64,000 nucleotides of DNA from Hyphomicrobium zavarzinii ATCC 27496 (lineage in GTDB: Bacteria > Pseudomonadota > Alphaproteobacteria > Rhizobiales > Hyphomicrobiaceae). The notes beneath the pieces were generated by a model. It saw only the letters and a list, made by a program, of their open reading frames with translations, searched no databases and was not told the origin of the DNA. Positions 1-64,000 of this stretch are shown here, in pieces; positions within the stretch are counted from its first letter, which is position 1; every line of letters begins with the position of its first letter. The stretch covers positions 418,001 to 482,000 of the forward strand of contig NZ_KB911255.1 of assembly GCF_000383415.1 (NCBI RefSeq), written 5' to 3'. The translations under genes and the position numbers were made by a program.

Positions 1-2
1 GA

Positions 3-1205
3 GGCCGCCAGCCCGCTTCGGCCTCCGTCGTCATCCGCACCGAGATGGCGGCCGACGCCTCGACCGCGCAGGCGATCCGTCACCTCGTCGCGGCGGCCGT
101 TCCGGGCCTGACCGTCGATGACATCAGCATTCTGAGCACCGACGGCACCGTGCTCGCCTCCGCGGGCGATGCCAGCTCCACGTCATCGAGCCGGATGATC
201 GAGCTCGAGAAGACGGTGAGCAAGGATCTGACCGACAATGTTCGCAAGACGCTGACGCCCTATCTCGGCCTCGATAATTTCGAGGTCAGCGTCGCGGCGC
301 GCCTCAACATCGACAAACGCCAGACCAACGAGACCTCGTTCGATCCGGATTCCAAGGTCGAGCGCTCGCTGCGCGTCGTAAAGGAAAGCGGAAGCCAGCA
401 GGATACCTCCAGCAAGCAGCCGGTGGGTGTCGAGCAGAACGTTCCGGAGCAGAGCGCGGGCGGCTCGGGCGGCGATCAATCGAAGCGCACCAACGAGCGG
501 CGCGAGGATCTCACGAACTTCGAGCTCAACTCGAAGACGATCTCCACAACGAGCGAGGGCTACCGGATCGACGCGCTGACGATCGCGGTCGTGCTCAACC
601 GCAAGAGGTTGCTGGCGACGCTGGGTGAATCCGCGACGCCGGAAGCCGTGCAGGCGCAGGTGAAAGAGGTCGAAAGACTGGTCGGAACCGCGGCTGGCGT
701 GGATGTGAAGCGCGGCGATCAGATCAGCGTCGTGGCCGTCGAGTTCGCCGAAGACACCCAAATGAACCAGGGCTTCGACACAGCGAGCCTCATGGGGCCG
801 CTGATCGGGCTCGCTACGGGACTGATCAAGGCACTGACGGTGCTCGGCCTCGTGTTCATCGTGGTTACGTTCGGACTGCGGCCCGTGACGCGGCTGCTGC
901 TCGACCAGAAGGAAGGTGCGCAGGTGGCCGGCGGAGCGCTTGGCGCGGCCGAAGGTGGCGCGGCCGTCGACGACGGGTCGCTGCTCACCTCGAACGAAGA
1001 GGCGGAGATCGCGGCTCTCGCGGCCGACTCCGCGGCGACCGCCGAACTGCTTGGCATCAAGGCGCAGCGCGAGCCCAATCTCATCGAGGACATCACGACC
1101 GACGTCATGCGCTTGTCGCAGCGCCGGCTCGAGCAGATGGTCGCGCTCGATGAAGAGCAAGCCGCCAACATCCTCAAGCAGTGGATGCGGGAGCGGGCCG
1201 CATGA
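3..1205 (+). CDS. fliF: Flagellar MS-ring protein FliF (C-terminal part, cut by window edge)
   Basis: FliF forms the membrane-embedded MS ring that carries the rotor. The reading frame is open from the left edge, so the N-terminal part lies outside the window. The first visible residues (PASASVVIRTE) belong to the periplasmic ring-building domain. A hydrophobic stretch near visible residues 260-290 is the second membrane segment, and the last ~35 residues (DVMRLSQRRLEQMV then EEQAANILKQWM) match the FliG-binding tail. The stop overlaps the next start as ATGA, so this is the visible head of a flagellar operon. Identification is firm; only completeness is limited. Confidence 0.93.
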   Translation, partial: GRQPASASVVIRTEMAADASTAQAIRHLVAAAVPGLTVDDISILSTDGTVLASAGDASSTSSSRMIELEKTVSKDLTDNVRKTLTPYLGLDNFEVSVAARLNIDKRQTNETSFDPDSKVERSLRVVKESGSQQDTSSKQPVGVEQNVPEQSAGGSGGDQSKRTNERREDLTNFELNSKTISTTSEGYRIDALTIAVVLNRKRLLATLGESATPEAVQAQVKEVERLVGTAAGVDVKRGDQISVVAVEFAEDTQMNQGFDTASLMGPLIGLATGLIKALTVLGLVFIVVTFGLRPVTRLLLDQKEGAQVAGGALGAAEGGAAVDDGSLLTSNEEAEIAALAADSAATAELLGIKAQREPNLIEDITTDVMRLSQRRLEQMVALDEEQAANILKQWMRERAA

Positions 1206-1804
1206 CGACGGCACTTCCGGTCGCCTACTACCTCACCGAGATGAGCGGGGAGCCGTCACGGCGTGGCGGCCGAGCCCCGATCGGCGGAGAGGGCAACTCA
1301 GATATCGCCGCGCAGATCAGCGATGCGCACGCCCGCGGCATTCTGGAAGCGCGCGCAGCCGCGCAGGTGGAAACCGACGCGGCCCTCGCAGCTCAAGCAG
1401 CCGCGTTCGAAAAGAAGCTTGCCGCCGAGCGGCAGAAATGGGCGGCAGAGCAGGGCGCGCTTCTTGGGCAGCTTCTCTCGTCGTCCATGGAGGATGTCGA
1501 GCGGCGCATTGCCGATCAAGCGAGCCGCATTCTCGTTCCGATCATCAGCGAGCAGTCCCGCGTAAAGGCCATCGAGGAGCTATCCGCTCTCCTCAACAGT
1601 CTGCTGGCGAAGGGCGAGTACGCGAAAGTCTCTGTCTCTGGGCCGAATGATCTGATCTCGGCGATGGAAGGCCGGCTGGGTGCCTATGAGGGTGTGTCGT
1701 TCTCGGTGACCGAGAGCGTTGATGTGACCGTGCGCGCCGACGAGACGATTATCGAAACACAGCTCGGCGCCTGGGCGAACGCAATCGAGAGGGATGGCGC
1801 ATGA
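1202..1804 (+). CDS. FliH-like flagellar export/assembly protein
   Basis: A 200-residue protein with an Ala/Glu/Lys-rich coiled-coil centre (about residues 45-110) and a C-terminal part ending DVTVRADETIIETQLGAWA, which resembles the closing segment of FliH/YscL-type ATPase regulators. FliH normally restrains and docks the export ATPase FliI. I chose ATG 1202 because it overlaps the fliF stop (ATGA); an upstream ATG at 1181 lies inside fliF. Its stop overlaps the motB start. The position between fliF and motB supports a flagellar role, but FliH-type proteins diverge strongly, so the family call is good and the exact function is inferred. Confidence 0.75.
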   Translation: MTTALPVAYYLTEMSGEPSRRGGRAPIGGEGNSDIAAQISDAHARGILEARAAAQVETDAALAAQAAAFEKKLAAERQKWAAEQGALLGQLLSSSMEDVERRIADQASRILVPIISEQSRVKAIEELSALLNSLLAKGEYAKVSVSGPNDLISAMEGRLGAYEGVSFSVTESVDVTVRADETIIETQLGAWANAIERDGA

Positions 1805-3024
1805 GTGCCGACGGAGATGTGTCTAGCCCGCATGAGGTCGTCATCGTCCGGCGTCGCGGCGGTGACGGCGAGGAAGGCCATCACGGCGGTGCGTGGAAAA
1901 TCGCGTTCGCCGACCTCATGACGGCGATGATGGCGTTCTTCCTTGTGATGTGGCTCCTCAACGTTTCCGACAAGGAGAAGATCCAGCAGATCGCCACCTA
2001 CTTCAATCCGCTGAAGCTCAATTCTAAGAGGCCGACCACGAAAGGCGTCGAGGAGGAGCAGGAGACGGAGAAGACCGCTCCCACGACGGTCGGGCCCTCC
2101 GACAAAGGCGCCAACATCAGCGACATCGAGGGCAAGGACAAGATGCAGGGCGCTTCGAAGCCGGGAGGCGACGGAGAGCTCAAGGAGGGCGTGGCGCAGA
2201 AGGCCGAGGAGGAGCTGTTCAACGACCCTTACGGCGTGCTGGCACGGCTCGCGCTCAAGGCCGCGAGCGACAACGATCAGATCAAGGACGCCAAGAGCGA
2301 GAGTACGCTGCCCGGGGGAGACGCCTACAGCAATCCGTTCGAGCCGTTCGCAGAGCGCCCCATTGTTCCGGACAAGAACACGGGCCAGGCCGAGCCGTCG
2401 CCGATGACACTCGACGAGGCGGGTGATTATCCGAAGCCCCCGGGCCTCGAGCCGCCGCTCGAGGTCAAGCCGGAAGAAGCGGGGGAGCCGGCGCCCAAGG
2501 CCGTCCCCGCGGAAGCGCAGCCGGCAGATGCAGCAAAGGACGCGGACGCGGAAAAGAGCAAGGCGGAAGCGCGCGCTCTCGAAGGCGAGATTTTGAAGGA
2601 GCTTCAGGGACTCGCGCCGGAGAAGAAGCCAAGCATCGAGGTGAAGAAGGTCGACGAGGGCTATCTGATCAGTCTCACGGACGATTTTCGTTTCGGCATG
2701 TTTGCCAGCGCTTCCGCAGAGCCGCGGCCTGAGCTGGTGCTCGTGATGGAGAAAGTGGCGAAGGTGCTGGCTGCGCGCGACGGCAACATTGTCGTGCGCG
2801 GGCACACGGACGCGAAGAAATTCCGGTCGGAGAAGAACAACAACTGGCGTCTTTCTATGTCGCGCGCGCAGATGGCCTACTACATGCTCGTGCGGGGCGG
2901 CGTTCAGGAAACCCGCTTCGAGAGCATCGAGGGGCAGGCCGATCGCAAGCCTAAGATTCCGTCAGATCCCAATGCGGCGGAGAACCGCCGTATCGAGATC
3001 CTTCTCAGGGTGCCCAGGACGTGA
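1801..3024 (+). CDS. motB: Flagellar stator protein MotB
   Basis: Stator subunit that couples ion flow to rotation and anchors to peptidoglycan. Residues about 31-55 form the single membrane helix with the ion-binding aspartate (D38 in AFADLMTAMMAFF). A long Pro/Glu/Lys-rich periplasmic linker fills roughly residues 70-270. The C-terminal OmpA-like domain contains the VVRGHTDAKKF motif that binds peptidoglycan. At 407 residues it is longer than enteric MotB (~310), the extra being linker, as in alphaproteobacterial MotB proteins that work with MotC. It overlaps its neighbours on both sides by 4 bp. No motA is visible here. Confidence 0.95.
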   Translation: MSADGDVSSPHEVVIVRRRGGDGEEGHHGGAWKIAFADLMTAMMAFFLVMWLLNVSDKEKIQQIATYFNPLKLNSKRPTTKGVEEEQETEKTAPTTVGPSDKGANISDIEGKDKMQGASKPGGDGELKEGVAQKAEEELFNDPYGVLARLALKAASDNDQIKDAKSESTLPGGDAYSNPFEPFAERPIVPDKNTGQAEPSPMTLDEAGDYPKPPGLEPPLEVKPEEAGEPAPKAVPAEAQPADAAKDADAEKSKAEARALEGEILKELQGLAPEKKPSIEVKKVDEGYLISLTDDFRFGMFASASAEPRPELVLVMEKVAKVLAARDGNIVVRGHTDAKKFRSEKNNNWRLSMSRAQMAYYMLVRGGVQETRFESIEGQADRKPKIPSDPNAAENRRIEILLRVPRT

Positions 3025-4328
3025 TGAGAGGTGGTGCTCTCTTCCTGCTGCTCGCACTCGCCTGCCTCTCGGCCGGCGCCGGCGGAGCCATAGCGGCGGG
3101 AGACCATGGCGAGAGCGCGAAGGCGGAAAGCACTCCGCCGCCCGAGGGCGCGGAAGCCGGGCATGGCGAGGCCACCGATAACGCGAAGGCTGCTGAAGGC
3201 GGCGAAGCGGAGGGCGAGCCTCCGCCTGAACCGCTTTGGCCCGAGATGCCGGCCGTTGAGCTCGACAAGCAGCCCTACGTTCTCGTGCGCTCGCTTCGCT
3301 CCGTGCAAGACGAGGTCGCTTCCGGCAGCACGACGGCGCATGAGCTTCAGCGGAAATTGCTGCGCGATTACGGCGAGCAGATGCGCGATCTGCCTGTGGG
3401 CGCCTGGGACGACGTTCGCAATGTTCGCGCGGCCATCTTTTTCGTTCTGAGCGGCGGCGATCCGGCGGTTCTCAAGACGGTTATCGGGCGTAAGAAGACG
3501 CCGTTCATCGAGCGCCGTCTTCTCAAGGGTGCGCTGGCCTACGGGGAAGGCCGGCTCGTCGATGCGCTGAGCATGATCCACAAGATCGAAGCCCGGAAGC
3601 TCGATCCGTTGCTCGGCGGCATGATCGCGCTCATCCAGGGCACGCTGATCGGCAAGAAGGACATCAAGAAGGCCATCGATTTCTTCGACGAGGCGCGCCT
3701 GCTCGCGCCGGGAACGCTGATCGAGGAATCGGCCCTGCGCCAGCAGATCCTGCTCCTGGCGCGAGAAGGCGAGGTGGAGCGCTTCGACGTGCTCGCCTCA
3801 CAGTATTCGCGCCGCTTTCCACGCTCGCTTTTCGCGCGCAACTTCCGCAGGCAGTTCTTTGCTGGCGTGGCGCGTCAGAACTACAAGCGCGCGTCGGAGT
3901 GGGTGTCGCGCACCGAGTCCGAGCTGATGAAGGTGCCCGCGGCCGAACGTGTCGGCCTCTACCTTTCGATTGCGGAGGAAGCGACGAAGGGCGGCAACAT
4001 CGACATCGCGAAGTTCGCGGCGAACAAGGCGCGGGATCTCTCGCAGCCTGGCAGCCGCGCGGTCGAGCGGGCGAAGCTGTTCGAGGGGGCGTCCCTGGTC
4101 GCGACCGACGAGTTCGAGCGCGGGGTCGAGCTGCTGAACCAGGTCGATGTCGCAAAGCTCGGTGCTTCGGATCGGGAGGTGCGCGAGTCCGCGCTCGCCG
4201 TGGCGCGGTCTGTCGGCAAGTGGCCGGAGGCTCCGGAGAAGCTCGAGGAAGCGCCGCCGGAAGCCGTCGGCCGTGCGCAGACGTTGCTTTCGAAAGTCGA
4301 TTCACTATTGGAAGGAGTGCCGCAGTGA
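3021..4328 (+). CDS. motC: Periplasmic motility protein MotC
   Basis: A 435-residue protein with an N-terminal signal peptide (hydrophobic run about residues 6-25, ending near AIAAG), then an acidic Ala/Glu/Pro-rich stretch and an alpha-helical body. In Sinorhizobium, MotC is a periplasmic partner of MotB that helps control flagellar rotation. The gene follows motB with a 4-bp overlap and precedes fliK, the arrangement expected for motC. The call rests on position, length, export signal and overall character rather than on catalytic residues. Confidence 0.8.
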   Translation: MMRGGALFLLLALACLSAGAGGAIAAGDHGESAKAESTPPPEGAEAGHGEATDNAKAAEGGEAEGEPPPEPLWPEMPAVELDKQPYVLVRSLRSVQDEVASGSTTAHELQRKLLRDYGEQMRDLPVGAWDDVRNVRAAIFFVLSGGDPAVLKTVIGRKKTPFIERRLLKGALAYGEGRLVDALSMIHKIEARKLDPLLGGMIALIQGTLIGKKDIKKAIDFFDEARLLAPGTLIEESALRQQILLLAREGEVERFDVLASQYSRRFPRSLFARNFRRQFFAGVARQNYKRASEWVSRTESELMKVPAAERVGLYLSIAEEATKGGNIDIAKFAANKARDLSQPGSRAVERAKLFEGASLVATDEFERGVELLNQVDVAKLGASDREVRESALAVARSVGKWPEAPEKLEEAPPEAVGRAQTLLSKVDSLLEGVPQ

Positions 4329-5920
4329 GCGCCGCGCAGGCTTTGAATTCAGCCATGCTCTCCGTGACAACGAGTGTGCGCCAGAGCCCGGGTGAGGGCG
4401 CGCGCAACGATCGTGGAGACACGTCATTTCGCGATGCTCTGGATTCGGCTTCGCGCTCTTCGGATACGCCGGCTTCCTCGTCTTCGCGGAGCGCGAACGC
4501 GTCCGAACGGGCGAGCACAGAGCGCAAGGACGCGAGCAACGAGGATGCGGCCGATACGGGCAAGCGCGAGGACGATTCCGCGCGGTCGAGCGACGAGGGC
4601 ACGAAGCGGACCGACCAGGGCGGTGTCACTGGCCTTTCGTTGATTCTTGCGGCGTTGGAAAAGCCTGTCGAGCCTTCGGACCCGGCTCAGAGCGGGGAGT
4701 TTGCCGAGGCACTCGCGACATTGAAGACGGGCGAAGCGCTGGTGCGCCGTGGCGATATCACGGAGGATAAGAAGGCCGAGACGCAAGAGGACGGACCACT
4801 GCTGCCGAGCGAGGTCATCGAAAACGAGGATCAGCTCGATGCGGCCAAGCTTCTGGCCCTTCTCAAGAACCCGGAGGCGTCCGAGGAAATCGGCGTGGAC
4901 GCGCTCGCTGACGCACCCGGCGTGGAGCCTCCGGTCGAGATCAAGGTGACCGTCCTGGGCCAGGAGAAGCATCTGGCTCTGGAGCCGATGCCATCGGATG
5001 CGGTCGCGTCTTTCGGTGAGCCGGTGGATGCGGCTGCGTCGGAGGCGGCGGAGGCCGCTCCGGAGGGAGAGCAGCTTGCCCGTGAGACGGCAGCAGCCAA
5101 GGCGGGACAGGGTGTTCGAGAGACGTTCGATCGCGTCCGGCCGGAGATGAATACAGACACCACCGCATCCAAGAGCGAGACCGGTGCGAGCCGGTCACCG
5201 GCGGTCGAGGCGCGGAGCCAGGGTGGCAGCGCATCCGCGGATCAAGCCATGGGAGCCCATGCGGGCGGGCGCCAGCAGGATAGCGGAGGCTCTTCGAGCG
5301 GGAATTCGCAACAGCAGGGGGCGAACTCGTTCGTGTCCATGCTCAACGCCGCTCAGGCCAGCCGGCCGATGGACGAGGCCTCCGATGCGACTGGCACTTA
5401 CGAGCCCCTGAGCGATCAGATCGCCCGGGAGGTGAAAGCTGAGTTGCGGGCCGATGGCCTCGGCGAAAGCTCGTCGGAAGGCGTGGTCAAGGTCCTGAGC
5501 ATCGAGCTCAAGCCCGCCAATCTCGGCAGCGTGACGGTGCGGCTCGCGCTCAAGGACAACGCGATCACCGTGCATCTCGAGACACAGCGGCGCGAGACGC
5601 TGGCCGTGATCGAGCGAGAACGCGATGCGCTGGTCGGTGCTTTGTCCTCGGCGGGCTACTCGGTCGACGGCGTCACGACCGGCCCGCAGAGCGAAGCCTC
5701 CCGCTTGAGCGTTACGCAGTCCGGCTTCGGCGGTTCCGGCTCCGCGGCATCCCAAGGGTCGCCGCAGGGGCAGCTTGGCCAGGGCCTCGCGAATTCCTCC
5801 GGTGGCCAAGGCCGCCAGGAGAACGGATCTTTCGGCCGGCAGGACTATCCCACACCCGCGGATGGTAAGGATGCCGGCAGCAACGGCATTCGCAGGAGCG
5901 CGGAAGGGCTATATGTTTAA
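4325..5920 (+). CDS. fliK: Flagellar hook-length control protein FliK
   Basis: FliK is a secreted ruler that sets hook length and switches export specificity. The start is GTG 4325, which overlaps the motC stop (GTGA) and has GGAAGGAG about 7 bases upstream; the same frame is open further upstream but only inside motC. The 531-residue product has a long low-complexity Ser/Glu/Ala region and, near residues 380-460, the conserved hook-length domain (LSIELKPANLGSVTVRL, then QRRETLAVIERERDALVGAL). The Gly/Ser/Gln-rich tail is also typical. Confidence 0.88.
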   Translation: MSAAQALNSAMLSVTTSVRQSPGEGARNDRGDTSFRDALDSASRSSDTPASSSSRSANASERASTERKDASNEDAADTGKREDDSARSSDEGTKRTDQGGVTGLSLILAALEKPVEPSDPAQSGEFAEALATLKTGEALVRRGDITEDKKAETQEDGPLLPSEVIENEDQLDAAKLLALLKNPEASEEIGVDALADAPGVEPPVEIKVTVLGQEKHLALEPMPSDAVASFGEPVDAAASEAAEAAPEGEQLARETAAAKAGQGVRETFDRVRPEMNTDTTASKSETGASRSPAVEARSQGGSASADQAMGAHAGGRQQDSGGSSSGNSQQQGANSFVSMLNAAQASRPMDEASDATGTYEPLSDQIAREVKAELRADGLGESSSEGVVKVLSIELKPANLGSVTVRLALKDNAITVHLETQRRETLAVIERERDALVGALSSAGYSVDGVTTGPQSEASRLSVTQSGFGGSGSAASQGSPQGQLGQGLANSSGGQGRQENGSFGRQDYPTPADGKDAGSNGIRRSAEGLYV

Positions 5921-5957
5921 TCCCGCGTAAACGGCGTTGTTAGAGCGTGAGTTCGGT

Positions 5958-6362
5958 ATGAGCGTAATTCCATTCCCGTCTGGTCCACGAGCGGCGAGAG
6001 CGATGACAAGCACAGGACTTCTCGGGCCCTTCAGGCTCGCTTACGACGACATTACCGACACCATCCCGCGCGTCGCGCCGGGAGCCTTTGTGCTTGGACA
6101 CAAAGGCCCCGACGGCAGGTTCTATGTCGACTACGTCGGCCGGGCCGACCATGACGTCCGCGACAAGCTTCTTCAGCTCATCGGGTCGGGCAATCTGTTC
6201 AAGTACAGATGCTCGACGTCCAGTGAGGCGGCCTTCCATGCGGAGTGCGAACTGTTCCACGACTTCCAGCCGCCGGGGAACCGGATGCATCCGGATAGGC
6301 CGGCCGGCACTAATTGGGAATGTCCGAGGTGTCGTTTCTTTCGCCTTCAAGGGCGAGCATAG
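5958..6362 (+). CDS. Unknown small protein with GIY-YIG-like core and C-terminal CxxC
   Basis: About 134 residues. The centre (FYVDYVGRADHDVRDKL) resembles the start of GIY-YIG nuclease-like folds (a Y...YVGR pattern), followed by an EAAFHAECELFHDF segment and a C-terminal WECPRCRFF. This pattern resembles a small family of uncharacterised bacterial proteins, and I cannot assign an activity. ATG 5958 is preferred over TTG 5937; a start at 6003 is also possible. The 3' end overlaps the opposite-strand small gene by about 50 bp. The gene follows fliK but has no obvious flagellar link. Confidence 0.6.
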   Translation: MSVIPFPSGPRAARAMTSTGLLGPFRLAYDDITDTIPRVAPGAFVLGHKGPDGRFYVDYVGRADHDVRDKLLQLIGSGNLFKYRCSTSSEAAFHAECELFHDFQPPGNRMHPDRPAGTNWECPRCRFFRLQGRA

Positions 6363-6534
6363 CCATGATGTCGCTCAGCGCGGCTTGATAGCCATGGTGC
6401 CAATAGGCACGCTCGGGCGTATGGGCATCGAGGTGACGCTGGTCGACGTCGGTGTACGGGGCTTCTTCCTCCAGCCACTCGCGGATGTTGTCGCGACGCT
6501 GACGGAGCATAGTCACATTGGCTTTCTGGTACAT
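6310..6534 (-). CDS. Conserved small hypothetical protein
   Basis: A 74-residue soluble protein. Its core (DQRHLDAHTPERAYWHHGYQAALSD) has the balanced composition of a real protein and resembles short uncharacterised rhizobial proteins that I recall but cannot verify here. It has no signal peptide or membrane helix. It converges with, and slightly overlaps, the upstream plus-strand gene. No ribosome binding site stands out before the ATG. Function unknown. Confidence 0.55.
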   Translation of the reverse strand: MYQKANVTMLRQRRDNIREWLEEEAPYTDVDQRHLDAHTPERAYWHHGYQAALSDIMAMLALEGERNDTSDIPN

Positions 6535-6779
6535 GTTTGAACCGACCCTGACCCTGATACTTTTTTCGGCTCACCGCTTTGGTGCGGCAGCGTCACTCTT
6601 TGTACCTCAGGGCCTCTTGCAGTCGGCTTAGGTGACACAGGAAAAGTTTGCTCAAATTTTACGGGCTTATTCGTGCCAGAACGGGACAGGCAGTAACGGC
6701 TCGTCAGGCTTCGGCACGGTGAGGCGGGAAGACCGGCGCAATTGCGATGGCACAACGCTTCCAGTGAGCCGCTAAGAGC

Positions 6780-7073
6780 TCAGTGGATCTCCGGTAGAAC
6801 GTCTCCGATGCGGCGCGGACCGGCCGGCTTTCTAGGCGTGGCGGTCTCGGTAGGGGCTTTTTCGACGATCTCAGCGGCAATACGGCGAATCCAGCCGTCG
6901 ATGGTGGCTTGTGGATCGCGGCCATGGGCTACGTCGGTCGCGACTGCATTGACGAGCGCGCGGGCAAGAGCCGTCGCACGGGTTTCTCCCAAAGGGCGGG
7001 ACAACTCACCGAGAGCGGAGATTCGAGCGCGAAGGTTAGCGGATAGCTGCATGGCTGCACCAAACGAGGACAC
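6780..7073 (-). CDS. Hypothetical small helical protein
   Basis: About 97 residues, predicted helical (NLRARISALGELSRPLGETR, then LARALVNAVATDVA), with a short Pro/Arg-rich tail. The start would be GTG 7073, with ATG 7052 as an alternative. Composition looks more like a true protein than the overlapping plus-strand frame, but there is no recognised domain and no clear ribosome binding site. Function unknown. Confidence 0.42.
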   Translation of the reverse strand: MSSFGAAMQLSANLRARISALGELSRPLGETRATALARALVNAVATDVAHGRDPQATIDGWIRRIAAEIVEKAPTETATPRKPAGPRRIGDVLPEIH

Positions 7074-7192
7074 ATACCGTTCTACGCAACTGCCGTGCCA
7101 AGGATCTCGTGAGTCTGGGTCTGGAAATCGGCGTCAGCTTTACGCAAGGGCCTCGGGTTAACAAGGCTGGTCGGAGGCCACAGATCCCTGCC

Positions 7193-7981
7193 ATGCACAG
7201 CTTTTATCTGGATGCGATCCGCAACTTCGAAGGTTTCACGCCCAAGGCGACTTGGGACTATGCGCAGCACACGAACGGCTACGGCACGCGGGCACGCTAC
7301 GCCGGTGAGGTCATCAGCCGTACGGAGGCTGAGCGCAGGTTCCAGGCCGAGGTGTCGTCTGCGCGTTCGATCGTCGAAAAGGCGGCGCCGCATGTGGACG
7401 AAGGCACCAAGGCGGCGCTGACGTCGCTCACCTACAACGCGGGAACGGCTTGGATCGACAGCGGCCTCGGCGATGCCGTGCGGCGGGGCGATCTCGATGC
7501 AGCCCGCGACATCTTCCAGAAATACAACAAGGCGGGCGGCGAGGTTCTGCCGGGGCTCGTCAATCGGCGCACTCAGGAAGCGATGTGGATCGGCAATCCG
7601 GACGCCATGCCGGTCGCCAGCGCCTCGAACGACGCGGCGGCGAGCGGCGGCGCGGCGGAGATGTTGCCGCCGGTCGTGCTCGATCGTGATGCGAGCGCGC
7701 TCAAGGTCGCCGAGCTTTTGAAGGCGAGACCGCCACGCTCGACCGATGCACCGGGCGACACCGGATCGGTCGCGCTCGAGCGCGGGCCGCGGACGGAGCG
7801 TCTTGCGGTCAGGACAATGCTGCAGAGCGTAGCGGGCGACGCGCTGGCCGCACTTGTCGATACAGAAGGCCTCGGAGCCAACAACATCGCCGACATCACG
7901 CGGCTCGCGCAGCTCGGGAGAGGCAGCGAGCTTGCACGGCCTGACCGGGATCGTCAGGAAAAAGAAACGCGGCGGATTTGA
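7193..7981 (+). CDS. GH24 phage-type lysozyme (endolysin-like)
   Basis: Predicted muramidase cutting peptidoglycan between MurNAc and GlcNAc. The N-terminal ~145 residues are a T4-lysozyme/endolysin-type domain: E13 in RNFEGF, D22, T27 and the following NGYGTRA form the catalytic E-x8-D-x4-T pattern (T4 lysozyme has E-x8-D-x5-T). TSLTYNAGTAW and PGLVNRRTQEAMWIG are also family signatures. Residues ~150-262 are an Ala-rich tail without a known domain. No signal peptide is seen from ATG 7193; an upstream GTG 7109 would add 28 residues. It lies between the flagellar and chemotaxis runs without phage neighbours, so a cell-wall opening role for flagella is possible but unproven. Its stop codon falls in a terminator loop. 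Confidence 0.82.
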   Translation: MHSFYLDAIRNFEGFTPKATWDYAQHTNGYGTRARYAGEVISRTEAERRFQAEVSSARSIVEKAAPHVDEGTKAALTSLTYNAGTAWIDSGLGDAVRRGDLDAARDIFQKYNKAGGEVLPGLVNRRTQEAMWIGNPDAMPVASASNDAAASGGAAEMLPPVVLDRDASALKVAELLKARPPRSTDAPGDTGSVALERGPRTERLAVRTMLQSVAGDALAALVDTEGLGANNIADITRLAQLGRGSELARPDRDRQEKETRRI

Positions 7982-7991
7982 CCGCCGCGTT
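7957..7991 (-). terminator. Intrinsic terminator, probably for the cheR operon
   Basis: A perfect 10-bp stem (AACGCGGCGG at 7966-7975 with CCGCCGCGTT at 7982-7991) and a 6-base loop. Read on the minus strand it is followed by a T-rich tract (TTTCTTTTTC), so it best serves cheR, which ends at 8019. The TGA of the plus-strand lysozyme sits in the loop, so the hairpin may also stop that transcript. Confidence 0.8.
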
Positions 7992-8018
7992 CAATACGTC
8001 CAATTCTGAGATGATGAC

Positions 8019-8966
8019 CTAGCCGGCGGTGCGAAAGCGGGCCGCGGCATTCATGGCCGTTGCGCCAAAGCCGGGCGGCAGGGTGGGAGCCGGTGTGTCG
8101 ATGCGCGAGGCAAAGCGGGAAGCCGCGTCTGCTGCGGGAGACGCCATGGCGCCGCCGCGCTGGAAAATTCCGCGGTGCTCGGGATGCGGGACAAGATCCG
8201 TCTTGAGGCCGATCAAGCTTTCGGATGCGCCGAGCGTGAGGAAGCCATCGGGCGCAAGGATGCGCGTCATGCGGCCGAGGATGTCCATCTTGCGGGCGGC
8301 ATCGAAGTAGATCAGCACGTTGCGGCAGAAGATGATGTCGAAGCGGCCGAGGGAGGTGTAGTCGGCGAGCAGGTTCATCTGGCGAAAGGTGACCTTCGAG
8401 CGCATCGCGTCCGAGATCTGCCAGCTATCGCCGATCTGATTGAAGTGGCGCAGCAGCATGGGCGTCGGCAGGCCGCGCTGAACCTCGAACTGCGAATAGA
8501 TGCCTTTGCGGGCCTTTTCGAGCACCTGGTCCGAAAGGTCGGTTCCGAGGATCTCGATCTTCCAGCCGGGCATACGTGCCGCGTTCTCGTCCAGGATCAT
8601 CGCGAGCGAGTAGGCTTCCTGGCCGGTGGAGGCCGCGGCGGACCAGATGCGCAGGCGCTTGTCGTTCTGGCGTGACGCGATCAGCGCCGGCAGCATGACG
8701 TTGCGGAACTGATCGAAGGGGGCCTTGTCGCGAAAGAAGTAGGTCTCGTTGATCGTCATCGCCTCGATGACGTCTTTGGTGAGCTTGGGGTTCTGGTTCT
8801 TCTGGAGGATGAGCACCAGTTCCTCGAGCCCCGAAAGCTTTTCGCGCCGGACGATCGGCATGACGCGGCTTTCGACGAGGTACTTCTTGCTCTGCTCCAT
8901 CACCAGGCCGGACGAGCGGCGCAAGAATTCGCAAAGGGCGTCAAATGCTTGGGACATGTTACGCAT
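8019..8966 (-). CDS. cheR: Chemoreceptor methyltransferase CheR
   Basis: Methylates glutamates on chemoreceptors using S-adenosylmethionine, setting adaptation. About 315 residues: an N-terminal helical CheR_N domain (residues 5-60), then a Rossmann methyltransferase with RIWSAAASTGQEAYSLAM (SAM loop), ILGTDLSDQVLEKARKGIY and FDIIFCRNVLIYFD. The C-terminal ~40 residues are Ala/Pro-rich. ATG 8966 is used; GTG 8969 and ATG 8957 are also possible. Last gene of the fliG-cheR run. No cheB is present in the window. Confidence 0.95.
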   Translation of the reverse strand: MRNMSQAFDALCEFLRRSSGLVMEQSKKYLVESRVMPIVRREKLSGLEELVLILQKNQNPKLTKDVIEAMTINETYFFRDKAPFDQFRNVMLPALIASRQNDKRLRIWSAAASTGQEAYSLAMILDENAARMPGWKIEILGTDLSDQVLEKARKGIYSQFEVQRGLPTPMLLRHFNQIGDSWQISDAMRSKVTFRQMNLLADYTSLGRFDIIFCRNVLIYFDAARKMDILGRMTRILAPDGFLTLGASESLIGLKTDLVPHPEHRGIFQRGGAMASPAADAASRFASRIDTPAPTLPPGFGATAMNAAARFRTAG

Positions 8967-9036
8967 CACTTATATTAAGGTTGAGCCGATCGTGGCGGGC
9001 TTGCCTTCGCGGGCTCACACGCACGGGCTTTGATCG

Positions 9037-9402
9037 TCACACCATCCCGATCTGCTCGAGTTTGGTGCGAATAATTTCCTGATCAAAAGGCTTCATGATG
9101 TATTCGGTCGCGCCGGCTTCGAGCGCGGTCAGGATCTTGTCGCGCGTGTTCTCGGTGGTGCAGAAGACGACCTGGGGTTCGTCGCCGTGCGGCATCTTGC
9201 GGAGCTTGGTCAGGAACTCCAGACCGCTCATCACGGGCATGTTCCAGTCGAGAAGGATCAGGTCGGGCAGGGATGCCTGGCACTGCTCGAGGGCATGTGC
9301 GCCATCCTTGGCCTCCGAGACTTCGAAGCCCATGTTGTCGAGAATCTGCCGGGCGATCTTGCGGATGAAGGAAGAGTCATCCACCACGAGCGCTTTCTTC
9401 AT
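9037..9402 (-). CDS. cheY: Chemotaxis response regulator CheY
   Basis: Single-domain receiver that carries phosphoryl groups from CheA to the flagellar motor. It has the acidic pair in VVDDSS, the phosphoacceptor Asp in LLDWNMP, the switch Thr pair in FCTTE and the Lys in YIMKPFD. The start is likely ATG 9402 with AAAGGTGAG just upstream; GTG 9411 would add three residues. It lies between cheW and cheR. Confidence 0.95.
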   Translation of the reverse strand: MKKALVVDDSSFIRKIARQILDNMGFEVSEAKDGAHALEQCQASLPDLILLDWNMPVMSGLEFLTKLRKMPHGDEPQVVFCTTENTRDKILTALEAGATEYIMKPFDQEIIRTKLEQIGMV

Positions 9403-9432
9403 GTCACTCACCTTTACGCTACACTACTCACT

Positions 9433-9525
9433 TTGCGGACCGTGTTTCGCCTTCGGGCTCCGTGTGGAGCCGAAGGGATCGCAGCCACGTTCTTGAGGCC
9501 GGCGTGCCGGGCCCGAGAGCCCGGG
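9433..9525 (-). repeat. Two GC-rich hairpins between cheW and cheY
   Basis: The gap between cheW and cheY contains two adjacent inverted repeats: CCTTCGGGCTCC paired with GGAGCCGAAGG (one bulge), and CCGGGC...GGCCCGG close to the cheW end. Neither has a T-tract. They could attenuate or stabilise the transcript between cheW and cheY. The structure is visible; its role is inferred. Confidence 0.45.
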
Positions 9526-9536
9526 CCTCGTCCGGT

Positions 9537-10007
9537 CTAGTTGGAGAAGTCGAAGAGAGCCCCGATGTTGAGTGCGGGGATCAGGAGGTTTCCGACTTTG
9601 TAGAGACCCGCCATGAAGCGGGAACGTGCAGGATCGAAGTGGGCAGGAATCTGCACCTTCATCGAGGCGTCGAGCGTCAGCACGTCGCCGACCTCGTCCA
9701 CGATGAGAGCGAAGTTCTCGCCTTTGTGCTCGATGCCGATCGCAAGCGAGTTCTGCACCTCGTCGACGGGGATGCCGAGGCGGCGGCGCAGGCTTACGGC
9801 GGTTACGATCTTTCCGCGCAGGTTTACCAAGCCGACGATGTCGATCGGGCCAAGCGGGATCGGGGTCACGCTGGTGATGCGGAAGATGGTCTGCGTGTGG
9901 AGGACAGACAGGCCAAATGCTTCCCCGCCAGCGAATACGGTGAAGTAGCTCTCCTCACCTGCGGTCGGAACGTCGGAGACGGTCTGAAGGGCGACAGCGG
10001 CGCTCAT
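9537..10007 (-). CDS. cheW: Chemotaxis coupling protein CheW
   Basis: Scaffold linking chemoreceptors to CheA. 156 residues of a CheW SH3-like fold: YFTVFAGGEAFGLSVLHTQTI, PLGPIDIVGLVNLRGKIV and the closing LIPALNIGALFDF are family hallmarks. The ATG overlaps the cheA stop (ATGA), indicating translational coupling. Confidence 0.95.
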   Translation of the reverse strand: MSAAVALQTVSDVPTAGEESYFTVFAGGEAFGLSVLHTQTIFRITSVTPIPLGPIDIVGLVNLRGKIVTAVSLRRRLGIPVDEVQNSLAIGIEHKGENFALIVDEVGDVLTLDASMKVQIPAHFDPARSRFMAGLYKVGNLLIPALNIGALFDFSN

Positions 10008-12652
10008 GCTGCAATCTCCATGCTCGTGGCCTTGGCATCGGCGGCTGCATCGAGAGCGTAGGCGAGCGTCTCGAGCAGGGCATGGCGGTCATGCTTGCTC
10101 AGAAGCGCGAGCATGCCGTTCTCGGTGGCGATGCGCGAGGTGCGGTTCGTGGGTGTCCGGCTGACACCGATGATGGGCGTGCGGGCCGGATCCTTGCGCT
10201 CCTTGAGTGCGCGGAGGAACCCGGGCGCCGACAAGGCCGGTGCATCGGCATCAAGGATGATGGCGTCGAAGGAGGCGAACTGGTTGACCAGCTCGCTGAT
10301 GTCGGCCGGGATGGACGTCGCGACAAGGTTGTAGCTTGCGGCCGAGAGAGCCGGGCAAAGCATGTCGCGGACGAGTTGGTCGTCGGCTGCGAACAGCACC
10401 CGCTGAGGCACGGGGTTGGTCCTGCCGGGCGAGTCGGCCATGCGGATGAAGTGCGAGACGTCGATGAGCTCGACGGCTTCGCCGCGGATCTCGGCAGAGC
10501 CCACCAGCTCGGAGTTGGCAGAGGCGAGCTGGATCTCGAGCTTGTCCTCGAGGATGTCCACGATCTCGTCGGCCATGAGTCCGATGGAGCGGTTCTCCGT
10601 TGCGACCACCAGCACCGGATACGACGGACGCGACATGTCGATATGCGACGAGATCGGCACGATCGGCATCAGGCGGCCCTGGAGCAGCACCATAAGGCGG
10701 CCGTCCGAGCTTTCGATGCGGTTGGTCTCGACCATCTCGATGCGCGAGACGAGCGAAAGGGGCAGAACCTTCGGCGCGCCGGGGCCGGCGCGGAACATGA
10801 CGAGACGGCGGCGCTCCTGGGCGTTCTGGTCGCGGGCCTGCTCGCGCTTCTTCTCGGTCGACTTCTCGATGCCAAGGTTGGCGCCAATGCCGGCGGGATC
10901 CAGGATGAGAACGACCGAGCCGTCACCGAGGATGGTGTGGCCGCTGAAGACCTTGAGGTGAGCCAGCGAGGCGCTGAGCGGCTTGACGACGATCTCCTGG
11001 ATGTCGGCAACGCCGTCGACGATGATGCAGAAAGAGTCCGTGCCCACGCGCATGACGACGGCGAGCTTCTCGCTCTCCTCGTTCGCGTCATTGTTGCCGA
11101 GGCCGACGACTTCGCGCAGCTCGACGGCGGGAATTACTTCCTCGCGCAGCTTCAGCACCAGAGCGTTCTGCACGTTCTGGATCAAATCCTTGTAGTTCTT
11201 GCCCAGGCTCACCGCCTCGACGACGGACGTCTGGGGCAGGGCGAAGCGCTGGCCGGCGACCTCGATGATGAGGGCAGGCGCGATCGCGAGCGTGAGCGGA
11301 ATGCGGAGTGAGAAGCGGCTGCCCTTGCCTTCGTTCGAGGAGAGGGTGACGGAGCCGCCGATCGCCTCGATGTTCGAGCGCACGACGTCCATGCCGACGC
11401 CGCGGCCGGACACGTTCGACACGACCTGCGCCGTGGAGAATCCGGGCTCGAAAATGAAGCGATAGATCTCCTCGTTGCTCATGGCGTGGAGCTCCTGCTC
11501 CGTCGCCATGCCCTGGGAGAGAATCTTCTTCTTGATGCGCTCGGTGTCGAGGCCCTTGCCGTCGTCGGCGATGTCGATGGTGATCTGGCCGGCTTCGTGA
11601 GCGGCAGAGACGCGAATTTCTCCGCGCTCGGGCTTGCCCTTCGCGAGACGCTCTTCAGGGCGCTCGATGCCGTGGTCGGCGCAGTTGCGGATGAGGTGGG
11701 TCAGCGGATCGCGAATGACCTCGATGAGCTGACGATCGAGCTCGGTATCGGCGCCTTCCGTAACGAGATCGATGCTCTTGCCAAGGCTGGTCGAAAGCTC
11801 GCGGACGAGGCGCGGCAGGTTCGCGTAAAGACGGCCGACCGGCTGCATGCGGGCGCGCATCACGGCGTCCTGCAGGTCGCTGGTCAGCGTCGAAAGGTGC
11901 TGAAGCGGTGTCTTGATCGCGTCGTCCTCACGGTGACGCGCGAGCTCGAGGAGCTGGTTGCGGCTGAGGACAAGCTCGGAGACGAGCTGCATCATGCGCT
12001 CGATGGTGTCCACCGAGACGCGAATGGATTCCTGGTTTGCCGTGGAGCCGCCTTGCGAGCGGCCTTCCTTCGACTGGGACGCAGCGGCTTCCGCCTTCGG
12101 AGCCTCGGCGCGTGCTGCGGGTGCTTCGACCTTGGGCTCGGCCGGCTTGACCTGCTCGACAGCGGCGGCTACGGGGGCAGCTTCCACAACGGGAGCTGCG
12201 GGTTCGGGCGATGCTGCCGGCGCGGCGGCCTTGTTGGAGCTTGCCTCCGCTGCTGCGGCGGCCGTTGCGGCCTCGGAGCCGGCGGCATAGTAGGCTTCGA
12301 GCGCATCGATGATGGCGCTGTCGTCGCCCGGGGGCTCGGAGCCGTGGGCTCCGATTTCCTCAATGATTGTCTTGATGCGATCGATTGCAGCAAGAATGAT
12401 GGTGACGGAGTGCTGCGTCGGCGGAACGCCGTCGCGCAGCATGCCCATCACCGATTCCGCTGCGTGGCCCACGCGCTCAAGGCGTTCGAGGCCCAGGAAG
12501 CTCGATGTGCCCTTGATGGTGTGAACAAGGCGGAAAATGCTGGTGATCAGAGACGCATCGGAGGGATTGCGCTCGAAATGCACGAGCTGGGTTTCCGCTC
12601 CTTCGATGTGCTCGGTCGTCTCTGTCAGAAAGTCCCGCAGTAACTCGTCCAT
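10004..12652 (-). CDS. cheA: Chemotaxis histidine kinase CheA with extra CheW-like and receiver-like domains
   Basis: Central chemotaxis kinase, 882 residues. Order: HPt domain with H44 in RLVHTIKGTSSFLG; Ala/Glu/Pro linker (~130-200); dimerisation helices (SVDTIERMMQLVSELVLSRN); ATPase domain (LTHLIRNCADHGIE, DDGKGLD, GRGVGMDVV); a CheW-like domain; a second CheW-like segment (about 600-740, from LVMFRAGPGAPK); and a receiver-like tail (about 755-870) keeping AADDQ, ILDADAP and LSKHD. Ordinary CheA lacks the second CheW-like part and the receiver. The start ATG 12652 has GGGGGA upstream. The gene overlaps cheW. Confidence 0.95.
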   Translation of the reverse strand: MDELLRDFLTETTEHIEGAETQLVHFERNPSDASLITSIFRLVHTIKGTSSFLGLERLERVGHAAESVMGMLRDGVPPTQHSVTIILAAIDRIKTIIEEIGAHGSEPPGDDSAIIDALEAYYAAGSEAATAAAAAEASSNKAAAPAASPEPAAPVVEAAPVAAAVEQVKPAEPKVEAPAARAEAPKAEAAASQSKEGRSQGGSTANQESIRVSVDTIERMMQLVSELVLSRNQLLELARHREDDAIKTPLQHLSTLTSDLQDAVMRARMQPVGRLYANLPRLVRELSTSLGKSIDLVTEGADTELDRQLIEVIRDPLTHLIRNCADHGIERPEERLAKGKPERGEIRVSAAHEAGQITIDIADDGKGLDTERIKKKILSQGMATEQELHAMSNEEIYRFIFEPGFSTAQVVSNVSGRGVGMDVVRSNIEAIGGSVTLSSNEGKGSRFSLRIPLTLAIAPALIIEVAGQRFALPQTSVVEAVSLGKNYKDLIQNVQNALVLKLREEVIPAVELREVVGLGNNDANEESEKLAVVMRVGTDSFCIIVDGVADIQEIVVKPLSASLAHLKVFSGHTILGDGSVVLILDPAGIGANLGIEKSTEKKREQARDQNAQERRRLVMFRAGPGAPKVLPLSLVSRIEMVETNRIESSDGRLMVLLQGRLMPIVPISSHIDMSRPSYPVLVVATENRSIGLMADEIVDILEDKLEIQLASANSELVGSAEIRGEAVELIDVSHFIRMADSPGRTNPVPQRVLFAADDQLVRDMLCPALSAASYNLVATSIPADISELVNQFASFDAIILDADAPALSAPGFLRALKERKDPARTPIIGVSRTPTNRTSRIATENGMLALLSKHDRHALLETLAYALDAAADAKATSMEIAA

Positions 12653-12688
12653 TGGAAGTCCCCCTTGGCGTCTGGCGCGCTTACTCGG

Positions 12689-13255
12689 TTACGCCACACA
12701 CGGGATGAGCCGGTCGGCCATGCCCTGAGGAGACTCGGCCGCGTTTTCCCTTCCGTTGTTCACGAGATCGGAGGCGCGGTTGAGTGCGCTCCGGATTGCG
12801 CAAGATGCATTCTCGCAGAAGTCGGAAACGCGCGAAGGATCGAGTTCCCCATCGGGGCTGCGATGAGCGCGAATAACGTCGATGCTCGCCATCGCCATGG
12901 CGTTGATACCGTCGATGATGCTTTCGAAGTCGCGCCGGAAGGCTTCGTCCAGGCCTTCGTAGATTTCGAGGGCGCGTGCGCTGCCGGGCAGCAGGGACTT
13001 CGCGAAATACTCGCGGTAGGTCACCGGGCGCCACTCGAGCAGCTCATCGAGCATTTCGGGCAGGAGCGTCGGAAGGTTCTCGATCAGAAGGAGAACCTCG
13101 TTGAAGTGATTGAGGTAGTCGTTTGCGATTCCCGACGCGGGATTAACAAGACACGCAGCACGTTGTTCCAATGAGTCGACGCTTCCGGCTTCTTGTGATC
13201 CGGTTTCGATTTCAGTCATTCCCATTTGCTGCCGCCCGCGCTGAAGTTTCGTCAT
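12689..13255 (-). CDS. Unknown helical protein in the chemotaxis run
   Basis: 188 residues, predicted almost entirely alpha-helical (NDYLNHFNEVLLLIENLPTL, then REYFAKSLLPGSARALEIYE), without signal peptide, membrane helix or a motif I recognise. It sits 36 bp before cheA and after fliM on the same strand, so it is probably co-transcribed and could act in chemotaxis or motor control. Starts at 13225 or 13219 are possible instead of 13255. It does not show the conserved E/N pattern of CheZ or CheC that I could recognise. Function unknown. Confidence 0.72.
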   Translation of the reverse strand: MTKLQRGRQQMGMTEIETGSQEAGSVDSLEQRAACLVNPASGIANDYLNHFNEVLLLIENLPTLLPEMLDELLEWRPVTYREYFAKSLLPGSARALEIYEGLDEAFRRDFESIIDGINAMAMASIDVIRAHRSPDGELDPSRVSDFCENASCAIRSALNRASDLVNNGRENAAESPQGMADRLIPCVA

Positions 13256-13473
13256 ATGAACGACGATACTCCACGGCCTTGCCTAAGAATCGGTTACGAG
13301 CGGCGTTGTTTAGGACGCAATCTGATCAGCTTCTTTAGGTGAAAGCGCAAAAAAAGCGGCGTGCACCGCGGGAGAACCGCTCTGGCCACGGGGCGGCAGA
13401 CTTAACGAAGCGTAAATTTCAGAGCGTCGTTCACGCGCCCCGCGGGCAGATGACGCAGTGCGACTGTCTCGCG

Positions 13474-14433
13474 TCAGCGCGCGGGAGAGCTCGAGATCAG
13501 ATCCGCAACCAGCTCCTTCTGCCGGTCGATCGGCTGCTCGACGACGAGAGCGAACTGGCTCTTGGATTGCGCGAGGCGGCACCAGAAGAGGCGCTCGTCC
13601 TGACATTCGAGGGCGATCAGGCTCTTGGTGTCGGCGTCGAGGCGCAGGATCTGGCCGGGCTCGAGCGCCGTAATCTCAGCGAGCGTCATTTCCGGACCCT
13701 CGAGCACGCCCTTCAGAAGCATGGTTGAAGACGCAAGTCCGTCCTGCATCTTCTTCTGCCACTCGGGATCGACGCTGGTGCCGTCCAGCGCGCGAGACCG
13801 TTCGAGCAGCTTGCGGATCGGATAGAGCGCCGATTGCGGAATGATCATGAACATGCGCCCGCCGTTATCCAGGATCTGAAAGAGGATCTGGACGGCGATG
13901 ACGGGCACGTCGGTCTGGCCGAGGATCTGGAAGTCGAGCTTGGTTTCGAGCTTCTCGAGATCGAGATTGACGGGCGTGATCGGGTTGAGGAGGTCCTCCA
14001 GCTCGGGAACGACGATGCTGAAGACGCTGCGGGCGAGGCGCGCTTCGAGCGAGGTGAAGGGCCGATCGGCTTCGAAAGGCGGCATGCTGCCGTCACCGCC
14101 GAAAGCTGCGTCGATCAGCGAGAAAATGAAGCGGCGGTCGAGGCCGATGACGATCTTGCTGTCCCACTGGCGGCAGTAGTAGATGCCGGCGATGCTGTCC
14201 TCGTAGGATTCGAGAACGTCCCAGGAATTTCCGCTTTCGACCTGGTTGACGAAAAACGACGAGGGAACGTTGCAGTAGTCGCGGAAGCGCTCGGCGAGCG
14301 TGGTCACCAGGCGTTCGAGCACGCCTTTGAGCACATGCAGGCGCTCGACTTCGAGCTTGGGCGGCTCCAGCAGCTTGTCCGTGCCGGGCTGGCCGCCGGA
14401 GTGGCGGATCTCTGCGTATTCCTCCCGCATCAT
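13474..14433 (-). CDS. fliM: Flagellar motor switch protein FliM
   Basis: Middle C-ring component that receives CheY-P. 319 residues: the CheC-like middle domain (SIAGIYYCRQWDSKIVIGLDRRF, DAAFGGDG, FTSLEARLARSVF) and a C-terminal SpoA-like domain (VLEGPEMTLAEITALEPGQIL). The start overlaps the fliG stop by 4 bp. The N-terminus lacks an obvious canonical EIDALL CheY-binding peptide, which may reflect divergence. FliN is not encoded nearby. Confidence 0.9.
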   Translation of the reverse strand: MMREEYAEIRHSGGQPGTDKLLEPPKLEVERLHVLKGVLERLVTTLAERFRDYCNVPSSFFVNQVESGNSWDVLESYEDSIAGIYYCRQWDSKIVIGLDRRFIFSLIDAAFGGDGSMPPFEADRPFTSLEARLARSVFSIVVPELEDLLNPITPVNLDLEKLETKLDFQILGQTDVPVIAVQILFQILDNGGRMFMIIPQSALYPIRKLLERSRALDGTSVDPEWQKKMQDGLASSTMLLKGVLEGPEMTLAEITALEPGQILRLDADTKSLIALECQDERLFWCRLAQSKSQFALVVEQPIDRQKELVADLISSSPAR

Positions 14434-15467
14434 TCCTCCTCCGAATTCCCGATCTCAATGATACCTTTTTCGATCATCTCCATCGCCGCGTCGGCGATGG
14501 CGCGCCGTGCCTTCTGAACTTCCTTGGCACTGGCCTTCTTGCCCGTGGCGAGCTCCTGCTCGATCATGCGGCGGGCGCGCGCGGGGGTAGCTTCGAGGAT
14601 CAGCTCCGCCATCTTCGGATCGGCGCCGAAAAGCGCCGTGATGGTGCGATCCGCCGGAACGCCGTCGAACAGCGTGACGAGGGCCGGCTGCGAGAGACGC
14701 ATCAGATCGTCGAAGGTGAAGAGCAGGCCGCGCACGACCTCGGCTTCCTTCGGGCGATGCTGATCGAGATCGGTCAGGATCTCGTCCATCTGCTTGCGAT
14801 CCATCTTGTTGATGATGTCGGCAAGACGGGCGTGGATGGTGGGGCCGGTGTTCTTCGCGCTCTTGTAGAGCAGTTCTTCCTTCACGGCGCCCTCCAGCAG
14901 CATGATCGGCCGTTCGAGCACGATCTTGAGCGCAAGCATCCGTCGCATGATCTCGTTGCGCAGCGGGGTGGGCAGCATCTTGAGGGCCGCAGCCGCGTAG
15001 GCAGGAGGCGTGCGTGACAGGACGAGCGCGGATACCTGGGGATGCTCCTTCGAGAGATACTGCGCTGTCGAAAGCTCCGGCACCTCGCCGAGCTTGATCC
15101 AGATCGATTGCAGCGATTTCGAGCGCACCTGAGACATGATCTCGGCGATCTGCTCCGGGGGCACGACACCGGCGAGGAGCTGCTCGACCTCGTTGGCGGT
15201 CGCGACGAGATCGCCGCCCGTGCGCAGGCTCATCGCGAATTCTTCGATGAGGGCGTCGAGCGTCTGCTTCGAGACCGCGCCGAGATCGGTCGCGGTCTGG
15301 GCGATGAGTTTGATGTCGTCTTCGTCGAAGTGCTTCAGAAGGCGCGAGGCGACCTTCTTGTCCATGGAAAGGAGAAGCGCGGCCACCTTCTTGGGGCCGG
15401 TCAGCTCGACGTTCTCGACGTCGTCGCCACCTCTGCTGGATCTTCTCTCGGCCTGCACCGGGCTCAT
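14430..15467 (-). CDS. fliG: Flagellar motor switch protein FliG
   Basis: C-ring protein that contacts the stator and generates torque. 345 residues: LTGPKKVAALLLSMDKKVASRLL (N-terminal domain that binds FliF), EHPQVSALVLSRTPPAYAAAAL (middle EHPQ motif), and the C-terminal torque domain FTFDDLMRLSQPALVTLFDGV. ATG 15467 is preferred over the TTG at 15470. Head of the minus-strand fliG-fliM-che run. Confidence 0.95.
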   Translation of the reverse strand: MSPVQAERRSSRGGDDVENVELTGPKKVAALLLSMDKKVASRLLKHFDEDDIKLIAQTATDLGAVSKQTLDALIEEFAMSLRTGGDLVATANEVEQLLAGVVPPEQIAEIMSQVRSKSLQSIWIKLGEVPELSTAQYLSKEHPQVSALVLSRTPPAYAAAALKMLPTPLRNEIMRRMLALKIVLERPIMLLEGAVKEELLYKSAKNTGPTIHARLADIINKMDRKQMDEILTDLDQHRPKEAEVVRGLLFTFDDLMRLSQPALVTLFDGVPADRTITALFGADPKMAELILEATPARARRMIEQELATGKKASAKEVQKARRAIADAAMEMIEKGIIEIGNSEEE

Positions 15468-15795
15468 CAACCGCTCAAGGGGCCACTGCTGCGGAGCGCG
15501 ATCGGTTTTTCATCGACCCGCGCTCCAAGTCTTCCGTGAGACCGGTGCATCGCGCTCCGGAGAGGTCCGAAGCGAGCACGGCCTAGGCACCGTTCCTCCA
15601 CGGGCCGCGTCCGGCCCGCTCCATCGCGGCTTGTAGATCACACAACGCGATCGAGACGTTCTTCGTGCTGGACGGAAGCCTAGCCAAAAGACTTGCTCGA
15701 TTTGCCTTGAGCGAAGCTTGTGGGGGAGGGTGTGCTACAACTCGAAACGCGTGTTCTGAACGGAGCTGTGGCCCGGTTTCCCGGGCCACGTCAGA
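15468..15795. other. Gene-free stretch upstream of fliG
   Basis: About 330 bp between the L,D-transpeptidase stop and fliG. No convincing gene is seen; a 68-residue minus-strand frame here has Arg/Ala/Pro-rich shadow composition. It should contain the fliG promoter, but I could not pick out a convincing one. A hairpin lies at its right end. Confidence 0.6.
15768..15789 (-). terminator. Hairpin just after the L,D-transpeptidase gene
   Basis: A 9-bp stem (GTGGCCCGG at 15768-15776, CCGGGCCAC at 15781-15789) with a 4-base loop directly downstream of the minus-strand stop at 15796. No T-tract follows, so an intrinsic terminator role is only likely from position. Confidence 0.45.
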
Positions 15796-16395
15796 TCAGC
15801 CAAAGCGCTGCCACGTCACGGTGACTTTGGTTCCGACCGGCACGCGCGGGTAAAGGTCCAGCACGTCCTCGTTGTACATGCGAATGCATCCCTTGGAGAC
15901 GGCGGTGCCGATGGTCCAGGGCGCGTCGGTGCCGTGGATGCGGTAGGCGGATGCACCGAGATAGAGTGCGCGTACACCCAGCGGGTTCTGCGGATGGCCG
16001 CCCGGCACCCAGCGAGGCAGGCGCGGGTTCTCGCGCAGCATGGTGGGCGTCGGCGTCCAGCTCGGGTTCACCGCCTTGTTCGAGACACTCGTCACGCCCG
16101 ACCAGCGGCTCTGCTCACGCGGTACGGCGATCGGGTAGCTGATGGCTTCGCCCCGCTTGTGGATCCAATAGAGCTTCCTGTCGCCGAAGGAGACGATGAT
16201 CTGGCGCGGCTCATACTTCGAACTGAAGCCAACGACCGAGCGCGATCCGCCATCCCAGAGGAACGAGAACAGGTCCTGGGCGGATGCCCGCGTGGGCGTG
16301 AACGAGGATACGGCCAAGGCCATCAAGGCCAGCAAGGCGAAACGCGGTGTCGAGGGCAGGCGCGAACCTCGACCTCTGGAACGCTCGATCGTCAT
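15796..16395 (-). CDS. L,D-transpeptidase (YkuD family)
   Basis: Exported enzyme that forms 3-3 peptidoglycan cross-links or attaches proteins to the wall. 199 residues: signal peptide (hydrophobic about 18-38, cleavage near SAQD), then the YkuD domain with PLGVRALYLG, RIHGTD (His) and the catalytic SKGCIRM cysteine motif. GGGGGAG precedes the ATG. It resembles the many stand-alone alphaproteobacterial L,D-transpeptidases. Transcribed towards fliG but separated from it by ~330 bp. Confidence 0.93.
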   Translation of the reverse strand: MTIERSRGRGSRLPSTPRFALLALMALAVSSFTPTRASAQDLFSFLWDGGSRSVVGFSSKYEPRQIIVSFGDRKLYWIHKRGEAISYPIAVPREQSRWSGVTSVSNKAVNPSWTPTPTMLRENPRLPRWVPGGHPQNPLGVRALYLGASAYRIHGTDAPWTIGTAVSKGCIRMYNEDVLDLYPRVPVGTKVTVTWQRFG

Positions 16396-16630
16396 GCGAA
16401 AGGTCTCCCCCTTCGGTGTTGCGATGGACCCTCAAATTGCCGTGGCGGGCACGGTTTCCCGTCCGGTGTCCGGCGCGATGTCAGATAGGGTGCCTGGGAG
16501 GCGTTGCGGGCGCAAGCCCGTGCTACCCCGTAATCGGCATCACTTCCTGCCGAATGTGTTGCAAATATGCATCGTTGTGAAGCCGTCTATCGCGTCGGCG
16601 GAGCCGGGCGGATGTTCGAGTGCTGGTGGG

Positions 16631-17017
16631 TCAGAGAAGGCGTGGCTGGCGTGGCTCGCGACAGTCACCCGCGTGCTGTCTCAGCCAGTGCTCGATCACC
16701 GCGATGACGTGGTCGACTTCGGCGGCACCGAGCGGATGGCCTTGGCCGATGCCGTGCCATTTTTCGAGGCATCCCCGGCAACAGGTGGCCGTTGCGTGCT
16801 GGGCGATGAAGACGGGATGGCTTTTAAACGGTGTCTGCTTGCCGTCGTTCTCGGGAAAGGCGGCGGCGAGGCGCTTTCGGATGAAGCCGCGGGCTTGCTC
16901 CAGGATGCCTTCGAGGCCATGGGTTTCGAGATAGGCCCGTTCTTCAGCGCGAAGTTTGAACCTCTGTCGAAACGGCGACTTCGACAGACGCGCCAGAATA
17001 TCCTCGATGTCCTGCAT
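16631..17017 (-). CDS. DUF4186 family protein
   Basis: 128 residues matching the DUF4186 pattern: NDGKQTPFKSHPVFIAQHA followed by TATCCRGCLEKWHGI, with two adjacent cysteines, a third cysteine and conserved His that suggest metal binding. I chose ATG 17017; a start at 17110 would run into the upstream glycosyltransferase gene. No function is established for the family. It lies just downstream of the GT41 gene on the same strand and may be co-transcribed with it. Confidence 0.78.
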   Translation of the reverse strand: MQDIEDILARLSKSPFRQRFKLRAEERAYLETHGLEGILEQARGFIRKRLAAAFPENDGKQTPFKSHPVFIAQHATATCCRGCLEKWHGIGQGHPLGAAEVDHVIAVIEHWLRQHAGDCREPRQPRLL

Positions 17018-17085
17018 GGGACGCGATCCGACAAGGTGTAAGAGGGAGATTAAGCGCTCTCGGCCGCCTCTCCAAGTCTGCAGCT

Positions 17086-18942
17086 TCAAGTGGCGGCGGA
17101 TTGGCACCATTCGCGCCAGCACTGACGGTAGAGCCTTTCCATCGCGCGGGTGAGCCCTTCGACATCGCCGAGCGCCGATCGTTCGCAGCGGGCTCGCAAT
17201 CCGGCTCTCACTGCGGCGAGACCTTCGAGATCGCGCGCTGCGCGGGCCGCCTTGTCCACGTAGTCCTGGTCGTCGCGTGCGATCCAGCCGTGGAGATCCA
17301 GTGCTCCGAGCAGACTCGCTCCGAGGCGTCCGACCGGCGGACGATCGGTGAGCGTCAGCACCGGCACGCCCATCCACAAGGCTTCGAGCGAGGTCGTCCC
17401 GGCGTTATGCGGAAAGGGATCGAGCGCGATGTCGATCTCGTTGTAGGCGGCGAGCACGGCGGCATGGATGGGCGTATCACGGAGATCCAAGCGCGCGGCG
17501 GGGATGCCGTGCGCGAGAAAACGCCGGCGCACATCCTCCTGCGTTCCGGGGGAACCGAAAGGCTTGTTGTCGAGACGCAGGCGGCTGCCGGGGCAGGCGC
17601 GCAGGATGTCCGACCACACGCGCACGACGCGATCGTTGAGGCGGATGGGGCGGCCGAAATATCCGAATGTGACGTGGCCGTTTCGCAAGGCGGGAAGCGG
17701 TCCCACGGGAGGCATCGTCGGGGGAGGCTCGTAGGCGACGAACGGGCGATCCAGGTGGCGGGGCCGCTCGCTGATGAAGGCCTCGGAGCCGGCCGGCAAC
17801 AGGTCTTTGTCGGCGATCAGGCCATCCATCGTCAAGAGCCCCGTCGTGGTGCCGGTTCCGATCACGTAGGAAAGCTGCACGGGCGCGGGTTTGCGCGCAA
17901 ACACCAGTTGGCGGTTGCCGGGCGAATGTCCGGCGAGATCCACCAGCACGTCGATCCGGTCCTGCTCGATCTGCGCGGCGACACGCTCGTCGGGCAGGCC
18001 CGTGATCTGCACCCAGTTCGAGATTCCCTGGAATTTGCGGCTGGTCTCGTCGACGTGACGCACATCCGCGTAGCAGTAGATGTCGACGGCGTTTCGATCA
18101 TGCCGGGTCATCAGCGGGAGCATGAACACGGCGACCACATGATTGCAGAGATCCGGCGAGACGTAGCCCACCCGCAGACGGCGCTCGGGCTCCGGTGTGT
18201 TGGCATGGCGCGCGAGCGGCCGCGCGACGGGCTTCGCGTAGGCGGTATCATAGGCGGCCGAGGCGGCGCGAAGCGCGGGAGCGCTCATTTCGGGATCGTA
18301 AGTGAGGCAGATCAGCAGGCTCGAGTGCAGCTCCGGATCGGGCTGACGCGCGAGGGCCGCGCCGTACACCTGTTTGGCATCGGCAAAGCGGGCAAGATTG
18401 GCGAGCGTGCTGCCGAGGTTTCTCACCGCACCGACGTTGTAGCCGATGTCCAGCGCTTTCCTGAACGATTGAGCGGCGGCGATCAGATCGCCTTGCCGAA
18501 ACTGAGCGTTGCCAAGGGTGACATAAACCTGAAGCGAGGTGGCGCCGTTGGCGATTGCGCGCCGTGCCATGGTCTCAGCGGCCGTGTAGTTGCCCAGATC
18601 GACGAGCACGTTCGCGTAGTTCGCGGCCGCATCCACAAAACTGGAATCGATCGCAAGCGCGCTCTCGTAGGCGTTCGCGGCCTCGGTGAGCTTGGCGGTG
18701 GCGCGATAGGCGGCGCCGAGGTTGTTCCAGGCAGATGCGGTGGGGTTGAGCGTAATGGCCCGCTGCAGGGCCTCGACGGCGCCGTCGTAATCGCGGCGTT
18801 GATAGTGCACGATGCCGAGGGTGAAGTGGGCGAGATCCTGGATGCGCCCTTGCGCGAGGAGGCTTTGCGCAAGCCTCTCCGCTTCGTCGTAGCGCGCGCC
18901 GACCAGGAGCGAGGAGAGCTGGACCGCTTCGTTGTCCGTCAT
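17086..18942 (-). CDS. TPR-containing GT41 (O-GlcNAc transferase/SPINDLY-like) glycosyltransferase
   Basis: Predicted soluble glycosyltransferase that modifies protein Ser/Thr with a sugar from a nucleotide donor. 618 residues: about six TPR repeats (residues 1-215, for example AITLNPTASAWNNLGAAYRA), then a two-lobed GT41 catalytic region with LRVGYVSPDL, VDLAGHSPGNRQLVFARKPAPVQ, FGYFGRPIRLNDRVVRVW and ALDPFPHNAGTTSLEALWMGVPVLTL. ATG 18942 and TTG 18993 are both possible; neither has a good ribosome site. Bacterial homologues can modify flagellins or surface proteins; proximity to flagellar genes makes that worth testing. Substrate unknown. Confidence 0.88.
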   Translation of the reverse strand: MTDNEAVQLSSLLVGARYDEAERLAQSLLAQGRIQDLAHFTLGIVHYQRRDYDGAVEALQRAITLNPTASAWNNLGAAYRATAKLTEAANAYESALAIDSSFVDAAANYANVLVDLGNYTAAETMARRAIANGATSLQVYVTLGNAQFRQGDLIAAAQSFRKALDIGYNVGAVRNLGSTLANLARFADAKQVYGAALARQPDPELHSSLLICLTYDPEMSAPALRAASAAYDTAYAKPVARPLARHANTPEPERRLRVGYVSPDLCNHVVAVFMLPLMTRHDRNAVDIYCYADVRHVDETSRKFQGISNWVQITGLPDERVAAQIEQDRIDVLVDLAGHSPGNRQLVFARKPAPVQLSYVIGTGTTTGLLTMDGLIADKDLLPAGSEAFISERPRHLDRPFVAYEPPPTMPPVGPLPALRNGHVTFGYFGRPIRLNDRVVRVWSDILRACPGSRLRLDNKPFGSPGTQEDVRRRFLAHGIPAARLDLRDTPIHAAVLAAYNEIDIALDPFPHNAGTTSLEALWMGVPVLTLTDRPPVGRLGASLLGALDLHGWIARDDQDYVDKAARAARDLEGLAAVRAGLRARCERSALGDVEGLTRAMERLYRQCWREWCQSAAT

Positions 18943-19016
18943 GAGGAGGGCCGGGCTTCCTTTGCCGCAAGAAGACGAGACGGCGAGAATCAACCCGCCA
19001 TCTCATCCTCTTAGTA

Positions 19017-19062
19017 GAGCACGAACTCCGCGATTGGAATCAAGCCGTCGCGGAGTGTGCTC
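19017..19062. repeat. Long two-part inverted repeat
   Basis: GAGCAC (19017-19022) and CTCCGCGA (19026-19033) pair with TCGCGGAG (19048-19055) and GTGCTC (19057-19062). It lies downstream of the minus-strand small exported peptide and upstream of the glycosyltransferase. No T-tract follows, so it may be a transcript-stabilising or attenuating hairpin. Confidence 0.5.
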
Positions 19063-19129
19063 CGGGCGCCTGGCTGCTCAGGCGTCTCGCGTTCGCGGCA
19101 GAGCCCGCTTTGCGAGCGTCGCTGCGTGA

Positions 19130-19318
19130 TTACTCGGCAGGCTTTTCCTCGCTCGCAGGCGCGGCGTCGGGAGCCGGGGTGTCGGTGGAGGTCGTCGCCG
19201 AGCTGTCCGCCGGAGCTTCGGCGGCGGGCTGTGCATCATCGGCGAAGGCCGGAGCGCCATAGAGAGCCGCCGTCATGAGCGCGGCGAGTGCAACCGTTAG
19301 GACAGTCAGTTTTCTCAT
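19130..19318 (-). CDS. Small exported Ala/Pro/Glu-rich peptide
   Basis: 62 residues: a clear signal peptide (MRKLTVLTVALAALMTAAL, cleavage near AFADD) followed by a ~36-residue disordered Ala/Pro/Glu/Asp/Thr tail. ACAGGAG precedes the ATG at good spacing, supporting expression. No known domain. It stands between the GT41 gene and the histidine kinase gene. Function unknown; its Ser/Thr-rich tail could be a substrate of neighbouring modification, but that is speculation. Confidence 0.68.
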   Translation of the reverse strand: MRKLTVLTVALAALMTAALYGAPAFADDAQPAAEAPADSSATTSTDTPAPDAAPASEEKPAE

Positions 19319-19437
19319 AGTCTGTCTCCTGTTCTAGGGTGTCGCCGACTATGTCGCAGCGGGTTTACCCTGGTCTGGAGGCGACCTTACAAATCCCGTA
19401 ATGTGGATTGCCGTGAGATGATGCGCGGCTCGCTGCG

Positions 19438-20814
19438 TTACGGTCTTTGTGGAAACGTGATCGAGACCTTGAGGCCCGGGGCGTTGTCGATCAGGTCGAT
19501 GCTGGCGCCGTGCAGGTCCGCGATGGCGCGCACGAGGCTGAGGCCGAGACCATGGCCGGGGCTCGAGCGCTCGCGTTCCAGCCGGTAGAAGCGCCGGAAG
19601 ACCTTCTCATGCTCATCGGACGGGATGCCGGGGCCATTGTCGGCCACCGTAAGGTTGGGTTTGCGCGGATTTCCGGAGAGCGCCAACTCGATGGTGGTTC
19701 CCGAGGGGCAGTGCTGGATCACATTCTCGATAAGGTTGGCGACGAGCTGGAGAAGAAGCTCGTGGTCTCCGCGAATGGTGAGCGCTGCGGCTTGCTGGGC
19801 GTTCCATGCGAGGTTGAAGCCGCTGTCCTCAATGACTGGCGCGTAAGCCTCCGTCGCGTCGTCGAGCACCTTACGCAGGTCAATGTCGACGAAGCGCGCG
19901 CGCCGGTCGCCTGCTTCGAGCTGGCCGATGTTCAGAAGCGCTTCGAAGGTGGAGACGATGCTGTCCACCTCCTCGATGGCGCCATCGAGGATGGGCTTGA
20001 TTTCGGAGTTGGCGGGCTCGGCATCGTAAGCGCTCTCGAGCTGCTGGCGCAGCCGCGTCATGGGGCGCTTGAGATCGTGGGCGATGTCGGTCGAGGATTG
20101 GTTGGCGCTTTGCACCAGGCGTTCGAGCTGGGTCAGCATCGCGTTGATGCGCTGGCCCACTTCGTCGAGATCGTGCTGGGACAGCTTGATGGGAACGCGC
20201 CGATCGAGCTCGCCGGCGGAGACGGCCGAAAGCGTGTTGGCGATGTCGTCAATGCGCCTTTGCGCGCCGCGCGCGAGGTAGATGCCCGATCCGACGCCCA
20301 GGATGACGGTGGCGAGCAGGCCCCAGCCCAGGCTGCGCATCAGGATCAGCCGTGCCTGCTGCACCTCGCGGTCGCTGCGGCCGATCAGCAGCATGCCTTT
20401 CGAGACCGGGGTCCAGAGAGCGAAGAAGCGATCGCGGCCGGTTCCGTTCCCGGCGATGTCGGGCAGGTGGGAGCGTTCCAGCACCCGCCAACCTTCGAAC
20501 GGGCGTTCGGTGCGGATGTTGCCGGCGACAATGGCGCCATTGGAGTCCTGGACGGCAAAGATGCTGTCGGCGTCGCGGACGGATTCCGCCTCGTCGACGA
20601 CGACGCTCACCAATTCGTCGAAGCCGTAACGCCGGTCGATGGCCAGGAGCGCGTCTCGCGTGTGCACGACGCGCGCCCGCACGCTGTCCTCGAGGCCGGC
20701 TGCGAGGTGCACGATCAGAACCGCGAACAACGCCGTGACGCTGACCGTGATGATGAGGGTGAACGCGACGGCAGAGCGGACCTGCGTGCGCCGGAACAGA
20801 TCACGGACTGTCAT
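19438..20814 (-). CDS. Sensor histidine kinase of OmpR-type two-component system
   Basis: 458 residues: membrane helix ~15-38, periplasmic sensor ~40-155, second membrane helix ~160-182, HAMP domain (LSAVSAGELDRRVPIKL), HisKA with the phosphorylated His in STDIAHDLKRPMTRLRQQL, and ATPase domain (NLIENVIQHCP, VADNGPGIP, GHGLGLSLVRAIA). Its start overlaps the response regulator gene by 14 bp, so the two form one unit. Resembles metal/envelope-stress kinases of the PmrB/QseC/CusS type; the signal cannot be read from sequence. Confidence 0.92.
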   Translation of the reverse strand: MTVRDLFRRTQVRSAVAFTLIITVSVTALFAVLIVHLAAGLEDSVRARVVHTRDALLAIDRRYGFDELVSVVVDEAESVRDADSIFAVQDSNGAIVAGNIRTERPFEGWRVLERSHLPDIAGNGTGRDRFFALWTPVSKGMLLIGRSDREVQQARLILMRSLGWGLLATVILGVGSGIYLARGAQRRIDDIANTLSAVSAGELDRRVPIKLSQHDLDEVGQRINAMLTQLERLVQSANQSSTDIAHDLKRPMTRLRQQLESAYDAEPANSEIKPILDGAIEEVDSIVSTFEALLNIGQLEAGDRRARFVDIDLRKVLDDATEAYAPVIEDSGFNLAWNAQQAAALTIRGDHELLLQLVANLIENVIQHCPSGTTIELALSGNPRKPNLTVADNGPGIPSDEHEKVFRRFYRLERERSSPGHGLGLSLVRAIADLHGASIDLIDNAPGLKVSITFPQRP

Positions 20815-21478
20815 TGATGGAATAGCCGCTGCCGCGAACGGTGTGGATCAAGGGCTTGGCGAAGGGCCGGTCGATCTTGGCGCGCAGGCGCGAGATGTGC
20901 GTTTCCACGACGCTCGTGCGCGGGTCGAAATGGAAGCCCCAGACGCGCTCGAGCAGCATGGTGCGTGTGACGACACGGCCTTTGTTGCGCATGAGCGTTT
21001 CCAGGAGCACGAACTCCTTGGGCTGCAAGTCGATGCGCTCTTGGCCCCGTTTCACGACGCGGCTACCGACGTCGAGCTCGAGGTCACCGGCTCTGAGGAT
21101 GTCTCCCTCCGACCGCATGGGCGCACGCCGTCCGAGGGCGTTGACGCGGGCGAGCAGCTCCGCGAAGGCGAACGGCTTCACGAGATAGTCGTCGCCACCG
21201 ACGTCGAGACCTTGCACGCGATCGTTCACCCCGCCAAGGGAGGTGAGGAACAGGATCGACACGTGGCTGCCGGCAGTTCGCAACGTGCGGGCCAGCGAGA
21301 GGCCGTCGAGGCCCGGCAACATGCGGTCGAGGATCACGATGTCGTAGTTCTCGCGAATCGCGAGCGCGAGGCCGTCCTTGCCGTCGGATACGACGTCGAT
21401 GGTATGCCCCGCCTGGATGAGCCCCTTCGAAACGTAGCGCGCCGTCTCCTTGTCATCCTCTACGAGAAGCAGACGCAT
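20801..21478 (-). CDS. OmpR/PhoB-type response regulator
   Basis: 225 residues: receiver domain with VEDDKET, phosphoacceptor D51 in DIVILDRMLPGLDG and YLVKPFAF, and a C-terminal winged helix (LELDVGSRVVKRG, then FVLLETLMRNKGRVVTR and TSVVETHISRLRAKI). ATG 21478 is used because GGGAG lies 6-7 bases upstream and the receiver fold begins at once; an upstream frame adds 19 residues. Partner of the overlapping kinase gene. Confidence 0.94.
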   Translation of the reverse strand: MRLLLVEDDKETARYVSKGLIQAGHTIDVVSDGKDGLALAIRENYDIVILDRMLPGLDGLSLARTLRTAGSHVSILFLTSLGGVNDRVQGLDVGGDDYLVKPFAFAELLARVNALGRRAPMRSEGDILRAGDLELDVGSRVVKRGQERIDLQPKEFVLLETLMRNKGRVVTRTMLLERVWGFHFDPRTSVVETHISRLRAKIDRPFAKPLIHTVRGSGYSINDSP

Positions 21479-21717
21479 GCCGGAACTCCCTGGGTCGCGA
21501 CGTGGTCCTGCCATCCCTGTGGCGCGCATGTCCATCGCCTCTTCTTTCCGCGTCTATAGCACCAATCCGGCGGTGCCAAGACCGCATCTGGCCCGGGGTA
21601 GCCGCGCGTGCACGACCGGCTTTCCCGGGGTTGGGGGCCGTCCCAAGTATCTGACGGACCCAAGGTTTTCCGCGTCGCCGTGATGGGGGACCAGCGCCAT
21701 CGAAGTTACGGTATATG

Positions 21718-21753
21718 AAAAGAGCCCGAACACCTTTTGGGGCGTTCGGGCTC
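21718..21753 (-). terminator. Intrinsic terminator of the candidate small RNA
   Basis: Perfect 10-bp stem GAGCCCGAAC (21722-21731) with GTTCGGGCTC (21744-21753), followed on the minus strand by TTTTC. It stands ~240 bp before the response regulator start, so it would separate any upstream transcript from that operon. Confidence 0.8.
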
Positions 21754-21880
21754 TGACACCCAGCAAGGTTGGGTGCCTATTCCGGGCAGCACTCGAGGGG
21801 GGACCAATTTGTTCAGGAGCTGGCTGTGGGCAACACGAGGAAGCCCACACTCAGTGACCGCCCGACCCTGATCCTAGGGG
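21718..21880 (-). ncRNA. Candidate small RNA with three hairpins and intrinsic terminator
   Basis: A 600-bp gene-free region holds, on the minus strand, in order: hairpin GTGGGC-N11-GCCCAC (21824-21846), a C-rich single-stranded-looking segment (CCCCCCTC), hairpin CACCCA-N7-TGGGTG (21757-21775), and a strong terminator (stem GAGCCCGAAC/GTTCGGGCTC, 21722-21753, then TTTT). No reading frame explains this structure. The C-rich stretch could pair with Shine-Dalgarno sequences. The 5' end is uncertain. I could not match it to 6S, SRP or tmRNA. Confidence 0.55.
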
Positions 21881-22082
21881 GCCATTCTTACCCCCGTATG
21901 TCCCATACTTTACAATTCCCGTAAGCTCACCATTCCGTCTGAGTGCCGTCTTGGTCGTCCGCTAGATTGCCTCCGGTTTTGCTCAAGGGGAGCTTTGCGG
22001 TCGGGATATGTGTGGCCTCGATCGCCCCGGCGGGCGACATCATTCTCTCGGTATTTTCAAACATCACAGATGGGGAACAGGG

Positions 22083-22661
22083 ATGAAGTCTCAGGGCGTT
22101 GTCCGCGTGCTCAAGCTTGCCGCGGTGGGGTTGGTGGCTGCGGTCAGCTTCGCGAGCGCGAGCGTTGCGCGCGAGTGCAAAACGGAGCCGATCGTGGCTG
22201 AAGGCGAGCCGGCCCTCTCGAAGAACCTCGGCGCGTATCAGAACTCGCTCTTTGCGTGGCGCCGCGCGGTGGCCGAGAAGGTGGGGCCCGAGTTCAACTC
22301 GTGGCGCTATGCAGACGCGCGTAGCGTGGATTGCAACGAGGTGAAGACCCCGAAGGGGCAGCGCTGGGTGTGCAAGCGCAAGGCGATCCCCTGCAAGGAT
22401 ACGCTCTCAACCGTGCTTTCCGGTGAAAAGCTCGAAAAGTTCACCTGTAAGGGCGAGGCAGTCTCCTCCTATGGACGGCGGGAGAAGACGGAGGCGGAAG
22501 CCATCAACCAGGCCAAGTGGGCCTGGCGTCTCGATGTCCGCAAGAAGTACGACGAGAGCTGGGCGAAGTGGGATGTCGCCAAGGATGCCGATCACGACTG
22601 CCGCAAGATCGGCACGAAGTATCAGTGCATCGGCGTCGCGACACCCTGCAAAGAGAAATAG
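22083..22661 (+). CDS. Exported Cys-rich protein with an internally duplicated domain
   Basis: 192 residues with a signal peptide (about 1-29, cleavage near SVARE). Two ~52-residue units are similar: residues 51-105 (SLFAWRRAVAEKVG, then DCNEV, VCKRKAIPCK) and 140-190 (AKWAWRLDVRKKYD, then DCRKI, QCIGVATPCK). Each holds W-R-x2-V and a C...C...PCK triad. The cysteines could form disulfides in the periplasm. I do not recognise the family as having a known function. GGGAACAGGG precedes the ATG, and a terminator follows, so it is a single-gene unit. Confidence 0.75.
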   Translation: MKSQGVVRVLKLAAVGLVAAVSFASASVARECKTEPIVAEGEPALSKNLGAYQNSLFAWRRAVAEKVGPEFNSWRYADARSVDCNEVKTPKGQRWVCKRKAIPCKDTLSTVLSGEKLEKFTCKGEAVSSYGRREKTEAEAINQAKWAWRLDVRKKYDESWAKWDVAKDADHDCRKIGTKYQCIGVATPCKEK

Positions 22662-22678
22662 TCTCAGCCAACACAAGA

Positions 22679-22709
22679 GGTCCCGCCCGGCAACGGGTGG
22701 GACCTTTTC
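22679..22709 (+). terminator. Intrinsic terminator after the duplicated-domain gene
   Basis: Stem GGTCCCGCCCG (22679-22689) with CGGGTGGGACC (22694-22704, one G-T pair), loop GCAA, followed by TTTTC. Located 17 bp after the stop. Confidence 0.85.
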
Positions 22710-22734
22710 GAGCGCTTAAGCTCTTCGAGGCCGA

Positions 22735-23259
22735 TCACGCCGCGGGAGGCGCGGCGGCCAGATCTCCCTCTGACGGCGTAGAGACGGTCTCCGCGTTCTC
22801 CGCGAAGCGCGAGATCACGAAGCCGATCAAGGCCAGCAGCAGAATGAGCGGCAGATTGCGGCCGACGCCCCTAACGATGCTCGGCAGTGCTGCCGGCGCC
22901 GCAGAGGCAAGGAACGCTTTCACCTCTGGTGTCAGCAGATCGGAGGCATCGGGTCCGGTGCTCTCGGCCGTGCCTTCGGAGGCGGTCGAGGGTTCCGCAG
23001 GCTGGCTCTCAGCCGGGCGTGCACCCGTGTTTATGACGGCCATCGTCACAAGCCCGATCAGGGCGAAGAGCGCCGCCATGATGGCGTAGGCCGTGACGGA
23101 GCCGTAGATCTCGACAAGCTTCACGGTGAGGGCGGCGGTGGCGAAGCCGCCTGCAATGACCAGGGGGATGGCGATAGCCGCGCGCCCCACATACTTTGCG
23201 ACGACCGAGTCGATTGTGGATTCGGCGCGCCTGAAGAGGCCTTGGAACATATCGCGCAT
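22735..23259 (-). CDS. Membrane protein, holin/YqjE-like organisation
   Basis: 174 residues with three hydrophobic segments: ~27-50 and ~55-78 (VTAYAIMAALFALIGLVTMA) and a C-terminal one ~135-152 (LPLILLLALIGFVISRF), separated by a Ser/Glu/Pro-rich loop. The arrangement beside a DUF883/ElaB-like gene recalls yqjD-yqjE-type stress genes, in which YqjE is a small holin-like membrane protein. Exact family uncertain. Confidence 0.68.
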   Translation of the reverse strand: MRDMFQGLFRRAESTIDSVVAKYVGRAAIAIPLVIAGGFATAALTVKLVEIYGSVTAYAIMAALFALIGLVTMAVINTGARPAESQPAEPSTASEGTAESTGPDASDLLTPEVKAFLASAAPAALPSIVRGVGRNLPLILLLALIGFVISRFAENAETVSTPSEGDLAAAPPAA

Positions 23260-23294
23260 CTCCCCGGATTGCTTTCGACGTTATCTTCGTGCGC

Positions 23295-23585
23295 TTAAGA
23301 TTTCCAAAGCGCGCCGATGATGAAGCCGAGGCCGGCGGCAACGGCCAGCGTGGTGAGCGGCTGCTCCTTCACCGACTTGTCGACAGCGGTCTTGAAGTTC
23401 TCGGCGACGACCTGCACTTGCTCGGTGGCCTGACGGCCTTGGTCGGCGACGTTCTGCACCACGCGCTCGATCTGCTCGCCGGTCTTCTCGGCCAGGTTCG
23501 CGGCCTTGTCGGCGAGATCGTCGGCGGCATTGCGGCCGTAATCGCTCGTGGCGCGCGTGCTCGTGCTCGAGGTTGATTGTGCCAT
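23295..23585 (-). CDS. ElaB/YqjD (DUF883) family membrane-anchored protein
   Basis: 96 residues: a long amphipathic helix (DDLADKAANLAEKTGEQIER, VVQNVADQGRQATEQVQVV) and a C-terminal membrane anchor (LTTLAVAAGLGFIIGALW), the standard layout of the ElaB/YqjD family. In E. coli such proteins tether ribosomes to the membrane in stationary phase. AAGGAG precedes the ATG. The gene lies 35 bp upstream of the holin-like gene on the same strand. Confidence 0.8.
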   Translation of the reverse strand: MAQSTSSTSTRATSDYGRNAADDLADKAANLAEKTGEQIERVVQNVADQGRQATEQVQVVAENFKTAVDKSVKEQPLTTLAVAAGLGFIIGALWKS

Positions 23586-23672
23586 GGGGTGGAGCTCCTT
23601 GTGTATGTGGGACGGCCTTTGCGGCCTGCGCGTTCAACGCAGATCCCCGTCACTTGGTTTCATGACTTGGTT

Positions 23673-24788
23673 TCATGCGGGCAGCTCGGGTGCGTCCTTA
23701 GGGAAGAGATGGCGGAACGTGACGGTGGTGGTCATCAGAATGGGCACCGCGACGAAAGCGCCGATCGGTCCCCACATCCAAGTCCAGAAGCCAATGGCGA
23801 GAAACACGGCGAAGGGGTTCATGGTCATGCGTTTGCCCATGAGCGTGGGCGTGATGAAATGGCCTTCGACGGTGGTCATGGCGATGTAGATGAGAGGTGC
23901 GACTAACGCTTCGGAAATGCTGGGGAAAGTGAACAGCCCTATGAGGAACAGCACGGCCACCATGATCACGGGGCCGATGTAGGGGATGTAGTTGAGGACC
24001 GCAGCCAGCACGCCCCAGAGCAACGGGTTCGGGAGGCCGGCAGCATAGGCAAGGATCGTGGTGGCGAGACCTAGGCAGGCGTTCACGATGGTGAACGTGC
24101 CGAAATAGACGGTGGTGTTGCGCTCGATGTCAGACAGGATCTTGAGTGCCGTCAGGCGCGCATCGCGGTTCGGCAGGATCAGGACGGAACGTGCTTTGAT
24201 CTGCTTCTGATAGATCATGTAGAAGATGAGGGCGCCGATGAAGAGGATGCCTTGCGTGACCGCAGGCGTGAGGATGCTCACGATGCCGCCGACGATGTTG
24301 GTGCTCTCCTCCACATGAAGGCCGGTGCCCGCCTGGCCGGTGGCCTGACCGATGGCGCCAAGGATCTCTTTCAGGAACTCCAGCGGCTGCGCCATGGACT
24401 GAAGCTTTTCCTTGATGAGCGCGCCGAGCTCGGTCGCGCGGCCGAGCCAATAGGTGAGCGGCAGCGACAAGAGGGCCACGATGGTGAGCACGACCGCCAC
24501 CATGGCAAGCGCCACGATCAGGACGGATGCGCTCCGCGGGAGCCCGCGTTTCTCCATCCAGGCGACGACGGGGAGCAGGATGTTGGCGACGACCCACGCG
24601 AGGATGACGGGAACGACCACCTCCTTCATGAGGTAGAGGGCCGCGAGGGTGGCCAGCGCGAACAGGCCCGTCACCGACACGTTCGCAACCAAGGCCCATG
24701 TCTCCTCGGTCGTGCGCTCGGCCCGCGCGTCCTCTTCGGCTCGCGCGCGTTCGCGTGTCTCGGATGGTACCTCTGCGATCATCGCCAT
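23673..24788 (-). CDS. AI-2E/PerM family transporter
   Basis: 371 residues with about eight membrane helices, typical of the AI-2E exporter/PerM family (the real substrates of most members are unknown). Signatures: VVPVILAWVVANILLPVV near the N-terminus, YIPYIGPVIMVAVLFLIGL and the C-terminal VEGHFITPTLMGKRMTMNPF. GGGAGCGG precedes ATG 24788; the frame upstream is non-coding in character. It follows the GTPase pair on the same strand by 46 bp, suggesting co-transcription. Confidence 0.9.
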   Translation of the reverse strand: MAMIAEVPSETRERARAEEDARAERTTEETWALVANVSVTGLFALATLAALYLMKEVVVPVILAWVVANILLPVVAWMEKRGLPRSASVLIVALAMVAVVLTIVALLSLPLTYWLGRATELGALIKEKLQSMAQPLEFLKEILGAIGQATGQAGTGLHVEESTNIVGGIVSILTPAVTQGILFIGALIFYMIYQKQIKARSVLILPNRDARLTALKILSDIERNTTVYFGTFTIVNACLGLATTILAYAAGLPNPLLWGVLAAVLNYIPYIGPVIMVAVLFLIGLFTFPSISEALVAPLIYIAMTTVEGHFITPTLMGKRMTMNPFAVFLAIGFWTWMWGPIGAFVAVPILMTTTVTFRHLFPKDAPELPA

Positions 24789-24834
24789 GGGGCCGCTCCC
24801 GTAGTTTTTTCTGTTTTCTGCCGGTCCGCGCTGA

Positions 24835-26421
24835 TCATGGGGGGCGTCCGGAGCGGGCGGGCTCTCTCTTGAAAGAGCCTGCGATGGCGCGGCCCGCGCC
24901 GCTGGCCTGGGACCACACGGATTTCCATGTCCATTTGTCCTTGAGATCGTGAAGGCAACGAAGGAGCTGCGCGCGCATGGCTTCGGGGAGCGCGTCTGCG
25001 ATGCGTTGCCAGAGCTGCTCGACGTTGTAGGGCGCGCCGGGATCGAGAAGGCTGACCGGTACGGTTTCGTCTGCTGCAAACCCGAGGTCGGCCGAGGCGG
25101 CGGACACCGCGTCGCGGATATTGCGCGCCTTCTCGCGATCATCGGAGAGAAGCGCATAGGGCGGGTTCCACTCGCCAAAGGGACGCAGCCGGTCGATGTG
25201 GGTGGTGACGAGGATAAGAGGTGGCCGCCTGCGGTTCAGGCGCGCTGCAAAGTGAAGCCGCAAGGTTTCGAGCGCCTTTCGATCGATCTCACGGTCGGCG
25301 CGATGGGCGGCAACGACCCACAGAACGAGGTCGCAATCGGCTGCCCGCTCCATCAATTCCTCGAGCATCTTGGGATCGGTTCCGATGCCGGGGCTGTCGA
25401 TCAGAAATGCGGCGGGAAAACCTTCGCGTTCGAGCACATAGGCGGTAAACGCCGAGGTGGCGGGCAGCGTGTCCGTCGCGGCCTTGACCTCGGTGGCGAG
25501 GGCGTTGACCAGGCTCGACTTGCCCACTCCCGTCTGGCCAGCAACCAGAATGCGAAGCGGCTCGGCGCGGATCTGGCTCATGGCGGCTTGATCGGCGGCG
25601 GTTTCGTCGGAGACGTGGGCGGCGAGCGCTGCCGATGTCACGCGCAGGCGCCCGCCGTAGAGATCGATCGCGGCGCGTCCGATCTCTGCGACGTAGATCT
25701 CCATGAGGCGGCGCGTAACCGCGTCCCGCCCCCATTGCATCATGGCCTTGGAAAGCTGCTCGCGCGCCTCCTGGACGGCGGCTGTGGCTGGATTTGCGAG
25801 CCTGATCACGCGCCACACATCGTAGACGCGCTCAGCCGTCTCGAGGAGGCCGCGCCGTCTGTAAAGCGCGCGAACCTGGGCGATCGTGAGCCGGTCGCCG
25901 AATGGAACGCTTTCCAGCATGAAGACGCGGAGCTTTCGGCTGACACGCTCGATGATGGCGAGCGCTTCCGGTGTCGTGAATTGCCAGAGTGGATCGCTGC
26001 GGCCGGGATGAAGGCGTTTCGCCACGGTCTCGATGGCATCCTGTCCGAGCTTGAGAAGGCCGCCGGTGGTGGTGATCCGGGCCGGGTCGGTGCGGCTGGC
26101 GAGCGCCTGAACGTCCATCCAGGCTTGCTCCTCGAGCGGGGACCAGCCGGGATCGGGCCGTGTCGCCGCCTCCTCCGCGGCTGCAGTTGCGGGGGTTTCC
26201 TCTGCGATTTCCGGTGCCTTCGGAAGCAAGCGGCGCTGGGCCAGATAAACAGCCAGGACAGCGGCCAGCGCGAAGCCGGTCCAGTAGAGCAGATAGCCGT
26301 TCTGCCAGAGCCAGATGCTGCCGAGCGGAATGAGCGACAGGGCCGGGATCAGAAGGCCGAACGCGATGAGAATGAGAGAGGCCGTTCGGCGCGCGCTGCG
26401 GTTGCCGGAGGGGGTGCTCAT
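24835..26421 (-). CDS. Membrane-anchored dynamin/Era-like GTPase
   Basis: 528 residues: two N-terminal membrane helices (~15-60), a helical linker (~90-280) and a GTPase domain with P-loop GQTGVGKSS, switch/Walker B-like LIDSPGIG and TTHID in place of the NKxD base-recognition motif. The C-terminal segment is basic. ATG 26421 overlaps the stop of the preceding GTPase gene (ATGA), so the two are translationally coupled. Resembles stand-alone GTPases linked to DUF697 proteins; cellular role unknown. Confidence 0.82.
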   Translation of the reverse strand: MSTPSGNRSARRTASLILIAFGLLIPALSLIPLGSIWLWQNGYLLYWTGFALAAVLAVYLAQRRLLPKAPEIAEETPATAAAEEAATRPDPGWSPLEEQAWMDVQALASRTDPARITTTGGLLKLGQDAIETVAKRLHPGRSDPLWQFTTPEALAIIERVSRKLRVFMLESVPFGDRLTIAQVRALYRRRGLLETAERVYDVWRVIRLANPATAAVQEAREQLSKAMMQWGRDAVTRRLMEIYVAEIGRAAIDLYGGRLRVTSAALAAHVSDETAADQAAMSQIRAEPLRILVAGQTGVGKSSLVNALATEVKAATDTLPATSAFTAYVLEREGFPAAFLIDSPGIGTDPKMLEELMERAADCDLVLWVVAAHRADREIDRKALETLRLHFAARLNRRRPPLILVTTHIDRLRPFGEWNPPYALLSDDREKARNIRDAVSAASADLGFAADETVPVSLLDPGAPYNVEQLWQRIADALPEAMRAQLLRCLHDLKDKWTWKSVWSQASGAGRAIAGSFKREPARSGRPP

Positions 26422-27710
26422 GGCTGTGCCCCGCGATCCCGGTCCGCAAGCCGACGCTCCTTCGCCATACGGAAGGCGTCGCGCAGGGCCTGCTGGTAGA
26501 TGGCGGCAACGCTCTTCGTGTCGGTGTTGCCGAGGCGGCGGCCATGGAGGTAGGCGACGGCGGCTTTGCCGAGTGCGTAAGTGACGGCAAAGCTCGCGGC
26601 TGCCGAGGCGGCCGCGCCCGCGGTTTGGCCATAGACCGGCAGGAATTTCGCGAGCTGGCGGACGCCGATTCCCGTTGCGACGCGTGCGAGCGTGCCCGCT
26701 CCCAAGGCTGCGGTCAGCTCCGCGTAGGCGCGCCGATCCCACGCGATACCATAGAGGCCGCCGAGCTGGCTCAGCATACGCGCCTGGATGGTGGAGGCGG
26801 CAATGGCACCGGCAACCGGGATGGGGACGAGGTCACTTCCGGCGGCGGCCATGGCATGACCCATTACGATTGGATCGGCCGAGCGTGCTTTTGGATCGGC
26901 CTCGAAACCGGGCATCGCCGACAACGCAGCGAGCATGCCGGCGGGGGCGACGCCAGCGAGGGCTTCGGTGAGCGCATCGAGCCCGTAGTCGCTGGGCGGG
27001 AGCCTGTCGTCGGATCGGGTGAGATCGACGGGGACGAAAAGAAGCGGGCCTTTCCCGGGAAGGTCATCGAAAAGCGTGCGCTGATAGGCGAGGCTGCGCA
27101 TGAGGTCCGTCGGAATACGCTCGACGGCTTCCCGTGGCGATCCCGCCTCGAAGGGATAGGGGAGGATATGGCCCTCTCCTGGCCGGTAGGCATCGTGAAG
27201 GCTCGTCTGTGCAACGACGATCGGCCAGTCCGGATGGCGCGCCCGCACCTTGCGCAGGGTGTCGACCACGGCATCCTGGCTCGGGTCCATGGCCCGCATG
27301 GTTGTGAGGATGAGGTGAGCATTGGCCTCGTTGAAGGCCAGATCCTCAGCGGGATCGTAGGCGGATTCGCCGAGCCCGCGGGTGTCGAGGAAGCGCAGGA
27401 CCGGCGTCTCGGCAGGGAAGGCGTAGATGCGCGAGGTGCGGGTACACGGGCGGAAGCCATCGCCGATCTCGGCATCCGTGCTTTGGGTGATCGCGCGGAT
27501 CACGGAGGTCTTGCCGCTCTGAACCTTGCCGAGCAGCCATACCACCGGGGCGTTGAGGCGGGCGGTTTCGGCGAGTGTAGACTCAACCGTTGCGCCGGAG
27601 GCGGCGCCTGCGTGTGCCTTGGCGCCGTTCACGCTGTCCTTGCCTGACGCGCTTTTCTCCTTCGACGAGCCGGGCAGCACGCCCCTCAGCGCCGCAGCCC
27701 ATCTTGTCAT
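26418..27710 (-). CDS. GTPase with DUF697-like C-terminal membrane region
   Basis: 430 residues: N-terminal P-loop GTPase (GKVQSGKTSVIRAI, FLDTRGLGE; no plain NKxD, with VVAQTSLHD instead) and a C-terminal hydrophobic, Gly/Ala-rich region (VPIPVAGAIAASTIQARM, GQTAGAAASAAASFAVTYAL) typical of DUF697/YcjF-type proteins. ATG 27710 has GAGAGG upstream. First of a coupled GTPase pair followed by the AI-2E transporter. A role in membrane remodelling or envelope stress is inference. Confidence 0.82.
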   Translation of the reverse strand: MTRWAAALRGVLPGSSKEKSASGKDSVNGAKAHAGAASGATVESTLAETARLNAPVVWLLGKVQSGKTSVIRAITQSTDAEIGDGFRPCTRTSRIYAFPAETPVLRFLDTRGLGESAYDPAEDLAFNEANAHLILTTMRAMDPSQDAVVDTLRKVRARHPDWPIVVAQTSLHDAYRPGEGHILPYPFEAGSPREAVERIPTDLMRSLAYQRTLFDDLPGKGPLLFVPVDLTRSDDRLPPSDYGLDALTEALAGVAPAGMLAALSAMPGFEADPKARSADPIVMGHAMAAAGSDLVPIPVAGAIAASTIQARMLSQLGGLYGIAWDRRAYAELTAALGAGTLARVATGIGVRQLAKFLPVYGQTAGAAASAAASFAVTYALGKAAVAYLHGRRLGNTDTKSVAAIYQQALRDAFRMAKERRLADRDRGAQP

Positions 27711-27782
27711 AGGGATGCCTCTCACCCGAAGAGTTGTCCGAGACTGCCGCTTGGTCCGGCAGGCCGCGCGGTGACCGAATGA

Positions 27783-27815
27783 ACGCCCCAGGACGCGAGA
27801 AGTTCCCGGGGCGTG
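27783..27815 (-). terminator. Weak terminator-like hairpin downstream of cytochrome c gene
   Basis: ACGCCCC and GGGGCGT pair across about 18 bases just after the minus-strand stop at 27844. The following minus-strand sequence is only modestly T-rich (TTCATT), so this is a tentative call. Confidence 0.4.
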
Positions 27816-27843
27816 GGGCCGTCAGGCGGTCTTGGGGTGGAGT

Positions 27844-28227
27844 CTAAGACTTCGATTTTGTCTTCAGGAAGTCGATGATCAGCTTGCGCTGCTCTGCGTC
27901 AGCCACGCCCGCAAACGGCTTCATCGTGGTGTTGGATGCGAGCGCGGTGGGGTCGGTGATGAACTTGTCGAGGGTGGCTTCGTCCCAGGTCATGTCGCTG
28001 GTGAGGCTACCCGAATAGTTGGCGAAGCCGTGGACTTGGCCCGCCTTCGCGCCGAAGATGTTGTGCAGGCTCGGACCGAGGCGGTTGTCGCCGGGATTGG
28101 TCGAATGACAGTTGCGGCAGTGGGTATTGAACGCAACTTGGCCGGCGTCGTCTCCTGCGCTGCCTGCGGCGAAAACCGGGGCGTACCAAGCGAGACCTAC
28201 AACCAGGGGGAGGAGTGCCTTGTGCAT
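27844..28227 (-). CDS. Periplasmic class I cytochrome c
   Basis: 127 residues: signal peptide (about 1-21, cleavage near VFAAG), haem-binding CRNCH, RLGPSLHNIFG after it, and the axial Met in NTTMKPFAG. This is the cytochrome c2/c550 pattern; such proteins carry electrons between dehydrogenases or the bc1 complex and oxidases. AAGGAG precedes ATG 28227. It diverges from the hybrid kinase gene. It could in principle accept electrons from XoxF but is 10 kb away, so no link is shown. Confidence 0.9.
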   Translation of the reverse strand: MHKALLPLVVGLAWYAPVFAAGSAGDDAGQVAFNTHCRNCHSTNPGDNRLGPSLHNIFGAKAGQVHGFANYSGSLTSDMTWDEATLDKFITDPTALASNTTMKPFAGVADAEQRKLIIDFLKTKSKS

Positions 28228-28409
28228 TCTTGGCTCCTTTTTCTTGGTTATTTTCCCTGAACACCGGCGCGGGGGCATCGGTTCCGCCGTTGGCGGAACT
28301 TCACAAACCTACCCGGGCTTTCACGCGGCGCGGCGTCGCCTAAGCATTGCTTAGCGAAAGCACATCTGGGATATGTGCTCGGGCGGAGGCGCAAGGGATC
28401 AGGCTCTCG

Positions 28410-30254
28410 ATGACGAACACCGTGTTTCACGTGCTCAAAAATCGTGTGCCTGAAGTCGCTGGCGCGGCTCTGATCCTCATATTTGCGATGACCATCTGGC
28501 TAGGGACGCGGTACGTCAACCAGGCCCATTGGGTGCGCCATACGCTCGAGGTCGAGACGCGGATTTCCGAGATCTGGTCGCTTTTGCAGGATGCCGAGAT
28601 TGGGCAGCGCAGCTTCATCCTGACGGGCGATGACGCGTTTCTCACTCCGTTTCTGGAAGCCAAGGCGAAGCTTCCGGACAAGCTCGCGGACCTTCGCGTG
28701 CTCGTGGGAGACAACTCGGACCAGGCCAAAGCCGTGGCGTCGGCGCTTCCGCTCATCGGCAAGCGCATCGAGGTCGCCGACCAGACGATCGAGCTACGCA
28801 GGAACAATGGGTTCGAGGCGGCGCTCGCGAAAGTGCTCGACCGGCAGGGCCTCGAACTGATGACCGATCTGCGGGAGCGCTTTCGCAGCATGAGGCGCGA
28901 GGAGCAGAACCTGCTCGATGCGCGTGAGGACGCGGCCGATCGGACCATCGCCACCTTACTCGTCGCCATTGCGCTCGGACTTTTCGCAACACTCGGCGCG
29001 CTTGCGGCCTGGATCGTCAACACACGCAGGAGTGCTGTCGAGATCGCAAACGCAAATCAACTTCTCAAAGCTTCGATTGCGGAGCGAGAGGCGGCGGAGC
29101 TTCAGATCCGCCAGATGCAGAAGGTGGAGGCGATCGGCCAGCTGACGGGTGGCATCGCGCACGACTTCAACAACATGCTGGCCGTGATCGTGAGCGGTGT
29201 GGGGCTCGCGCAGAAGCGCCTCGCAAAAGGTGAGGCCGGGGCGGAGGCGTTTCTCGCCGGAGCGCTCGACGGAGCGAACCGGGCCGCGACGCTCGTCAAA
29301 AGACTGCTTGCGTTCTCACGCCAGCAACCGCTCGCGCCCAAGCCCATCGACGCCAACAAGTTCGTGGCCGGAATCTCCGAGCTCATCTCGCGTGCGATCG
29401 GAGAGGCGATCAGCATGGAGACCATCCTGGGCGGGGGCCTATGGCTGACCCATGCCGATCCCGTGCAGCTCGAAAGCTCGCTTCTCAATTTATGTGTCAA
29501 TGCGCGCGATGCTATGCCCGAGGGCGGCAAGCTCACCGTGGAGACGGCCAACTGCCACCTCGACGATCGCTATTCGCGCCTCCATCCCGGTGTTCCGGCC
29601 GGCCAGTACGTGCTGATCGCGGTCACCGATACAGGCACGGGCATGTCGCCGGAGGTTATGGCGAAAGCCTTTGATCCATTCTTCACCACCAAGGAGCAGA
29701 GCAAAGGCACCGGGCTTGGGTTGTCGCAGGTCTACGGCTTCGTGAAGCAGACCGGGGGCCATGTGAAGGTCTACTCGGAGATCGGGCAAGGCACGACCAT
29801 CAAGATCTATCTGCCTCGCTACTATGCCGGCGAGGCCGAGCGGGCCACCGAGGAGACGTCGGGCGAGCGCCAGATCGGAGGCACGGAGACGATCCTGCTC
29901 GTGGAAGACGATGCGCGTGTGCTGGAGCTCACTGCGGCCGGCTTGCGCGAGCTCGGCTATACCGTGCTCGAAGCGCGCAATGCGAGTGAGGCGCTGGTCC
30001 AGATCGGAAATGGCAAGAGCGTCGATCTTCTTCTGACCGATATCGTCATGCCCGAAATGAATGGCCGGAAGCTCGCCGACCGAGCTCTTGAGTTGCGGCC
30101 CGATCTCAAGGTCATGTTCATGACCGGGTTTACGAAGAACGCCGTCGTCCACAATGGCGTTCTGGACGCTGGCGTGCACTTCCTCGCCAAACCGTTCACG
30201 CTCGAGGAGCTGTCGAAAAAGATCCGCGAAGCGCTCGAAACCCTGCGAACCTGA
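28410..30254 (+). CDS. CHASE3 hybrid sensor histidine kinase with C-terminal receiver
   Basis: 614 residues: membrane helix (~13-35), CHASE3 periplasmic sensor (~40-180, with DAEIGQRSFILTGDD), second membrane helix (~185-208), HisKA with QLTGGIAHDFNNMLAVI, ATPase domain (NLCVNARDAMPEGGKL, TGTGMSPEV, GTGLGLSQVYGF) and a receiver (LLVEDDARV, phosphoacceptor in DLLLTDIVMPEMNG, FLAKPF). The receiver probably passes phosphate to a separate partner, which is not adjacent. ATG 28410 matches the start of the membrane segment; the ribosome site is weak. Signal unknown. Confidence 0.93.
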   Translation: MTNTVFHVLKNRVPEVAGAALILIFAMTIWLGTRYVNQAHWVRHTLEVETRISEIWSLLQDAEIGQRSFILTGDDAFLTPFLEAKAKLPDKLADLRVLVGDNSDQAKAVASALPLIGKRIEVADQTIELRRNNGFEAALAKVLDRQGLELMTDLRERFRSMRREEQNLLDAREDAADRTIATLLVAIALGLFATLGALAAWIVNTRRSAVEIANANQLLKASIAEREAAELQIRQMQKVEAIGQLTGGIAHDFNNMLAVIVSGVGLAQKRLAKGEAGAEAFLAGALDGANRAATLVKRLLAFSRQQPLAPKPIDANKFVAGISELISRAIGEAISMETILGGGLWLTHADPVQLESSLLNLCVNARDAMPEGGKLTVETANCHLDDRYSRLHPGVPAGQYVLIAVTDTGTGMSPEVMAKAFDPFFTTKEQSKGTGLGLSQVYGFVKQTGGHVKVYSEIGQGTTIKIYLPRYYAGEAERATEETSGERQIGGTETILLVEDDARVLELTAAGLRELGYTVLEARNASEALVQIGNGKSVDLLLTDIVMPEMNGRKLADRALELRPDLKVMFMTGFTKNAVVHNGVLDAGVHFLAKPFTLEELSKKIREALETLRT

Positions 30255-30269
30255 CGGCGACGACAGGCT

Positions 30270-30476
30270 TCAGGTGTGGGCGAACATCTTTGCAGGCTGG
30301 CACGTGTAGCGCGTGACGTAGAAGTTTGGGTGCGCCTCCACCCATTTCGCGCCTTCTATCTGAGACGCGACGAGGCACCCCATCATTCCGACGTGCTCTT
30401 CGAGCTGAATAGGGTTCTCCTGCCTGCATGAGGCTCCGACGAGAACCGAGCATACCGTGAATATCAACTCATACAT
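30270..30476 (-). CDS. Small conserved hypothetical protein
   Basis: 68 residues beginning MYELIFTVCSVL, with a short hydrophobic N-terminus and cysteines (ASCRQE, GCLVASQ, YTCQPAK), then AKWVEAHPNFYVTRYTC. It resembles a short exported/anchored family common in alphaproteobacteria that I recognise by pattern only. GGAG lies about 9 bases before ATG 30476; the longer upstream frame is not needed. Converges with the hybrid kinase gene. Confidence 0.65.
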   Translation of the reverse strand: MYELIFTVCSVLVGASCRQENPIQLEEHVGMMGCLVASQIEGAKWVEAHPNFYVTRYTCQPAKMFAHT

Positions 30477-30613
30477 TGGGGCGCTCTCCAGCCTGTTGCG
30501 GCTGGCCGGGTAATCGCGGGCGATCAGCTTTGGTTCCCGTATATGCAACGGAAGACTGTTCAGCATGGGGCGCGCGCGGAACGGAGTGTGCACGCTGACC
30601 GTTCTCTAGGAAG

Positions 30614-31018
30614 ATGCTCACGAGAAGAGGAGTGTACGCTTTGCTGTTGCGCTATCGCAAAACGCGAGCTGATCCTCGGTGGCGCGCTTTTGCCGGATCA
30701 ATTGCGCTTTGCGCATTCTTCGGCCCTGCCGCCGCGGTCGCTCAACCGTCGCCTTCTGGCGCGCCTGCTTCGCCGCCCGAGGTAATGGAGCCGCCATCCG
30801 AAAGCCCGGCACCACCGCCCGATCCAAGCACCGGGGGCGACAAGCCGAAGGAGCCGCTGTCGAAAGAGCTCAAGGAAGGAGAAGGCGTTCTCGAGCCGCC
30901 GCGCGGAATTGATCCGAAGATCCAGAAACCCATCCCCGACGACTTCAAAGGCAAGATGCCGGTCATCCCGCCCCCGAGCGATACAGGGGACCCGCCTCCG
31001 CCTCTGCCGCGGAAATGA
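30614..31018 (+). CDS. Proline-rich exported hypothetical protein
   Basis: 134 residues: basic N-terminus, hydrophobic signal (AGSIALCAFFGPAAAVAQP, cleavage near VAQP) and a Pro/Ser/Glu-rich disordered tail (ASPPEVMEPPSESPAPPP). AGGAAG precedes the ATG. Such proteins may be periplasmic linkers or cell-wall associated, but nothing identifies a function. The gene is followed by the secDF terminator from the other strand. Confidence 0.55.
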   Translation: MLTRRGVYALLLRYRKTRADPRWRAFAGSIALCAFFGPAAAVAQPSPSGAPASPPEVMEPPSESPAPPPDPSTGGDKPKEPLSKELKEGEGVLEPPRGIDPKIQKPIPDDFKGKMPVIPPPSDTGDPPPPLPRK

Positions 31019-31039
31019 GACAACTCAAAAAACAAAGAA

Positions 31040-31068
31040 AACCGCGGCTGGTCATCCAGCCGCGGTTT
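31040..31068 (-). terminator. Intrinsic terminator of secDF
   Basis: Stem AACCGCGGCTGG paired with CCAGCCGCGGTT around a 4-base loop, followed on the minus strand by TTCTTTGTTTTTTG. It stands 48 bp after the secDF stop; without a plus-strand T-tract it mainly serves secDF. Confidence 0.85.
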
Positions 31069-31115
31069 AGTTCCGCCGCGCGTTCGAGGTTTGACGAGGA
31101 GTTGCGACCCGGTTG

Positions 31116-33638
31116 CTATTTGGCGGGTAGCGCTCCTTCCGGTGCGGCCGGTGCCGGTCCGCTGCGGCGGAGATAACGCTCTCCGATGTTCAGCAGGATC
31201 GGTGCCGCGATGAAGATCGACGAGCTCGTGGCGAGCACGAGACCGAAGAGAAGCGTCAGCGCGAACTCCCGTAGCGCGGGGCCGCCGAATGCCGCGAGCG
31301 GGGCGATCGACAGGAACAGAGCGAGGGATGTCCCGATAGTGCGGGACAGCGTCTCGTTGATGCTCTTATCGACGATCTCGCGAAGCGGCGTGCGCTTGTA
31401 GCGGACCAGGTTCTCGCGGACGCGATCGTAGACGACGACCTTGTCGTTGATGGAGAAGCCCATGATGGTGAGGATGGCCGCGATCGAGGTCAGGTTGAAC
31501 TCGAAGCCCGTGAGGGCAAGAAAGCCAACCGTCTTCGTGAGATCGAGGAACATCGTCACGATCGCGCCCACTGCGAACGGCCACTCGAAGCGGAAGGTGA
31601 TGTAGGCGAACATGGCCACGGCGGCGAGGCCGAGAGCCCACATTCCATCACTCAGCAGCTCGGCGCCGACCGAGGGGCCGACCACCTCCACGCGGCGGAT
31701 CTCCGTTCCGGGCGCTGCTTTCTGCACGGTCTCGCGTGCGGTCTGCAAGGCGGCCTGCTGCTGTTCGGGCGTTCCCTGCGGATGCTCGAAGCGCAGCAGC
31801 ACGTCATCCGGGCCGCCGAAGCGCTGGACCTGGACCGGGCCGAGGCCCGCATCGGCTAGCGCGCTTTGCAGCGTGGGTGCATCCGCGGGGGCCGGCGTCT
31901 TCGCCTCGATCACCACGCCGCCCGCGAAGTCGATGCCCATCTTGAGGCCGGGGTGGAAGGCCAGCCCCAGAGACGCAAGGCTGATGGCGGCCGATACGAT
32001 GAGGCCTGTGTAGCGTGCCTTCATGAACTGGATGGTGGTATGATCGGGGAAGAAGCGGAAGCGCGTCCCGATGCTTAAAGACTTCGGGCGCGCGTACTTG
32101 ATCCACGTTGCGGTGAGCAGGCGGACGAGCACGATGGCCGTGAAGATCGACACGACGATGCCGAGGCTGATGGTGACCGCGAAGCCGCGAATGGCGCCCA
32201 CGCCCACGACGAACAAGATGAGCATCTTGATGAGCGTGGTGATGTTGGCGTCCATGATGGTGGTGTAGGCGCGACGGAAGCCGGTCTCGATCGAGGAGAT
32301 CACGCCGTTGCGTTTGGTCAGCTCCTCCCTGGTTCGCTCGTTGATCAGGATGTTGGCGTCGACTGCCATGCCGAGCGCCAGCAGAATGCCCGCCATGCCT
32401 GGCAGGGTGAGGGTTGCGCTCATCATCGAAAGGCCGGCGATGGTAAGGGCAAGGTTGGCGAAGAGAGCCGTGGCGGCGAACAAACCTAAGCGCCCGTAGG
32501 TGGCGATCATGAAGCCGACGACAAGCGTGAAGCCCGCGATTATCGAGTAGAGACCCGCCCGGATCGCGTCCGCGCCAAGGCTTGGGCCGATGGTGCGCTC
32601 CTCGACGATGGTGAGCGGCGCGGGGAGAGCGCCCGCGCGCAGCAGCACGGCGAGATCGTTTGCCTCCTCCACAGTGAAGTGTCCGCTGATCTGGCCTTGT
32701 CCGCCGAGGATCGGCTCGCGGATGACCGGGGCGCTGATCACCTTGTTGTCCAGCACGATCGCGAAGGGCTCGCCCACGTGCTTCGTGCTCGTGTCGGCGA
32801 AGCGGCGGGTGCCGATGGAATCGAGACCGAAGTCGACCACCCATCCGCCCGCGTTGCGATCCATTGCGGCGTTGGCGCGGGTGAGGTTCATGCCGTCCAC
32901 CTCCACGTGGCGGCGCACGGGAAGCTTGGCGGTCCCTTCGGCCTTGTTGGCCATCGGCAGCATTTCGATATCGGGACCGGCGGCCGTGCCCTCCGGCGCG
33001 ACGAGGCGGAAGGTCATTTTTGCCGTCGAGCCCAGCAGGCGCTTGATGCGGTCGGGGTCGGAGACGCCGGGCAGCTCGACGAGGACGCGGTTCTGGCCTT
33101 GACGGGCTACGACCGGCTCGTTGACGCCCGTTTCGTCGATACGGCGGCGCACGATGGAAATCGACTGTTGGATGGCTTTGCTCGAGAGATCGAGCACGCC
33201 TTGCGGATCGAGCGTCAGGGTGATGATCGCGCCGTCGGTGGTGGTGACGAACACGGGCGCACGCGAGGGGCCGTCCACGCGTTCAGCCAGGATGTCTTTC
33301 ATGGCTTGGCGAGCGGCGCCCATGTTGGCGGCGTCCGTCAGGGTCACCGTAACGCTATCCTTGCCGGAGACCACCGAGGTGAAGGGGACACGGGCTTTGC
33401 GGAGCGCCTCGGCCGTGGAGGAACGCGCGCTTGCGATCCGTTCCTTGATGACGGAGTTCATATCCACCTCGAGCAGCAGATACGAGCCGCCCTGGAGATC
33501 GAGGCCGAGGTTGATGCGAGGTTGAGGAACCCAGGAGGGCAAGACGCCGGGCTTTATGAAGTTGGGGATGCTGAGCAGGACGCCGAGCAGGCACACGCCC
33601 AGGATCAGCAGTGTTTTGAAGCGCGAGAAATGAAGCAT
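31116..33638 (-). CDS. secDF: Fused protein translocase subunit SecDF
   Basis: 840-residue inner-membrane protein that uses proton motive force to pull secreted proteins across the membrane. SecD half: INLGLDLQGGSYLLLEVD, the periplasmic P1 region and PGMAGILLALGMAVDANILINE. SecF half (from about residue 520): KMGIDFAGGVVIEAK and TIMGFSINDKVVVYDRVREN. About 12 membrane helices. Fusion of secD and secF occurs in several bacterial groups. Stand-alone unit ending in a strong terminator; yajC is not adjacent. Confidence 0.96.
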   Translation of the reverse strand: MLHFSRFKTLLILGVCLLGVLLSIPNFIKPGVLPSWVPQPRINLGLDLQGGSYLLLEVDMNSVIKERIASARSSTAEALRKARVPFTSVVSGKDSVTVTLTDAANMGAARQAMKDILAERVDGPSRAPVFVTTTDGAIITLTLDPQGVLDLSSKAIQQSISIVRRRIDETGVNEPVVARQGQNRVLVELPGVSDPDRIKRLLGSTAKMTFRLVAPEGTAAGPDIEMLPMANKAEGTAKLPVRRHVEVDGMNLTRANAAMDRNAGGWVVDFGLDSIGTRRFADTSTKHVGEPFAIVLDNKVISAPVIREPILGGQGQISGHFTVEEANDLAVLLRAGALPAPLTIVEERTIGPSLGADAIRAGLYSIIAGFTLVVGFMIATYGRLGLFAATALFANLALTIAGLSMMSATLTLPGMAGILLALGMAVDANILINERTREELTKRNGVISSIETGFRRAYTTIMDANITTLIKMLILFVVGVGAIRGFAVTISLGIVVSIFTAIVLVRLLTATWIKYARPKSLSIGTRFRFFPDHTTIQFMKARYTGLIVSAAISLASLGLAFHPGLKMGIDFAGGVVIEAKTPAPADAPTLQSALADAGLGPVQVQRFGGPDDVLLRFEHPQGTPEQQQAALQTARETVQKAAPGTEIRRVEVVGPSVGAELLSDGMWALGLAAVAMFAYITFRFEWPFAVGAIVTMFLDLTKTVGFLALTGFEFNLTSIAAILTIMGFSINDKVVVYDRVRENLVRYKRTPLREIVDKSINETLSRTIGTSLALFLSIAPLAAFGGPALREFALTLLFGLVLATSSSIFIAAPILLNIGERYLRRSGPAPAAPEGALPAK

Positions 33639-33746
33639 TGTCGCATTCCGATATGGCCGACACCGCCGGGAGGCGTGCTCCGGGCGGTGGGCGGGAAATT
33701 GGCTATGTCAGGTAAAAAGGCGCAGCGGGCCGATCAGGCGACCGGC

Positions 33747-34115
33747 TCAGGCGACAGGCGGTGCGCGGCTGCGCCCATCGCGAACGAGCGCGACGGCGAT
33801 GGGCAAACGAAACGCGCCGGGCAAGGCCAGACAAGTTTCGCGGGGCCAAGGATCGAAGCTTTCGCTGCGTGAGAGGGCGGCGTCGGGGGATGTGCCGCCG
33901 ACGCTGGCGTCCGGGTTGGACGCGTCGAGCCGGACGGAGGCCGACTTGCCGGCAGTGCGGGCATCGAGGCCGTGATCCGCAATGGAAATGCCACCCGCCG
34001 TGCTGGTGGCAAAGCCGAAGCCGGATGCGAAGCCAGCGAGCGCACCAAGGACAACCGCCAAAATGGCGGCCCAGGGGCTGCGGGTTTTCTGCCGGCTTGC
34101 GGGGCTTTGCGTCAC
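33747..34115 (-). CDS. Hypothetical protein with N-terminal membrane anchor
   Basis: 122 residues from a GTG start: one N-terminal membrane helix (AAILAVVLGALAGFASGFGF), then a polar tail with SVRLDASNPDASVGGTS. It lies ~100 bp upstream of secDF on the same strand. No domain is recognised and the start has no clear ribosome site. It may be a real anchored protein or a chance frame. Confidence 0.42.
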   Translation of the reverse strand: MTQSPASRQKTRSPWAAILAVVLGALAGFASGFGFATSTAGGISIADHGLDARTAGKSASVRLDASNPDASVGGTSPDAALSRSESFDPWPRETCLALPGAFRLPIAVALVRDGRSRAPPVA

Positions 34116-34535
34116 GGCCAGGGGTCCAACTTCACGATGCTTCCAACATAGGCCGGTTGCGGGAAATAGCTAGGGAGGGATTGAGCGCAGGGGGATGGCG
34201 CTCCTGCAAGTCTCTGGCGGATCAGAGATGTTTGTTGAGCATTGGTGCGTTTGGATGCGCTTTCTGGGTCGCCCGGCCCTCGATGCGAAGGCCGCTTTCT
34301 GATGCCCGCAGAGGTGCGTCGATGCAACTCCTGGGCGCGTCTCCGATATCGAGAGTTTGCCGCCGGGGGGCGAGCCAGGAACACCGGCGCTGGTCAACAA
34401 GTCCGGACTATTATATTATGTCCATAATTTAATGCGGCTTGTGCCACGCTGATGACGAGCGGCGGACGAGGGGCCTATGATGGACGCCGCACGGGGCGAT
34501 TTGCAATTCTTGGACACGATGCGAGGGCGCGGGTT
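34116..34535. other. Gene-free stretch with AT-rich promoter-like patch before the MFS gene
   Basis: No convincing gene; frames here are short and Arg/Pro-rich. The AT-rich patch 34409-34432 contrasts with the surrounding GC content and contains an inverted repeat, so it probably holds the promoter and operator of the MFS-tetR unit. Confidence 0.5.
34415..34428. promoter_or_regulatory. Candidate operator before MFS-tetR unit
   Basis: Inverted repeat ATTATG-TC-CATAAT, arms of 6, in an AT-rich patch about 110 bp before the preferred MFS start. TetR-type repressors bind short palindromes near genes they control, so this may be the site for the regulator encoded downstream. Confidence 0.4.
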
Positions 34536-35834
34536 GTGATCTCGAACGCGCTTGCGGGTGTGCTGCGCCGCCATGATATCCATTACGGATGGGTGGTGGT
34601 GGCCGTTACGTTTCTGACCATGCTGGTCACGGCCGGTGCGGTCGGTGCCCCCGGCGTTTTCATCGAGCCCTTGGAGAAGGAATTCGGCTGGCGACGCGAT
34701 GAAGTGTCGGCTGCGCTCGCGGTTCGCTTTGCGCTTTTCGGTTTGATGGGGCCGTTCGCCGCCGCGTTCATGAACCGCTTCGGCGTGCGCCGGGTGGTGC
34801 TGGCTGCCCTCTCCCTCATCGCCGCTGCGCTCACGGCCTCGCTGGCCATGAGCGAGATTTGGCAGCTCGTCGTGCTCTGGGGCGTCGTTGTCGGCATCGG
34901 TACCGGTCTCATGGCGATGGTGCTGGGCGCGACGGTTGCGATGCGCTGGTTCTCGGCTCGCCGCGGCCTGGTGCTCGGTCTGCTGGCGGCAAGCTCGGCG
35001 TCGGGGCAACTCGTCTTTCTTCCGCTGCTGGCGCGCCTTACCGAGGCTCTCGGGTGGAGGACGGCGCTGGGCGTGGTGTGCGGTGCCCTGCTGTTGACTG
35101 CGCTGGCGGTGCTGGCCCTGATGCGGGATCGCCCTCGGGATGTGGGATTGCCCGCTTATGGCGAGAGCAAACCCGACGAGCGTGAGGTGCCGGTTTCCGG
35201 AGGGCTCGGGCAATCTCTTCTCGCGCCGCTCCTAATCCTGCGGGAGGCTGTGCGTGTTCCCGTCTTCTGGGTGCTCTTCGGCACGTTCTACATCTGCGGC
35301 GTGAGCACCAACGGGTTGATGCAGACGCACTTCATTCCCTTCTGCGGCGACTTCGGGCTGGTTGCGACGAGTGCGGCCGGTCTGCTCGCGATGATGGGTG
35401 TGTTCGATTTTTTCGGAACGCTTGGTTCGGGGTGGTTGTCCGACCGGTTTGACAACCGGTGGCTTCTGTTCTGGTACTATCTCTTGCGCGGGCTCTCGTT
35501 GCTCTACCTTCCTTTCAGCGATTTCACGATAGTGGGGCTCACGATATTCGCCTTGTTCTATGGGCTCGACTGGATCGCGACTGTGCCGCCCACGGTGAAG
35601 CTCACGGCCGAGCGGTTCGGAGACGGCAAGGCCAACATCGTGTTCGGCTGGATCTTTGCGGGACATCAACTGGGGGCGGCCTCGGCCGCCTATGGCGCGG
35701 GTCTTTCGCGCACCGTCTACGACACCTATTTGCCTGCGTTTTTCGTGGCGGGTGTTCTTTGCATCCTCGCCGCACTGGCATTTGCAGCGCTCAGAAACTC
35801 CGAGGGGCCGCGCCGAGCGCCTCTCGCAGCCTGA
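34536..35834 (+). CDS. MFS transporter
   Basis: About 432 residues with 12 membrane helices. YGWVVVAVTFLTMLV near the start, the MRWFSARRGLVLGLLAAS motif after helix 4 and a split into two six-helix halves fit the major facilitator superfamily, resembling monocarboxylate/oxalate-formate antiporters. GTG 34536 gives a family-typical length; ATG 34452 would add 28 hydrophilic residues without a ribosome site. A tetR gene follows at 111 bp, suggesting local control by a small-molecule substrate, which is unknown. Confidence 0.85.
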   Translation: MISNALAGVLRRHDIHYGWVVVAVTFLTMLVTAGAVGAPGVFIEPLEKEFGWRRDEVSAALAVRFALFGLMGPFAAAFMNRFGVRRVVLAALSLIAAALTASLAMSEIWQLVVLWGVVVGIGTGLMAMVLGATVAMRWFSARRGLVLGLLAASSASGQLVFLPLLARLTEALGWRTALGVVCGALLLTALAVLALMRDRPRDVGLPAYGESKPDEREVPVSGGLGQSLLAPLLILREAVRVPVFWVLFGTFYICGVSTNGLMQTHFIPFCGDFGLVATSAAGLLAMMGVFDFFGTLGSGWLSDRFDNRWLLFWYYLLRGLSLLYLPFSDFTIVGLTIFALFYGLDWIATVPPTVKLTAERFGDGKANIVFGWIFAGHQLGAASAAYGAGLSRTVYDTYLPAFFVAGVLCILAALAFAALRNSEGPRRAPLAA

Positions 35835-35945
35835 CAGGCAATTGATCTCGCGCAGGGCGACGTGCCGCATATATTGGCAGGATCATAAATGGCGTGTGCT
35901 ATTCGGCGGCGATGATCGCGGCCCAAAAATAAGAGGAGAGGAAGC

Positions 35946-36533
35946 ATGCCCCGCGTTTCCCGCAAGCAGGCGGATCAGCACCGGATCGACGTCATCCGCG
36001 CGGCGTCGCGGCTTTTTCCGCAGCATGGCATCGATGGGGTCAGCGTTCCGTCTCTCATGGCGGAGGCCGGGCTTACGCACGGCGCGTTCTATGGTCATTT
36101 CCAGTCCAAGGAAGCGCTGGTCGTCGCAGCGTGCGACGAGGCGTTCGAAGCGAAGCGCAAGTACTATGACGATCTCATTGCGCGTCATGGCTCCGACGCC
36201 GAGGGGCTGCGGGCAGCATTCATCAAGCGCTACACGCGGCTCAGCCACCGGGACGAGCGGGCGGAAGGCTGTCCGATTGCCGCGCTCTGCGGGGATATAG
36301 CCCGCAATGAGCGCAAAGGGCCAATCCGGTCTGCGTTCGCGGCGGGTGTGATGTCGCTGATCGACAGGCTGCCTCAGATCCTGTCGCGGCGAAAAAAGAA
36401 GGCTTCGCGGGAGGAGGCGCTCACGACTGCCAGTATGCTGGTCGGAGCGCTGGTGCTGGCGCGCGCGACGGAAGGGCATGCGATCTCCGAGGAGTTCCTG
36501 TCCGCCACGCGCAAGGCGCTGCTGGAGAGCTAG
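35946..36533 (+). CDS. TetR family transcriptional regulator
   Basis: 195 residues: N-terminal helix-turn-helix (VIRAASRLFPQHGIDGVSVP, LMAEAGLTHGAFYGHFQSKE) and a C-terminal ligand-binding region with EGCPIAALCGDIAR, a pattern of one TetR_C subfamily. A very good ribosome site (AAGAGGAGAGG) precedes the ATG. It probably controls the upstream MFS gene and itself. Ligand unknown. Confidence 0.93.
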   Translation: MPRVSRKQADQHRIDVIRAASRLFPQHGIDGVSVPSLMAEAGLTHGAFYGHFQSKEALVVAACDEAFEAKRKYYDDLIARHGSDAEGLRAAFIKRYTRLSHRDERAEGCPIAALCGDIARNERKGPIRSAFAAGVMSLIDRLPQILSRRKKKASREEALTTASMLVGALVLARATEGHAISEEFLSATRKALLES

Positions 36534-36693
36534 GGGCCTGCGTGTGAGGGACCGGCTGTTTTCCTCCTTTGCGGTTTTCCGTCTTGCCTTATTTCGATTG
36601 CGGTTTCCCCGGTTGCAGGTATTTTCATGATGCTGATAATCTTTTAGGGCTCACATTCTGTCGAATGTTCGAGAGATCTATGCTGGGGGCAAG

Positions 36694-37179
36694 ATGATTT
36701 TCGGGCTGGAAGGGTTCACGCTTTTTCACGTTGCGCTGAGTCTCGTGGGTATTGCCGCGGGTTTTGTGGTCGTCGGCGGCTTTTTGTCGAACGAGCGGCT
36801 TGATGGCGCGACACATGTATTCCTTGCGGCGACGGTGGCGACGAACGTGACAGGCTTTGGATTTCCGTTCGTTCAGCTGCTGCCTTCCCACATCGTAGCG
36901 CTCATTTCGCTGGCGGTGCTCGCTGTTGCGGTCTATGCGCGTTACGTCGCTCAGTTGTCGGGTGCGTGGCGCGGGATCTACGTGGTGTCGGCTACGCTCG
37001 CGCTCTATCTCAATGTGTTCGTGCTGATCGTGCAGACGTTCCTCAAGAACCCTGCGCTTTCGGCGCTGGCCCCGACGCAATCCGAGCCTCCATTCGCCGC
37101 AACTCAAGGGGCGGCGCTCGTTCTGTTCGTGCTGCTCGGGATTGCGTCGCTTCGCAGGTTCCGGGTGTCAGGGGCCTGA
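36694..37179 (+). CDS. Four-helix membrane protein of unknown function
   Basis: 161 residues with about four membrane helices (starting FHVALSLVGIAAGFVVVGGF and LAATVATNVTGFGFPFVQLL), and short loops. It resembles uncharacterised small membrane proteins in Proteobacteria. No cofactor motif is visible. Its ATG follows GGGGGC. Converges with the MOSC gene. Confidence 0.72.
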   Translation: MIFGLEGFTLFHVALSLVGIAAGFVVVGGFLSNERLDGATHVFLAATVATNVTGFGFPFVQLLPSHIVALISLAVLAVAVYARYVAQLSGAWRGIYVVSATLALYLNVFVLIVQTFLKNPALSALAPTQSEPPFAATQGAALVLFVLLGIASLRRFRVSGA

Positions 37180-37194
37180 CAGACAAAGGGGCAG

Positions 37195-37905
37195 TCAAAC
37201 CTCGCCGAGGAGGCGCGGCGCCCAGTCTTCGACAGCGTGTTTCTCGATGCGGCGTGTGGCCAGCGCGCGCCATCCGGCGGCGAGCTCTGCAATCTCCGCC
37301 ATTTTCGCCAGCTCGTCGTAACGGCGCGTGTCGCGGTAGAGCAGCGTGATCAGCCGCGAGAGCGGCCAGGCCTCGTGCAGTCGCTCGACAAGCCTTAGCT
37401 CGTCTCCGGGATTTGCCTCGCCTTCCTCGATCACGCGATAGTACCAACCGGTGCGGCCGCTCATTTGCGTCAGCATCGACATGTCGCGGCGTGAAAAGCG
37501 CGCGTTGAGCTTCCAGCAGGGCTGCCGTCCCTGGCTGACCTGAAGCACGGCTGATCCGAAGCGCACGATGTCGCCGATGTGGACGTTCGATTCCGTCCAT
37601 CCGGTGGTCGAGAGGTTCTCACCGAATGCGCCGGGCGCGCCGAGAAGGGCATGCTCGCCGATCTGCGCCTCCCATGCTCGGTAGTGATCAAAGGGATAGT
37701 GGTGGACCGCCTTCTCGGGGCCGCCGTGGTTCTTCTGATCGGCCTGCTGGTCGCCAGCGAGGCCTGTCCGTGTCACGCGCCATGGGCTTTCGAGGGGCGT
37801 TTTGGCGATGGCGCTCATCCGCTCCCGCTCATCGATGGGCGCGATGCGTCCTGCGAGGACTATGGGCGCAACGGCGGGAAGTTCGGGTATTCTCGTCTGG
37901 CTCAC
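37195..37905 (-). CDS. MOSC domain protein (YiiM family)
   Basis: About 236 residues. The MOSC beta-barrel carries the cysteine in SQGRQPCWKLNARF that binds molybdenum cofactor sulfide in relatives, and GDQQADQKNHGGPEKAVHHY is the YiiM hallmark. The C-terminal ~50 residues match the 3-alpha domain. E. coli YiiM reduces N-hydroxylated bases. GTG 37905 is preferred because GGAG stands about 8 bases upstream; GTG 37914 is the alternative. Confidence 0.9.
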   Translation of the reverse strand: MSQTRIPELPAVAPIVLAGRIAPIDERERMSAIAKTPLESPWRVTRTGLAGDQQADQKNHGGPEKAVHHYPFDHYRAWEAQIGEHALLGAPGAFGENLSTTGWTESNVHIGDIVRFGSAVLQVSQGRQPCWKLNARFSRRDMSMLTQMSGRTGWYYRVIEEGEANPGDELRLVERLHEAWPLSRLITLLYRDTRRYDELAKMAEIAELAAGWRALATRRIEKHAVEDWAPRLLGEV

Positions 37906-37941
37906 GTGCGGCACTCCAATTTCGGACGGTCATCATAAGCC

Positions 37942-37971
37942 AAAAAGGACCGGCACGCGGGGTGCCGGTCC
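37942..37971 (-). terminator. Intrinsic terminator of xoxF
   Basis: Perfect 10-bp stem GGACCGGCAC (37947-37956) and GTGCCGGTCC (37962-37971), loop GCGGG, followed on the minus strand by TTTTTGG. It lies 38 bp after the xoxF stop, so xoxF is transcribed without a downstream partner. Confidence 0.88.
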
Positions 37972-38008
37972 AAGTTGCTCGCAGGCCTAACCCTTGTTGG
38001 AGGAAGCG

Positions 38009-39826
38009 CTATGGCAGCGAGTAGACGGAGAGTGTTCCGCCAAGAGCCGTGAACTCCTTGAGGCCCGCATAGTTGCCGACCGCGCCGAGGCCGTCGGTGG
38101 GCTTGTCGAGACCTGCCGCCAAGCCGATGCCGGCCCAGCCGCCAACGCCCGAGAACACGCCGATGTACTGCTTGCCCTTGTGGCTGTAGGTGAACACGTT
38201 GCCGATGATGCCGGACGGGTTTCTGTGCTTGAACAGCTCTTTGCCGTCCTTCTGGTCGCGGCACTTGAGGTAGCCGTCCAGCGTGCCGTGGCAGAAGATG
38301 CCGCCGGCAGTGGCCAGTACGCCCGACCACACCGAGAAGCGTTCGTCGTGGCTGTAGACGATCTCACCCTTGCCGGCATCCCACGCAATCACATGGCCCG
38401 TGTTGGTCTTGCCTTCGGGCGGGAACATCGAGAGCGTGGCGCCGACGTACGGCTGTCCCGGTGTGTACGAGACCTTGAAGGGCTCGTAGTCCATGCAGAC
38501 GTTGTTGATCGGGACATAGAAGAGACGCGTCTCCGGCGAGTAGGCAGCCGGCTGCTGATCCTTGAAGCCGAGCGCGGCTGGGCAGATGTTCTTCGTGTTC
38601 ACGTCCGCGCCGTTGAGGAACGTCGACTTCGAGGCGACGACAGTCGGTCTGCCGTAATTCGGCTTGGACTTGTCCATCTCGACGCCGCTCGACCAGTTGA
38701 GGTCGGGATCGTAAGGCTTGGCGACCAGCAACTCACCATTGGTGCGGTCGAGCGTGTAGCCGAAGCCGTTGCGATCGAAGTGGACGAGGGCCTTGTGCGT
38801 TTTGCCCGCGACTTCCTGGTCCACGAGGATCATCTCGTTGATGCCGTCGTAATCCCACTCGTCAAACGGGGTCATCTGGTAGGCCCAGGCAGCGACGCCC
38901 GTGTCCGGATTGCGGGCGATGATCGACATCGTCCACTTCTGGTCGATCTGCTTTCCATCGGGTCCCGCGCGCTGAGCCGGGTTCCAGGTCGAGGGGTTCG
39001 CGGTACCGTAGTAGAAGAGATCGAGCTCCGGATCGTAGGAGAACCATCCCCATACCGAGCCGCCGCCGATCTTCCACTGGTCGCCAGTCCAGGTCTTGAG
39101 GGAGCTGTCCTTGCCGACCGGCTTGCCGAGCGAGGTGGTCTTCTGGGGATCGAACAAGATCTGATCGTCGGGGCCGACGCTATAGCCGCGCCAGGCCCGC
39201 TTGCCGGTCTTGATGTCGTAGGCCGTGATCGAGCCCTGGATGCCGAACTCCGCGCCCGAGATACCGACGATCACCTTGTCCTTGATGACGACGGGTGCGG
39301 CAACGCCGGTCTCGCCCTTCTTGGGATCGCCGTTCACGACCTTCCAAGCCTCCTGGCCGGTCTTGGCGTCGAGTGCGACGACTGTGGTGTCGGCCTGGTA
39401 GAGGAAGATCTTGCCTTCAGCATAGGCGAGCCCGCGGTTGACGGTGTCGCAGCACATCACGCCGATGACCGAGGGATCCTGCTTCGGAGAGTACTTCCAG
39501 ATGATCTTGTTCTCGTCGTCGAGGTTCAACGCATAGACGACGTTCGGGAACGGCGAGTGGAGGTACATCGTGCTGCCGATGACCAGCGGCGTTCCCTCGT
39601 GACCGCGCAACACGCCCGTCGAGAAGCTCCAGGCGACCTTCAGATCGCCGACGTTGCGCGTGTTGATCTGATCGAGGGTGGAAAAGCGGTGATTTGCGTA
39701 GTCACCCGTTTGCAGGGCCCACTGGTTGGGATCCTTGCTCTGCTTCAACACATCGTCGTTGGCGATGGCTGGCATGGCCAAGGCGGTCGTCAACAGCAGC
39801 GCCGCGGCGCCGACTGATCTGGACAT
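38009..39826 (-). CDS. xoxF: Lanthanide-dependent PQQ methanol dehydrogenase XoxF
   Basis: Periplasmic PQQ enzyme that oxidises methanol (and possibly formaldehyde), passing electrons to cytochrome c. 605 residues: signal peptide (cleavage near AMPAIAND), vicinal Cys125-Cys126 (GVMCCDTV) over the PQQ ring, and [10 protein letters not shown] with catalytic Asp325 and the extra Asp327 that in XoxF replaces the Ala of calcium-type MxaF and coordinates lanthanides. RNPDTG and [13 protein letters not shown] are propeller repeats. AGGAGG precedes the ATG. No xoxG (cytochrome) or xoxJ lies next to it; an intrinsic terminator follows directly. Confidence 0.97.
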
Positions 39827-39924
39827 GATGTTTCCTCCTAGACGTTTCTCAGGATTTTCTTGTCCTGGTCACGGGCGCTTGGGTGTGGGCGACTATTTTC
39901 TTTTGAAATCCGCGAATCCTGCTG

Positions 39925-39952
39925 GAAGCGGCAATTTTCTTATTTCCGCTTC
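39925..39952. promoter_or_regulatory. Inverted repeat upstream of xoxF
   Basis: GAAGCGG (39925-39931) and CCGCTTC (39946-39952) are 7-bp inverted arms 14 bases apart, about 100 bp before the xoxF start. It may be a regulator site or part of the transcript leader. Confidence 0.35.
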
Positions 39953-39975
39953 ATTTCCTGTTTCTCGCTCCGCCG

Positions 39976-39996
39976 TTCCCGAATTTAATTCGGAAA
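39976..39996. promoter_or_regulatory. 21-bp near-perfect palindrome upstream of xoxF
   Basis: Centre CGAATTTAATTCG extended to TTCC/GGAAA: nine of ten pairs match around the central T at 39986. It is ~150 bp upstream of the xoxF start and AT-rich in a GC-rich genome, as expected of an operator. The binding protein is unknown; lanthanide- and methanol-responsive regulators of xoxF are not encoded nearby. Confidence 0.5.
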
Positions 39997-40386
39997 TGAC
40001 CGGACGATGATTTCGCGGCTTCTGCCAAGTGTTCCCACCCATTGTGCCGTGGCGTGGCAACCATAGGCTCGCGGCTTGGCTCTCACCTAGGGCCAGGGAG
40101 AAAACGACTGCTGGTGCCATCTCTCCTTGCCCGTGGCCTCTCCGGAGTGTCGCCAACAAGTTTGAAGGCGGAGCGTTATCGTCTGGGCAAAAGACCGATC
40201 AAACCGAGAATAAATGTTTCTGTACAGGGCATTATCCCGGGATCTGTGCTGTTCTTACGGCGCAGGCAAGGCGCGGTGGCTCTACCCGCTGCGTGAGGCG
40301 TGGCTCTATGGAATTGATGGCCACTCGCACTACTATGGTGCCAATGCGGAACTCGGTTCTGCGATCTGCCGGGGAGCTTTCCAGCC

Positions 40387-41856
40387 GTGACATTGCCGCT
40401 CAGACTTCAGCGTGAGGGCGAAATCAGCCTGCAAATCCAGATTTTTGAGCAGGTACGCGGGATGATTTTGGAAGGGAGGCTTCGTCCTGGAGAGCCGCTG
40501 CCTGCTACGCGTATTTTGAGCGAGCAACTTGGTGTTTCTCGAAACACGATCAGTCTCACCTACGAGCGTTTAATGGCGGAAGGTTATATCGAATCCCGCA
40601 AAACGCGCGGGACGTTCGTGTCTTTGCAGATTCCTGAGGATGTTCTCTATACGGCTACGCATGGCGAAGCGCGCTCCGTCTCGCGAAAAGTGCGCCGCCC
40701 GTCGAAGGTGATGCAGCGCGAGTTTCGCGCGCAGATGCTCGTCAATCCTCATCGGCGCAAGCTGACGGCCGACTTCTGGGTCGGCCGGCCCGATCCGAAC
40801 TCGTTTCCGCGCAAGGCGTGGGCGACACTCGTCCACCGGCGGCTTCAGTCGGCAGGGTCGGCGCTCACCGAGTACCGGGACGTCGCGGGGCTGATCGACC
40901 TGCGTCGCGCGATCGCCGACCGGCTGCGGCCGGCGCGGAGCATTGTCGCGAGCCCGGACCAGATCCTGATCGTGGGCGGAAGCCAGGATGGTCTCAATCT
41001 CGTGAGCCGGATGATCCTGGAGCCTGGCAGCACGGCGGTTGTCGAGTCGCCCTGCTACCAGGGTGCTGCGTTTCTGTTCGAGAGCTTCGGCGCGAAGCTC
41101 GTGCCTGTCCGGATCGATCATCGCGGGCTCGATTGCAGCCAGCTGCCAAACATCCGGAATGCGATCGCCTACGTGACGCCCTCGCATCAGTATCCGCTCG
41201 GCGTTACGCTGTCGCTCGAGCGGCGGCTCGAGTTGCTGGCATGGGCGGCGCAGACCGGCTCCTATATCGTCGAGGACGACTACGACAGCGATTTCCGGTT
41301 TCACGGGGCGCCGATCGCGGCTCTAAAGGGGCTCGATCGCGCGGATCGTGTCATTTATCTCGGCACGTTCTCCAAGTGCCTCGGCGCGGGGCTCCGTCTT
41401 GGATACGTGGTGGTGCCGAACGATCTTATTTCACGCGCGCGTCAGGTCAAAACGCTCATGAACAACGGGCAGCCGTGGCTCGAGCAGGCTGCGCTTGCCG
41501 ATTTTATGACCGGCGGCGGGTTCGAACGGCATGTCCGGCGCATCCGCAACCTCTATCTCGCGCGGCGGAACGCGCTCGTCTCCTCGCTACGCCGGCATTT
41601 CAACGAGAGCGAGATCATCGGCGACGAAGCAGGCATGCATCTGGCGTGGCGGTTGCCCTCTCATTTGCCTTCGGCCAAGGAGGTCGAGGAGATCGGGCTC
41701 GCGGCGGGTGTGGGCGTCTACACGCTGGCCTCTGGAGCGGCCATCAATTTCGGGCCAGTGCCGGAGGGAGACCGTTATCTCGTGCTCGGGTTCTCCTCGC
41801 TCAGCGAGCGGGAGATCGAGGCCGGCATCGCGAAGCTCGCGGAAGCGCTCTCCTGA
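40387..41856 (+). CDS. MocR/PdxR-type regulator (GntR domain fused to PLP aminotransferase fold)
   Basis: 489 residues: a GntR winged helix (residues ~10-80: LPATRILSEQLGVSRNTISL, TRGTFVSL) and a fold-type I aminotransferase domain (~110-489) with the PLP motifs EDDYDSDFRF and FSKCLGAGLRLGY, where the Lys of TFSKC is expected to hold PLP. These proteins sense amines, amino acids or PLP. Start GTG 40387 with GGGGAG upstream. It diverges from xoxF and converges with the APC permease, so it may control either; no target is proven. Confidence 0.92.
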   Translation: MTLPLRLQREGEISLQIQIFEQVRGMILEGRLRPGEPLPATRILSEQLGVSRNTISLTYERLMAEGYIESRKTRGTFVSLQIPEDVLYTATHGEARSVSRKVRRPSKVMQREFRAQMLVNPHRRKLTADFWVGRPDPNSFPRKAWATLVHRRLQSAGSALTEYRDVAGLIDLRRAIADRLRPARSIVASPDQILIVGGSQDGLNLVSRMILEPGSTAVVESPCYQGAAFLFESFGAKLVPVRIDHRGLDCSQLPNIRNAIAYVTPSHQYPLGVTLSLERRLELLAWAAQTGSYIVEDDYDSDFRFHGAPIAALKGLDRADRVIYLGTFSKCLGAGLRLGYVVVPNDLISRARQVKTLMNNGQPWLEQAALADFMTGGGFERHVRRIRNLYLARRNALVSSLRRHFNESEIIGDEAGMHLAWRLPSHLPSAKEVEEIGLAAGVGVYTLASGAAINFGPVPEGDRYLVLGFSSLSEREIEAGIAKLAEALS

Positions 41857-41858
41857 TA

Positions 41859-41891
41859 CAAAAATGGCCGGGTCATGAGATGACCCGGCCA
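41859..41891 (-). terminator. Intrinsic terminator of the APC permease gene
   Basis: Stem GGCCGGGTCAT (41866-41876) and ATGACCCGGCC (41880-41890) with a 3-base loop, then TTTTTG on the minus strand. It is 26 bp beyond the permease stop and lies between the two converging genes. Confidence 0.88.
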
Positions 41892-41916
41892 GTCCGCTAG
41901 GTGCTCCGTCTCAGGC

Positions 41917-43671
41917 TCAAGACGGGAGCTGGAAGTAGTAGTGGCCGAAGAGGACGATGGCAGCGCCCGCGGCGAGTGCCAGGTAGGGCAGGATGCCCGC
42001 ACGTCTCTCGCCGAGATCCTGGCTCTTGAGATCCAGGTCGATCAGCATGTGATCGGGGAAGCGTCCCTTGTCCTGCACGTAGTGACGGAACAGGAAGACG
42101 GGTATGATCAGCAATCCGAACGCCAAACCGTACCAAAGCGCGTTGGGATTGCCCCAGACCTTGGCGCCAACGCCCATGAGGAACAGGTTGAAGAAGCCGA
42201 GTCCTGCGTTGACGGCGATCAGCCAGTTCGGTGCCCGGTAGGGGCGGGGAATGTTGGGGCTGTCGATGCGGTGGATCCACGTCGCCTGAAGGTTCAGGAA
42301 GATGAAGATCATGTAGCCGACGTTCGAGATGGAGAGGATCAGGTAGTACGCCGTCGCGTCCGAAGCCGCGAAGGTGAGAAGACCGAGGTTGAAGATGAGA
42401 TCGGTCCACATGGCGCGCGTGGGGGCGCCGTGCTCGTTGGTGTGGGCGAGGTACTTCGGCAGCCAGCCATCGACGCCGCCCTGATAGAGCGTGCGGGAGG
42501 AGCCGGCCATCGCCATCTGGATCGCGAGGATGAGCGCGAGGATCATCATCATCTCCAGAAGATGGGTGATGATCTGCGAGCCACCGCCGACCATGTGGCC
42601 CATGGCAGCCGCAACGCCGGTGCCGTCCACGATACCGGGCTGCGTCATGCCCTCGAGGCCGAGGTATCCCTGAAAGGATGCAGCAACCAGCGTGTAGAGC
42701 AGGACGCAGAGAAGACCAGCGGCGATGATCGACTTCTTGGTATCGGAAGCCGGATTCTTGAACTCGCGCGTGTAGCAGACGGCCGTCTCGAAGGCGTAGG
42801 TGGACCAGCCGGCGATGAACAGAGCGCCGAGGAAGAACGTCCAGCCGCCGTTGTTCCACTCGCCGTTCGGAGGCACGAGCGGCGTATAGTTCTGGTAGTT
42901 CACGCCGCCGTTGAAGTAGGGAACGATGCCGACGATGAGCATCGGGATGACGACGAGAAGGCCGATCGCCATCTGAACGCGCGCGGTGCCGAGCACGCCG
43001 CGATGCTGAATGGCGAAGGTGATCAGCATCAGCGCCGCGCCGATGAAGAAGGTCGGGCCGATCTCGATGTTGGCAAGGCCGAAGAACGAGAAGCTCGCAA
43101 GCGTCATCGTGCGAAGAGCGGGTGTTGCCGCTTCCGTCACGGCCGCGATGGCGAGCTTTGCAGCTTCCTCGGCGGATTTGCCGTCGATGGCGGCGGCATT
43201 GGCTGCGTTCTTGAGCCAGGCGAGAACCTCAGGCGAGTCCGCGCCGAACACGGGGATGGGCGCGATGGCGTTGAGGATGTAGCCGGCGGCGATGGCACAG
43301 CCGAGCGATAGCACCGGCGTCCATGCATACCAATTGCACCAGACCGACAGCGGCGCGATGAGCTTGCTATAGCGCAGCCATGCAGCCGAGCCGTAGACGG
43401 CGGCGCCGCCCGACTTGTTTTTGAAGAGGCCTGCGATCTCGGCGTAGCTGTAGGCTTGGAGGAAGCCCATCACCACGGAGATCGTCCAGACGAGGAAGGC
43501 GAGCTTGCCGGCCGTCGCCCCCATGCCGCCGATTGAAATCAGAACGAGCGCGGGCACACCGCTCGCAATCCAAAACGCACCCTTCCAGTCAATTGTTCGG
43601 TGCAACCCGCCGAATTCATCGCCGGCAAAAGCAGTGTTTGCCTCCGGCTTTTTGTTCGCCACGTCCTGCAT
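41917..43671 (-). CDS. APC-family amino acid/amine permease
   Basis: 584 residues, about 12-14 membrane helices. The first membrane segment (ALVLISIGGMGATAGKLAFL) and the FFLGALFIAGWSTYAFETAV and MAMAGSSRTLYQGGVDGW segments fit the amino acid-polyamine-organocation superfamily. GGGAGCG precedes ATG 43671. It is transcribed away from the XRE-cupin regulator across a perfect 37-bp inverted repeat, and next to the gmaS/mgs cluster, so its substrate is probably the amine or amino acid that the cluster consumes. The substrate is an inference. Confidence 0.9.
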   Translation of the reverse strand: MQDVANKKPEANTAFAGDEFGGLHRTIDWKGAFWIASGVPALVLISIGGMGATAGKLAFLVWTISVVMGFLQAYSYAEIAGLFKNKSGGAAVYGSAAWLRYSKLIAPLSVWCNWYAWTPVLSLGCAIAAGYILNAIAPIPVFGADSPEVLAWLKNAANAAAIDGKSAEEAAKLAIAAVTEAATPALRTMTLASFSFFGLANIEIGPTFFIGAALMLITFAIQHRGVLGTARVQMAIGLLVVIPMLIVGIVPYFNGGVNYQNYTPLVPPNGEWNNGGWTFFLGALFIAGWSTYAFETAVCYTREFKNPASDTKKSIIAAGLLCVLLYTLVAASFQGYLGLEGMTQPGIVDGTGVAAAMGHMVGGGSQIITHLLEMMMILALILAIQMAMAGSSRTLYQGGVDGWLPKYLAHTNEHGAPTRAMWTDLIFNLGLLTFAASDATAYYLILSISNVGYMIFIFLNLQATWIHRIDSPNIPRPYRAPNWLIAVNAGLGFFNLFLMGVGAKVWGNPNALWYGLAFGLLIIPVFLFRHYVQDKGRFPDHMLIDLDLKSQDLGERRAGILPYLALAAGAAIVLFGHYYFQLPS

Positions 43672-43754
43672 GAATCGCTCCCTATGCTCCCCTTCAGGAG
43701 GAGTTATTGATGAAGTGTTAGTGCGAGGCATACTGCCGCAGAGTTGCCTCTGAT

Positions 43755-43791
43755 GCAATAAATTTGCATACCCTGTATGCAAATTTATTGC
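43755..43791. promoter_or_regulatory. Perfect 37-bp inverted repeat operator between permease and XRE-cupin regulator
   Basis: GCAATAAATTTGCATA (43755-43770), spacer CCCTG, TATGCAAATTTATTGC (43776-43791): two exact 16-base arms. It lies in the divergent promoter region, 84 bp upstream of the permease start and 140 bp upstream of the regulator start. The length and perfection point to an operator for a dimeric or tetrameric HTH protein, most simply the adjacent XRE-cupin regulator. A hairpin in transcript form is possible but no T-tract follows. Confidence 0.75.
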
Positions 43792-43930
43792 CCGTCAGGT
43801 AACTGGACTGTGCGCTGCAGCATCGGTTGCCAATCCGGAGCAACGCTGCATTATGGGAGCAGCCCCCTGCTTCGCGCGGCAAAGTTCGTGCGTTTGCAGT
43901 ACGTTTGACTCATCTCAGGCAAGGCACGAC

Positions 43931-44599
43931 ATGGCAAAAACCAAAGTCCGGCGGGCTCCTTCGCGACGTCACAAACTTGCGGAAGGCCAGCCGGCTGCGA
44001 AGGCGGACGCGCAGCACGACACGGCGAACGTGCCGTTGGAAAAGCGCATCGGAGAGGTATTCAAGCAGCTTCGGCTGGCTGCGAACCTCACGCTTGCCGA
44101 TCTCAGCACGGGGGCGGGCATGTCCAGCGCCATGCTGAGCCGGATCGAGAATGGAATGGCGACGGCGAGTCTCGATTCTCTCGAGCGGCTGTGTCACGCA
44201 CTCGGCATCGGGCTTTCGGATCTGTTCAAGCAGACCGATAGGAAAGAGGGCACGGCGCAGCTCGTCAAGCGCAGCGAGCAGATGGAAGTCGTGCGGGTCG
44301 GTACGAAGTACGGCTACACTTACAAGCTTCTCTCCTACGACAAGGGGCCGAAGAAGCTGTTCGATCCCTTCTTCATCGAGATGGACAAGAAGAGCCAGTC
44401 CTATCCGCGCTTTGCCCATCCCGGCACCGAGTTCATCTACATGCTGCAAGGGCGGGTGGAGTACCGGTTCGGCGAGTACACGTATCTGCTCGAGCCGGGA
44501 GATGCCTTCACCTTCTCGGGAGACGTGGTGCATGGCCCGGAGAAGCTGCTCGACGAGCGGGCGAAGTTCATCTCCATCATCATCTATGGCGAAGAATGA
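43931..44599 (+). CDS. XRE-family regulator with C-terminal cupin sensor
   Basis: 222 residues: basic N-terminus, XRE helix-turn-helix (~45-100: LTLADLSTGAGMSSAMLSRI, ENGMATASLDSLERL) and a cupin_2 domain (~150-220: FAHPGTEFIYMLQGRVEYRF, LLEPGDAFTFSGDVVHGPE). Relatives (PuuR-like, for example) respond to amines or amino acids. ATG 43931 has AAGG upstream. Its position between the permease and the mgs genes suggests it regulates amine import and use. Confidence 0.93.
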   Translation: MAKTKVRRAPSRRHKLAEGQPAAKADAQHDTANVPLEKRIGEVFKQLRLAANLTLADLSTGAGMSSAMLSRIENGMATASLDSLERLCHALGIGLSDLFKQTDRKEGTAQLVKRSEQMEVVRVGTKYGYTYKLLSYDKGPKKLFDPFFIEMDKKSQSYPRFAHPGTEFIYMLQGRVEYRFGEYTYLLEPGDAFTFSGDVVHGPEKLLDERAKFISIIIYGEE

Positions 44600-44621
44600 G
44601 AGGCGCTTCACGCGCTTCCGG

Positions 44622-44650
44622 AAAAAAATGCCGGGAGTTTTCACTCCCGG
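44622..44650 (-). terminator. Intrinsic terminator of the mgsABC genes
   Basis: Stem CCGGGAGT (44631-44638) and ACTCCCGG (44643-44650) with TTTC-type loop, followed on the minus strand by CATTTTTTTCC. It stands 36 bp beyond the mgsC stop. Confidence 0.88.
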
Positions 44651-44686
44651 CAGTTGGGGGAAATGGCCTGAGAGCTGCTGCACAGC

Positions 44687-46021
44687 TCAAGCCGTAGCCC
44701 CGGGGATCCAAGTGGTGCCTGCCAGCGGAACGCGGGCCATGGCTGCTGCCTCGATGGTGAGTGCCGCCAAGTCCTCCGGCTCCAGGTTGTGGAGATGGTT
44801 TTTGCCGCAGGCACGCGCCAGCGTCTGGGCCTCCAGCGTCAAGACCTTGAGGTAGTTGGCGAGCCTGCGGCCAGCGATGACGGGGTCCAGGCGCTTGTAG
44901 AGCTCGGGCGTCTGGGTGGTGATGCCTGCGGGGTCGCGTCCCTCGTGCCAATCGTCGTAGCAACCCGGGGCGGAGCCGATCTGCGCGTACTCCTTCTCCC
45001 ATTTTGGGTCGTTGTCGCCGAGGGCCACGAGCGCTGCCGTGCCGACAGCCACTGCATCGGCGCCAAGCGCGAGCGCCTTCGCCACATCCGCGCCATTGCG
45101 AATGCCGCCCGAGACGATGAGCTGCACCTTGCGATGCATGCCGAGGTCCTGGAGGGCCTGCACGGCGGGGCGGATTGCGGAGAGCAGCGGAATGCCGACG
45201 TGCTCGATGAACACCTCCTGCGTCGCCGCCGTTCCGCCCTGCATGCCGTCGAGCACAACGACGTCCGCACCGGATTTAACGGCCAGCGCGACGTCGAAGT
45301 AGGGGCGGCTCGCGCCGACCTTGAGGTAGATCGGCTTCTCCCAGTCTGTGATCTCACGCAGCTCGTTGATCTTGATCTCGAGATCGTCGGCACCGGTCCA
45401 ATCGGGATGGCGGCAGGCCGAGCGCTGGTCGATACCCTTCGGAAGCTGGCGCATCTCGGCCACGCGGTCGGAGATCTTCTGGCCGAGCAGCATGCCGCCG
45501 CCGCCGGGCTTGGCGCCCTGGCCGATCACGATCTCGATGGCGTCCGCCTTGCGCAGGTCGTCCGGGTTCATGCCGTAGCGCGACGGCAGATACTGGTAGA
45601 CCAGCGTGGTGGACTGGCCGCGCTCTTCCGGCGTCATGCCGCCGTCGCCCGTGGTCGTGGAGGTGCCAGCGAGGGAGGCGCCGCGTCCGAGGGCTTCCTT
45701 GGCATTGGCCGAAAGCGAGCCGAAGCTCATGCCTGCGATGGTGACGGGGATCTTGAGGTGGATCGGCTTCTTGGCGAAGCGCGTGCCGAGAACCACGTCG
45801 GTTCCGCATTTCTCACGATAGCCTTCGAGGGGATATCGCGACATGGAGGCGCCGAGCATCACCAAGTCGTCGAAGTTCGGCAGGCGGCGCTTCGAGCCGC
45901 CGCCGCGGATGTCGTAGATGCCGGTAGCGGCGGCGCGGCGGATCTCGGAGAGCGAGTAGTCGTCGAAGGTGGCCGACTTGCGCGGAGTGGTCGGCATCCA
46001 GTTCCGTTCGTGGCTGGTCAT
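44687..46021 (-). CDS. mgsC: N-methylglutamate synthase-type FMN subunit (MgsC/GlxD-like)
   Basis: 444 residues, the FMN-binding glutamate-synthase core: FAKKPIHLKIPVTIAGMSFG, GTSTTTGDGGMTPEERGQST, QGAKPGGGGMLLGQKIS, KVGASRPYFDVALAVKSGAD and VLDGMQGGTAATQEVF. With MgsA and MgsB it makes N-methylglutamate from gamma-glutamylmethylamide in methylotrophs; the same three-gene set is called glxB-D in rhizobia. Its ATG overlaps the mgsB stop (TGATG). The substrate may be another amine. Confidence 0.88.
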   Translation of the reverse strand: MTSHERNWMPTTPRKSATFDDYSLSEIRRAAATGIYDIRGGGSKRRLPNFDDLVMLGASMSRYPLEGYREKCGTDVVLGTRFAKKPIHLKIPVTIAGMSFGSLSANAKEALGRGASLAGTSTTTGDGGMTPEERGQSTTLVYQYLPSRYGMNPDDLRKADAIEIVIGQGAKPGGGGMLLGQKISDRVAEMRQLPKGIDQRSACRHPDWTGADDLEIKINELREITDWEKPIYLKVGASRPYFDVALAVKSGADVVVLDGMQGGTAATQEVFIEHVGIPLLSAIRPAVQALQDLGMHRKVQLIVSGGIRNGADVAKALALGADAVAVGTAALVALGDNDPKWEKEYAQIGSAPGCYDDWHEGRDPAGITTQTPELYKRLDPVIAGRRLANYLKVLTLEAQTLARACGKNHLHNLEPEDLAALTIEAAAMARVPLAGTTWIPGATA

Positions 46022-46710
46022 CAGTAGGCTCCGGCGTTGTCGATGTTGAAGTTGTAAAGTTTGCGCGCCGAGCCGTAGCGGCGGAACTCGGCGATATCGA
46101 TCTTGTGAGCCTCTCCCGCTTCCGTGAGCAGCTCCATCAGCTCGGCCTTGTGCGTGTCGCGCAGCGGTTTCTCGATGCAGTCGGCTCCGAGCCCAGCGAC
46201 AGGGCCGCGCACATAGAGACGGGCCTCGTAGATCGAGTCTCCGAGAGCTTCTCCCGCCTCGCCGAATACGACGAGACGCCCGTTCTGGCCCATGAAGGCG
46301 GAGAGGTGGCCGATGCCGCCCTTCACCACGATGTCGATGCCCTTCATGGAGATGCCGCAGCGGGCTGAGGCGTTTCCGTCCACGATCAGCAGACCGCCGC
46401 GTCCGGTGGCGCCAGCGCTCTGGCTCGCGTCGCCCTTCACGTGTATGCGGCCGGACATCATGTTCTCGCCAACGCCCTGGCCGGCGCTGCCGTCGATGAC
46501 GATATTGGCGTGCTTGTTCATGCCGCCACAGAAATAACCGACGCTGCCCTGCACATTGATGGTGACAGGGGCGTCGACGCCTGCGGCGATCGAGTGCTCT
46601 CCGTTAGGGTTGGTGACCGTCCAGAGCGTTTCGTTGGTGTCCGCCTTCAGCTTGTGGAGCGCGGCATTCAGCTCTCGAACGGATGTCTTCGACAGATCGA
46701 TGCTCGGCAT
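46021..46710 (-). CDS. mgsB: N-methylglutamate synthase GXGXG subunit (MgsB/GlxC-like)
   Basis: 229 residues of the glutamate synthase C-terminal GXGXG beta-helix: GSVGYFCGGMNKHANIVIDG, GQGVGENMMSGRIHVKGDA, TGRGGLLIVDGNASARCGIS and GGIGHLSAFMGQNGRLVVFG are repeated turns. It holds the other two domains of the complex together. It overlaps both neighbours by one base (TGATG), so all three are translationally coupled. Confidence 0.88.
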   Translation of the reverse strand: MPSIDLSKTSVRELNAALHKLKADTNETLWTVTNPNGEHSIAAGVDAPVTINVQGSVGYFCGGMNKHANIVIDGSAGQGVGENMMSGRIHVKGDASQSAGATGRGGLLIVDGNASARCGISMKGIDIVVKGGIGHLSAFMGQNGRLVVFGEAGEALGDSIYEARLYVRGPVAGLGADCIEKPLRDTHKAELMELLTEAGEAHKIDIAEFRRYGSARKLYNFNIDNAGAY

Positions 46711-47609
46711 CAGTTGTGCTCCCAGAAGTAGACGGTGGCGGGTTTCGGCTCCCAGACCTTGGCTTTCTCAATTCCGGGGAGGCAGGTGAGGCTCTTGTAT
46801 TCGGAGGCGAACGCCACATAGCGGTCGGTCTCCGCCATGACGGCAGGCTTGCACGCGATGGGATCGCGCAGCACGCCGAAGCCCTGCTCGGTGCCGACCA
46901 CGAACGTGAAGAAGCCGTCGAGGTCGTCGAGGCTGGATTTCAGCGCCTCGCCGAGGGTTTGGCCCGCCTGCATCTGCTTGGTGAGGTAGCCGGCCGCCAC
47001 CTCGCTGTCGTTCTCGGTCTTGATCCGGATGCCTTCACGCTTGAGCTCGCGGCGGAGGGAAGCATGGTTCGAGAGCGACCCATTGTGCACGAGGCACTGA
47101 TCGGCGCCGGTCGAGAAAGGATGCGCGCCGTTGGTGGTGACGGCCGATTCCGTGGCCATACGCGTGTGGGAAATGCCGTGGCTGCCCGCCATGCCGGCGA
47201 TGCCGAAGGCCTTCGCCACGTCGTCCGGATAGCCCACCTCTTTATAGATCTCGAGGCTCGTGCCCTCGCTCATCACAGTGACGTCGGGGTGGTTGGCCGT
47301 GAGCCATTCCTCCGCCTTAGCCACGTCCTCCGGCCGCAGCGAGACTACGGCATGAGAGTACCGGACCGCGCTTTTCGCGCCGTTGCCGATGAAGGTGGCG
47401 AGCTTTTCAGCGACGCCCGCGATGTCGAAGCTCGTGGAGGGACCGGCGATGGTGAGTTTGGAGAGATCGCCCTTGCCCCGGCTGTAGATCGCGAATCCCG
47501 CCGAGTCGGGGCCGCGGCTGCACAGCGTCGAGGTCATTTTTGCGAGAAGCGCGCCGAGCTCTGGCTCGAGCTTCGGGTCTTTTATGAAGAGCCCAGCAAT
47601 TCCACACAT
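46710..47609 (-). CDS. mgsA: N-methylglutamate synthase glutaminase-like subunit (MgsA/GlxB-like)
   Basis: 299-residue class II glutamine amidotransferase domain. Met-Cys2 (MCGIAGLFI) gives the N-terminal nucleophile after Met removal; SRGPDSAGFA, GISHTRMATESAV and LVHNGSLSNHASLRREL are family motifs. It would release methylamine or ammonia from the gamma-glutamyl amide and channel it to MgsC. First gene of the mgsABC set; gmaS lies upstream with a 135-bp gap. Confidence 0.88.
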   Translation of the reverse strand: MCGIAGLFIKDPKLEPELGALLAKMTSTLCSRGPDSAGFAIYSRGKGDLSKLTIAGPSTSFDIAGVAEKLATFIGNGAKSAVRYSHAVVSLRPEDVAKAEEWLTANHPDVTVMSEGTSLEIYKEVGYPDDVAKAFGIAGMAGSHGISHTRMATESAVTTNGAHPFSTGADQCLVHNGSLSNHASLRRELKREGIRIKTENDSEVAAGYLTKQMQAGQTLGEALKSSLDDLDGFFTFVVGTEQGFGVLRDPIACKPAVMAETDRYVAFASEYKSLTCLPGIEKAKVWEPKPATVYFWEHN

Positions 47610-47744
47610 GGGAGGTTCATTCCTTCAGGTTTGGTGTTGCGCAGGGCGCGCACCGGCCCTTCGTCGCCGAAGACCGGCGCCGCCCTGCGTTCTGCTGTTG
47701 TAATTTTTCTCAGCCGGGCCTGCGGCCGGCCGAGAGCACGCGTC

Positions 47745-49139
47745 CTAGAAGAAGCTCAGGTAGCGCTTCACTTCCCAATCGGAGACGTGGCGGTGGTAGT
47801 CGGTCCATTCGTCGCGTTTCAGCGATACGAACTCGTCGATGAACTCGGTTCCCAGCGTCTTGCGGAAGAGCTCGCTCTTGTTCAGAGCCTCGACGGCTTC
47901 GCTGAGAGACTGGGGAAGGATGTCGATGTTTCTTGCGGCAATTTCCTGCGGCGAGAGCGCATAGAAATTGACGTTGTGCGGCGGGCCGGGATCGAGCTTG
48001 CGGTCCACGCCGTCGAGGCCGGCCGCGATCATGGCGGCCTGCGCGAGGTAGGGGTTCATGCCCGAGTCGCCGGTTCTGAGCTCGATGCGTCCGTAAGGAA
48101 CGCGGACCATTGCCGTGCGGTTGTTGTCGCCATAGGCGACGAAGACCGGAGCCCAGGTCGTGCCAGACGCCGTGCGGCCGATGACGAGTCTCTTGTAGGA
48201 GTTCACGCTTGGCGCAAGCAGGGCCGTGAGAGCGGCTGCGTGCTTCAGGATGCCCGCCAGGAAGTGGTAGGCAAGCTGCGACAGGCCCATGCCGTTCTTG
48301 TCGGATGCATCGTGGAACAGGTTGCGTCCGGCTGCATCGGCGATCGAGGCGTGGATATGCATGCCGTTGCCGGTGGTGGAGCTCTTCGGCTTCGGCATGA
48401 AGGAGCAGATGGCGCCAAGCTCATGAGCGATCTCGGCCGCGGCCATCTTGAACAGAATGATCTGATCGGCCGATGTAAGTGCGTCGGCGTACTTGAAGTT
48501 GATCTCGTACTGGCCGTTTCCGTCCTCGTGGTCGATCTGGTAGACGTCGATTCCGAGCGCCTGCAGGCTTTCCGTGACGCGCTCCAGGAAGACGCGGACG
48601 CGGGAGAGGCCGCGATAGTCGTAGGCGGGCTTCTGGAGGACGTCCGTCGAATCGAACGGAACGATCGAGCCGTCCGTCGTGCGCTCGAACAGGCTGAACT
48701 CAGGCTCGATGCCGGTGTTCAGGGTCCAGCCGCGCTCGGAAAGGCGCGCGATCTGCGTCTTCAGGATGTTGCGGGTGTCGATGGGATGGGGCTTGCCGCA
48801 CACGGTGCCCGTTCCCATCATGCGGGCATAGCCGGGCGCCCAGGGCGTAAGCGTCATCGTCGAGAGGTCGCCGATCACCATGTACTCGGGCTCGTGAGGC
48901 GCGAGCCTCATGCCGAACACGCCGCCGCCCGCGAAGCCCACGCCATCGGTGACGATGTCTTCGAGGTGGTCGACGGGAACGGCCTTGCTCTTCGCGACAC
49001 CATAGATGTCCACGAACTGAGCCAGTACGTAACGGACCTGATGCTGGGCGAGAAACAGCTTGGCTTTCTGAATATCGAGATCTTGCGGTGCAACAAGTTG
49101 CCCTGGCGAATTACGCCAGTTCCAATGTGCCATCGACAT
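47745..49139 (-). CDS. gmaS: Glutamine synthetase type III-like, gamma-glutamylmethylamide synthetase
   Basis: 464 residues of a glutamine synthetase fold: FVDIYGVAKSKAVP (N-terminal), DHEDGNGQYEINFKYADALT, KPKSSTTGNGMHIHASI, NSYKRLVIGRT and YGRIELRTGDSGMNPYLAQA. The metal-binding Glu/His residues are present in these motifs. Its context with mgsABC matches gmaS of the N-methylglutamate pathway (ATP-dependent ligation of methylamine to glutamate); relatives also act on ethylamine or isopropylamine. ATG 49139 has GGGAGGA upstream. The exact amine is unproven. Confidence 0.88.
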   Translation of the reverse strand: MSMAHWNWRNSPGQLVAPQDLDIQKAKLFLAQHQVRYVLAQFVDIYGVAKSKAVPVDHLEDIVTDGVGFAGGGVFGMRLAPHEPEYMVIGDLSTMTLTPWAPGYARMMGTGTVCGKPHPIDTRNILKTQIARLSERGWTLNTGIEPEFSLFERTTDGSIVPFDSTDVLQKPAYDYRGLSRVRVFLERVTESLQALGIDVYQIDHEDGNGQYEINFKYADALTSADQIILFKMAAAEIAHELGAICSFMPKPKSSTTGNGMHIHASIADAAGRNLFHDASDKNGMGLSQLAYHFLAGILKHAAALTALLAPSVNSYKRLVIGRTASGTTWAPVFVAYGDNNRTAMVRVPYGRIELRTGDSGMNPYLAQAAMIAAGLDGVDRKLDPGPPHNVNFYALSPQEIAARNIDILPQSLSEAVEALNKSELFRKTLGTEFIDEFVSLKRDEWTDYHRHVSDWEVKRYLSFF

Positions 49140-49217
49140 GGCATTCCTCCCAATGCGAGCTTGTCTTTGAGCGGTCGACTTTGTCTGCATGCTCGCTGAT
49201 CATGGCGTACAACAAAC

Positions 49218-49232
49218 TTGCATGAGGTGCAA
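49218..49232. promoter_or_regulatory. Inverted repeat TTGCA-N5-TGCAA between gmaS and the FAD oxidase gene
   Basis: TTGCA (49218-49222), TGAGG, TGCAA (49228-49232). These are the same half-sites as the centre of the 37-bp operator at 43755-43791, though with 5 instead of 9 bases between, and TGTATGCA recurs nearby at 49239-49246. It lies in the divergent promoter of gmaS and the FAD oxidase. Confidence 0.45.
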
Positions 49233-49303
49233 CTTCTTTGTATGCAGTGAAAGCCATGATTTTTCGAATTGGCTGAATTTCCGATCAAAAAGGAACGTGC
49301 TCG

Positions 49304-50653
49304 ATGACGAGCGAAGAGCCTACTGGTCCAACCGTATCCAGCCTCGCAGAGGGGCGCGTCACGTCGTCTGCCGGGCTTCTCTATCGTCCCTACTGGTGGG
49401 AGGCGGCACCGCGGCGAAAATCGGATCGCGCACTTCCCGCGACCGTCGATGTCGTGGTGGTGGGATCCGGCTTCACCGGACTTTCAGCGGCGCTTACGCT
49501 TCTGCGCAACGGGCGCTCCGTGGCCGTGCTCGAGCGCAACGATCCCGGGTTCGGTGCTAGCACGCGGAATGGCGGACAGATCGGCAGCGGCAATCAGAAG
49601 TTCCGGGTCAAGCGGCTCATTCAGTTGCGCGGGCGAAGGAAAGCCGAAGCGATGCTTCGTGAAGGCGTGGAGATGCTCGACTACATAGAGCACCTGGTCA
49701 CGACGGAGCAGATTGCGTGTCATTTCCAGCGGTGCGGCCGCTTTCGCGCGGCTATCCAGCCTGAGCACTACGATGCCATGGCGCGTGACATGGAGGATCT
49801 GCGGAAGCTGGCCGGCGTCGAGAGTTTCATGGTGCCGCGCTCGGAGCAGCACGCAGAGATCGGATCGGACGTTTTCCATGGCGGCTCTGTGCTGCCGGCT
49901 GACGCGTCCCTTCATCCCGGGCTTTATCACGCGGGGCTCGCGCAGCGGATCGAGGAGGCAGGGGGCTTCGTCATCGGCAATGCCGGGGTTGAGGACATCT
50001 CATCGCGCGCAGGCGGGTTCGATGTGCGCACCGCGCGCGGCGAAGTGAGCTGCCGCAACGTCATCATCGCCACCAACGGCTATACGGACAACCTTCTGCC
50101 GGAGCTTGGACGGCGGATCGTTCCGATCGGCTCCGGCCTGATTGCGACGGATAAGATTCCAGAGGCGATCTTCGCGCCGCTGATGCCGAAGAATCGCGTC
50201 TACGGAAACACCAACCGCGTCTTCTACTATTTCCGGGCGGCTCCGGGAGAGCGCCGCGTGATCTGGGGCGGGCGCGTGGGACGTCTCGCCTCCGACACGT
50301 CGCCGCTGGCGTTCGGCCACCTCGCGCGCGACATGCTGCGGGTTTTTCCGGCGCTCGCGGACGTGCCCATCACGCACGCGTGGGATGGCCTCATCGGCTA
50401 CACCTACGACGAGGTCCCGCATCTCGGCCGCACGTCCAAGGGCGTTCACTACGCCATCGGCTACTGCGGGACCGGCGTCTCGCGCGCCACCTATTTCGGG
50501 CACAAGATCGCGCTTCAGCTCATCGGAGATACGTCCGGGCGGACCGCGTTCGACGATCTCGTGTTCCCGAGCTACCCGGCTCACCCAATTGCGAAGCGCG
50601 TCGTGCCGGTCGTCGAGACCTGGTACCGGCTCCGCGATGCGACCAAACTATAA
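49304..50653 (+). CDS. FAD-dependent amine/amino acid oxidoreductase (DAO family, PuuB-like)
   Basis: 449 residues: N-terminal FAD Rossmann motif (DVVVVGSGFTGLSAALTLLR), the second FAD motif ATNGYTDNLLPELGRRIVPI and the C-terminal substrate/FAD part DGLIGYTYDEVPHLG, YAIGYCGTGVSRATYFGHKI. This is the DAO superfamily that includes gamma-glutamylputrescine oxidase PuuB and sarcosine/glycine oxidases. It diverges from gmaS and precedes ridA, so it probably oxidises an N-alkyl or gamma-glutamyl-amine intermediate. AAGGAACG precedes ATG 49304. Confidence 0.9.
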   Translation: MTSEEPTGPTVSSLAEGRVTSSAGLLYRPYWWEAAPRRKSDRALPATVDVVVVGSGFTGLSAALTLLRNGRSVAVLERNDPGFGASTRNGGQIGSGNQKFRVKRLIQLRGRRKAEAMLREGVEMLDYIEHLVTTEQIACHFQRCGRFRAAIQPEHYDAMARDMEDLRKLAGVESFMVPRSEQHAEIGSDVFHGGSVLPADASLHPGLYHAGLAQRIEEAGGFVIGNAGVEDISSRAGGFDVRTARGEVSCRNVIIATNGYTDNLLPELGRRIVPIGSGLIATDKIPEAIFAPLMPKNRVYGNTNRVFYYFRAAPGERRVIWGGRVGRLASDTSPLAFGHLARDMLRVFPALADVPITHAWDGLIGYTYDEVPHLGRTSKGVHYAIGYCGTGVSRATYFGHKIALQLIGDTSGRTAFDDLVFPSYPAHPIAKRVVPVVETWYRLRDATKL

Positions 50654-50674
50654 ACAAGCGAAAGGAAGGAAAAG

Positions 50675-51067
50675 ATGACGACTGCCAGCAAGGCCAAGCG
50701 CGTGAACGTCTCCTCGGGGGGAGCTTACGAAGGCGTGTTCGGCTATTCGCGCGCGGTGCGGATCGGCAACGACGTGCACGTCTCGGGCACCTGCGCGCCA
50801 GTGGGCCATGAGAAGAGCGATGCCTACACGCAGACACGGGCGGCGCTCGCCATCGTCGGCAAGGCGCTCGAGGACGCGGGCGCGAGCTTCAAGGATGTGG
50901 TGAGAACCGTCGTCTACGTTCGGGACATCAACGACGCCGACGCCGTCGCCAAGGGACATCTCGAGTCCTTCGATGCCGTGCGTCCGGCCAGCACCCTTGT
51001 TCAGGTAACGTCCATGCTGCGCCCCTGGCAGAAGGTCGAAATCGAAGCTTACGCCAAGATCGGTTGA
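50675..51067 (+). CDS. RidA family imine/enamine deaminase
   Basis: 130 residues. RidA enzymes hydrolyse reactive imines and enamines that escape amine-oxidising or PLP enzymes. The Arg of DAVRPASTLVQV and the Glu of KVEIEAYAKI are the family's active-site residues, and HVSGTCAP starts the fold. AAGGAAGGAAAAG precedes the ATG. It is 21 bp after the oxidase gene, so the two are co-transcribed and RidA likely clears the oxidase's product. Confidence 0.92.
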   Translation: MTTASKAKRVNVSSGGAYEGVFGYSRAVRIGNDVHVSGTCAPVGHEKSDAYTQTRAALAIVGKALEDAGASFKDVVRTVVYVRDINDADAVAKGHLESFDAVRPASTLVQVTSMLRPWQKVEIEAYAKIG

Positions 51068-51074
51068 TGCGGAG

Positions 51075-51109
51075 GCGGGAGGGAGCCTCGTGCTCTCTCC
51101 CGCTATTTT
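51075..51109 (+). terminator. Intrinsic terminator of the oxidase-ridA unit
   Basis: Stem GCGGGAGGGAGC (51075-51086) and GCTCTCTCCCGC (51092-51103, one G-T pair), loop CTCGT, then TATTTTCTC. Located 8 bp past the ridA stop. Confidence 0.85.
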
Positions 51110-51160
51110 CTCGGGACGACATTGGGGATGTGTCAGCCGCTTCCGGTCTGTTAGGCTGAC

Positions 51161-51174
51161 TTAACGCAAATCAA
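51161..51174. promoter_or_regulatory. Degenerate FNR-type site upstream of DUF2478 gene
   Basis: TTAAC-GCAA-ATCAA. The second half-site is the FNR consensus; the first differs at one position from TTGAC. It lies 106 bp upstream of the DUF2478 start, beside the nitric-oxide gene cluster, hence the mention. Weak evidence alone. Confidence 0.3.
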
Positions 51175-51279
51175 TGCCGTTCGGGCGGCGCTCGGCTTCA
51201 TTTCAAGCTAGGCTGATTGTCGGCTTGATCGGGCGAAGGCTGCAGTCGATCGAACGGAAAAAACGCGTTGGGCTCATCC

Positions 51280-51816
51280 ATGAATGTCGCGGCGATTCTT
51301 TACGAAGGCGATCAAGGCGAGCTGACGGATGCCTTGCTCACCGATGTGGCCTACCAATTCCGTCATGCGGGCGTGAAGCTCGCAGGCGCCGTGCAGTCCA
51401 AGTCTGCGCCGCGCCCCAACCGTTGCGAGATGACGCTCGAGGACCTCGCCACCGGGCAGTGCATCAAGACGTCTGACGATCGGGCTCCGCCGGAGCCGGG
51501 ATGCCGGCTGGACGCGAACGCGCTCGAGGATTCCGTCGGTCTTGCGGCGTCGTCGCTCGATCCCGCAACAGAGCTCGTTATCATCAACCGGTTCGGGAAG
51601 CGGGAGTCGGATGGGAACGGCTTCCGGCCGTTGATCGAAAGTGCGGTTTTCCTTCAGGTGCCGGTGCTGGTCGGCTTGAAGCGCGTCCATTTCGAGGCGT
51701 GGCGCGATTTCGTTGGAGACGACCTGGTTTTCCTCCCGCAGCGCCGCGAGGACATACTGGGGTGGTGTGCGGCGGCGATGTCGGAATCGGCCGCAGAGCG
51801 CGCGGCTGCATCCTGA
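51280..51816 (+). CDS. DUF2478 family protein
   Basis: 178 residues starting MNVAAILYEGDQGELTDALL, with ELVIINRFGKRESDGNGFRP as the family core and LVGLKRVHFEAWRDF near the end. DUF2478 proteins are predicted nucleotide-binding-like and often lie near molybdenum-related or nitrogen oxide genes; no activity is established. ATG 51280 is preferred over TTG 51268. It converges with the nnrS genes. Confidence 0.75.
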   Translation: MNVAAILYEGDQGELTDALLTDVAYQFRHAGVKLAGAVQSKSAPRPNRCEMTLEDLATGQCIKTSDDRAPPEPGCRLDANALEDSVGLAASSLDPATELVIINRFGKRESDGNGFRPLIESAVFLQVPVLVGLKRVHFEAWRDFVGDDLVFLPQRREDILGWCAAAMSESAAERAAAS

Positions 51817-51885
51817 GCCGGGCTGCAATCCTTATTCGGTCATCGATGTAAACTGTGCTGTGCGAACGGAAGGTGGTTCGCGCGA

Positions 51886-53091
51886 TTACAGCCTTTGCTT
51901 CATGAGCATGGGGCCGTAGAGCGCGGCAAAGCCGCCGAAGGCCAGGATCCAGGCGGCGCCCGAGACCGGAAGCAGGATGGACGTCAATTCCGGGTGGAGC
52001 GCCGCGCCGATGCGGGCGCAGGTTGCAATAAGCGCCGTGGCATAGAGCACGACCGTGCTTGCGGGTGCGGTGAGCTTTCGGCCGCTGTGGCCTCTCGAAA
52101 CGCGCGTCATCACCGCGATGATCATGGTGCCGATGGCGCCCGTGGTCCACGCGTGGAGGCCGGCGGACGCAAACTCGAAGTTGTCGTTCAGAACGCCAAG
52201 GCCGGACAGCAAGAAGCCGAGGCCCACGAAAACGTACGCCACGTGAAGAATGGCGAGCAGCGGCTCGGCGAAGGTACGGAGCGGTGTCCAGCGGCTTTGG
52301 CGGTAGAAATTCGCGGCTGCGGCCGCAATCATGGCCGAGCCCACGATCGGACGAGCCTGAGCGGTCAGGCTTTCCAAAACTGGAAGGCAGGCCCAGCCGA
52401 GGAGCGCGGCTCCGCTGAGCACCATGGCAGCCATGTCGTAGCGGCCAAAGAGTTGCGGCAGGGCCCCAGGCCGGTTCTGCTTCAGCCAGTTGGTGGTGAA
52501 GAACGGGATGATGCGCCCGGCGATGGTCATCACAAGCAGAAGCGCCACGGCGACGGCCAGCGTCTGCGCATGCTTCAGTCGGCCGAACTCGAAGACCTCG
52601 TAGTGAAACAGGGCGTCGGCTCCGGCGAGGCCGATCAGGGCACCGACGATCTTGAGGTTGCGCCAGTTCTTTGCTGCAACGATCTCGCGCCCTATGATAG
52701 CCGCCAGCGCGAGGGGGAACGATACGCAGAGTGCTGCCGTGAGCAACGGATCAAGGTGTGCGGACAGCGCGAGGGCGATGCGGCCCGTGAGCCAGAGCAG
52801 CACGAGGGCGCCGAGTGACAGCCCCCTCACGGGTGCTCGTCCGGTCCAGTTCGGTACCGCCGTCAGCAGGAAGCCCGCGACGATGGCGGGTACGAAGCCG
52901 AACAGCAACTCGTGGGCGTGCCAGGCGGTGGGCGGGAAAGCGCTCGGCACGGAGATGAGGCCCAGGAACCACGGCACCCAGAGCGCGATCAAGACCGCGG
53001 CATAGATGGAGCCCAAGAGAAAGAACGGCCGGAATCCGAGACTAAGGATTGCGGGCGGGTTTTTCTGCCGGATGAGATGGGTGGTGGTCAC
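51886..53091 (-). CDS. nnrS: NnrS family membrane protein (copy 1)
   Basis: 401 residues with about 12 membrane helices. NnrS proteins bind haem and copper and help bacteria withstand nitric oxide. The signature TAWHAHELLFGFVPAIVAGF then LLTAVPNWTGR is at residues ~55-90; FFTTNWLKQNRP and GFLLSGLGV follow. Start GTG 53091 with GAGG just before it, 9 bp after the second nnrS gene's stop. Last gene of the TonB-ABC-NnrS operon. Confidence 0.92.
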   Translation of the reverse strand: MTTTHLIRQKNPPAILSLGFRPFFLLGSIYAAVLIALWVPWFLGLISVPSAFPPTAWHAHELLFGFVPAIVAGFLLTAVPNWTGRAPVRGLSLGALVLLWLTGRIALALSAHLDPLLTAALCVSFPLALAAIIGREIVAAKNWRNLKIVGALIGLAGADALFHYEVFEFGRLKHAQTLAVAVALLLVMTIAGRIIPFFTTNWLKQNRPGALPQLFGRYDMAAMVLSGAALLGWACLPVLESLTAQARPIVGSAMIAAAAANFYRQSRWTPLRTFAEPLLAILHVAYVFVGLGFLLSGLGVLNDNFEFASAGLHAWTTGAIGTMIIAVMTRVSRGHSGRKLTAPASTVVLYATALIATCARIGAALHPELTSILLPVSGAAWILAFGGFAALYGPMLMKQRL

Positions 53092-53100
53092 GGGAGCGCC

Positions 53101-54327
53101 TCAACAGCCGTCGTGTTGGAAGGTGCTACGATCGCGTATGAACGGCCAGTAGACCTTAACCCAAAGCAAGAAGGCTGCGGCCCAGAGTAGCGACACAAGC
53201 GCATAGGGCGGGGACGAGAGCAAGTCCGTTGGCCAGATCTCGGGAAGAACCCGCACGACCATGGCTGCCACCAGGAAAAGCATTGCGGCCCTGGTCTGGC
53301 GGACAAGGCCGAGCGCCTGTCCCGTGTGCCTCAGCCCGGCAATCGCGAATACGGTGAGGACGCCGAGGCCCAGCCCGCCCATCAGGGCGACGTGCAGCCC
53401 GGCACGCTCCGGGATCGGGGCTCCCAGGTGGGTTGCGCCAATCAGGATCAGGCCGATGCCGGCAAATGCGCTCGAGCCTGCGAGCGCCAGGATCTCGGCC
53501 CGCACGATTTCCTTGCCGATGAAGGCTTCGGCCACGCGGTCCATGAAGGCGGCGCCAGCGGCAATGAACAGATAACCCGTGGTCTGTTGGGATAGACCGA
53601 GGACTTCCGCGCCTATCAGTACGGCGACGAGCCCGGGTGCGAGGTTCATGCGGCCGGGGTGCGGGCGGAACGGCGAGGTCTCCTGGGTGGGATCGAGCAC
53701 AAGATTGGTCACCGGCACGGTGATGCGCGCCAGCGCGATCCCGAGAATGCCGAGGAAAATGAACCCGGCGAGGTGGCTTGCGCGCTGGGCAAGCTCCATG
53801 CGGTTCGCGATGTCGAGGAACGCGTAGCGGGTGACGGCCTCGGCGAGAAACAGGGACGCGATCCAGAACACGAAGCCGATCAAGCGCGTGGACTGTTTCC
53901 TGAGCGAGATCTGCACGAGATAGGCGACGAGGAGCGCGAGCCAGGCGAGATCGCAAACAGCGGCGATGGGACCGAGGGATTCCAGGCCGACAAGGCCGGC
54001 GATGCGGGGAAAGCCCCAGAGACCTGCAAACACGAACAGTGCGCGCCCGCGAAGCCGCGGCGTGTCGGTCCACTCCGGAACGGCGGTGGTGATGAAGCCG
54101 ATGAGCGCGGCACCGAACGATCCAATGATCAGCTCGTGGACGTGCCAAAGGCCAGGGGGGATCTCGGTCGCGAGCGGCAGATTGAAACCGTAGATCACCG
54201 CCCATAGAAAAGGCCATAGCGCGGCGTGAAGGGCGGCTAGCGGAAAGAAGAGGCGAAACCCCTCGTCGCTGAGAACATCGAGAGTCCCGGACAGAGACTC
54301 GAATCGCGCCGACTGAGACGTGCTCAT
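53101..54327 (-). CDS. NnrS family membrane protein (copy 2)
   Basis: 408 residues, ~12 membrane helices, with the variant signature GLWHVHELIIGSFGAALIGF then ITTAVPEWTD. Clearly homologous to the neighbouring NnrS but divergent, so it is probably an old duplicate or a specialised partner. Its ATG overlaps the ATPase stop by 4 bp (ATGA), linking it translationally to the ABC transporter. Confidence 0.88.
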   Translation of the reverse strand: MSTSQSARFESLSGTLDVLSDEGFRLFFPLAALHAALWPFLWAVIYGFNLPLATEIPPGLWHVHELIIGSFGAALIGFITTAVPEWTDTPRLRGRALFVFAGLWGFPRIAGLVGLESLGPIAAVCDLAWLALLVAYLVQISLRKQSTRLIGFVFWIASLFLAEAVTRYAFLDIANRMELAQRASHLAGFIFLGILGIALARITVPVTNLVLDPTQETSPFRPHPGRMNLAPGLVAVLIGAEVLGLSQQTTGYLFIAAGAAFMDRVAEAFIGKEIVRAEILALAGSSAFAGIGLILIGATHLGAPIPERAGLHVALMGGLGLGVLTVFAIAGLRHTGQALGLVRQTRAAMLFLVAAMVVRVLPEIWPTDLLSSPPYALVSLLWAAAFLLWVKVYWPFIRDRSTFQHDGC

Positions 54328-55073
54328 GATGCCCGCCGCTCGTTGGTATCGTGGATATGGGCGAAGAGAGGATCTTCGTTCAAGAAGGCCTGCACGGTCG
54401 CGAACACGAAGGCGTCGTCACGCTCTCCCTGAGGCCGGGACAGGAAGCGTTCTCCGGCGATGCCGCGAACGCGCTCGTCCAGCACAACGATCCGGTCGGA
54501 TACGCGCACGGCTTCCGCGAGATCGTGGGTCACGAAGAGGCCCGCGAAACGCGCCTGGCGCGCCGCGGCGATCACGAGATCCTGCATCTGGCGTTTCAGC
54601 GCGACATCGAGTGCGGTGAACGGTTCATCAAAGAACACGAAGTCCGGCTCCACGACAAGCGCGCGAGCGATGGCCGCCCGCTGGCGCATGCCGCCCGACA
54701 ACTCGACCGGGTACTTCTCGAGATCCCGGCGATCGAGGTGCACGAGGTCGGCGGCCGCCCTGGCTCGCGCACGGCGCGCGTTGCAGCGCACGCCTGCGAG
54801 GCGAAGCGGATAAGCGATGTTGTCCTCAGCCGTGGCCCACGGCAGGAGGCGGTGCTCCTGAAAGATCATGCCGTGACGGCGGTAGCCATTGGCGACGCGG
54901 CCTCGCTGGGGCTCGATGAGCCCGGCGGCGATGTGGACAAGCGTGCTCTTGCCGCAACCGGAAGGACCGACGAGCGAGACGATCTCTCCGTCGCGTACGT
55001 CGAGCTTGACCCGGTCCAGAACGGTCCGGCCGAAATAGGCGTGGGAGACGCCTTCGAGCGCAAGGGCTGTCAT
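54324..55073 (-). CDS. ABC transporter ATPase, nitrate/sulfonate/taurine type
   Basis: 249 residues: Walker A GPSGCGKSTLVH, Q-loop region GMIFQEHRLLPW, signature LSGGMRQRAAIARAL, Walker B VFFDEPFTALD and switch His in FVTHDLAEAV. These match the NitT/TauT/SsuB family of importers. ATG 55073 overlaps the permease stop, and its stop overlaps the nnrS start. Substrate unknown. Confidence 0.93.
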   Translation of the reverse strand: MTALALEGVSHAYFGRTVLDRVKLDVRDGEIVSLVGPSGCGKSTLVHIAAGLIEPQRGRVANGYRRHGMIFQEHRLLPWATAEDNIAYPLRLAGVRCNARRARARAAADLVHLDRRDLEKYPVELSGGMRQRAAIARALVVEPDFVFFDEPFTALDVALKRQMQDLVIAAARQARFAGLFVTHDLAEAVRVSDRIVVLDERVRGIAGERFLSRPQGERDDAFVFATVQAFLNEDPLFAHIHDTNERRAS

Positions 55074-55882
55074 CTCTTGACCCCCCATGGGCGAGCGGCT
55101 TCACGCCAGCGCTCGAGCTCGGCGCGGATGGGCTGCACCACGCCGTACTCCACCATGAAAATCGCGGTGACGATCACCACCACCCAGGCGATCGACTGAG
55201 CGACATCGAGATTGGAGCGCGACATGGCGAGCGCGACGCCGATGCCGTCGATGTTGGCAAGAAGCTCGGCCATGACCGCCACTTTGAAGGCCGATCCGAG
55301 GGCGACGGCCAATGCCGGAAAATACTGGCCTGCCACATGGCGCATCACGACCGTCCATAGCCTTTGCAGCGGGCCGGCGCCGAAGGCCTTGGCCATCTCC
55401 TCCAACGCGCGGTCGCGCGTCGCCACGGCTTCGGCGACGTTGGCGAAAACGAGAGGGAAGCCTGCGACGACGATCGTCGTCAGAACCGTTCCGCTGGTCG
55501 ATCCGAACCAGATCATGGCGAGCACGATCCAGGCGATCGGCGGCACGCCCATGATGATGGTGAGGAGGGGACGCGCCAGGCGCATGGCCGCGGCGGAGTA
55601 CCCGACCGCGAGTCCGAGCACGCCGCCGAGAAAGGCGGTCAGCGCGAAGCCCTGGATGGCGCGGGTGGAGGTGGCTCGAGCCAGCCGCCATGTTTCCTCC
55701 GCGCGCAATAGCTCTGCCGTGGCGTGGAAGGTGGCGATGGGAGAAGGGAGAATGAAATCGCCATAGGCTTCGTGGCCTATCTGCCAGACGGCGGAGAACA
55801 GTGCGAGACCGGCGACGCCCACCCATCCCGACCACAAGAAGCGGCCGAGGCGTCCCATCCTGTCGAGCAAGACCTGTCCCAT
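55070..55882 (-). CDS. ABC transporter permease, NitT/TauT family
   Basis: About 270 residues with six membrane helices; the EAA-type loop is EMAKAFGAGPLQRLWTVVMR, and PPIAWIVLAMIWFG is characteristic of the nitrate/sulfonate family. ATG 55882 (GAGG five bases upstream) starts 8 bases after the binding protein stop; an alternative at 55909 overlaps it. Works with the ATPase and the Tat-exported binding protein. Confidence 0.92.
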   Translation of the reverse strand: MGQVLLDRMGRLGRFLWSGWVGVAGLALFSAVWQIGHEAYGDFILPSPIATFHATAELLRAEETWRLARATSTRAIQGFALTAFLGGVLGLAVGYSAAAMRLARPLLTIIMGVPPIAWIVLAMIWFGSTSGTVLTTIVVAGFPLVFANVAEAVATRDRALEEMAKAFGAGPLQRLWTVVMRHVAGQYFPALAVALGSAFKVAVMAELLANIDGIGVALAMSRSNLDVAQSIAWVVVIVTAIFMVEYGVVQPIRAELERWREAARPWGVKR

Positions 55883-55889
55883 CGGGGCC

Positions 55890-56927
55890 TCACAAGTAGA
55901 AATCGGCATCCGGCAGCTTGCCGCCGATGTAGCCGGGGTTGACCTCTGCCATGGCCTCCAGAACGCTTTCGACGGCCGTGCGGGCCTCGCGTGCCGGTGT
56001 GGCCACGAGATTGCAGTAGGGGATGGACTTCTCGATTACGGGCCACGGCATCTGCAGCGGTCCCGCTGCGTTGTTGGCGGCGCGTGCCGGATGGGCTGCC
56101 ACGTCGGCTGCGGCTTTGGCGAGGGCGTCCTGAAGCGCCTGGAGAGCAGGACCGTTTGCTTCGCGGAAGCTGTCTGTCACCACGAGACCGGCCTGGGGGA
56201 CGATGGTCGGCTTTCCGGTCAGGCGCCCCCATTCGGCCTGGAGGTCGATGACCCGGTGGATAACCTTGCCGGCGAGGTTTCCTTTGACGATGGCAGCCGA
56301 TGCGGCGGGCTCCGGAATGATTGCGGCGTCCACGCGGCCGAGAACCAGGAGCTGCATGGCTTCGAGCGGTGTGGCGCTCGGCACCTGCTCCAGATCCTTC
56401 TTGCCGTCCACGCCTGCAAGACGGAACAGGCGCTCAAGGATCAGGCTCGGAAGCTCGTTGGGGAACAGCGTCGCGAGCTTTCGACCACGGAGCTTTTCGA
56501 GGCTCGTCAGGTCCGGATCCGCCGACATGACGTAGAGGATGCCGTTCGTCATGACGTTGACGAGCCGCACGCCGAGGCCCTTGTTGTAAAGATTGGCCGC
56601 GACCGGGACGGGGGTGATGCCCACGTCGAAGCTTTTCGATGTCAATCCCGCGCGCACCTCGTCGACCTGGCGCCAGACGCGCAGGGTGGGTTTGCGTGCG
56701 ACGCCGTCGAGCTTTCCCGTGGCGATGGCGTGCAGAACGGTGATCGAAGGTCCCGCAGGCGGCCCCCAGATCTCGAGCTTGTCGAGAGGCGCGGCGAATG
56801 CGGGCGATGGCACAAGCGCAGAAACGGCGAAAGCGCCGCCAAGCGACGCTCCGCCTTTCATCAAGGTTCTGCGCGTGATGCCTGTGGGCTCGGCGTAACC
56901 GCGCCCCAAGTGCTGTTTTCTAAACAT
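55890..56927 (-). CDS. ABC transporter substrate-binding protein (Tat-exported)
   Basis: 345 residues: Tat signal (ITRRTLMKGGASLGGAFAVS, twin arginine, cleavage near AFAAP), then an NMT1/THI5-like periplasmic binding fold (GPSITVLHAIATGKL, KLRGRKLATLFPNELPSLIL, LVLGRVDAAIIPEPAASA). Tat export suggests folding with a cofactor or metal before transport. The ATG overlaps the TonB receptor stop (TGATG). The ligand cannot be read from sequence. Confidence 0.9.
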   Translation of the reverse strand: MFRKQHLGRGYAEPTGITRRTLMKGGASLGGAFAVSALVPSPAFAAPLDKLEIWGPPAGPSITVLHAIATGKLDGVARKPTLRVWRQVDEVRAGLTSKSFDVGITPVPVAANLYNKGLGVRLVNVMTNGILYVMSADPDLTSLEKLRGRKLATLFPNELPSLILERLFRLAGVDGKKDLEQVPSATPLEAMQLLVLGRVDAAIIPEPAASAAIVKGNLAGKVIHRVIDLQAEWGRLTGKPTIVPQAGLVVTDSFREANGPALQALQDALAKAAADVAAHPARAANNAAGPLQMPWPVIEKSIPYCNLVATPAREARTAVESVLEAMAEVNPGYIGGKLPDADFYL

Positions 56928-59305
56928 CAGAACTTCGCTTTTACTCCCGCTACGAATGCACGCCCGTCACCCGGCAGGAAGACAGCCTGGTTGGGGCTCG
57001 AGACGGAGTCGACGACCAGCGTCGCGGATGCGTACCTTTCGTCGAAGATGTTCGAGACCTCGCCGAAGATCGAGAGGTTGTCGGTTACGGCGTAGCTCGA
57101 CCGGAGATCGACCAGCGTGAAAGCCTCGTTGTAGAGCTTGTTGGCGTTGTCGACCGGGGTTTCGTCGGGAACCCAGTTGACCTCGGCTTCGACCCATAGA
57201 CCCGGGATGACCGTGTAGCGCAGAGCTGCGTTCACGATGTGACTCGGGGCGCCGGCCAGGCGATTGTCGCCGTAGTTGCGGTCGCCGTCGAAGCGGAAGT
57301 CCTGGTAGGTGTAGGCCACGCGGCCGCTGAGGTTTGCGGTGAGTGTGACGGCGGCTCCCAGCTCGATGCCGAAGTGGGTTGTCTTGTCTGCGTTGACGGC
57401 GCCGAGGGAAACGCCCGATGCGTCACGCAGGTTGAGCAGCTCGTCCTCGACCCAGGAGTAATAGGCAATGGCGGACCATGCGATGGAGCTGGTATTGCCC
57501 TTCCAGCCGCCTTCGAGCGTAGTTGCGGTCTGTGCATCGAGATCGGGTGTTGAGAACACGGCGGCCAGAGGGTTCGGCGCCGATCCGCCAAATCCGGCGC
57601 TGGCATTCGGATTGCCGTTGACGGTGGCGATCAGGTCGTCGTGGGTCGGCGGCTCGAAGCTGCGGCTCACGGCGGTGAAGACAGATTGATCGCGAGCGAT
57701 GTCGTAGCTGAGCGCGAGGCTCGGGCTCCACTCGGAGTAGGAGCGATCATAGCTCGTGTCCCTGAAGGGGCGCGTGCCCCGCATCGTCGCTGCGGGATTT
57801 GGGATTGCGAGGAAGGGGCGCGTCGTCGCGGTATAGATGTCGTCGTTGTCGCGCGTGGCGTAGGAGTACGCGATGCCAGGCGAGACCGTCAGCCGGTCCG
57901 TGATGGGGACGTTGAAGCCGGCGTGGATCGAAAGCGTGCTCGAGTCGAGCTCGTTCTCGCCGACAAGGAGATCCTTGTCGCCGCGATTGTTGATGAAGTA
58001 GCTGCGGTCGGCGGAGCCGACGACATACTGGCCGGTCAGCTCGAATAGGGGCAGAGCGCGGCTCGGCTCTGGCGCGTAGGCGTAGCGCATGACAGTTGTG
58101 AAGTCGCCGCCGTCCGTCTCGCGCACGCCGCCGGAAATCGGGAACGTGAAGCTGTCGTCCGTGTAAGTGTAACCGAACGCGACGTCGAACAGGTTAGCGC
58201 CGTAACGCGCGGTCGTGCGCGAGCCGACGCGGAACTGTTCGGCTTCACGGCTCGGATCGTCACGGCCGACGTTCGGACCGAGGCAGTTGGGCGGGCCCGA
58301 GCAGATCTGCTTCGGGTTCTGCTCCATCAGCTTGCTGGACAGCGGACCCACGACGTCGAAGGCGAGGTCGGTGTATCCGAAGAACAGGCGTGTGTTGATG
58401 TTCTCGTTGATGCGCGCGCCTGCATTGATGTTCAGGTTTGTGCGTTCGGATTCGTTGTGAATACGGTAGCCATCGCGCTCGGCGTAGCTGAGGCTCGCGT
58501 GGGCGTCGAGATCACCCTGGCGCGCGCCGGCCTGTGCGCTGGTGGCGAAATGACCGAAGCTTCCGCCTTCGACGCTGACCTCGACGCCGGGGTCCGTGAT
58601 GCCTGTGGGCGAAACGAAATTGATGGCGCCGCCCAGTACCGTGGCGCCGAGCCGGTTGGCGGTGTAGCCGCGATAAACCTCGACGAACTCGGCGCTCTTC
58701 GGATCTGCGAAGCCGACGATATAGGATCCGTCCGCGCGGTTGATGGGCAAGCCGTCCTGAAGCACGAGGGTGCCGCGCTCCGAGGGGTTCTGCTGAAGGC
58801 CGGAGCCGCGGATCTGGAGGCGCGGCTGGTCGTTGCTGCCGAAGAAGTTCTGCACGACGACGCCAGGGACGAACGCCAGCATCTCGGAGAGCGACGCGCT
58901 GGCCTTGGGCGTGATCTCCTCGCTGGTGACGACGGCGGTGCCGCCGGGGATGGCGTTCAGGGTTCTCGCGGCTTCCTGGCTCGGCGAGCCTTCGCTGGCC
59001 GGAGCGGCCTCGGCACCTACGCCCTCGGATGCTTGCGTTGCTCCAGACGCCGCCGAGGTTGCGGCTTTCTTGGATTTCTTTGCGGGCTGGGACGTGGTGC
59101 CCTGAACGACGACCGGGGGCAGGTCGACGCTCGCACCCGGTGCGGCCGACTGGCTCGATGCGTCGGTCGGCCACGCGAGAAGCAGGGCGCAAAGGGCCAA
59201 TCCAGCTTCGAGGCCGCCTGCTTGGCGGCCAGCGATTTCCCCTGCACGGAGCGTCTCATCCGAGGGACGGCGATCTTTCTGACTAAAGTTTCCCGTAAAA
59301 TACAT
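56927..59305 (-). CDS. TonB-dependent outer membrane receptor
   Basis: About 792 residues: signal-like segment (AGLALCALLLAWPTDASSQS), Ala/Ser-rich linker, plug domain (ALNAIPGGTAVVTSEEITPK, RLQIRGSGLQQNPSERGTLV, LGGAINFVSP) and a beta-barrel ending in an aromatic residue (VAGVKAKF). Such receptors import siderophores, haem, cobalamin, nickel or copper chelates or other scarce ligands using TonB energy. It heads the operon that continues with the binding protein. Start taken at ATG 59305; earlier codons are possible. Confidence 0.93.
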   Translation of the reverse strand: MYFTGNFSQKDRRPSDETLRAGEIAGRQAGGLEAGLALCALLLAWPTDASSQSAAPGASVDLPPVVVQGTTSQPAKKSKKAATSAASGATQASEGVGAEAAPASEGSPSQEAARTLNAIPGGTAVVTSEEITPKASASLSEMLAFVPGVVVQNFFGSNDQPRLQIRGSGLQQNPSERGTLVLQDGLPINRADGSYIVGFADPKSAEFVEVYRGYTANRLGATVLGGAINFVSPTGITDPGVEVSVEGGSFGHFATSAQAGARQGDLDAHASLSYAERDGYRIHNESERTNLNINAGARINENINTRLFFGYTDLAFDVVGPLSSKLMEQNPKQICSGPPNCLGPNVGRDDPSREAEQFRVGSRTTARYGANLFDVAFGYTYTDDSFTFPISGGVRETDGGDFTTVMRYAYAPEPSRALPLFELTGQYVVGSADRSYFINNRGDKDLLVGENELDSSTLSIHAGFNVPITDRLTVSPGIAYSYATRDNDDIYTATTRPFLAIPNPAATMRGTRPFRDTSYDRSYSEWSPSLALSYDIARDQSVFTAVSRSFEPPTHDDLIATVNGNPNASAGFGGSAPNPLAAVFSTPDLDAQTATTLEGGWKGNTSSIAWSAIAYYSWVEDELLNLRDASGVSLGAVNADKTTHFGIELGAAVTLTANLSGRVAYTYQDFRFDGDRNYGDNRLAGAPSHIVNAALRYTVIPGLWVEAEVNWVPDETPVDNANKLYNEAFTLVDLRSSYAVTDNLSIFGEVSNIFDERYASATLVVDSVSSPNQAVFLPGDGRAFVAGVKAKF

Positions 59306-59367
59306 CTTTTTACAGACCCCGATGCGTTGTTTCTTGACCAACGTATTCCAGTTTGTTCGAAAGCTAC

Positions 59368-59381
59368 TTGCTCTTGGTCAA
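59368..59381. promoter_or_regulatory. FNR/DNR-like site upstream of the TonB-ABC-NnrS operon
   Basis: TTGCT-CTTG-GTCAA: the TTG...CAA symmetry and 4-base spacer fit Crp/Fnr-family sites (consensus TTGAT-N4-ATCAA); it deviates at the inner positions, as some DNR/NnrR sites do. It is 63 bp upstream of the TonB gene start and next to the Crp/Fnr gene. Confidence 0.5.
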
Positions 59382-59436
59382 GTGGTGTCTTGGCATGGAG
59401 GGTGTGTGTCCTGTGCGACACGCGGACGTGCGATAT

Positions 59437-60126
59437 TCAGAACTCATCCTGGTTGACGAAGCGGGCGAGTCTGCTGACGTCGCTCACGACAATTCTTCGT
59501 CGTTTCGCTTCTACGCCGATCGCGGCAAGCTCACTTAGCGCGCGCGACAGTGTTGCCGGCGTCATGGATAGGCGTGCTGCGATGTAGCGCTGCTCGACGG
59601 GGAGCTCGAAGCGGCAAATGCCGTCATTGTCCCCGCAGATCTTATGCAGGAAGGCCGCGACCCGGCGCTGGGGTGACCACTCCTGATCCTGCTCAATGCG
59701 CGCAACGAGACGACGAAGCTTTCCGAAGACCGCGGCGATGATCGACAGCGACAGCTCGGGTGATTGCAGGATGAGGGCGCGGAAGCGCGCCGTGTCTATT
59801 CTCGCGAGCCGGAGATCGGTCGCGGCTTCGGCACTGACGGGATAGTGGGCTTCGCGGGCGAGCACGGCCTCGGCGAACGATTCACCCGGGCCGATGAGAT
59901 GGATCGCCGTCCGCTCGCCGTCCGAGCCTTCGCGGAACAGGGCTGCCCATCCGTCCAGGACGAAATAGAAGGCCGTCGCCACGTCGCCCTGGTGAAACAG
60001 GATTTCGCCCGCGGAGAGTGTTACGATGGGTGTCTCGGCAGCGAATTTCTTGAAGTCGCTCTCGGACAGCCCTGACAGAAACAGGGCGCCCCGCAACATT
60101 TCAAGATCATGACTGTCGCTCGCCAT
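59437..60126 (-). CDS. Crp/Fnr family transcriptional regulator (Dnr/NnrR-like)
   Basis: 229 residues: cyclic-nucleotide-type sensory beta-roll (~25-120: AGEILFHQGDVATAFYFVLD, LIGPGESFAEAVL), dimer helix and C-terminal winged helix (RYIAARLSMTPATLSRALSE). The N-terminus lacks the cysteines that would hold an FNR iron-sulfur cluster, which fits Dnr/NnrR-type haem sensors of nitric oxide. ATG 60126 has AAAGGAG upstream. Its promoter has a perfect FNR-type box 120 bp upstream. Confidence 0.9.
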   Translation of the reverse strand: MASDSHDLEMLRGALFLSGLSESDFKKFAAETPIVTLSAGEILFHQGDVATAFYFVLDGWAALFREGSDGERTAIHLIGPGESFAEAVLAREAHYPVSAEAATDLRLARIDTARFRALILQSPELSLSIIAAVFGKLRRLVARIEQDQEWSPQRRVAAFLHKICGDNDGICRFELPVEQRYIAARLSMTPATLSRALSELAAIGVEAKRRRIVVSDVSRLARFVNQDEF

Positions 60127-60204
60127 GGCGGCTCCTTTTGTGGCGGCTTCACGGGCGCCGTAGGGCGGTTTCGGTCTGCAGCCTTGAGGGATCTCGCTCA
60201 GCAC

Positions 60205-60253
60205 CACAATTTTATTCTATATTATGGCGGTCGTGATTATTGATTCAGATCAA
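60205..60253 (-). promoter_or_regulatory. Class II FNR-type promoter for the Crp/Fnr regulator
   Basis: The perfect box TTGAT-TCAG-ATCAA (60240-60253) is centred 41.5 bases before a start site predicted at ~60205-60207, with TAGAAT (minus strand, 60214-60219) as the -10 element. This geometry is standard for FNR/DNR activation. The leader to the ATG would be about 80 bases. The box also precedes the plus-strand DUF454 gene by 12 bases, too close for normal activation there. Confidence 0.7.
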
Positions 60254-60264
60254 GCCGATGCCCG

Positions 60265-60720
60265 ATGCGTACGGCACGCAAGACCGATATGATCCGGATC
60301 TGCAACTCAATTCACTATGCCACTGACCGGGAGATTGGGCATCGCGTGCAAAGGTTGGCCTATATCGCTGTCGGCGGCATTGCAACGCTGCTCGCCATTG
60401 CCGGTGCGATCCTGCCTGGCCTGCCGACAACTCCCTTCCTGCTGGTCGCGCTTTGGGCGTTCGCACGCTCGAGCGAGAGATTGCTCGGATGGCTCGACCG
60501 GGTGCCGTTGCTCAGGGAGGCCATGGCGGAAGCGCGGCGCTTCGAGGAGCGGCGGGCGATCCGGCGCGAGATCAAATTCACTGCCGTTGCGGTCGCGTGG
60601 GGATCCGTTTTGTTCACGGCTGTGGCGTCGGACTTTTCGAAGCCGCTGCTCATCGGCATTGTTGCTGCCGCGGCAACAGCGGGCACCATCGCGATGATCT
60701 GGATTCCGACCGACCGATAG
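60265..60720 (+). CDS. DUF454 (YbaN-like) small membrane protein
   Basis: Up to 151 residues with two to three membrane helices (AYIAVGGIATLLAIAGAILP then GLPTTPFLLVALWAFARSSE, the DUF454 signature; KPLLIGIVAAAATAGTIAMI at the end). YbaN proteins are inner-membrane and often FNR-controlled. The start is uncertain: ATG 60265 is only 12 bases after the FNR box, so a later start (ATG 60289) is possible. Diverges from the Crp/Fnr gene. Confidence 0.75.
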   Translation: MRTARKTDMIRICNSIHYATDREIGHRVQRLAYIAVGGIATLLAIAGAILPGLPTTPFLLVALWAFARSSERLLGWLDRVPLLREAMAEARRFEERRAIRREIKFTAVAVAWGSVLFTAVASDFSKPLLIGIVAAAATAGTIAMIWIPTDR

Positions 60721-60877
60721 GGCCTTTCCCCCGTCTGGCGCCGGTATGCCCCGTTAATCCGAAGCATCAACCATATTCTCCGCACATGATGGCGGCGCTT
60801 GTCGCCGCGTATTATTTGGTTAGCGGAAACAATGGCTTTGGATTCTCCATGGCCATGGGCCTCAGGATCACGGTTGC

Positions 60878-62395
60878 ATGGGCGCAAGCGTTTCGGCCGC
60901 CATCTATGCCTTTGCTGCGCTCGGTCTCGCGATCGTCGTATTGAGAACGGTGCATCTCGATGCGGGCCGCGGGCTTTTCCTGTGGCTCCTCAGCATTCCG
61001 GTCGTCTTCCTCGTCGTCGACCCTCTCACGATCCTCCTGACCACGGCCGCGCTGATGCTGGCGCTGGCGCCCCTCTCGGCGGCCCGGCGCGTGGCTTTCT
61101 TTCTGATCGCGGTGCCCTCCGTGCCGCACTTCGTTCATGCCGATCTTCCGTTTCCAGGCATCAACTTTCTCGCCGTGGTCTCGAACAGCCGCATCGCGGT
61201 CGTCGTCATTCTTCTGCCGCTGCTGTTCTACGCGCGATCGCCGGATCGGCCGAAGCTCGGCTGGTCTCTCGCCGATTTCGCGGTGGTGGCGTTTGCCGCG
61301 TATACGGCGGCCATGGTGGCGCAGGCCCTCAACGTGACGAGCGGGTTCCGCTTCTTCGCGGAGCAGTTCATGATCCTCATCGTGCCCTATATGGCGCTGG
61401 TGCGCGCCATAGACAGCGATGACGCGCTTGAAACCTGTCTGCGGGGCTTCCTCGCCTGCGCGGTCATTCTCGCGGCCGTGACGTTCATCTCCACGCTCAA
61501 GCAGTGGGATTTCTACAGACTGTTCGAGCCGCCTTCCGTGATGGGCATTCCCGATTATCGTGGCGGGCTCCTGCGCATCTCGGCTACGGCGAACACGCAT
61601 TCGCTCGGATTCTATCTGGCGGCGGGCATGCTGCTACTCGAATATCTGAAGCATCGCATGTCGCTCGGGTTCATCCGGCTCAACCTGCTTCGGGCGTTTC
61701 TGTTCATCGGGCTATTTGCCACCGGCTCGCGCGGGGCGATGGTGGGGCTCGCGCTCGGCTATGGCGTCTATGCGATGTTTGCAATGCGCTCGACGGTGCT
61801 GCGGACCACCTACTTCGTGGGGTTGTTGGCCGGCGTTATGGCGGGCAGCGTCTGGCTGTTCGAGACCGATCATTCGGAGATCGATCCTTACGGGACGTTC
61901 GATTATCGCAAACAGCTTCTGATCACGTCGCTGGACTATATCCGCAGCCATTTCCTGTTCGGCAACATCGGGTTCATGTCGAGCGGGAAGTTCGATCACC
62001 TTGTCCAGGGGCAGGGCATCATCGACATCACGAACCTCTACCTGCAGATCGCGCTCAGCTACGGGTTCGTCGGGTTCGTGCTGTTCTTCTCCATCTTCCT
62101 GCAAAGCGTTTACGGCTTGCTGGTCGGGGCCTGGCGCGAGGCGCGCCACGGAGATCGTTCGACGTGTGCCGTGCTGCTGGCGATCCTCGTGGGCTGGCTG
62201 ACGCTCGTCGCGACGACGAGCGATGTCGCATTGACGGTTCATCTCGGTATCGTATTCGCGGCGCTGGGGCGTGCCGCCTACGGCCTTTCGGCAAAGAGAC
62301 ATGAGGAGGTGGTTCGCGTGCGGCCGCCCTCTCCGGTCTGCGTACCCGCTTGGCAACCCGCTCTGGCGCGGAAGCTCCCTGCCCCTCAGATCTAG
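60878..62395 (+). CDS. O-antigen ligase/polymerase-like membrane protein (Wzy/WaaL type)
   Basis: 505 residues with about 12 membrane helices and a large loop containing GIPDYRGGLLRISATANTHS; FIGLFATGSRGAMVGLALGY is the RG motif of the Wzy/WaaL family. Such proteins polymerise or ligate surface polysaccharide repeats in the inner membrane. No ribosome site stands out before ATG 60878. Converges with the flippase gene, so the two likely serve the same surface glycan. Confidence 0.82.
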   Translation: MGASVSAAIYAFAALGLAIVVLRTVHLDAGRGLFLWLLSIPVVFLVVDPLTILLTTAALMLALAPLSAARRVAFFLIAVPSVPHFVHADLPFPGINFLAVVSNSRIAVVVILLPLLFYARSPDRPKLGWSLADFAVVAFAAYTAAMVAQALNVTSGFRFFAEQFMILIVPYMALVRAIDSDDALETCLRGFLACAVILAAVTFISTLKQWDFYRLFEPPSVMGIPDYRGGLLRISATANTHSLGFYLAAGMLLLEYLKHRMSLGFIRLNLLRAFLFIGLFATGSRGAMVGLALGYGVYAMFAMRSTVLRTTYFVGLLAGVMAGSVWLFETDHSEIDPYGTFDYRKQLLITSLDYIRSHFLFGNIGFMSSGKFDHLVQGQGIIDITNLYLQIALSYGFVGFVLFFSIFLQSVYGLLVGAWREARHGDRSTCAVLLAILVGWLTLVATTSDVALTVHLGIVFAALGRAAYGLSAKRHEEVVRVRPPSPVCVPAWQPALARKLPAPQI

Positions 62396-62433
62396 GATGG
62401 CATCGCCGCGCTGCGATCGCCTGACGAGGCGTC

Positions 62434-63843
62434 TCAGCCGAGGATGCGGGTGAGGATCGCTATTGCGGTCAATCCGGCGATGTAGCCCGCGGGCCATGCC
62501 GGGAGCACCATCAGCTCGTATTTCAGATCCGCAAGACCGAGCTCGCGGGCGAAGACGTAGTGGAAAGGCATCATGACGATGGGATGGAGCGCGATGGCGT
62601 ACATCGCGCCGTGAAGGCCGTACATGTAGAAGAGGGTCGGCAAGAGAACGGCAACGGCAACCAGTCTCACGAAGCTCAGGATCGCCTGGTACTTCGGCCG
62701 TCCAACGGCGAGGTAAGCCATGCTGAAAACGCCGTATCGCGCGAACACGAGAGAGAACGACAGGATCTGGAGGAGGGCGCCCGCATCCTCGTAACGGTGA
62801 TCGTAGAGCAGCGAGACGAGGCTCGGCGCAACCGCGAACAGAAAGCCGGCAGAGCTCAGATACCAGATGTCGATCGGTGGGCGCAGGCGCATCAATTGCT
62901 GGCGCAGCTTCTCGTGGCTCTCACGAGAGGCCTCGCTCAAAGCCGGGAGAACGACATTGTCGAACAGCCGCGAGATCAGCCCGTCGACCGCTCCATGCAG
63001 GTTGAGCGCGATGGAGTAGATGCCGAGGGTCGCAGCGCTGACGACGGCGCCGAGGAAGGCGCGATCGATGTTGGTTGCGAACACGAAGGTGATCGATGAA
63101 ACCAACACCCACTGGCCGAACTTCGATATCTCGGTGAGTGCCTCCCGGTTCCACATGAAGCGGTTCTTGATGCCCGGGAGATACGTGTGGCTCATCACGG
63201 TCGTGATGAGTGTCGCGACCACGCTGGCAGCGACAAGAGACCAGATCGACCGGGTGAAGTAGCCGAGCGCGATCATCAAGATCAGGCTGCCGATCTGGGC
63301 GGCCCCGTCGATGATGATGAGACGGCCGAGTGCAAGGTTGCGGCCGGCCGTCATGTGGTTCGTGGACTGGAAACCACCGATCACGAACACGAATGACGCG
63401 GCAATGAGCAGGAGGGGCAGCTCGGGCGCGGTGAAGGCGGTTCCTTCCTTGAAGAGACCGAAGCTGTTGGCGAGATACAACAGCATCGCGATGGCGACGC
63501 AGGCGATCCACATGATCACGCCGCGGAGCACCTGCACCGAGAACGCGGTGTTGAGGAGCACGGGATCGTCTCCGCGCTTGCTCTGAATGATGGCGGAGCG
63601 AAGTCCGATGTCGGAGAGCAGGCCGAGCGTGACCTGGATCATGATCACGAGGATCATGAGGCCGAACATCTCGGGAGCCAGCAATCTGGTGATGATCAGG
63701 TTGCCGCCGAGGCGGATCACCTGGCTCAGAACCTGAGCGCCCATCATCAGGCTGGCGGCCTGGAAAATGCGGCCGTGGATGAAGCGGTCGCGGAGCGCGG
63801 AGAAGCTGAGCCGGGAGAGCGCATCAAGCGGTACAAATCGCAC
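62434..63843 (-). CDS. Polysaccharide flippase (Wzx/MATE-like)
   Basis: 469 residues with 12-14 membrane helices (LSQVIRLGGNLIITRLLAPE, MFGLMILVIMIQVTLGLLSD, IGLRSAIIQSKRGDDPVLLN), typical of Wzx/RfbX flippases that move lipid-linked sugars across the inner membrane. I prefer GTG 63843 because GAGGAG stands about 8 bases before it; an ATG at 63864 would add seven residues. Partner of the converging Wzy-like gene. The specific glycan is unknown. Confidence 0.88.
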   Translation of the reverse strand: MRFVPLDALSRLSFSALRDRFIHGRIFQAASLMMGAQVLSQVIRLGGNLIITRLLAPEMFGLMILVIMIQVTLGLLSDIGLRSAIIQSKRGDDPVLLNTAFSVQVLRGVIMWIACVAIAMLLYLANSFGLFKEGTAFTAPELPLLLIAASFVFVIGGFQSTNHMTAGRNLALGRLIIIDGAAQIGSLILMIALGYFTRSIWSLVAASVVATLITTVMSHTYLPGIKNRFMWNREALTEISKFGQWVLVSSITFVFATNIDRAFLGAVVSAATLGIYSIALNLHGAVDGLISRLFDNVVLPALSEASRESHEKLRQQLMRLRPPIDIWYLSSAGFLFAVAPSLVSLLYDHRYEDAGALLQILSFSLVFARYGVFSMAYLAVGRPKYQAILSFVRLVAVAVLLPTLFYMYGLHGAMYAIALHPIVMMPFHYVFARELGLADLKYELMVLPAWPAGYIAGLTAIAILTRILG

Positions 63844-64000
63844 GCGATGCTCTCCTCGCATCAAGTTCCGAAAGTGCCCGGTCGGCCTGGGACAGGCCTA
63901 ATCACCATCGAAGGGGCTGGTTGGCAAGCCATTCACGCATGAGGAGATTAATATCGGGCCAACATGGCGTCCGTGGGCCTTGCGGCGTCGCGCCGGGGTG

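Follow-up and report, generated by a model that had tools for sequence, protein, structure and literature searches.

To our knowledge, the molecular function of NnrS has long been unclear, despite its core place in nitric oxide (NO) and denitrification regulons. The available passages of the literature place NnrS in regulons that govern NO and denitrification and term its role hypothetical or undemonstrated; those on Vibrio cholerae cite it as relieving iron–NO complex stress (PMC10256816), and those on Paracoccus place the nnrS gene Pden_4044 under NtrYX control. Solitary NnrS proteins, which occur in the NnrR, NsrR, NorR and DNR regulons, belong to the Pfam family PF05940. Among transport systems, the SsuABC, TauABC and NrtABC importers combine a type-I permease, an ATPase and an NMT1-like substrate-binding protein (SBP), and PqqU/PqqT pair a TonB-dependent receptor with an SBP of the same fold. 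The unit analyzed here has the same three ABC components as SsuABC, TauABC and NrtABC, but scores far under the cut-offs of those families and adds a TonB receptor and NnrS. We found no description of it in the open-licence library searched, and the available passages of PMC9409073, PMC9519893, PMC12124388, PMC12423496, PMC9549626, PMC1274295, PMC6710368, PMC4417242, PMC10256816 and PMC4138514 do not describe it.

The window, the whole 64,000-nucleotide stretch of the Hyphomicrobium zavarzinii ATCC 27496 genome that was analyzed, carries the following features:

51280..51816, plus strand: DUF2478 gene, converging on the unit and weakly linked to it
51886..53091, minus strand: NnrSb, the second NnrS, in a separate NnrS group
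53101..54327, minus strand: NnrSa, in the transporter-linked NnrS group, sharing an ATGA overlap with the ATPase gene
54324..55073, minus strand: ABC ATPase (frame open from 55088)
55070..55882, minus strand: ABC permease (frame open from 55909)
55890..56927, minus strand: SBP with a Tat signal and an NMT1-like fold, nearest solved structure 3hn0
56927..59341, minus strand: TonB-dependent receptor, translation start uncertain
59366..59383, minus strand: palindrome ACTTGACCAAGAGCAAGT, upstream of the receptor gene and kept in several relatives
59437..60126, minus strand: gene of a Crp/Fnr-family regulator (starting with the ATG at 60126, its frame being open as far upstream as 60207)
60240..60253, no strand assigned: TTGAT-N4-ATCAA, an FNR-type box that separates the regulator from a divergent DUF454 gene

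The genes named in the sequence-only reading all lie at the places and on the strands that it gave, and domain matches uphold their families. NnrSa and NnrSb match PF05940 with 354.5 and 246.1 bits, respectively (cut-off 28), and the receptor has both the plug (PF07715, 56.3 bits, cut-off 23.9) and the beta-barrel (PF00593, 140.4 bits, cut-off 27) of TonB-dependent receptors. The ATPase and permease were recognized as ABC_tran (103.5 bits) and BPD_transp_1 (71.9 bits), the SBP as NMT1/THI5-like (PF09084, 26.8 bits, cut-off 20.5) and also as Phosphonate-bd (31.9 bits, cut-off 27), and the DUF2478 protein by PF10649 (148.4 bits, cut-off 22.3). The regulator beside the unit, claimed as a Crp/Fnr protein, indeed contains cNMP_binding and HTH_Crp_2 domains. 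Behind it, the minus-strand run that leads from the receptor through the SBP, permease and ATPase to both NnrS genes is read directly from the sequence, and no neighbours in it are more than 9 bases apart where they do not overlap: the receptor and SBP genes share one base (TGATG), the permease and ATPase genes (ATPase ATG at 55073) and the ATPase and NnrSa genes meet at ATGA, and 9 bases separate NnrSa from NnrSb, which starts with GTG. The one correction concerns the SBP/permease gap, given as 8 bases and measured as 7 (SBP stop ending at 55890, permease ATG at 55882); a further in-frame ATG at 55909 would make the permease gene overlap that of the SBP.

The coupling of NnrS to a complete TonB–ABC import route, which had been singled out as lying outside the usual description of NnrS, is real and conserved across genera. 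The pairing of ABC genes with NnrS is also present in further Hyphomicrobiales and in Azospirillum, Devosia, Paracoccus, Agrobacterium, Campylobacterota and Neisseria. Since other genera share the gene order and the coupling, the arrangement is more than chance, and uniqueness to one genome, which the sequence-only reading had named as a ground for refutation, does not apply. The SBP is present in 11 of 103 family genomes, its own included, and NnrSa adjoins it in seven of the ten others (one is cut by a contig end and two lack it). A scan of genome contigs found NnrSa in 21 of 23 loci, the remaining two being cut by contig ends; six of these loci come from contigs that the family set also contains, and four of the six, L029–L032, were judged by their counterparts L017–L020. 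NnrS was also found in 17 of the 20 plasmid-collection loci opened, out of 58 records matched. In 36 of 42 unit-bearing loci, a count that includes the window and near-copies, the ATG of the next long frame lies −4 to +5 bases from the ATPase stop. The SBP stands without an adjacent NnrS in L025, L026, L066, L067 and L071. A class sample of 387 genomes gave seven SBP matches, with the unit only in the window genome and in G240; the other five, all from family f28 and 24–34% identical (tblastn), were rejected as unit members. Three of the four of these with listed ORFs (L076, L078 and L080) seemingly start without a signal sequence, the start of the fourth, L077, being ambiguous. The neighbours of the f28 matches, named by eye, resemble antiporter or Cox genes, and L078 also has an ATPase match beside it. 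With a threshold of E 1e-30, NnrS is absent from four of the five f28 genomes and lies on a different contig in the fifth, G126. No relative was found in a viral-contig search.

NnrSa belongs to a distinct group. A tree built from 80 NnrS proteins splits the 40 ATPase-adjacent rows from the 20 sampled solitary NnrS by a 99/99 branch, and NnrSb fell in a separate group. NnrSa shares PF05940 with solitary NnrS but, unlike them, is tied to an ABC importer. An importer-tied NnrS group extending from Alphaproteobacteria to Campylobacterota and Neisseria gives NnrS a concrete partner and poses an assayable ligand question. The best Foldseek match of the NnrSa model was NorB (3o0r_B, E 1.3e-3, TM 0.59/0.55), with CcoN and other oxidase chains also among the best fold matches and no match at E 0.001 or below. 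Kinship of NnrS with NorB or CcoN at the sequence level is disfavoured, as hhalign gave probabilities of 0.8% and 0.2%, respectively; this is a weak test from shallow opposing profiles, with two near-identical sequences on the NorB side and one on the CcoN side. Haem-copper oxidases have a full set of about six metal-ligand histidines, whereas in NnrSa only H62, H312 and H334 are invariant (33 rows). A resemblance of the model to NO reductase is kept as a lead, by fold and not by sequence. It is conceivable, though we think it improbable, that NnrSa shares the fold of haem-copper oxidases and has joined the ABC importer as a haem-copper redox subunit. In that case it would use electrons from the respiratory chain to reduce or strip the ferric, cupric or haem chelate that is imported, and would itself be NO-sensitive. 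If true, this would establish redox-assisted importers as a new class and assign a function to one NnrS group at least.

The SBP carries a twin-arginine signal (TIGR01409, 20.4 bits, cut-off 16.7), and an RR pair lies within the first 40 residues in 29 of 34 homologues, the five without it being four from Campylobacterota and one from Ilyobacter. Its closest solved relative is 3hn0 (BDI_1369 of Parabacteroides; E 7.9e-30 with profile A2, TM 0.71/0.86), with which it has AANLYN-G and GG-LPD stretches in common and whose structure titles give no ligand. Its NMT1/SsuA fold, whose named relatives bind small organic or inorganic ligands (sulfonates, taurine, nitrate and thiamine precursors), counts against a metal chelate and would fit a rival reading in which the ABC–TonB part imports a small anion or an organic sulfur or nitrogen compound, NnrS being just co-transcribed and NO protection and uptake co-induced. 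Among the models that the ATPase and permease match, always under cut-off, are likewise those for sulfonate, taurine and nitrate. However, the SBP scores 39.6 bits against the SsuA_fam model TIGR01728, for which the cut-off is 163.5, a TonB receptor is unusual for small anions, and co-induction alone poorly accounts for one NnrS group staying next to the ATPase across classes, phyla and gene rearrangements. We consider this reading unlikely.

Among solved structures whose ligand is known, PqqU is nearest to the receptor (E 6.2e-30; next protein 1.5e-11) and, after 3hn0, PqqT is nearest to the SBP (TM 0.68/0.77), which prompted us to consider as the ligand pyrroloquinoline quinone (PQQ) or another planar cofactor of the polycarboxylate kind. 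The PqqT match is weak by sequence (E 0.0014), and the receptor reaches 131.6 bits with the PqqU model, whose cut-off is 1200. The available passages of PMC12124388 give the PqqU signature as Y99 (aromatic), R304 and R365 and count one alphaproteobacterium. The residue aligned with Y99 is proline in the window receptor and in 24 of 24 homologues; the numbering uses a chain offset of 7, with which Q84 and Q121 agree as well, and the alignment with PqqU does not span the R304 and R365 stretch. Since the signature aromatic, as those passages give it, is proline, PQQ is disfavoured as the ligand and its import rated as very unlikely. The unit further differs from PqqU/PqqT in its neighbours, which are genes for denitrification, iron or haem. 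TdfF, a TonB protein of the gonococcus, was considered as a further lead; we do not claim that the receptor of L070 is TdfF, for which the available passages give no ligand.

The sequence-only reading had proposed that the unit takes up a scarce ligand, perhaps a metal chelate or haem-related compound, needed under nitrosative or low-oxygen stress. This proposal is partly supported: the unit is linked to denitrification and NO through its neighbours, through co-occurrence with NirK and through a Crp/Fnr-type operator. In L019, nirK is divergent from the unit and molybdopterin-domain and MFS (narK-type) genes lie downstream; nap and U32/UbiD genes are neighbours in Agrobacterium, and nor, hemN, hemerythrin and NnrU genes in Rhizobium and Allorhizobium. 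Across the 103 family genomes, eight had both the unit and NirK, one the unit only, four NirK only and 90 neither (Fisher p 1.8e-8; 9.8e-4 outside the own genus; both values ignore shared ancestry). The exception with the unit is G003, where NirK was not over cut-off; the four NirK-only genomes gave no SBP match, although in one of them, G028, a contig ends with the permease, ATPase and NnrSa genes. Because the same set recurs in nitrate-breathing and other bacteria, the unit probably imports something needed when cells handle NO.

As regards its regulation, a scan of 46 related loci gave matches to the Crp/Fnr regulator (47.6–82.4% identity) in seven. The sequence-only reading had called this regulator Dnr/NnrR-like; its domains place it in the Crp/Fnr family at large, FtrB is the closest model in NCBIfam (105.9 bits vs a cut-off of 211), and eight aligned proteins have no invariant His or Cys. 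A Crp/Fnr-type palindrome lies upstream of the receptor gene in five of the eight relatives inspected, and the one at 59366..59383 is thus conserved and operator-like, a candidate Crp/Fnr-type site. The FNR-type box at 60240..60253 is the single exact match among three found allowing at most one mismatch (0.88 expected).

Evidence on the ligand comes from the neighbours of the unit in hand-picked loci, taken without a background count, in which iron, haem and copper are mixed. These neighbours include HutW (over cut-off), HutX and a haem ABC transporter; FUR, FTR1 and ferritin; ChaN and HutX; and CobN. A specific supply of copper for NirK and NosZ, both encoded in the window genome, with NnrSa as a copper-handling protein, would fit the co-occurrence with the copper enzyme NirK, the pseudoazurin gene in the Martelella locus and, in L023, a TonB protein that resembles copper receptors (215.5 bits, under the cut-off of the model). 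Yet the loci of Arcobacter, Nitratiruptor, Cereibacter and Bartonella adjoin iron or haem genes, and we saw no copper-ligand motif in the SBP. We rate this specialization as quite unlikely. Nor did we see any metal-ligand pattern among the invariant residues of the SBP, which weighs against a metal ligand in general.

Our preferred reading, to which we give an even chance, is that the unit is a low-oxygen- or NO-regulated importer with a dedicated NnrS partner; its most likely ligand, at about even odds and as suggested by this mixed context, would be a metal or haem-type chelate. Crp/Fnr-type control would switch the unit on at low oxygen or in response to NO, the TonB receptor would bring the scarce ligand across the outer membrane, and the Tat-signal SBP would pass it to the type-I ABC importer. 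NnrSa, a membrane protein of the haem-copper NnrS family, may partner the importer in the inner membrane, where it might, for example, accept, reduce or shield the imported metal, and the ligand, an iron, copper or haem chelate, would serve for building and protecting denitrification enzymes. If the unit does supply metal or haem in denitrification, it bears on the assembly of nitrite and nitrous oxide reductases and therefore on N2O release.

DUF2478 was also considered as a core part of the unit and rejected: among the loci compared, at the thresholds used, it adjoins the unit in no more than two, the window and L081 (upstream of the SBP gene in the latter), and it is therefore weakly linked. 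Between positions 51700 and 60400, a sigma-70 scan gave no sites (0.9 expected) and a terminator scan gave 10 (5.8 expected).

The unit comprises genes for a TonB-dependent receptor (TonBR), a Tat-signal binding protein (SBP), an ABC permease, an ABC ATPase and one or more NnrS proteins, of which we term NnrSa the one adjoining the ATPase gene and NnrSb the second. In our genome (4.65 Mb, 15 contigs), the locus is laid out in the window as follows:

60265-60720, DUF454 gene, diverging upstream of the regulator gene
59437-60126, minus strand, Crp/Fnr regulator gene
56927-59341, minus strand, TonB-dependent receptor gene (TonBR)
55890-56927, minus strand, Tat-signal binding protein gene (SBP)
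55070-55882 or to 55909, minus strand, ABC permease gene
54324-55073 or to 55088, minus strand, ABC ATPase gene
53101-54327, minus strand, NnrSa gene
51886-53091, minus strand, NnrSb gene
DUF2478 gene, converging on the unit from the opposite side

The junctions listed in the sequence-only reading were recovered, except that its 8-base SBP-permease gap shortens to 7 bases when 55882 is taken as the permease start. Another NnrS gene in this genome (G000:C8:35840-36987; L004, L005 and L084) is broken into two matches, of which one contains an in-frame TAG, and it looks decayed.

Comparison of the six-gene order across genomes, as that reading had proposed, showed that the complete order TonBR-SBP-permease-ATPase-NnrSa-NnrSb recurs in loci L017, L018, L019, L021 and L022, the NnrSb match containing one TAG in L018 and being fragmented in L021. 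SBP was present in 11 of the 103 genomes of the family, our own among them, and the ten others were mapped as loci. NnrSa adjoins the ABC genes in seven of these ten; L020 is interrupted by a contig end within the ATPase gene, and L025 and L026 hold ABC genes with no NnrS or TonB receptor homologue within 20 kb. NnrSb is missing from L024. L023 lacks a TonBR homologue and has a different TonB protein upstream, which scored 215.5 bits against the copper-receptor model TIGR01778, under the cut-off of 472. This protein (L023:10812-12731) occupies the usual place of TonBR, as does a different TonB receptor in L046 (L046:6904-8865). Read by eye from open reading frames, L025:8445-11832 and L026:7843-11142 carry ABC genes with the same kind of SBP and a divergent Crp/Fnr-type gene, adjoined by filamentous-haemagglutinin-like genes.

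Beyond the family, a profile scan of the genome_contigs set retrieved 23 loci, six of them on contigs already in the family set, from genera including Azospirillum, Devosia, Rhabdaerophilum, Rhodobacter, Magnetospirillum and Novispirillum. NnrSa was found in 21 of the 23 (L029-L032 being scored via their counterparts L017-L020), the two without it, L030 and L042, stopping at a contig edge; a TonBR homologue was found in 15 of the 19 loci mapped. The Azospirillum order, SBP-permease-(Crp)-TonBR-ATPase-NnrSa-(NnrSb), differs yet the genes adjoin, and the unit has therefore been kept together despite rearrangement. The plasmid collection held matches in 58 records, and NnrS was part of the unit in 17 of the 20 loci inspected from these: Paracoccus (2), Martelella, Cereibacter, Chelatococcus, Agrobacterium (2), Shinella, Rhizobium, Allorhizobium, Azospirillum, Bartonella, Arcobacter (2), Nitratiruptor, Sulfurimonas and Neisseria. 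No NnrS was seen in the unit at the other three (Pseudomonas nitroreducens, Diaphorobacter and Ilyobacter). In Nitratiruptor (L063:7057-8010) and Sulfurimonas (L064:6726-7673), a gene annotated 'transporter' lies by the SBP gene, with a PF13557 match in the former, and no TonB receptor is annotated there; at Neisseria L070:4018-11210, the receptor spans two frames and is followed by the SBP, permease and ATPase genes, with a CadD-family gene between these and NnrS. Among the 387 genomes of the class sample, SBP matched in seven and the unit occurred in just our own genome and G240, a rarity that counts against its broad conservation. The five remaining matches are distant homologues, all from one family (f28), and constitute a separate lineage of the SBP fold; by eye, these proteins (L076-L080) lie beside antiporter- or Cox-like genes, three seemingly lacking a signal sequence.

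Of 42 loci measured, all picked for having the unit and counting the window and near-copies but not L049, 36 have the start of the next long frame at -4 to +5 bases from the ATPase stop; the exceptions were L038, L043, L046, L051, L057 and L070. In a midpoint-rooted maximum-likelihood tree of 80 NnrS proteins, all 40 ATPase-adjacent rows, from Hyphomicrobium to Arcobacter and Neisseria, fell on one side of a branch supported at 99/99, the Neisseria row being a long branch that joins the Campylobacterota rows. The opposite side held 20 solitary NnrS rows (without a unit beside them), sampled mostly from high-scoring matches, and 20 other unit rows, namely one L081 row about 5 kb from its unit and 19 NnrSb rows that form their own group (99/99). 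A NnrSa-like match in genome G028, at first classed as unlinked, proved to adjoin permease and ATPase genes at a contig end. NnrSa is tied to transporter genes, and the TonB-ABC importer with its own NnrS group is a real, conserved pairing. Each component belongs to a known kind, and what is new is their combination together with the NnrSa group; we found no description of the pairing in the literature searched.

The pairing is also tied to denitrification. In our genome, a NirK and a NosZ encoded outside the unit exceed their cut-offs, and the genome is therefore equipped for denitrification. Across the 103 family genomes, eight had both NirK and the unit, one the unit alone (G003), four NirK alone and 90 neither, with G064 counted as a unit genome though NnrSa is off its contig, and G028, which would belong to the class with both, counted as NirK-only. 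Fisher's test gave p 1.8e-8 (1.4e-7 without our own genome; 9.8e-4 outside our own genus), uncorrected for shared ancestry. At L019, the genes that diverge from the regulator are nirK and one of formylglycine-enzyme type, presumably nirV. NnrSb is followed there by a molybdopterin-domain gene, by an MFS transporter that we take to be narK-type and by a frame that reads as narG-like from its sequence. Agrobacterium units are flanked by U32/UbiD and nap genes; those of Rhizobium and Allorhizobium adjoin nor genes, hemN, hemerythrin and NnrU. Neighbours include ccm-type genes and DUF2249 in Devosia (L038), and U32, UbiD and molybdopterin oxidoreductase genes in Rhabdaerophilum. Denitrification-type neighbours were not seen near the Azospirillum argentinense and Shinella loci, except for cytochrome oxidase genes in Shinella.

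The receptor gene is preceded by ACTTGACCAAGAGCAAGT, a pattern whose sole match at up to one mismatch is this site, once per strand, against 0.25 expected. Sequence 5' of the receptor gene was compared in the window and in seven relatives: this type of palindrome and a downstream GTCAA-AAA block are common to the window, L017, L019, L020 and, more weakly, L022 (five aligned); the palindrome was not seen in L018, L021 and L024. Its TTG-N8-CAA spacing is that of published Bradyrhizobium NnrR regulon boxes. A TTGAT-N4-ATCAA box of FNR type lies 5' of the window regulator gene, in the intergenic region that this gene has in common with the DUF454 gene, so that both share the box. Matches to the regulator (47.6-82.4% identity) occur in 7 of 46 loci scanned. 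It is a Crp/Fnr gene, as first read; the further label 'Dnr/NnrR-like' is unproven, because no His or Cys is invariant among the aligned matches and no curated NnrR/DNR model matched the regulator. Elsewhere, an Rrf2 gene lies near the Paracoccus, Martelella and Chelatococcus units, with RirA and NsrR scores alike and all under equivalog cut-offs, and a FUR-family gene accompanies the Nitratiruptor unit.

The predicted model of NnrSa (pLDDT 87.9) has twelve helices of at least 15 residues and best matches NorB, then cbb3, ba3 and aa3 oxidases in the PDB, the best E-value being 1.3e-3 and none reaching 0.001. H62, H312 and H334 are invariant across 33 rows, H62 lying in the second and H312 in the tenth long helix of the model; in haem-copper oxidases, the low-spin haem ligands are on helices II and X. 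The resemblance is one of modelled fold; profile comparison with NorB and CcoN, whose profiles were shallow, gave no sequence support. We regard a possible haem-copper-oxidase-like fold as a lead, not a result.

As for the ligand, the best structural match of the SBP model (pLDDT 85.6) is 3hn0, followed by PqqT and after that by sulfonate and pyrimidine proteins, and the nearest solved relative of the receptor is PqqU. PQQ is nevertheless unlikely, because the aromatic Y99 of the published PqqU signature (PMC12124388) is replaced by proline in the window receptor and in 24 of 24 homologues printed (assuming a numbering offset of 7). The Cereibacter unit neighbours the haem genes HutW and HutX and a haem ABC transporter. 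Arcobacter units neighbour HutX, ChaN and a small protein (L062:7978-8385 and L068:10093-10494) weakly matching the UPF0093 (HemJ) family at 28.6 and 20 bits, under the cut-off of 34.2. Iron genes lie by the Nitratiruptor and Bartonella units, pseudoazurin by that of Martelella, the copper-receptor-like TonB protein in L023, and CobN in the Diaphorobacter locus, where NnrS was not seen. These neighbourhoods, from loci picked for reading without a background count, are suggestive of metals as cargo, and we give about an even chance to the scarce ligand being, as the sequence-only reading had proposed, a metal or haem-type chelate, without specifying which.
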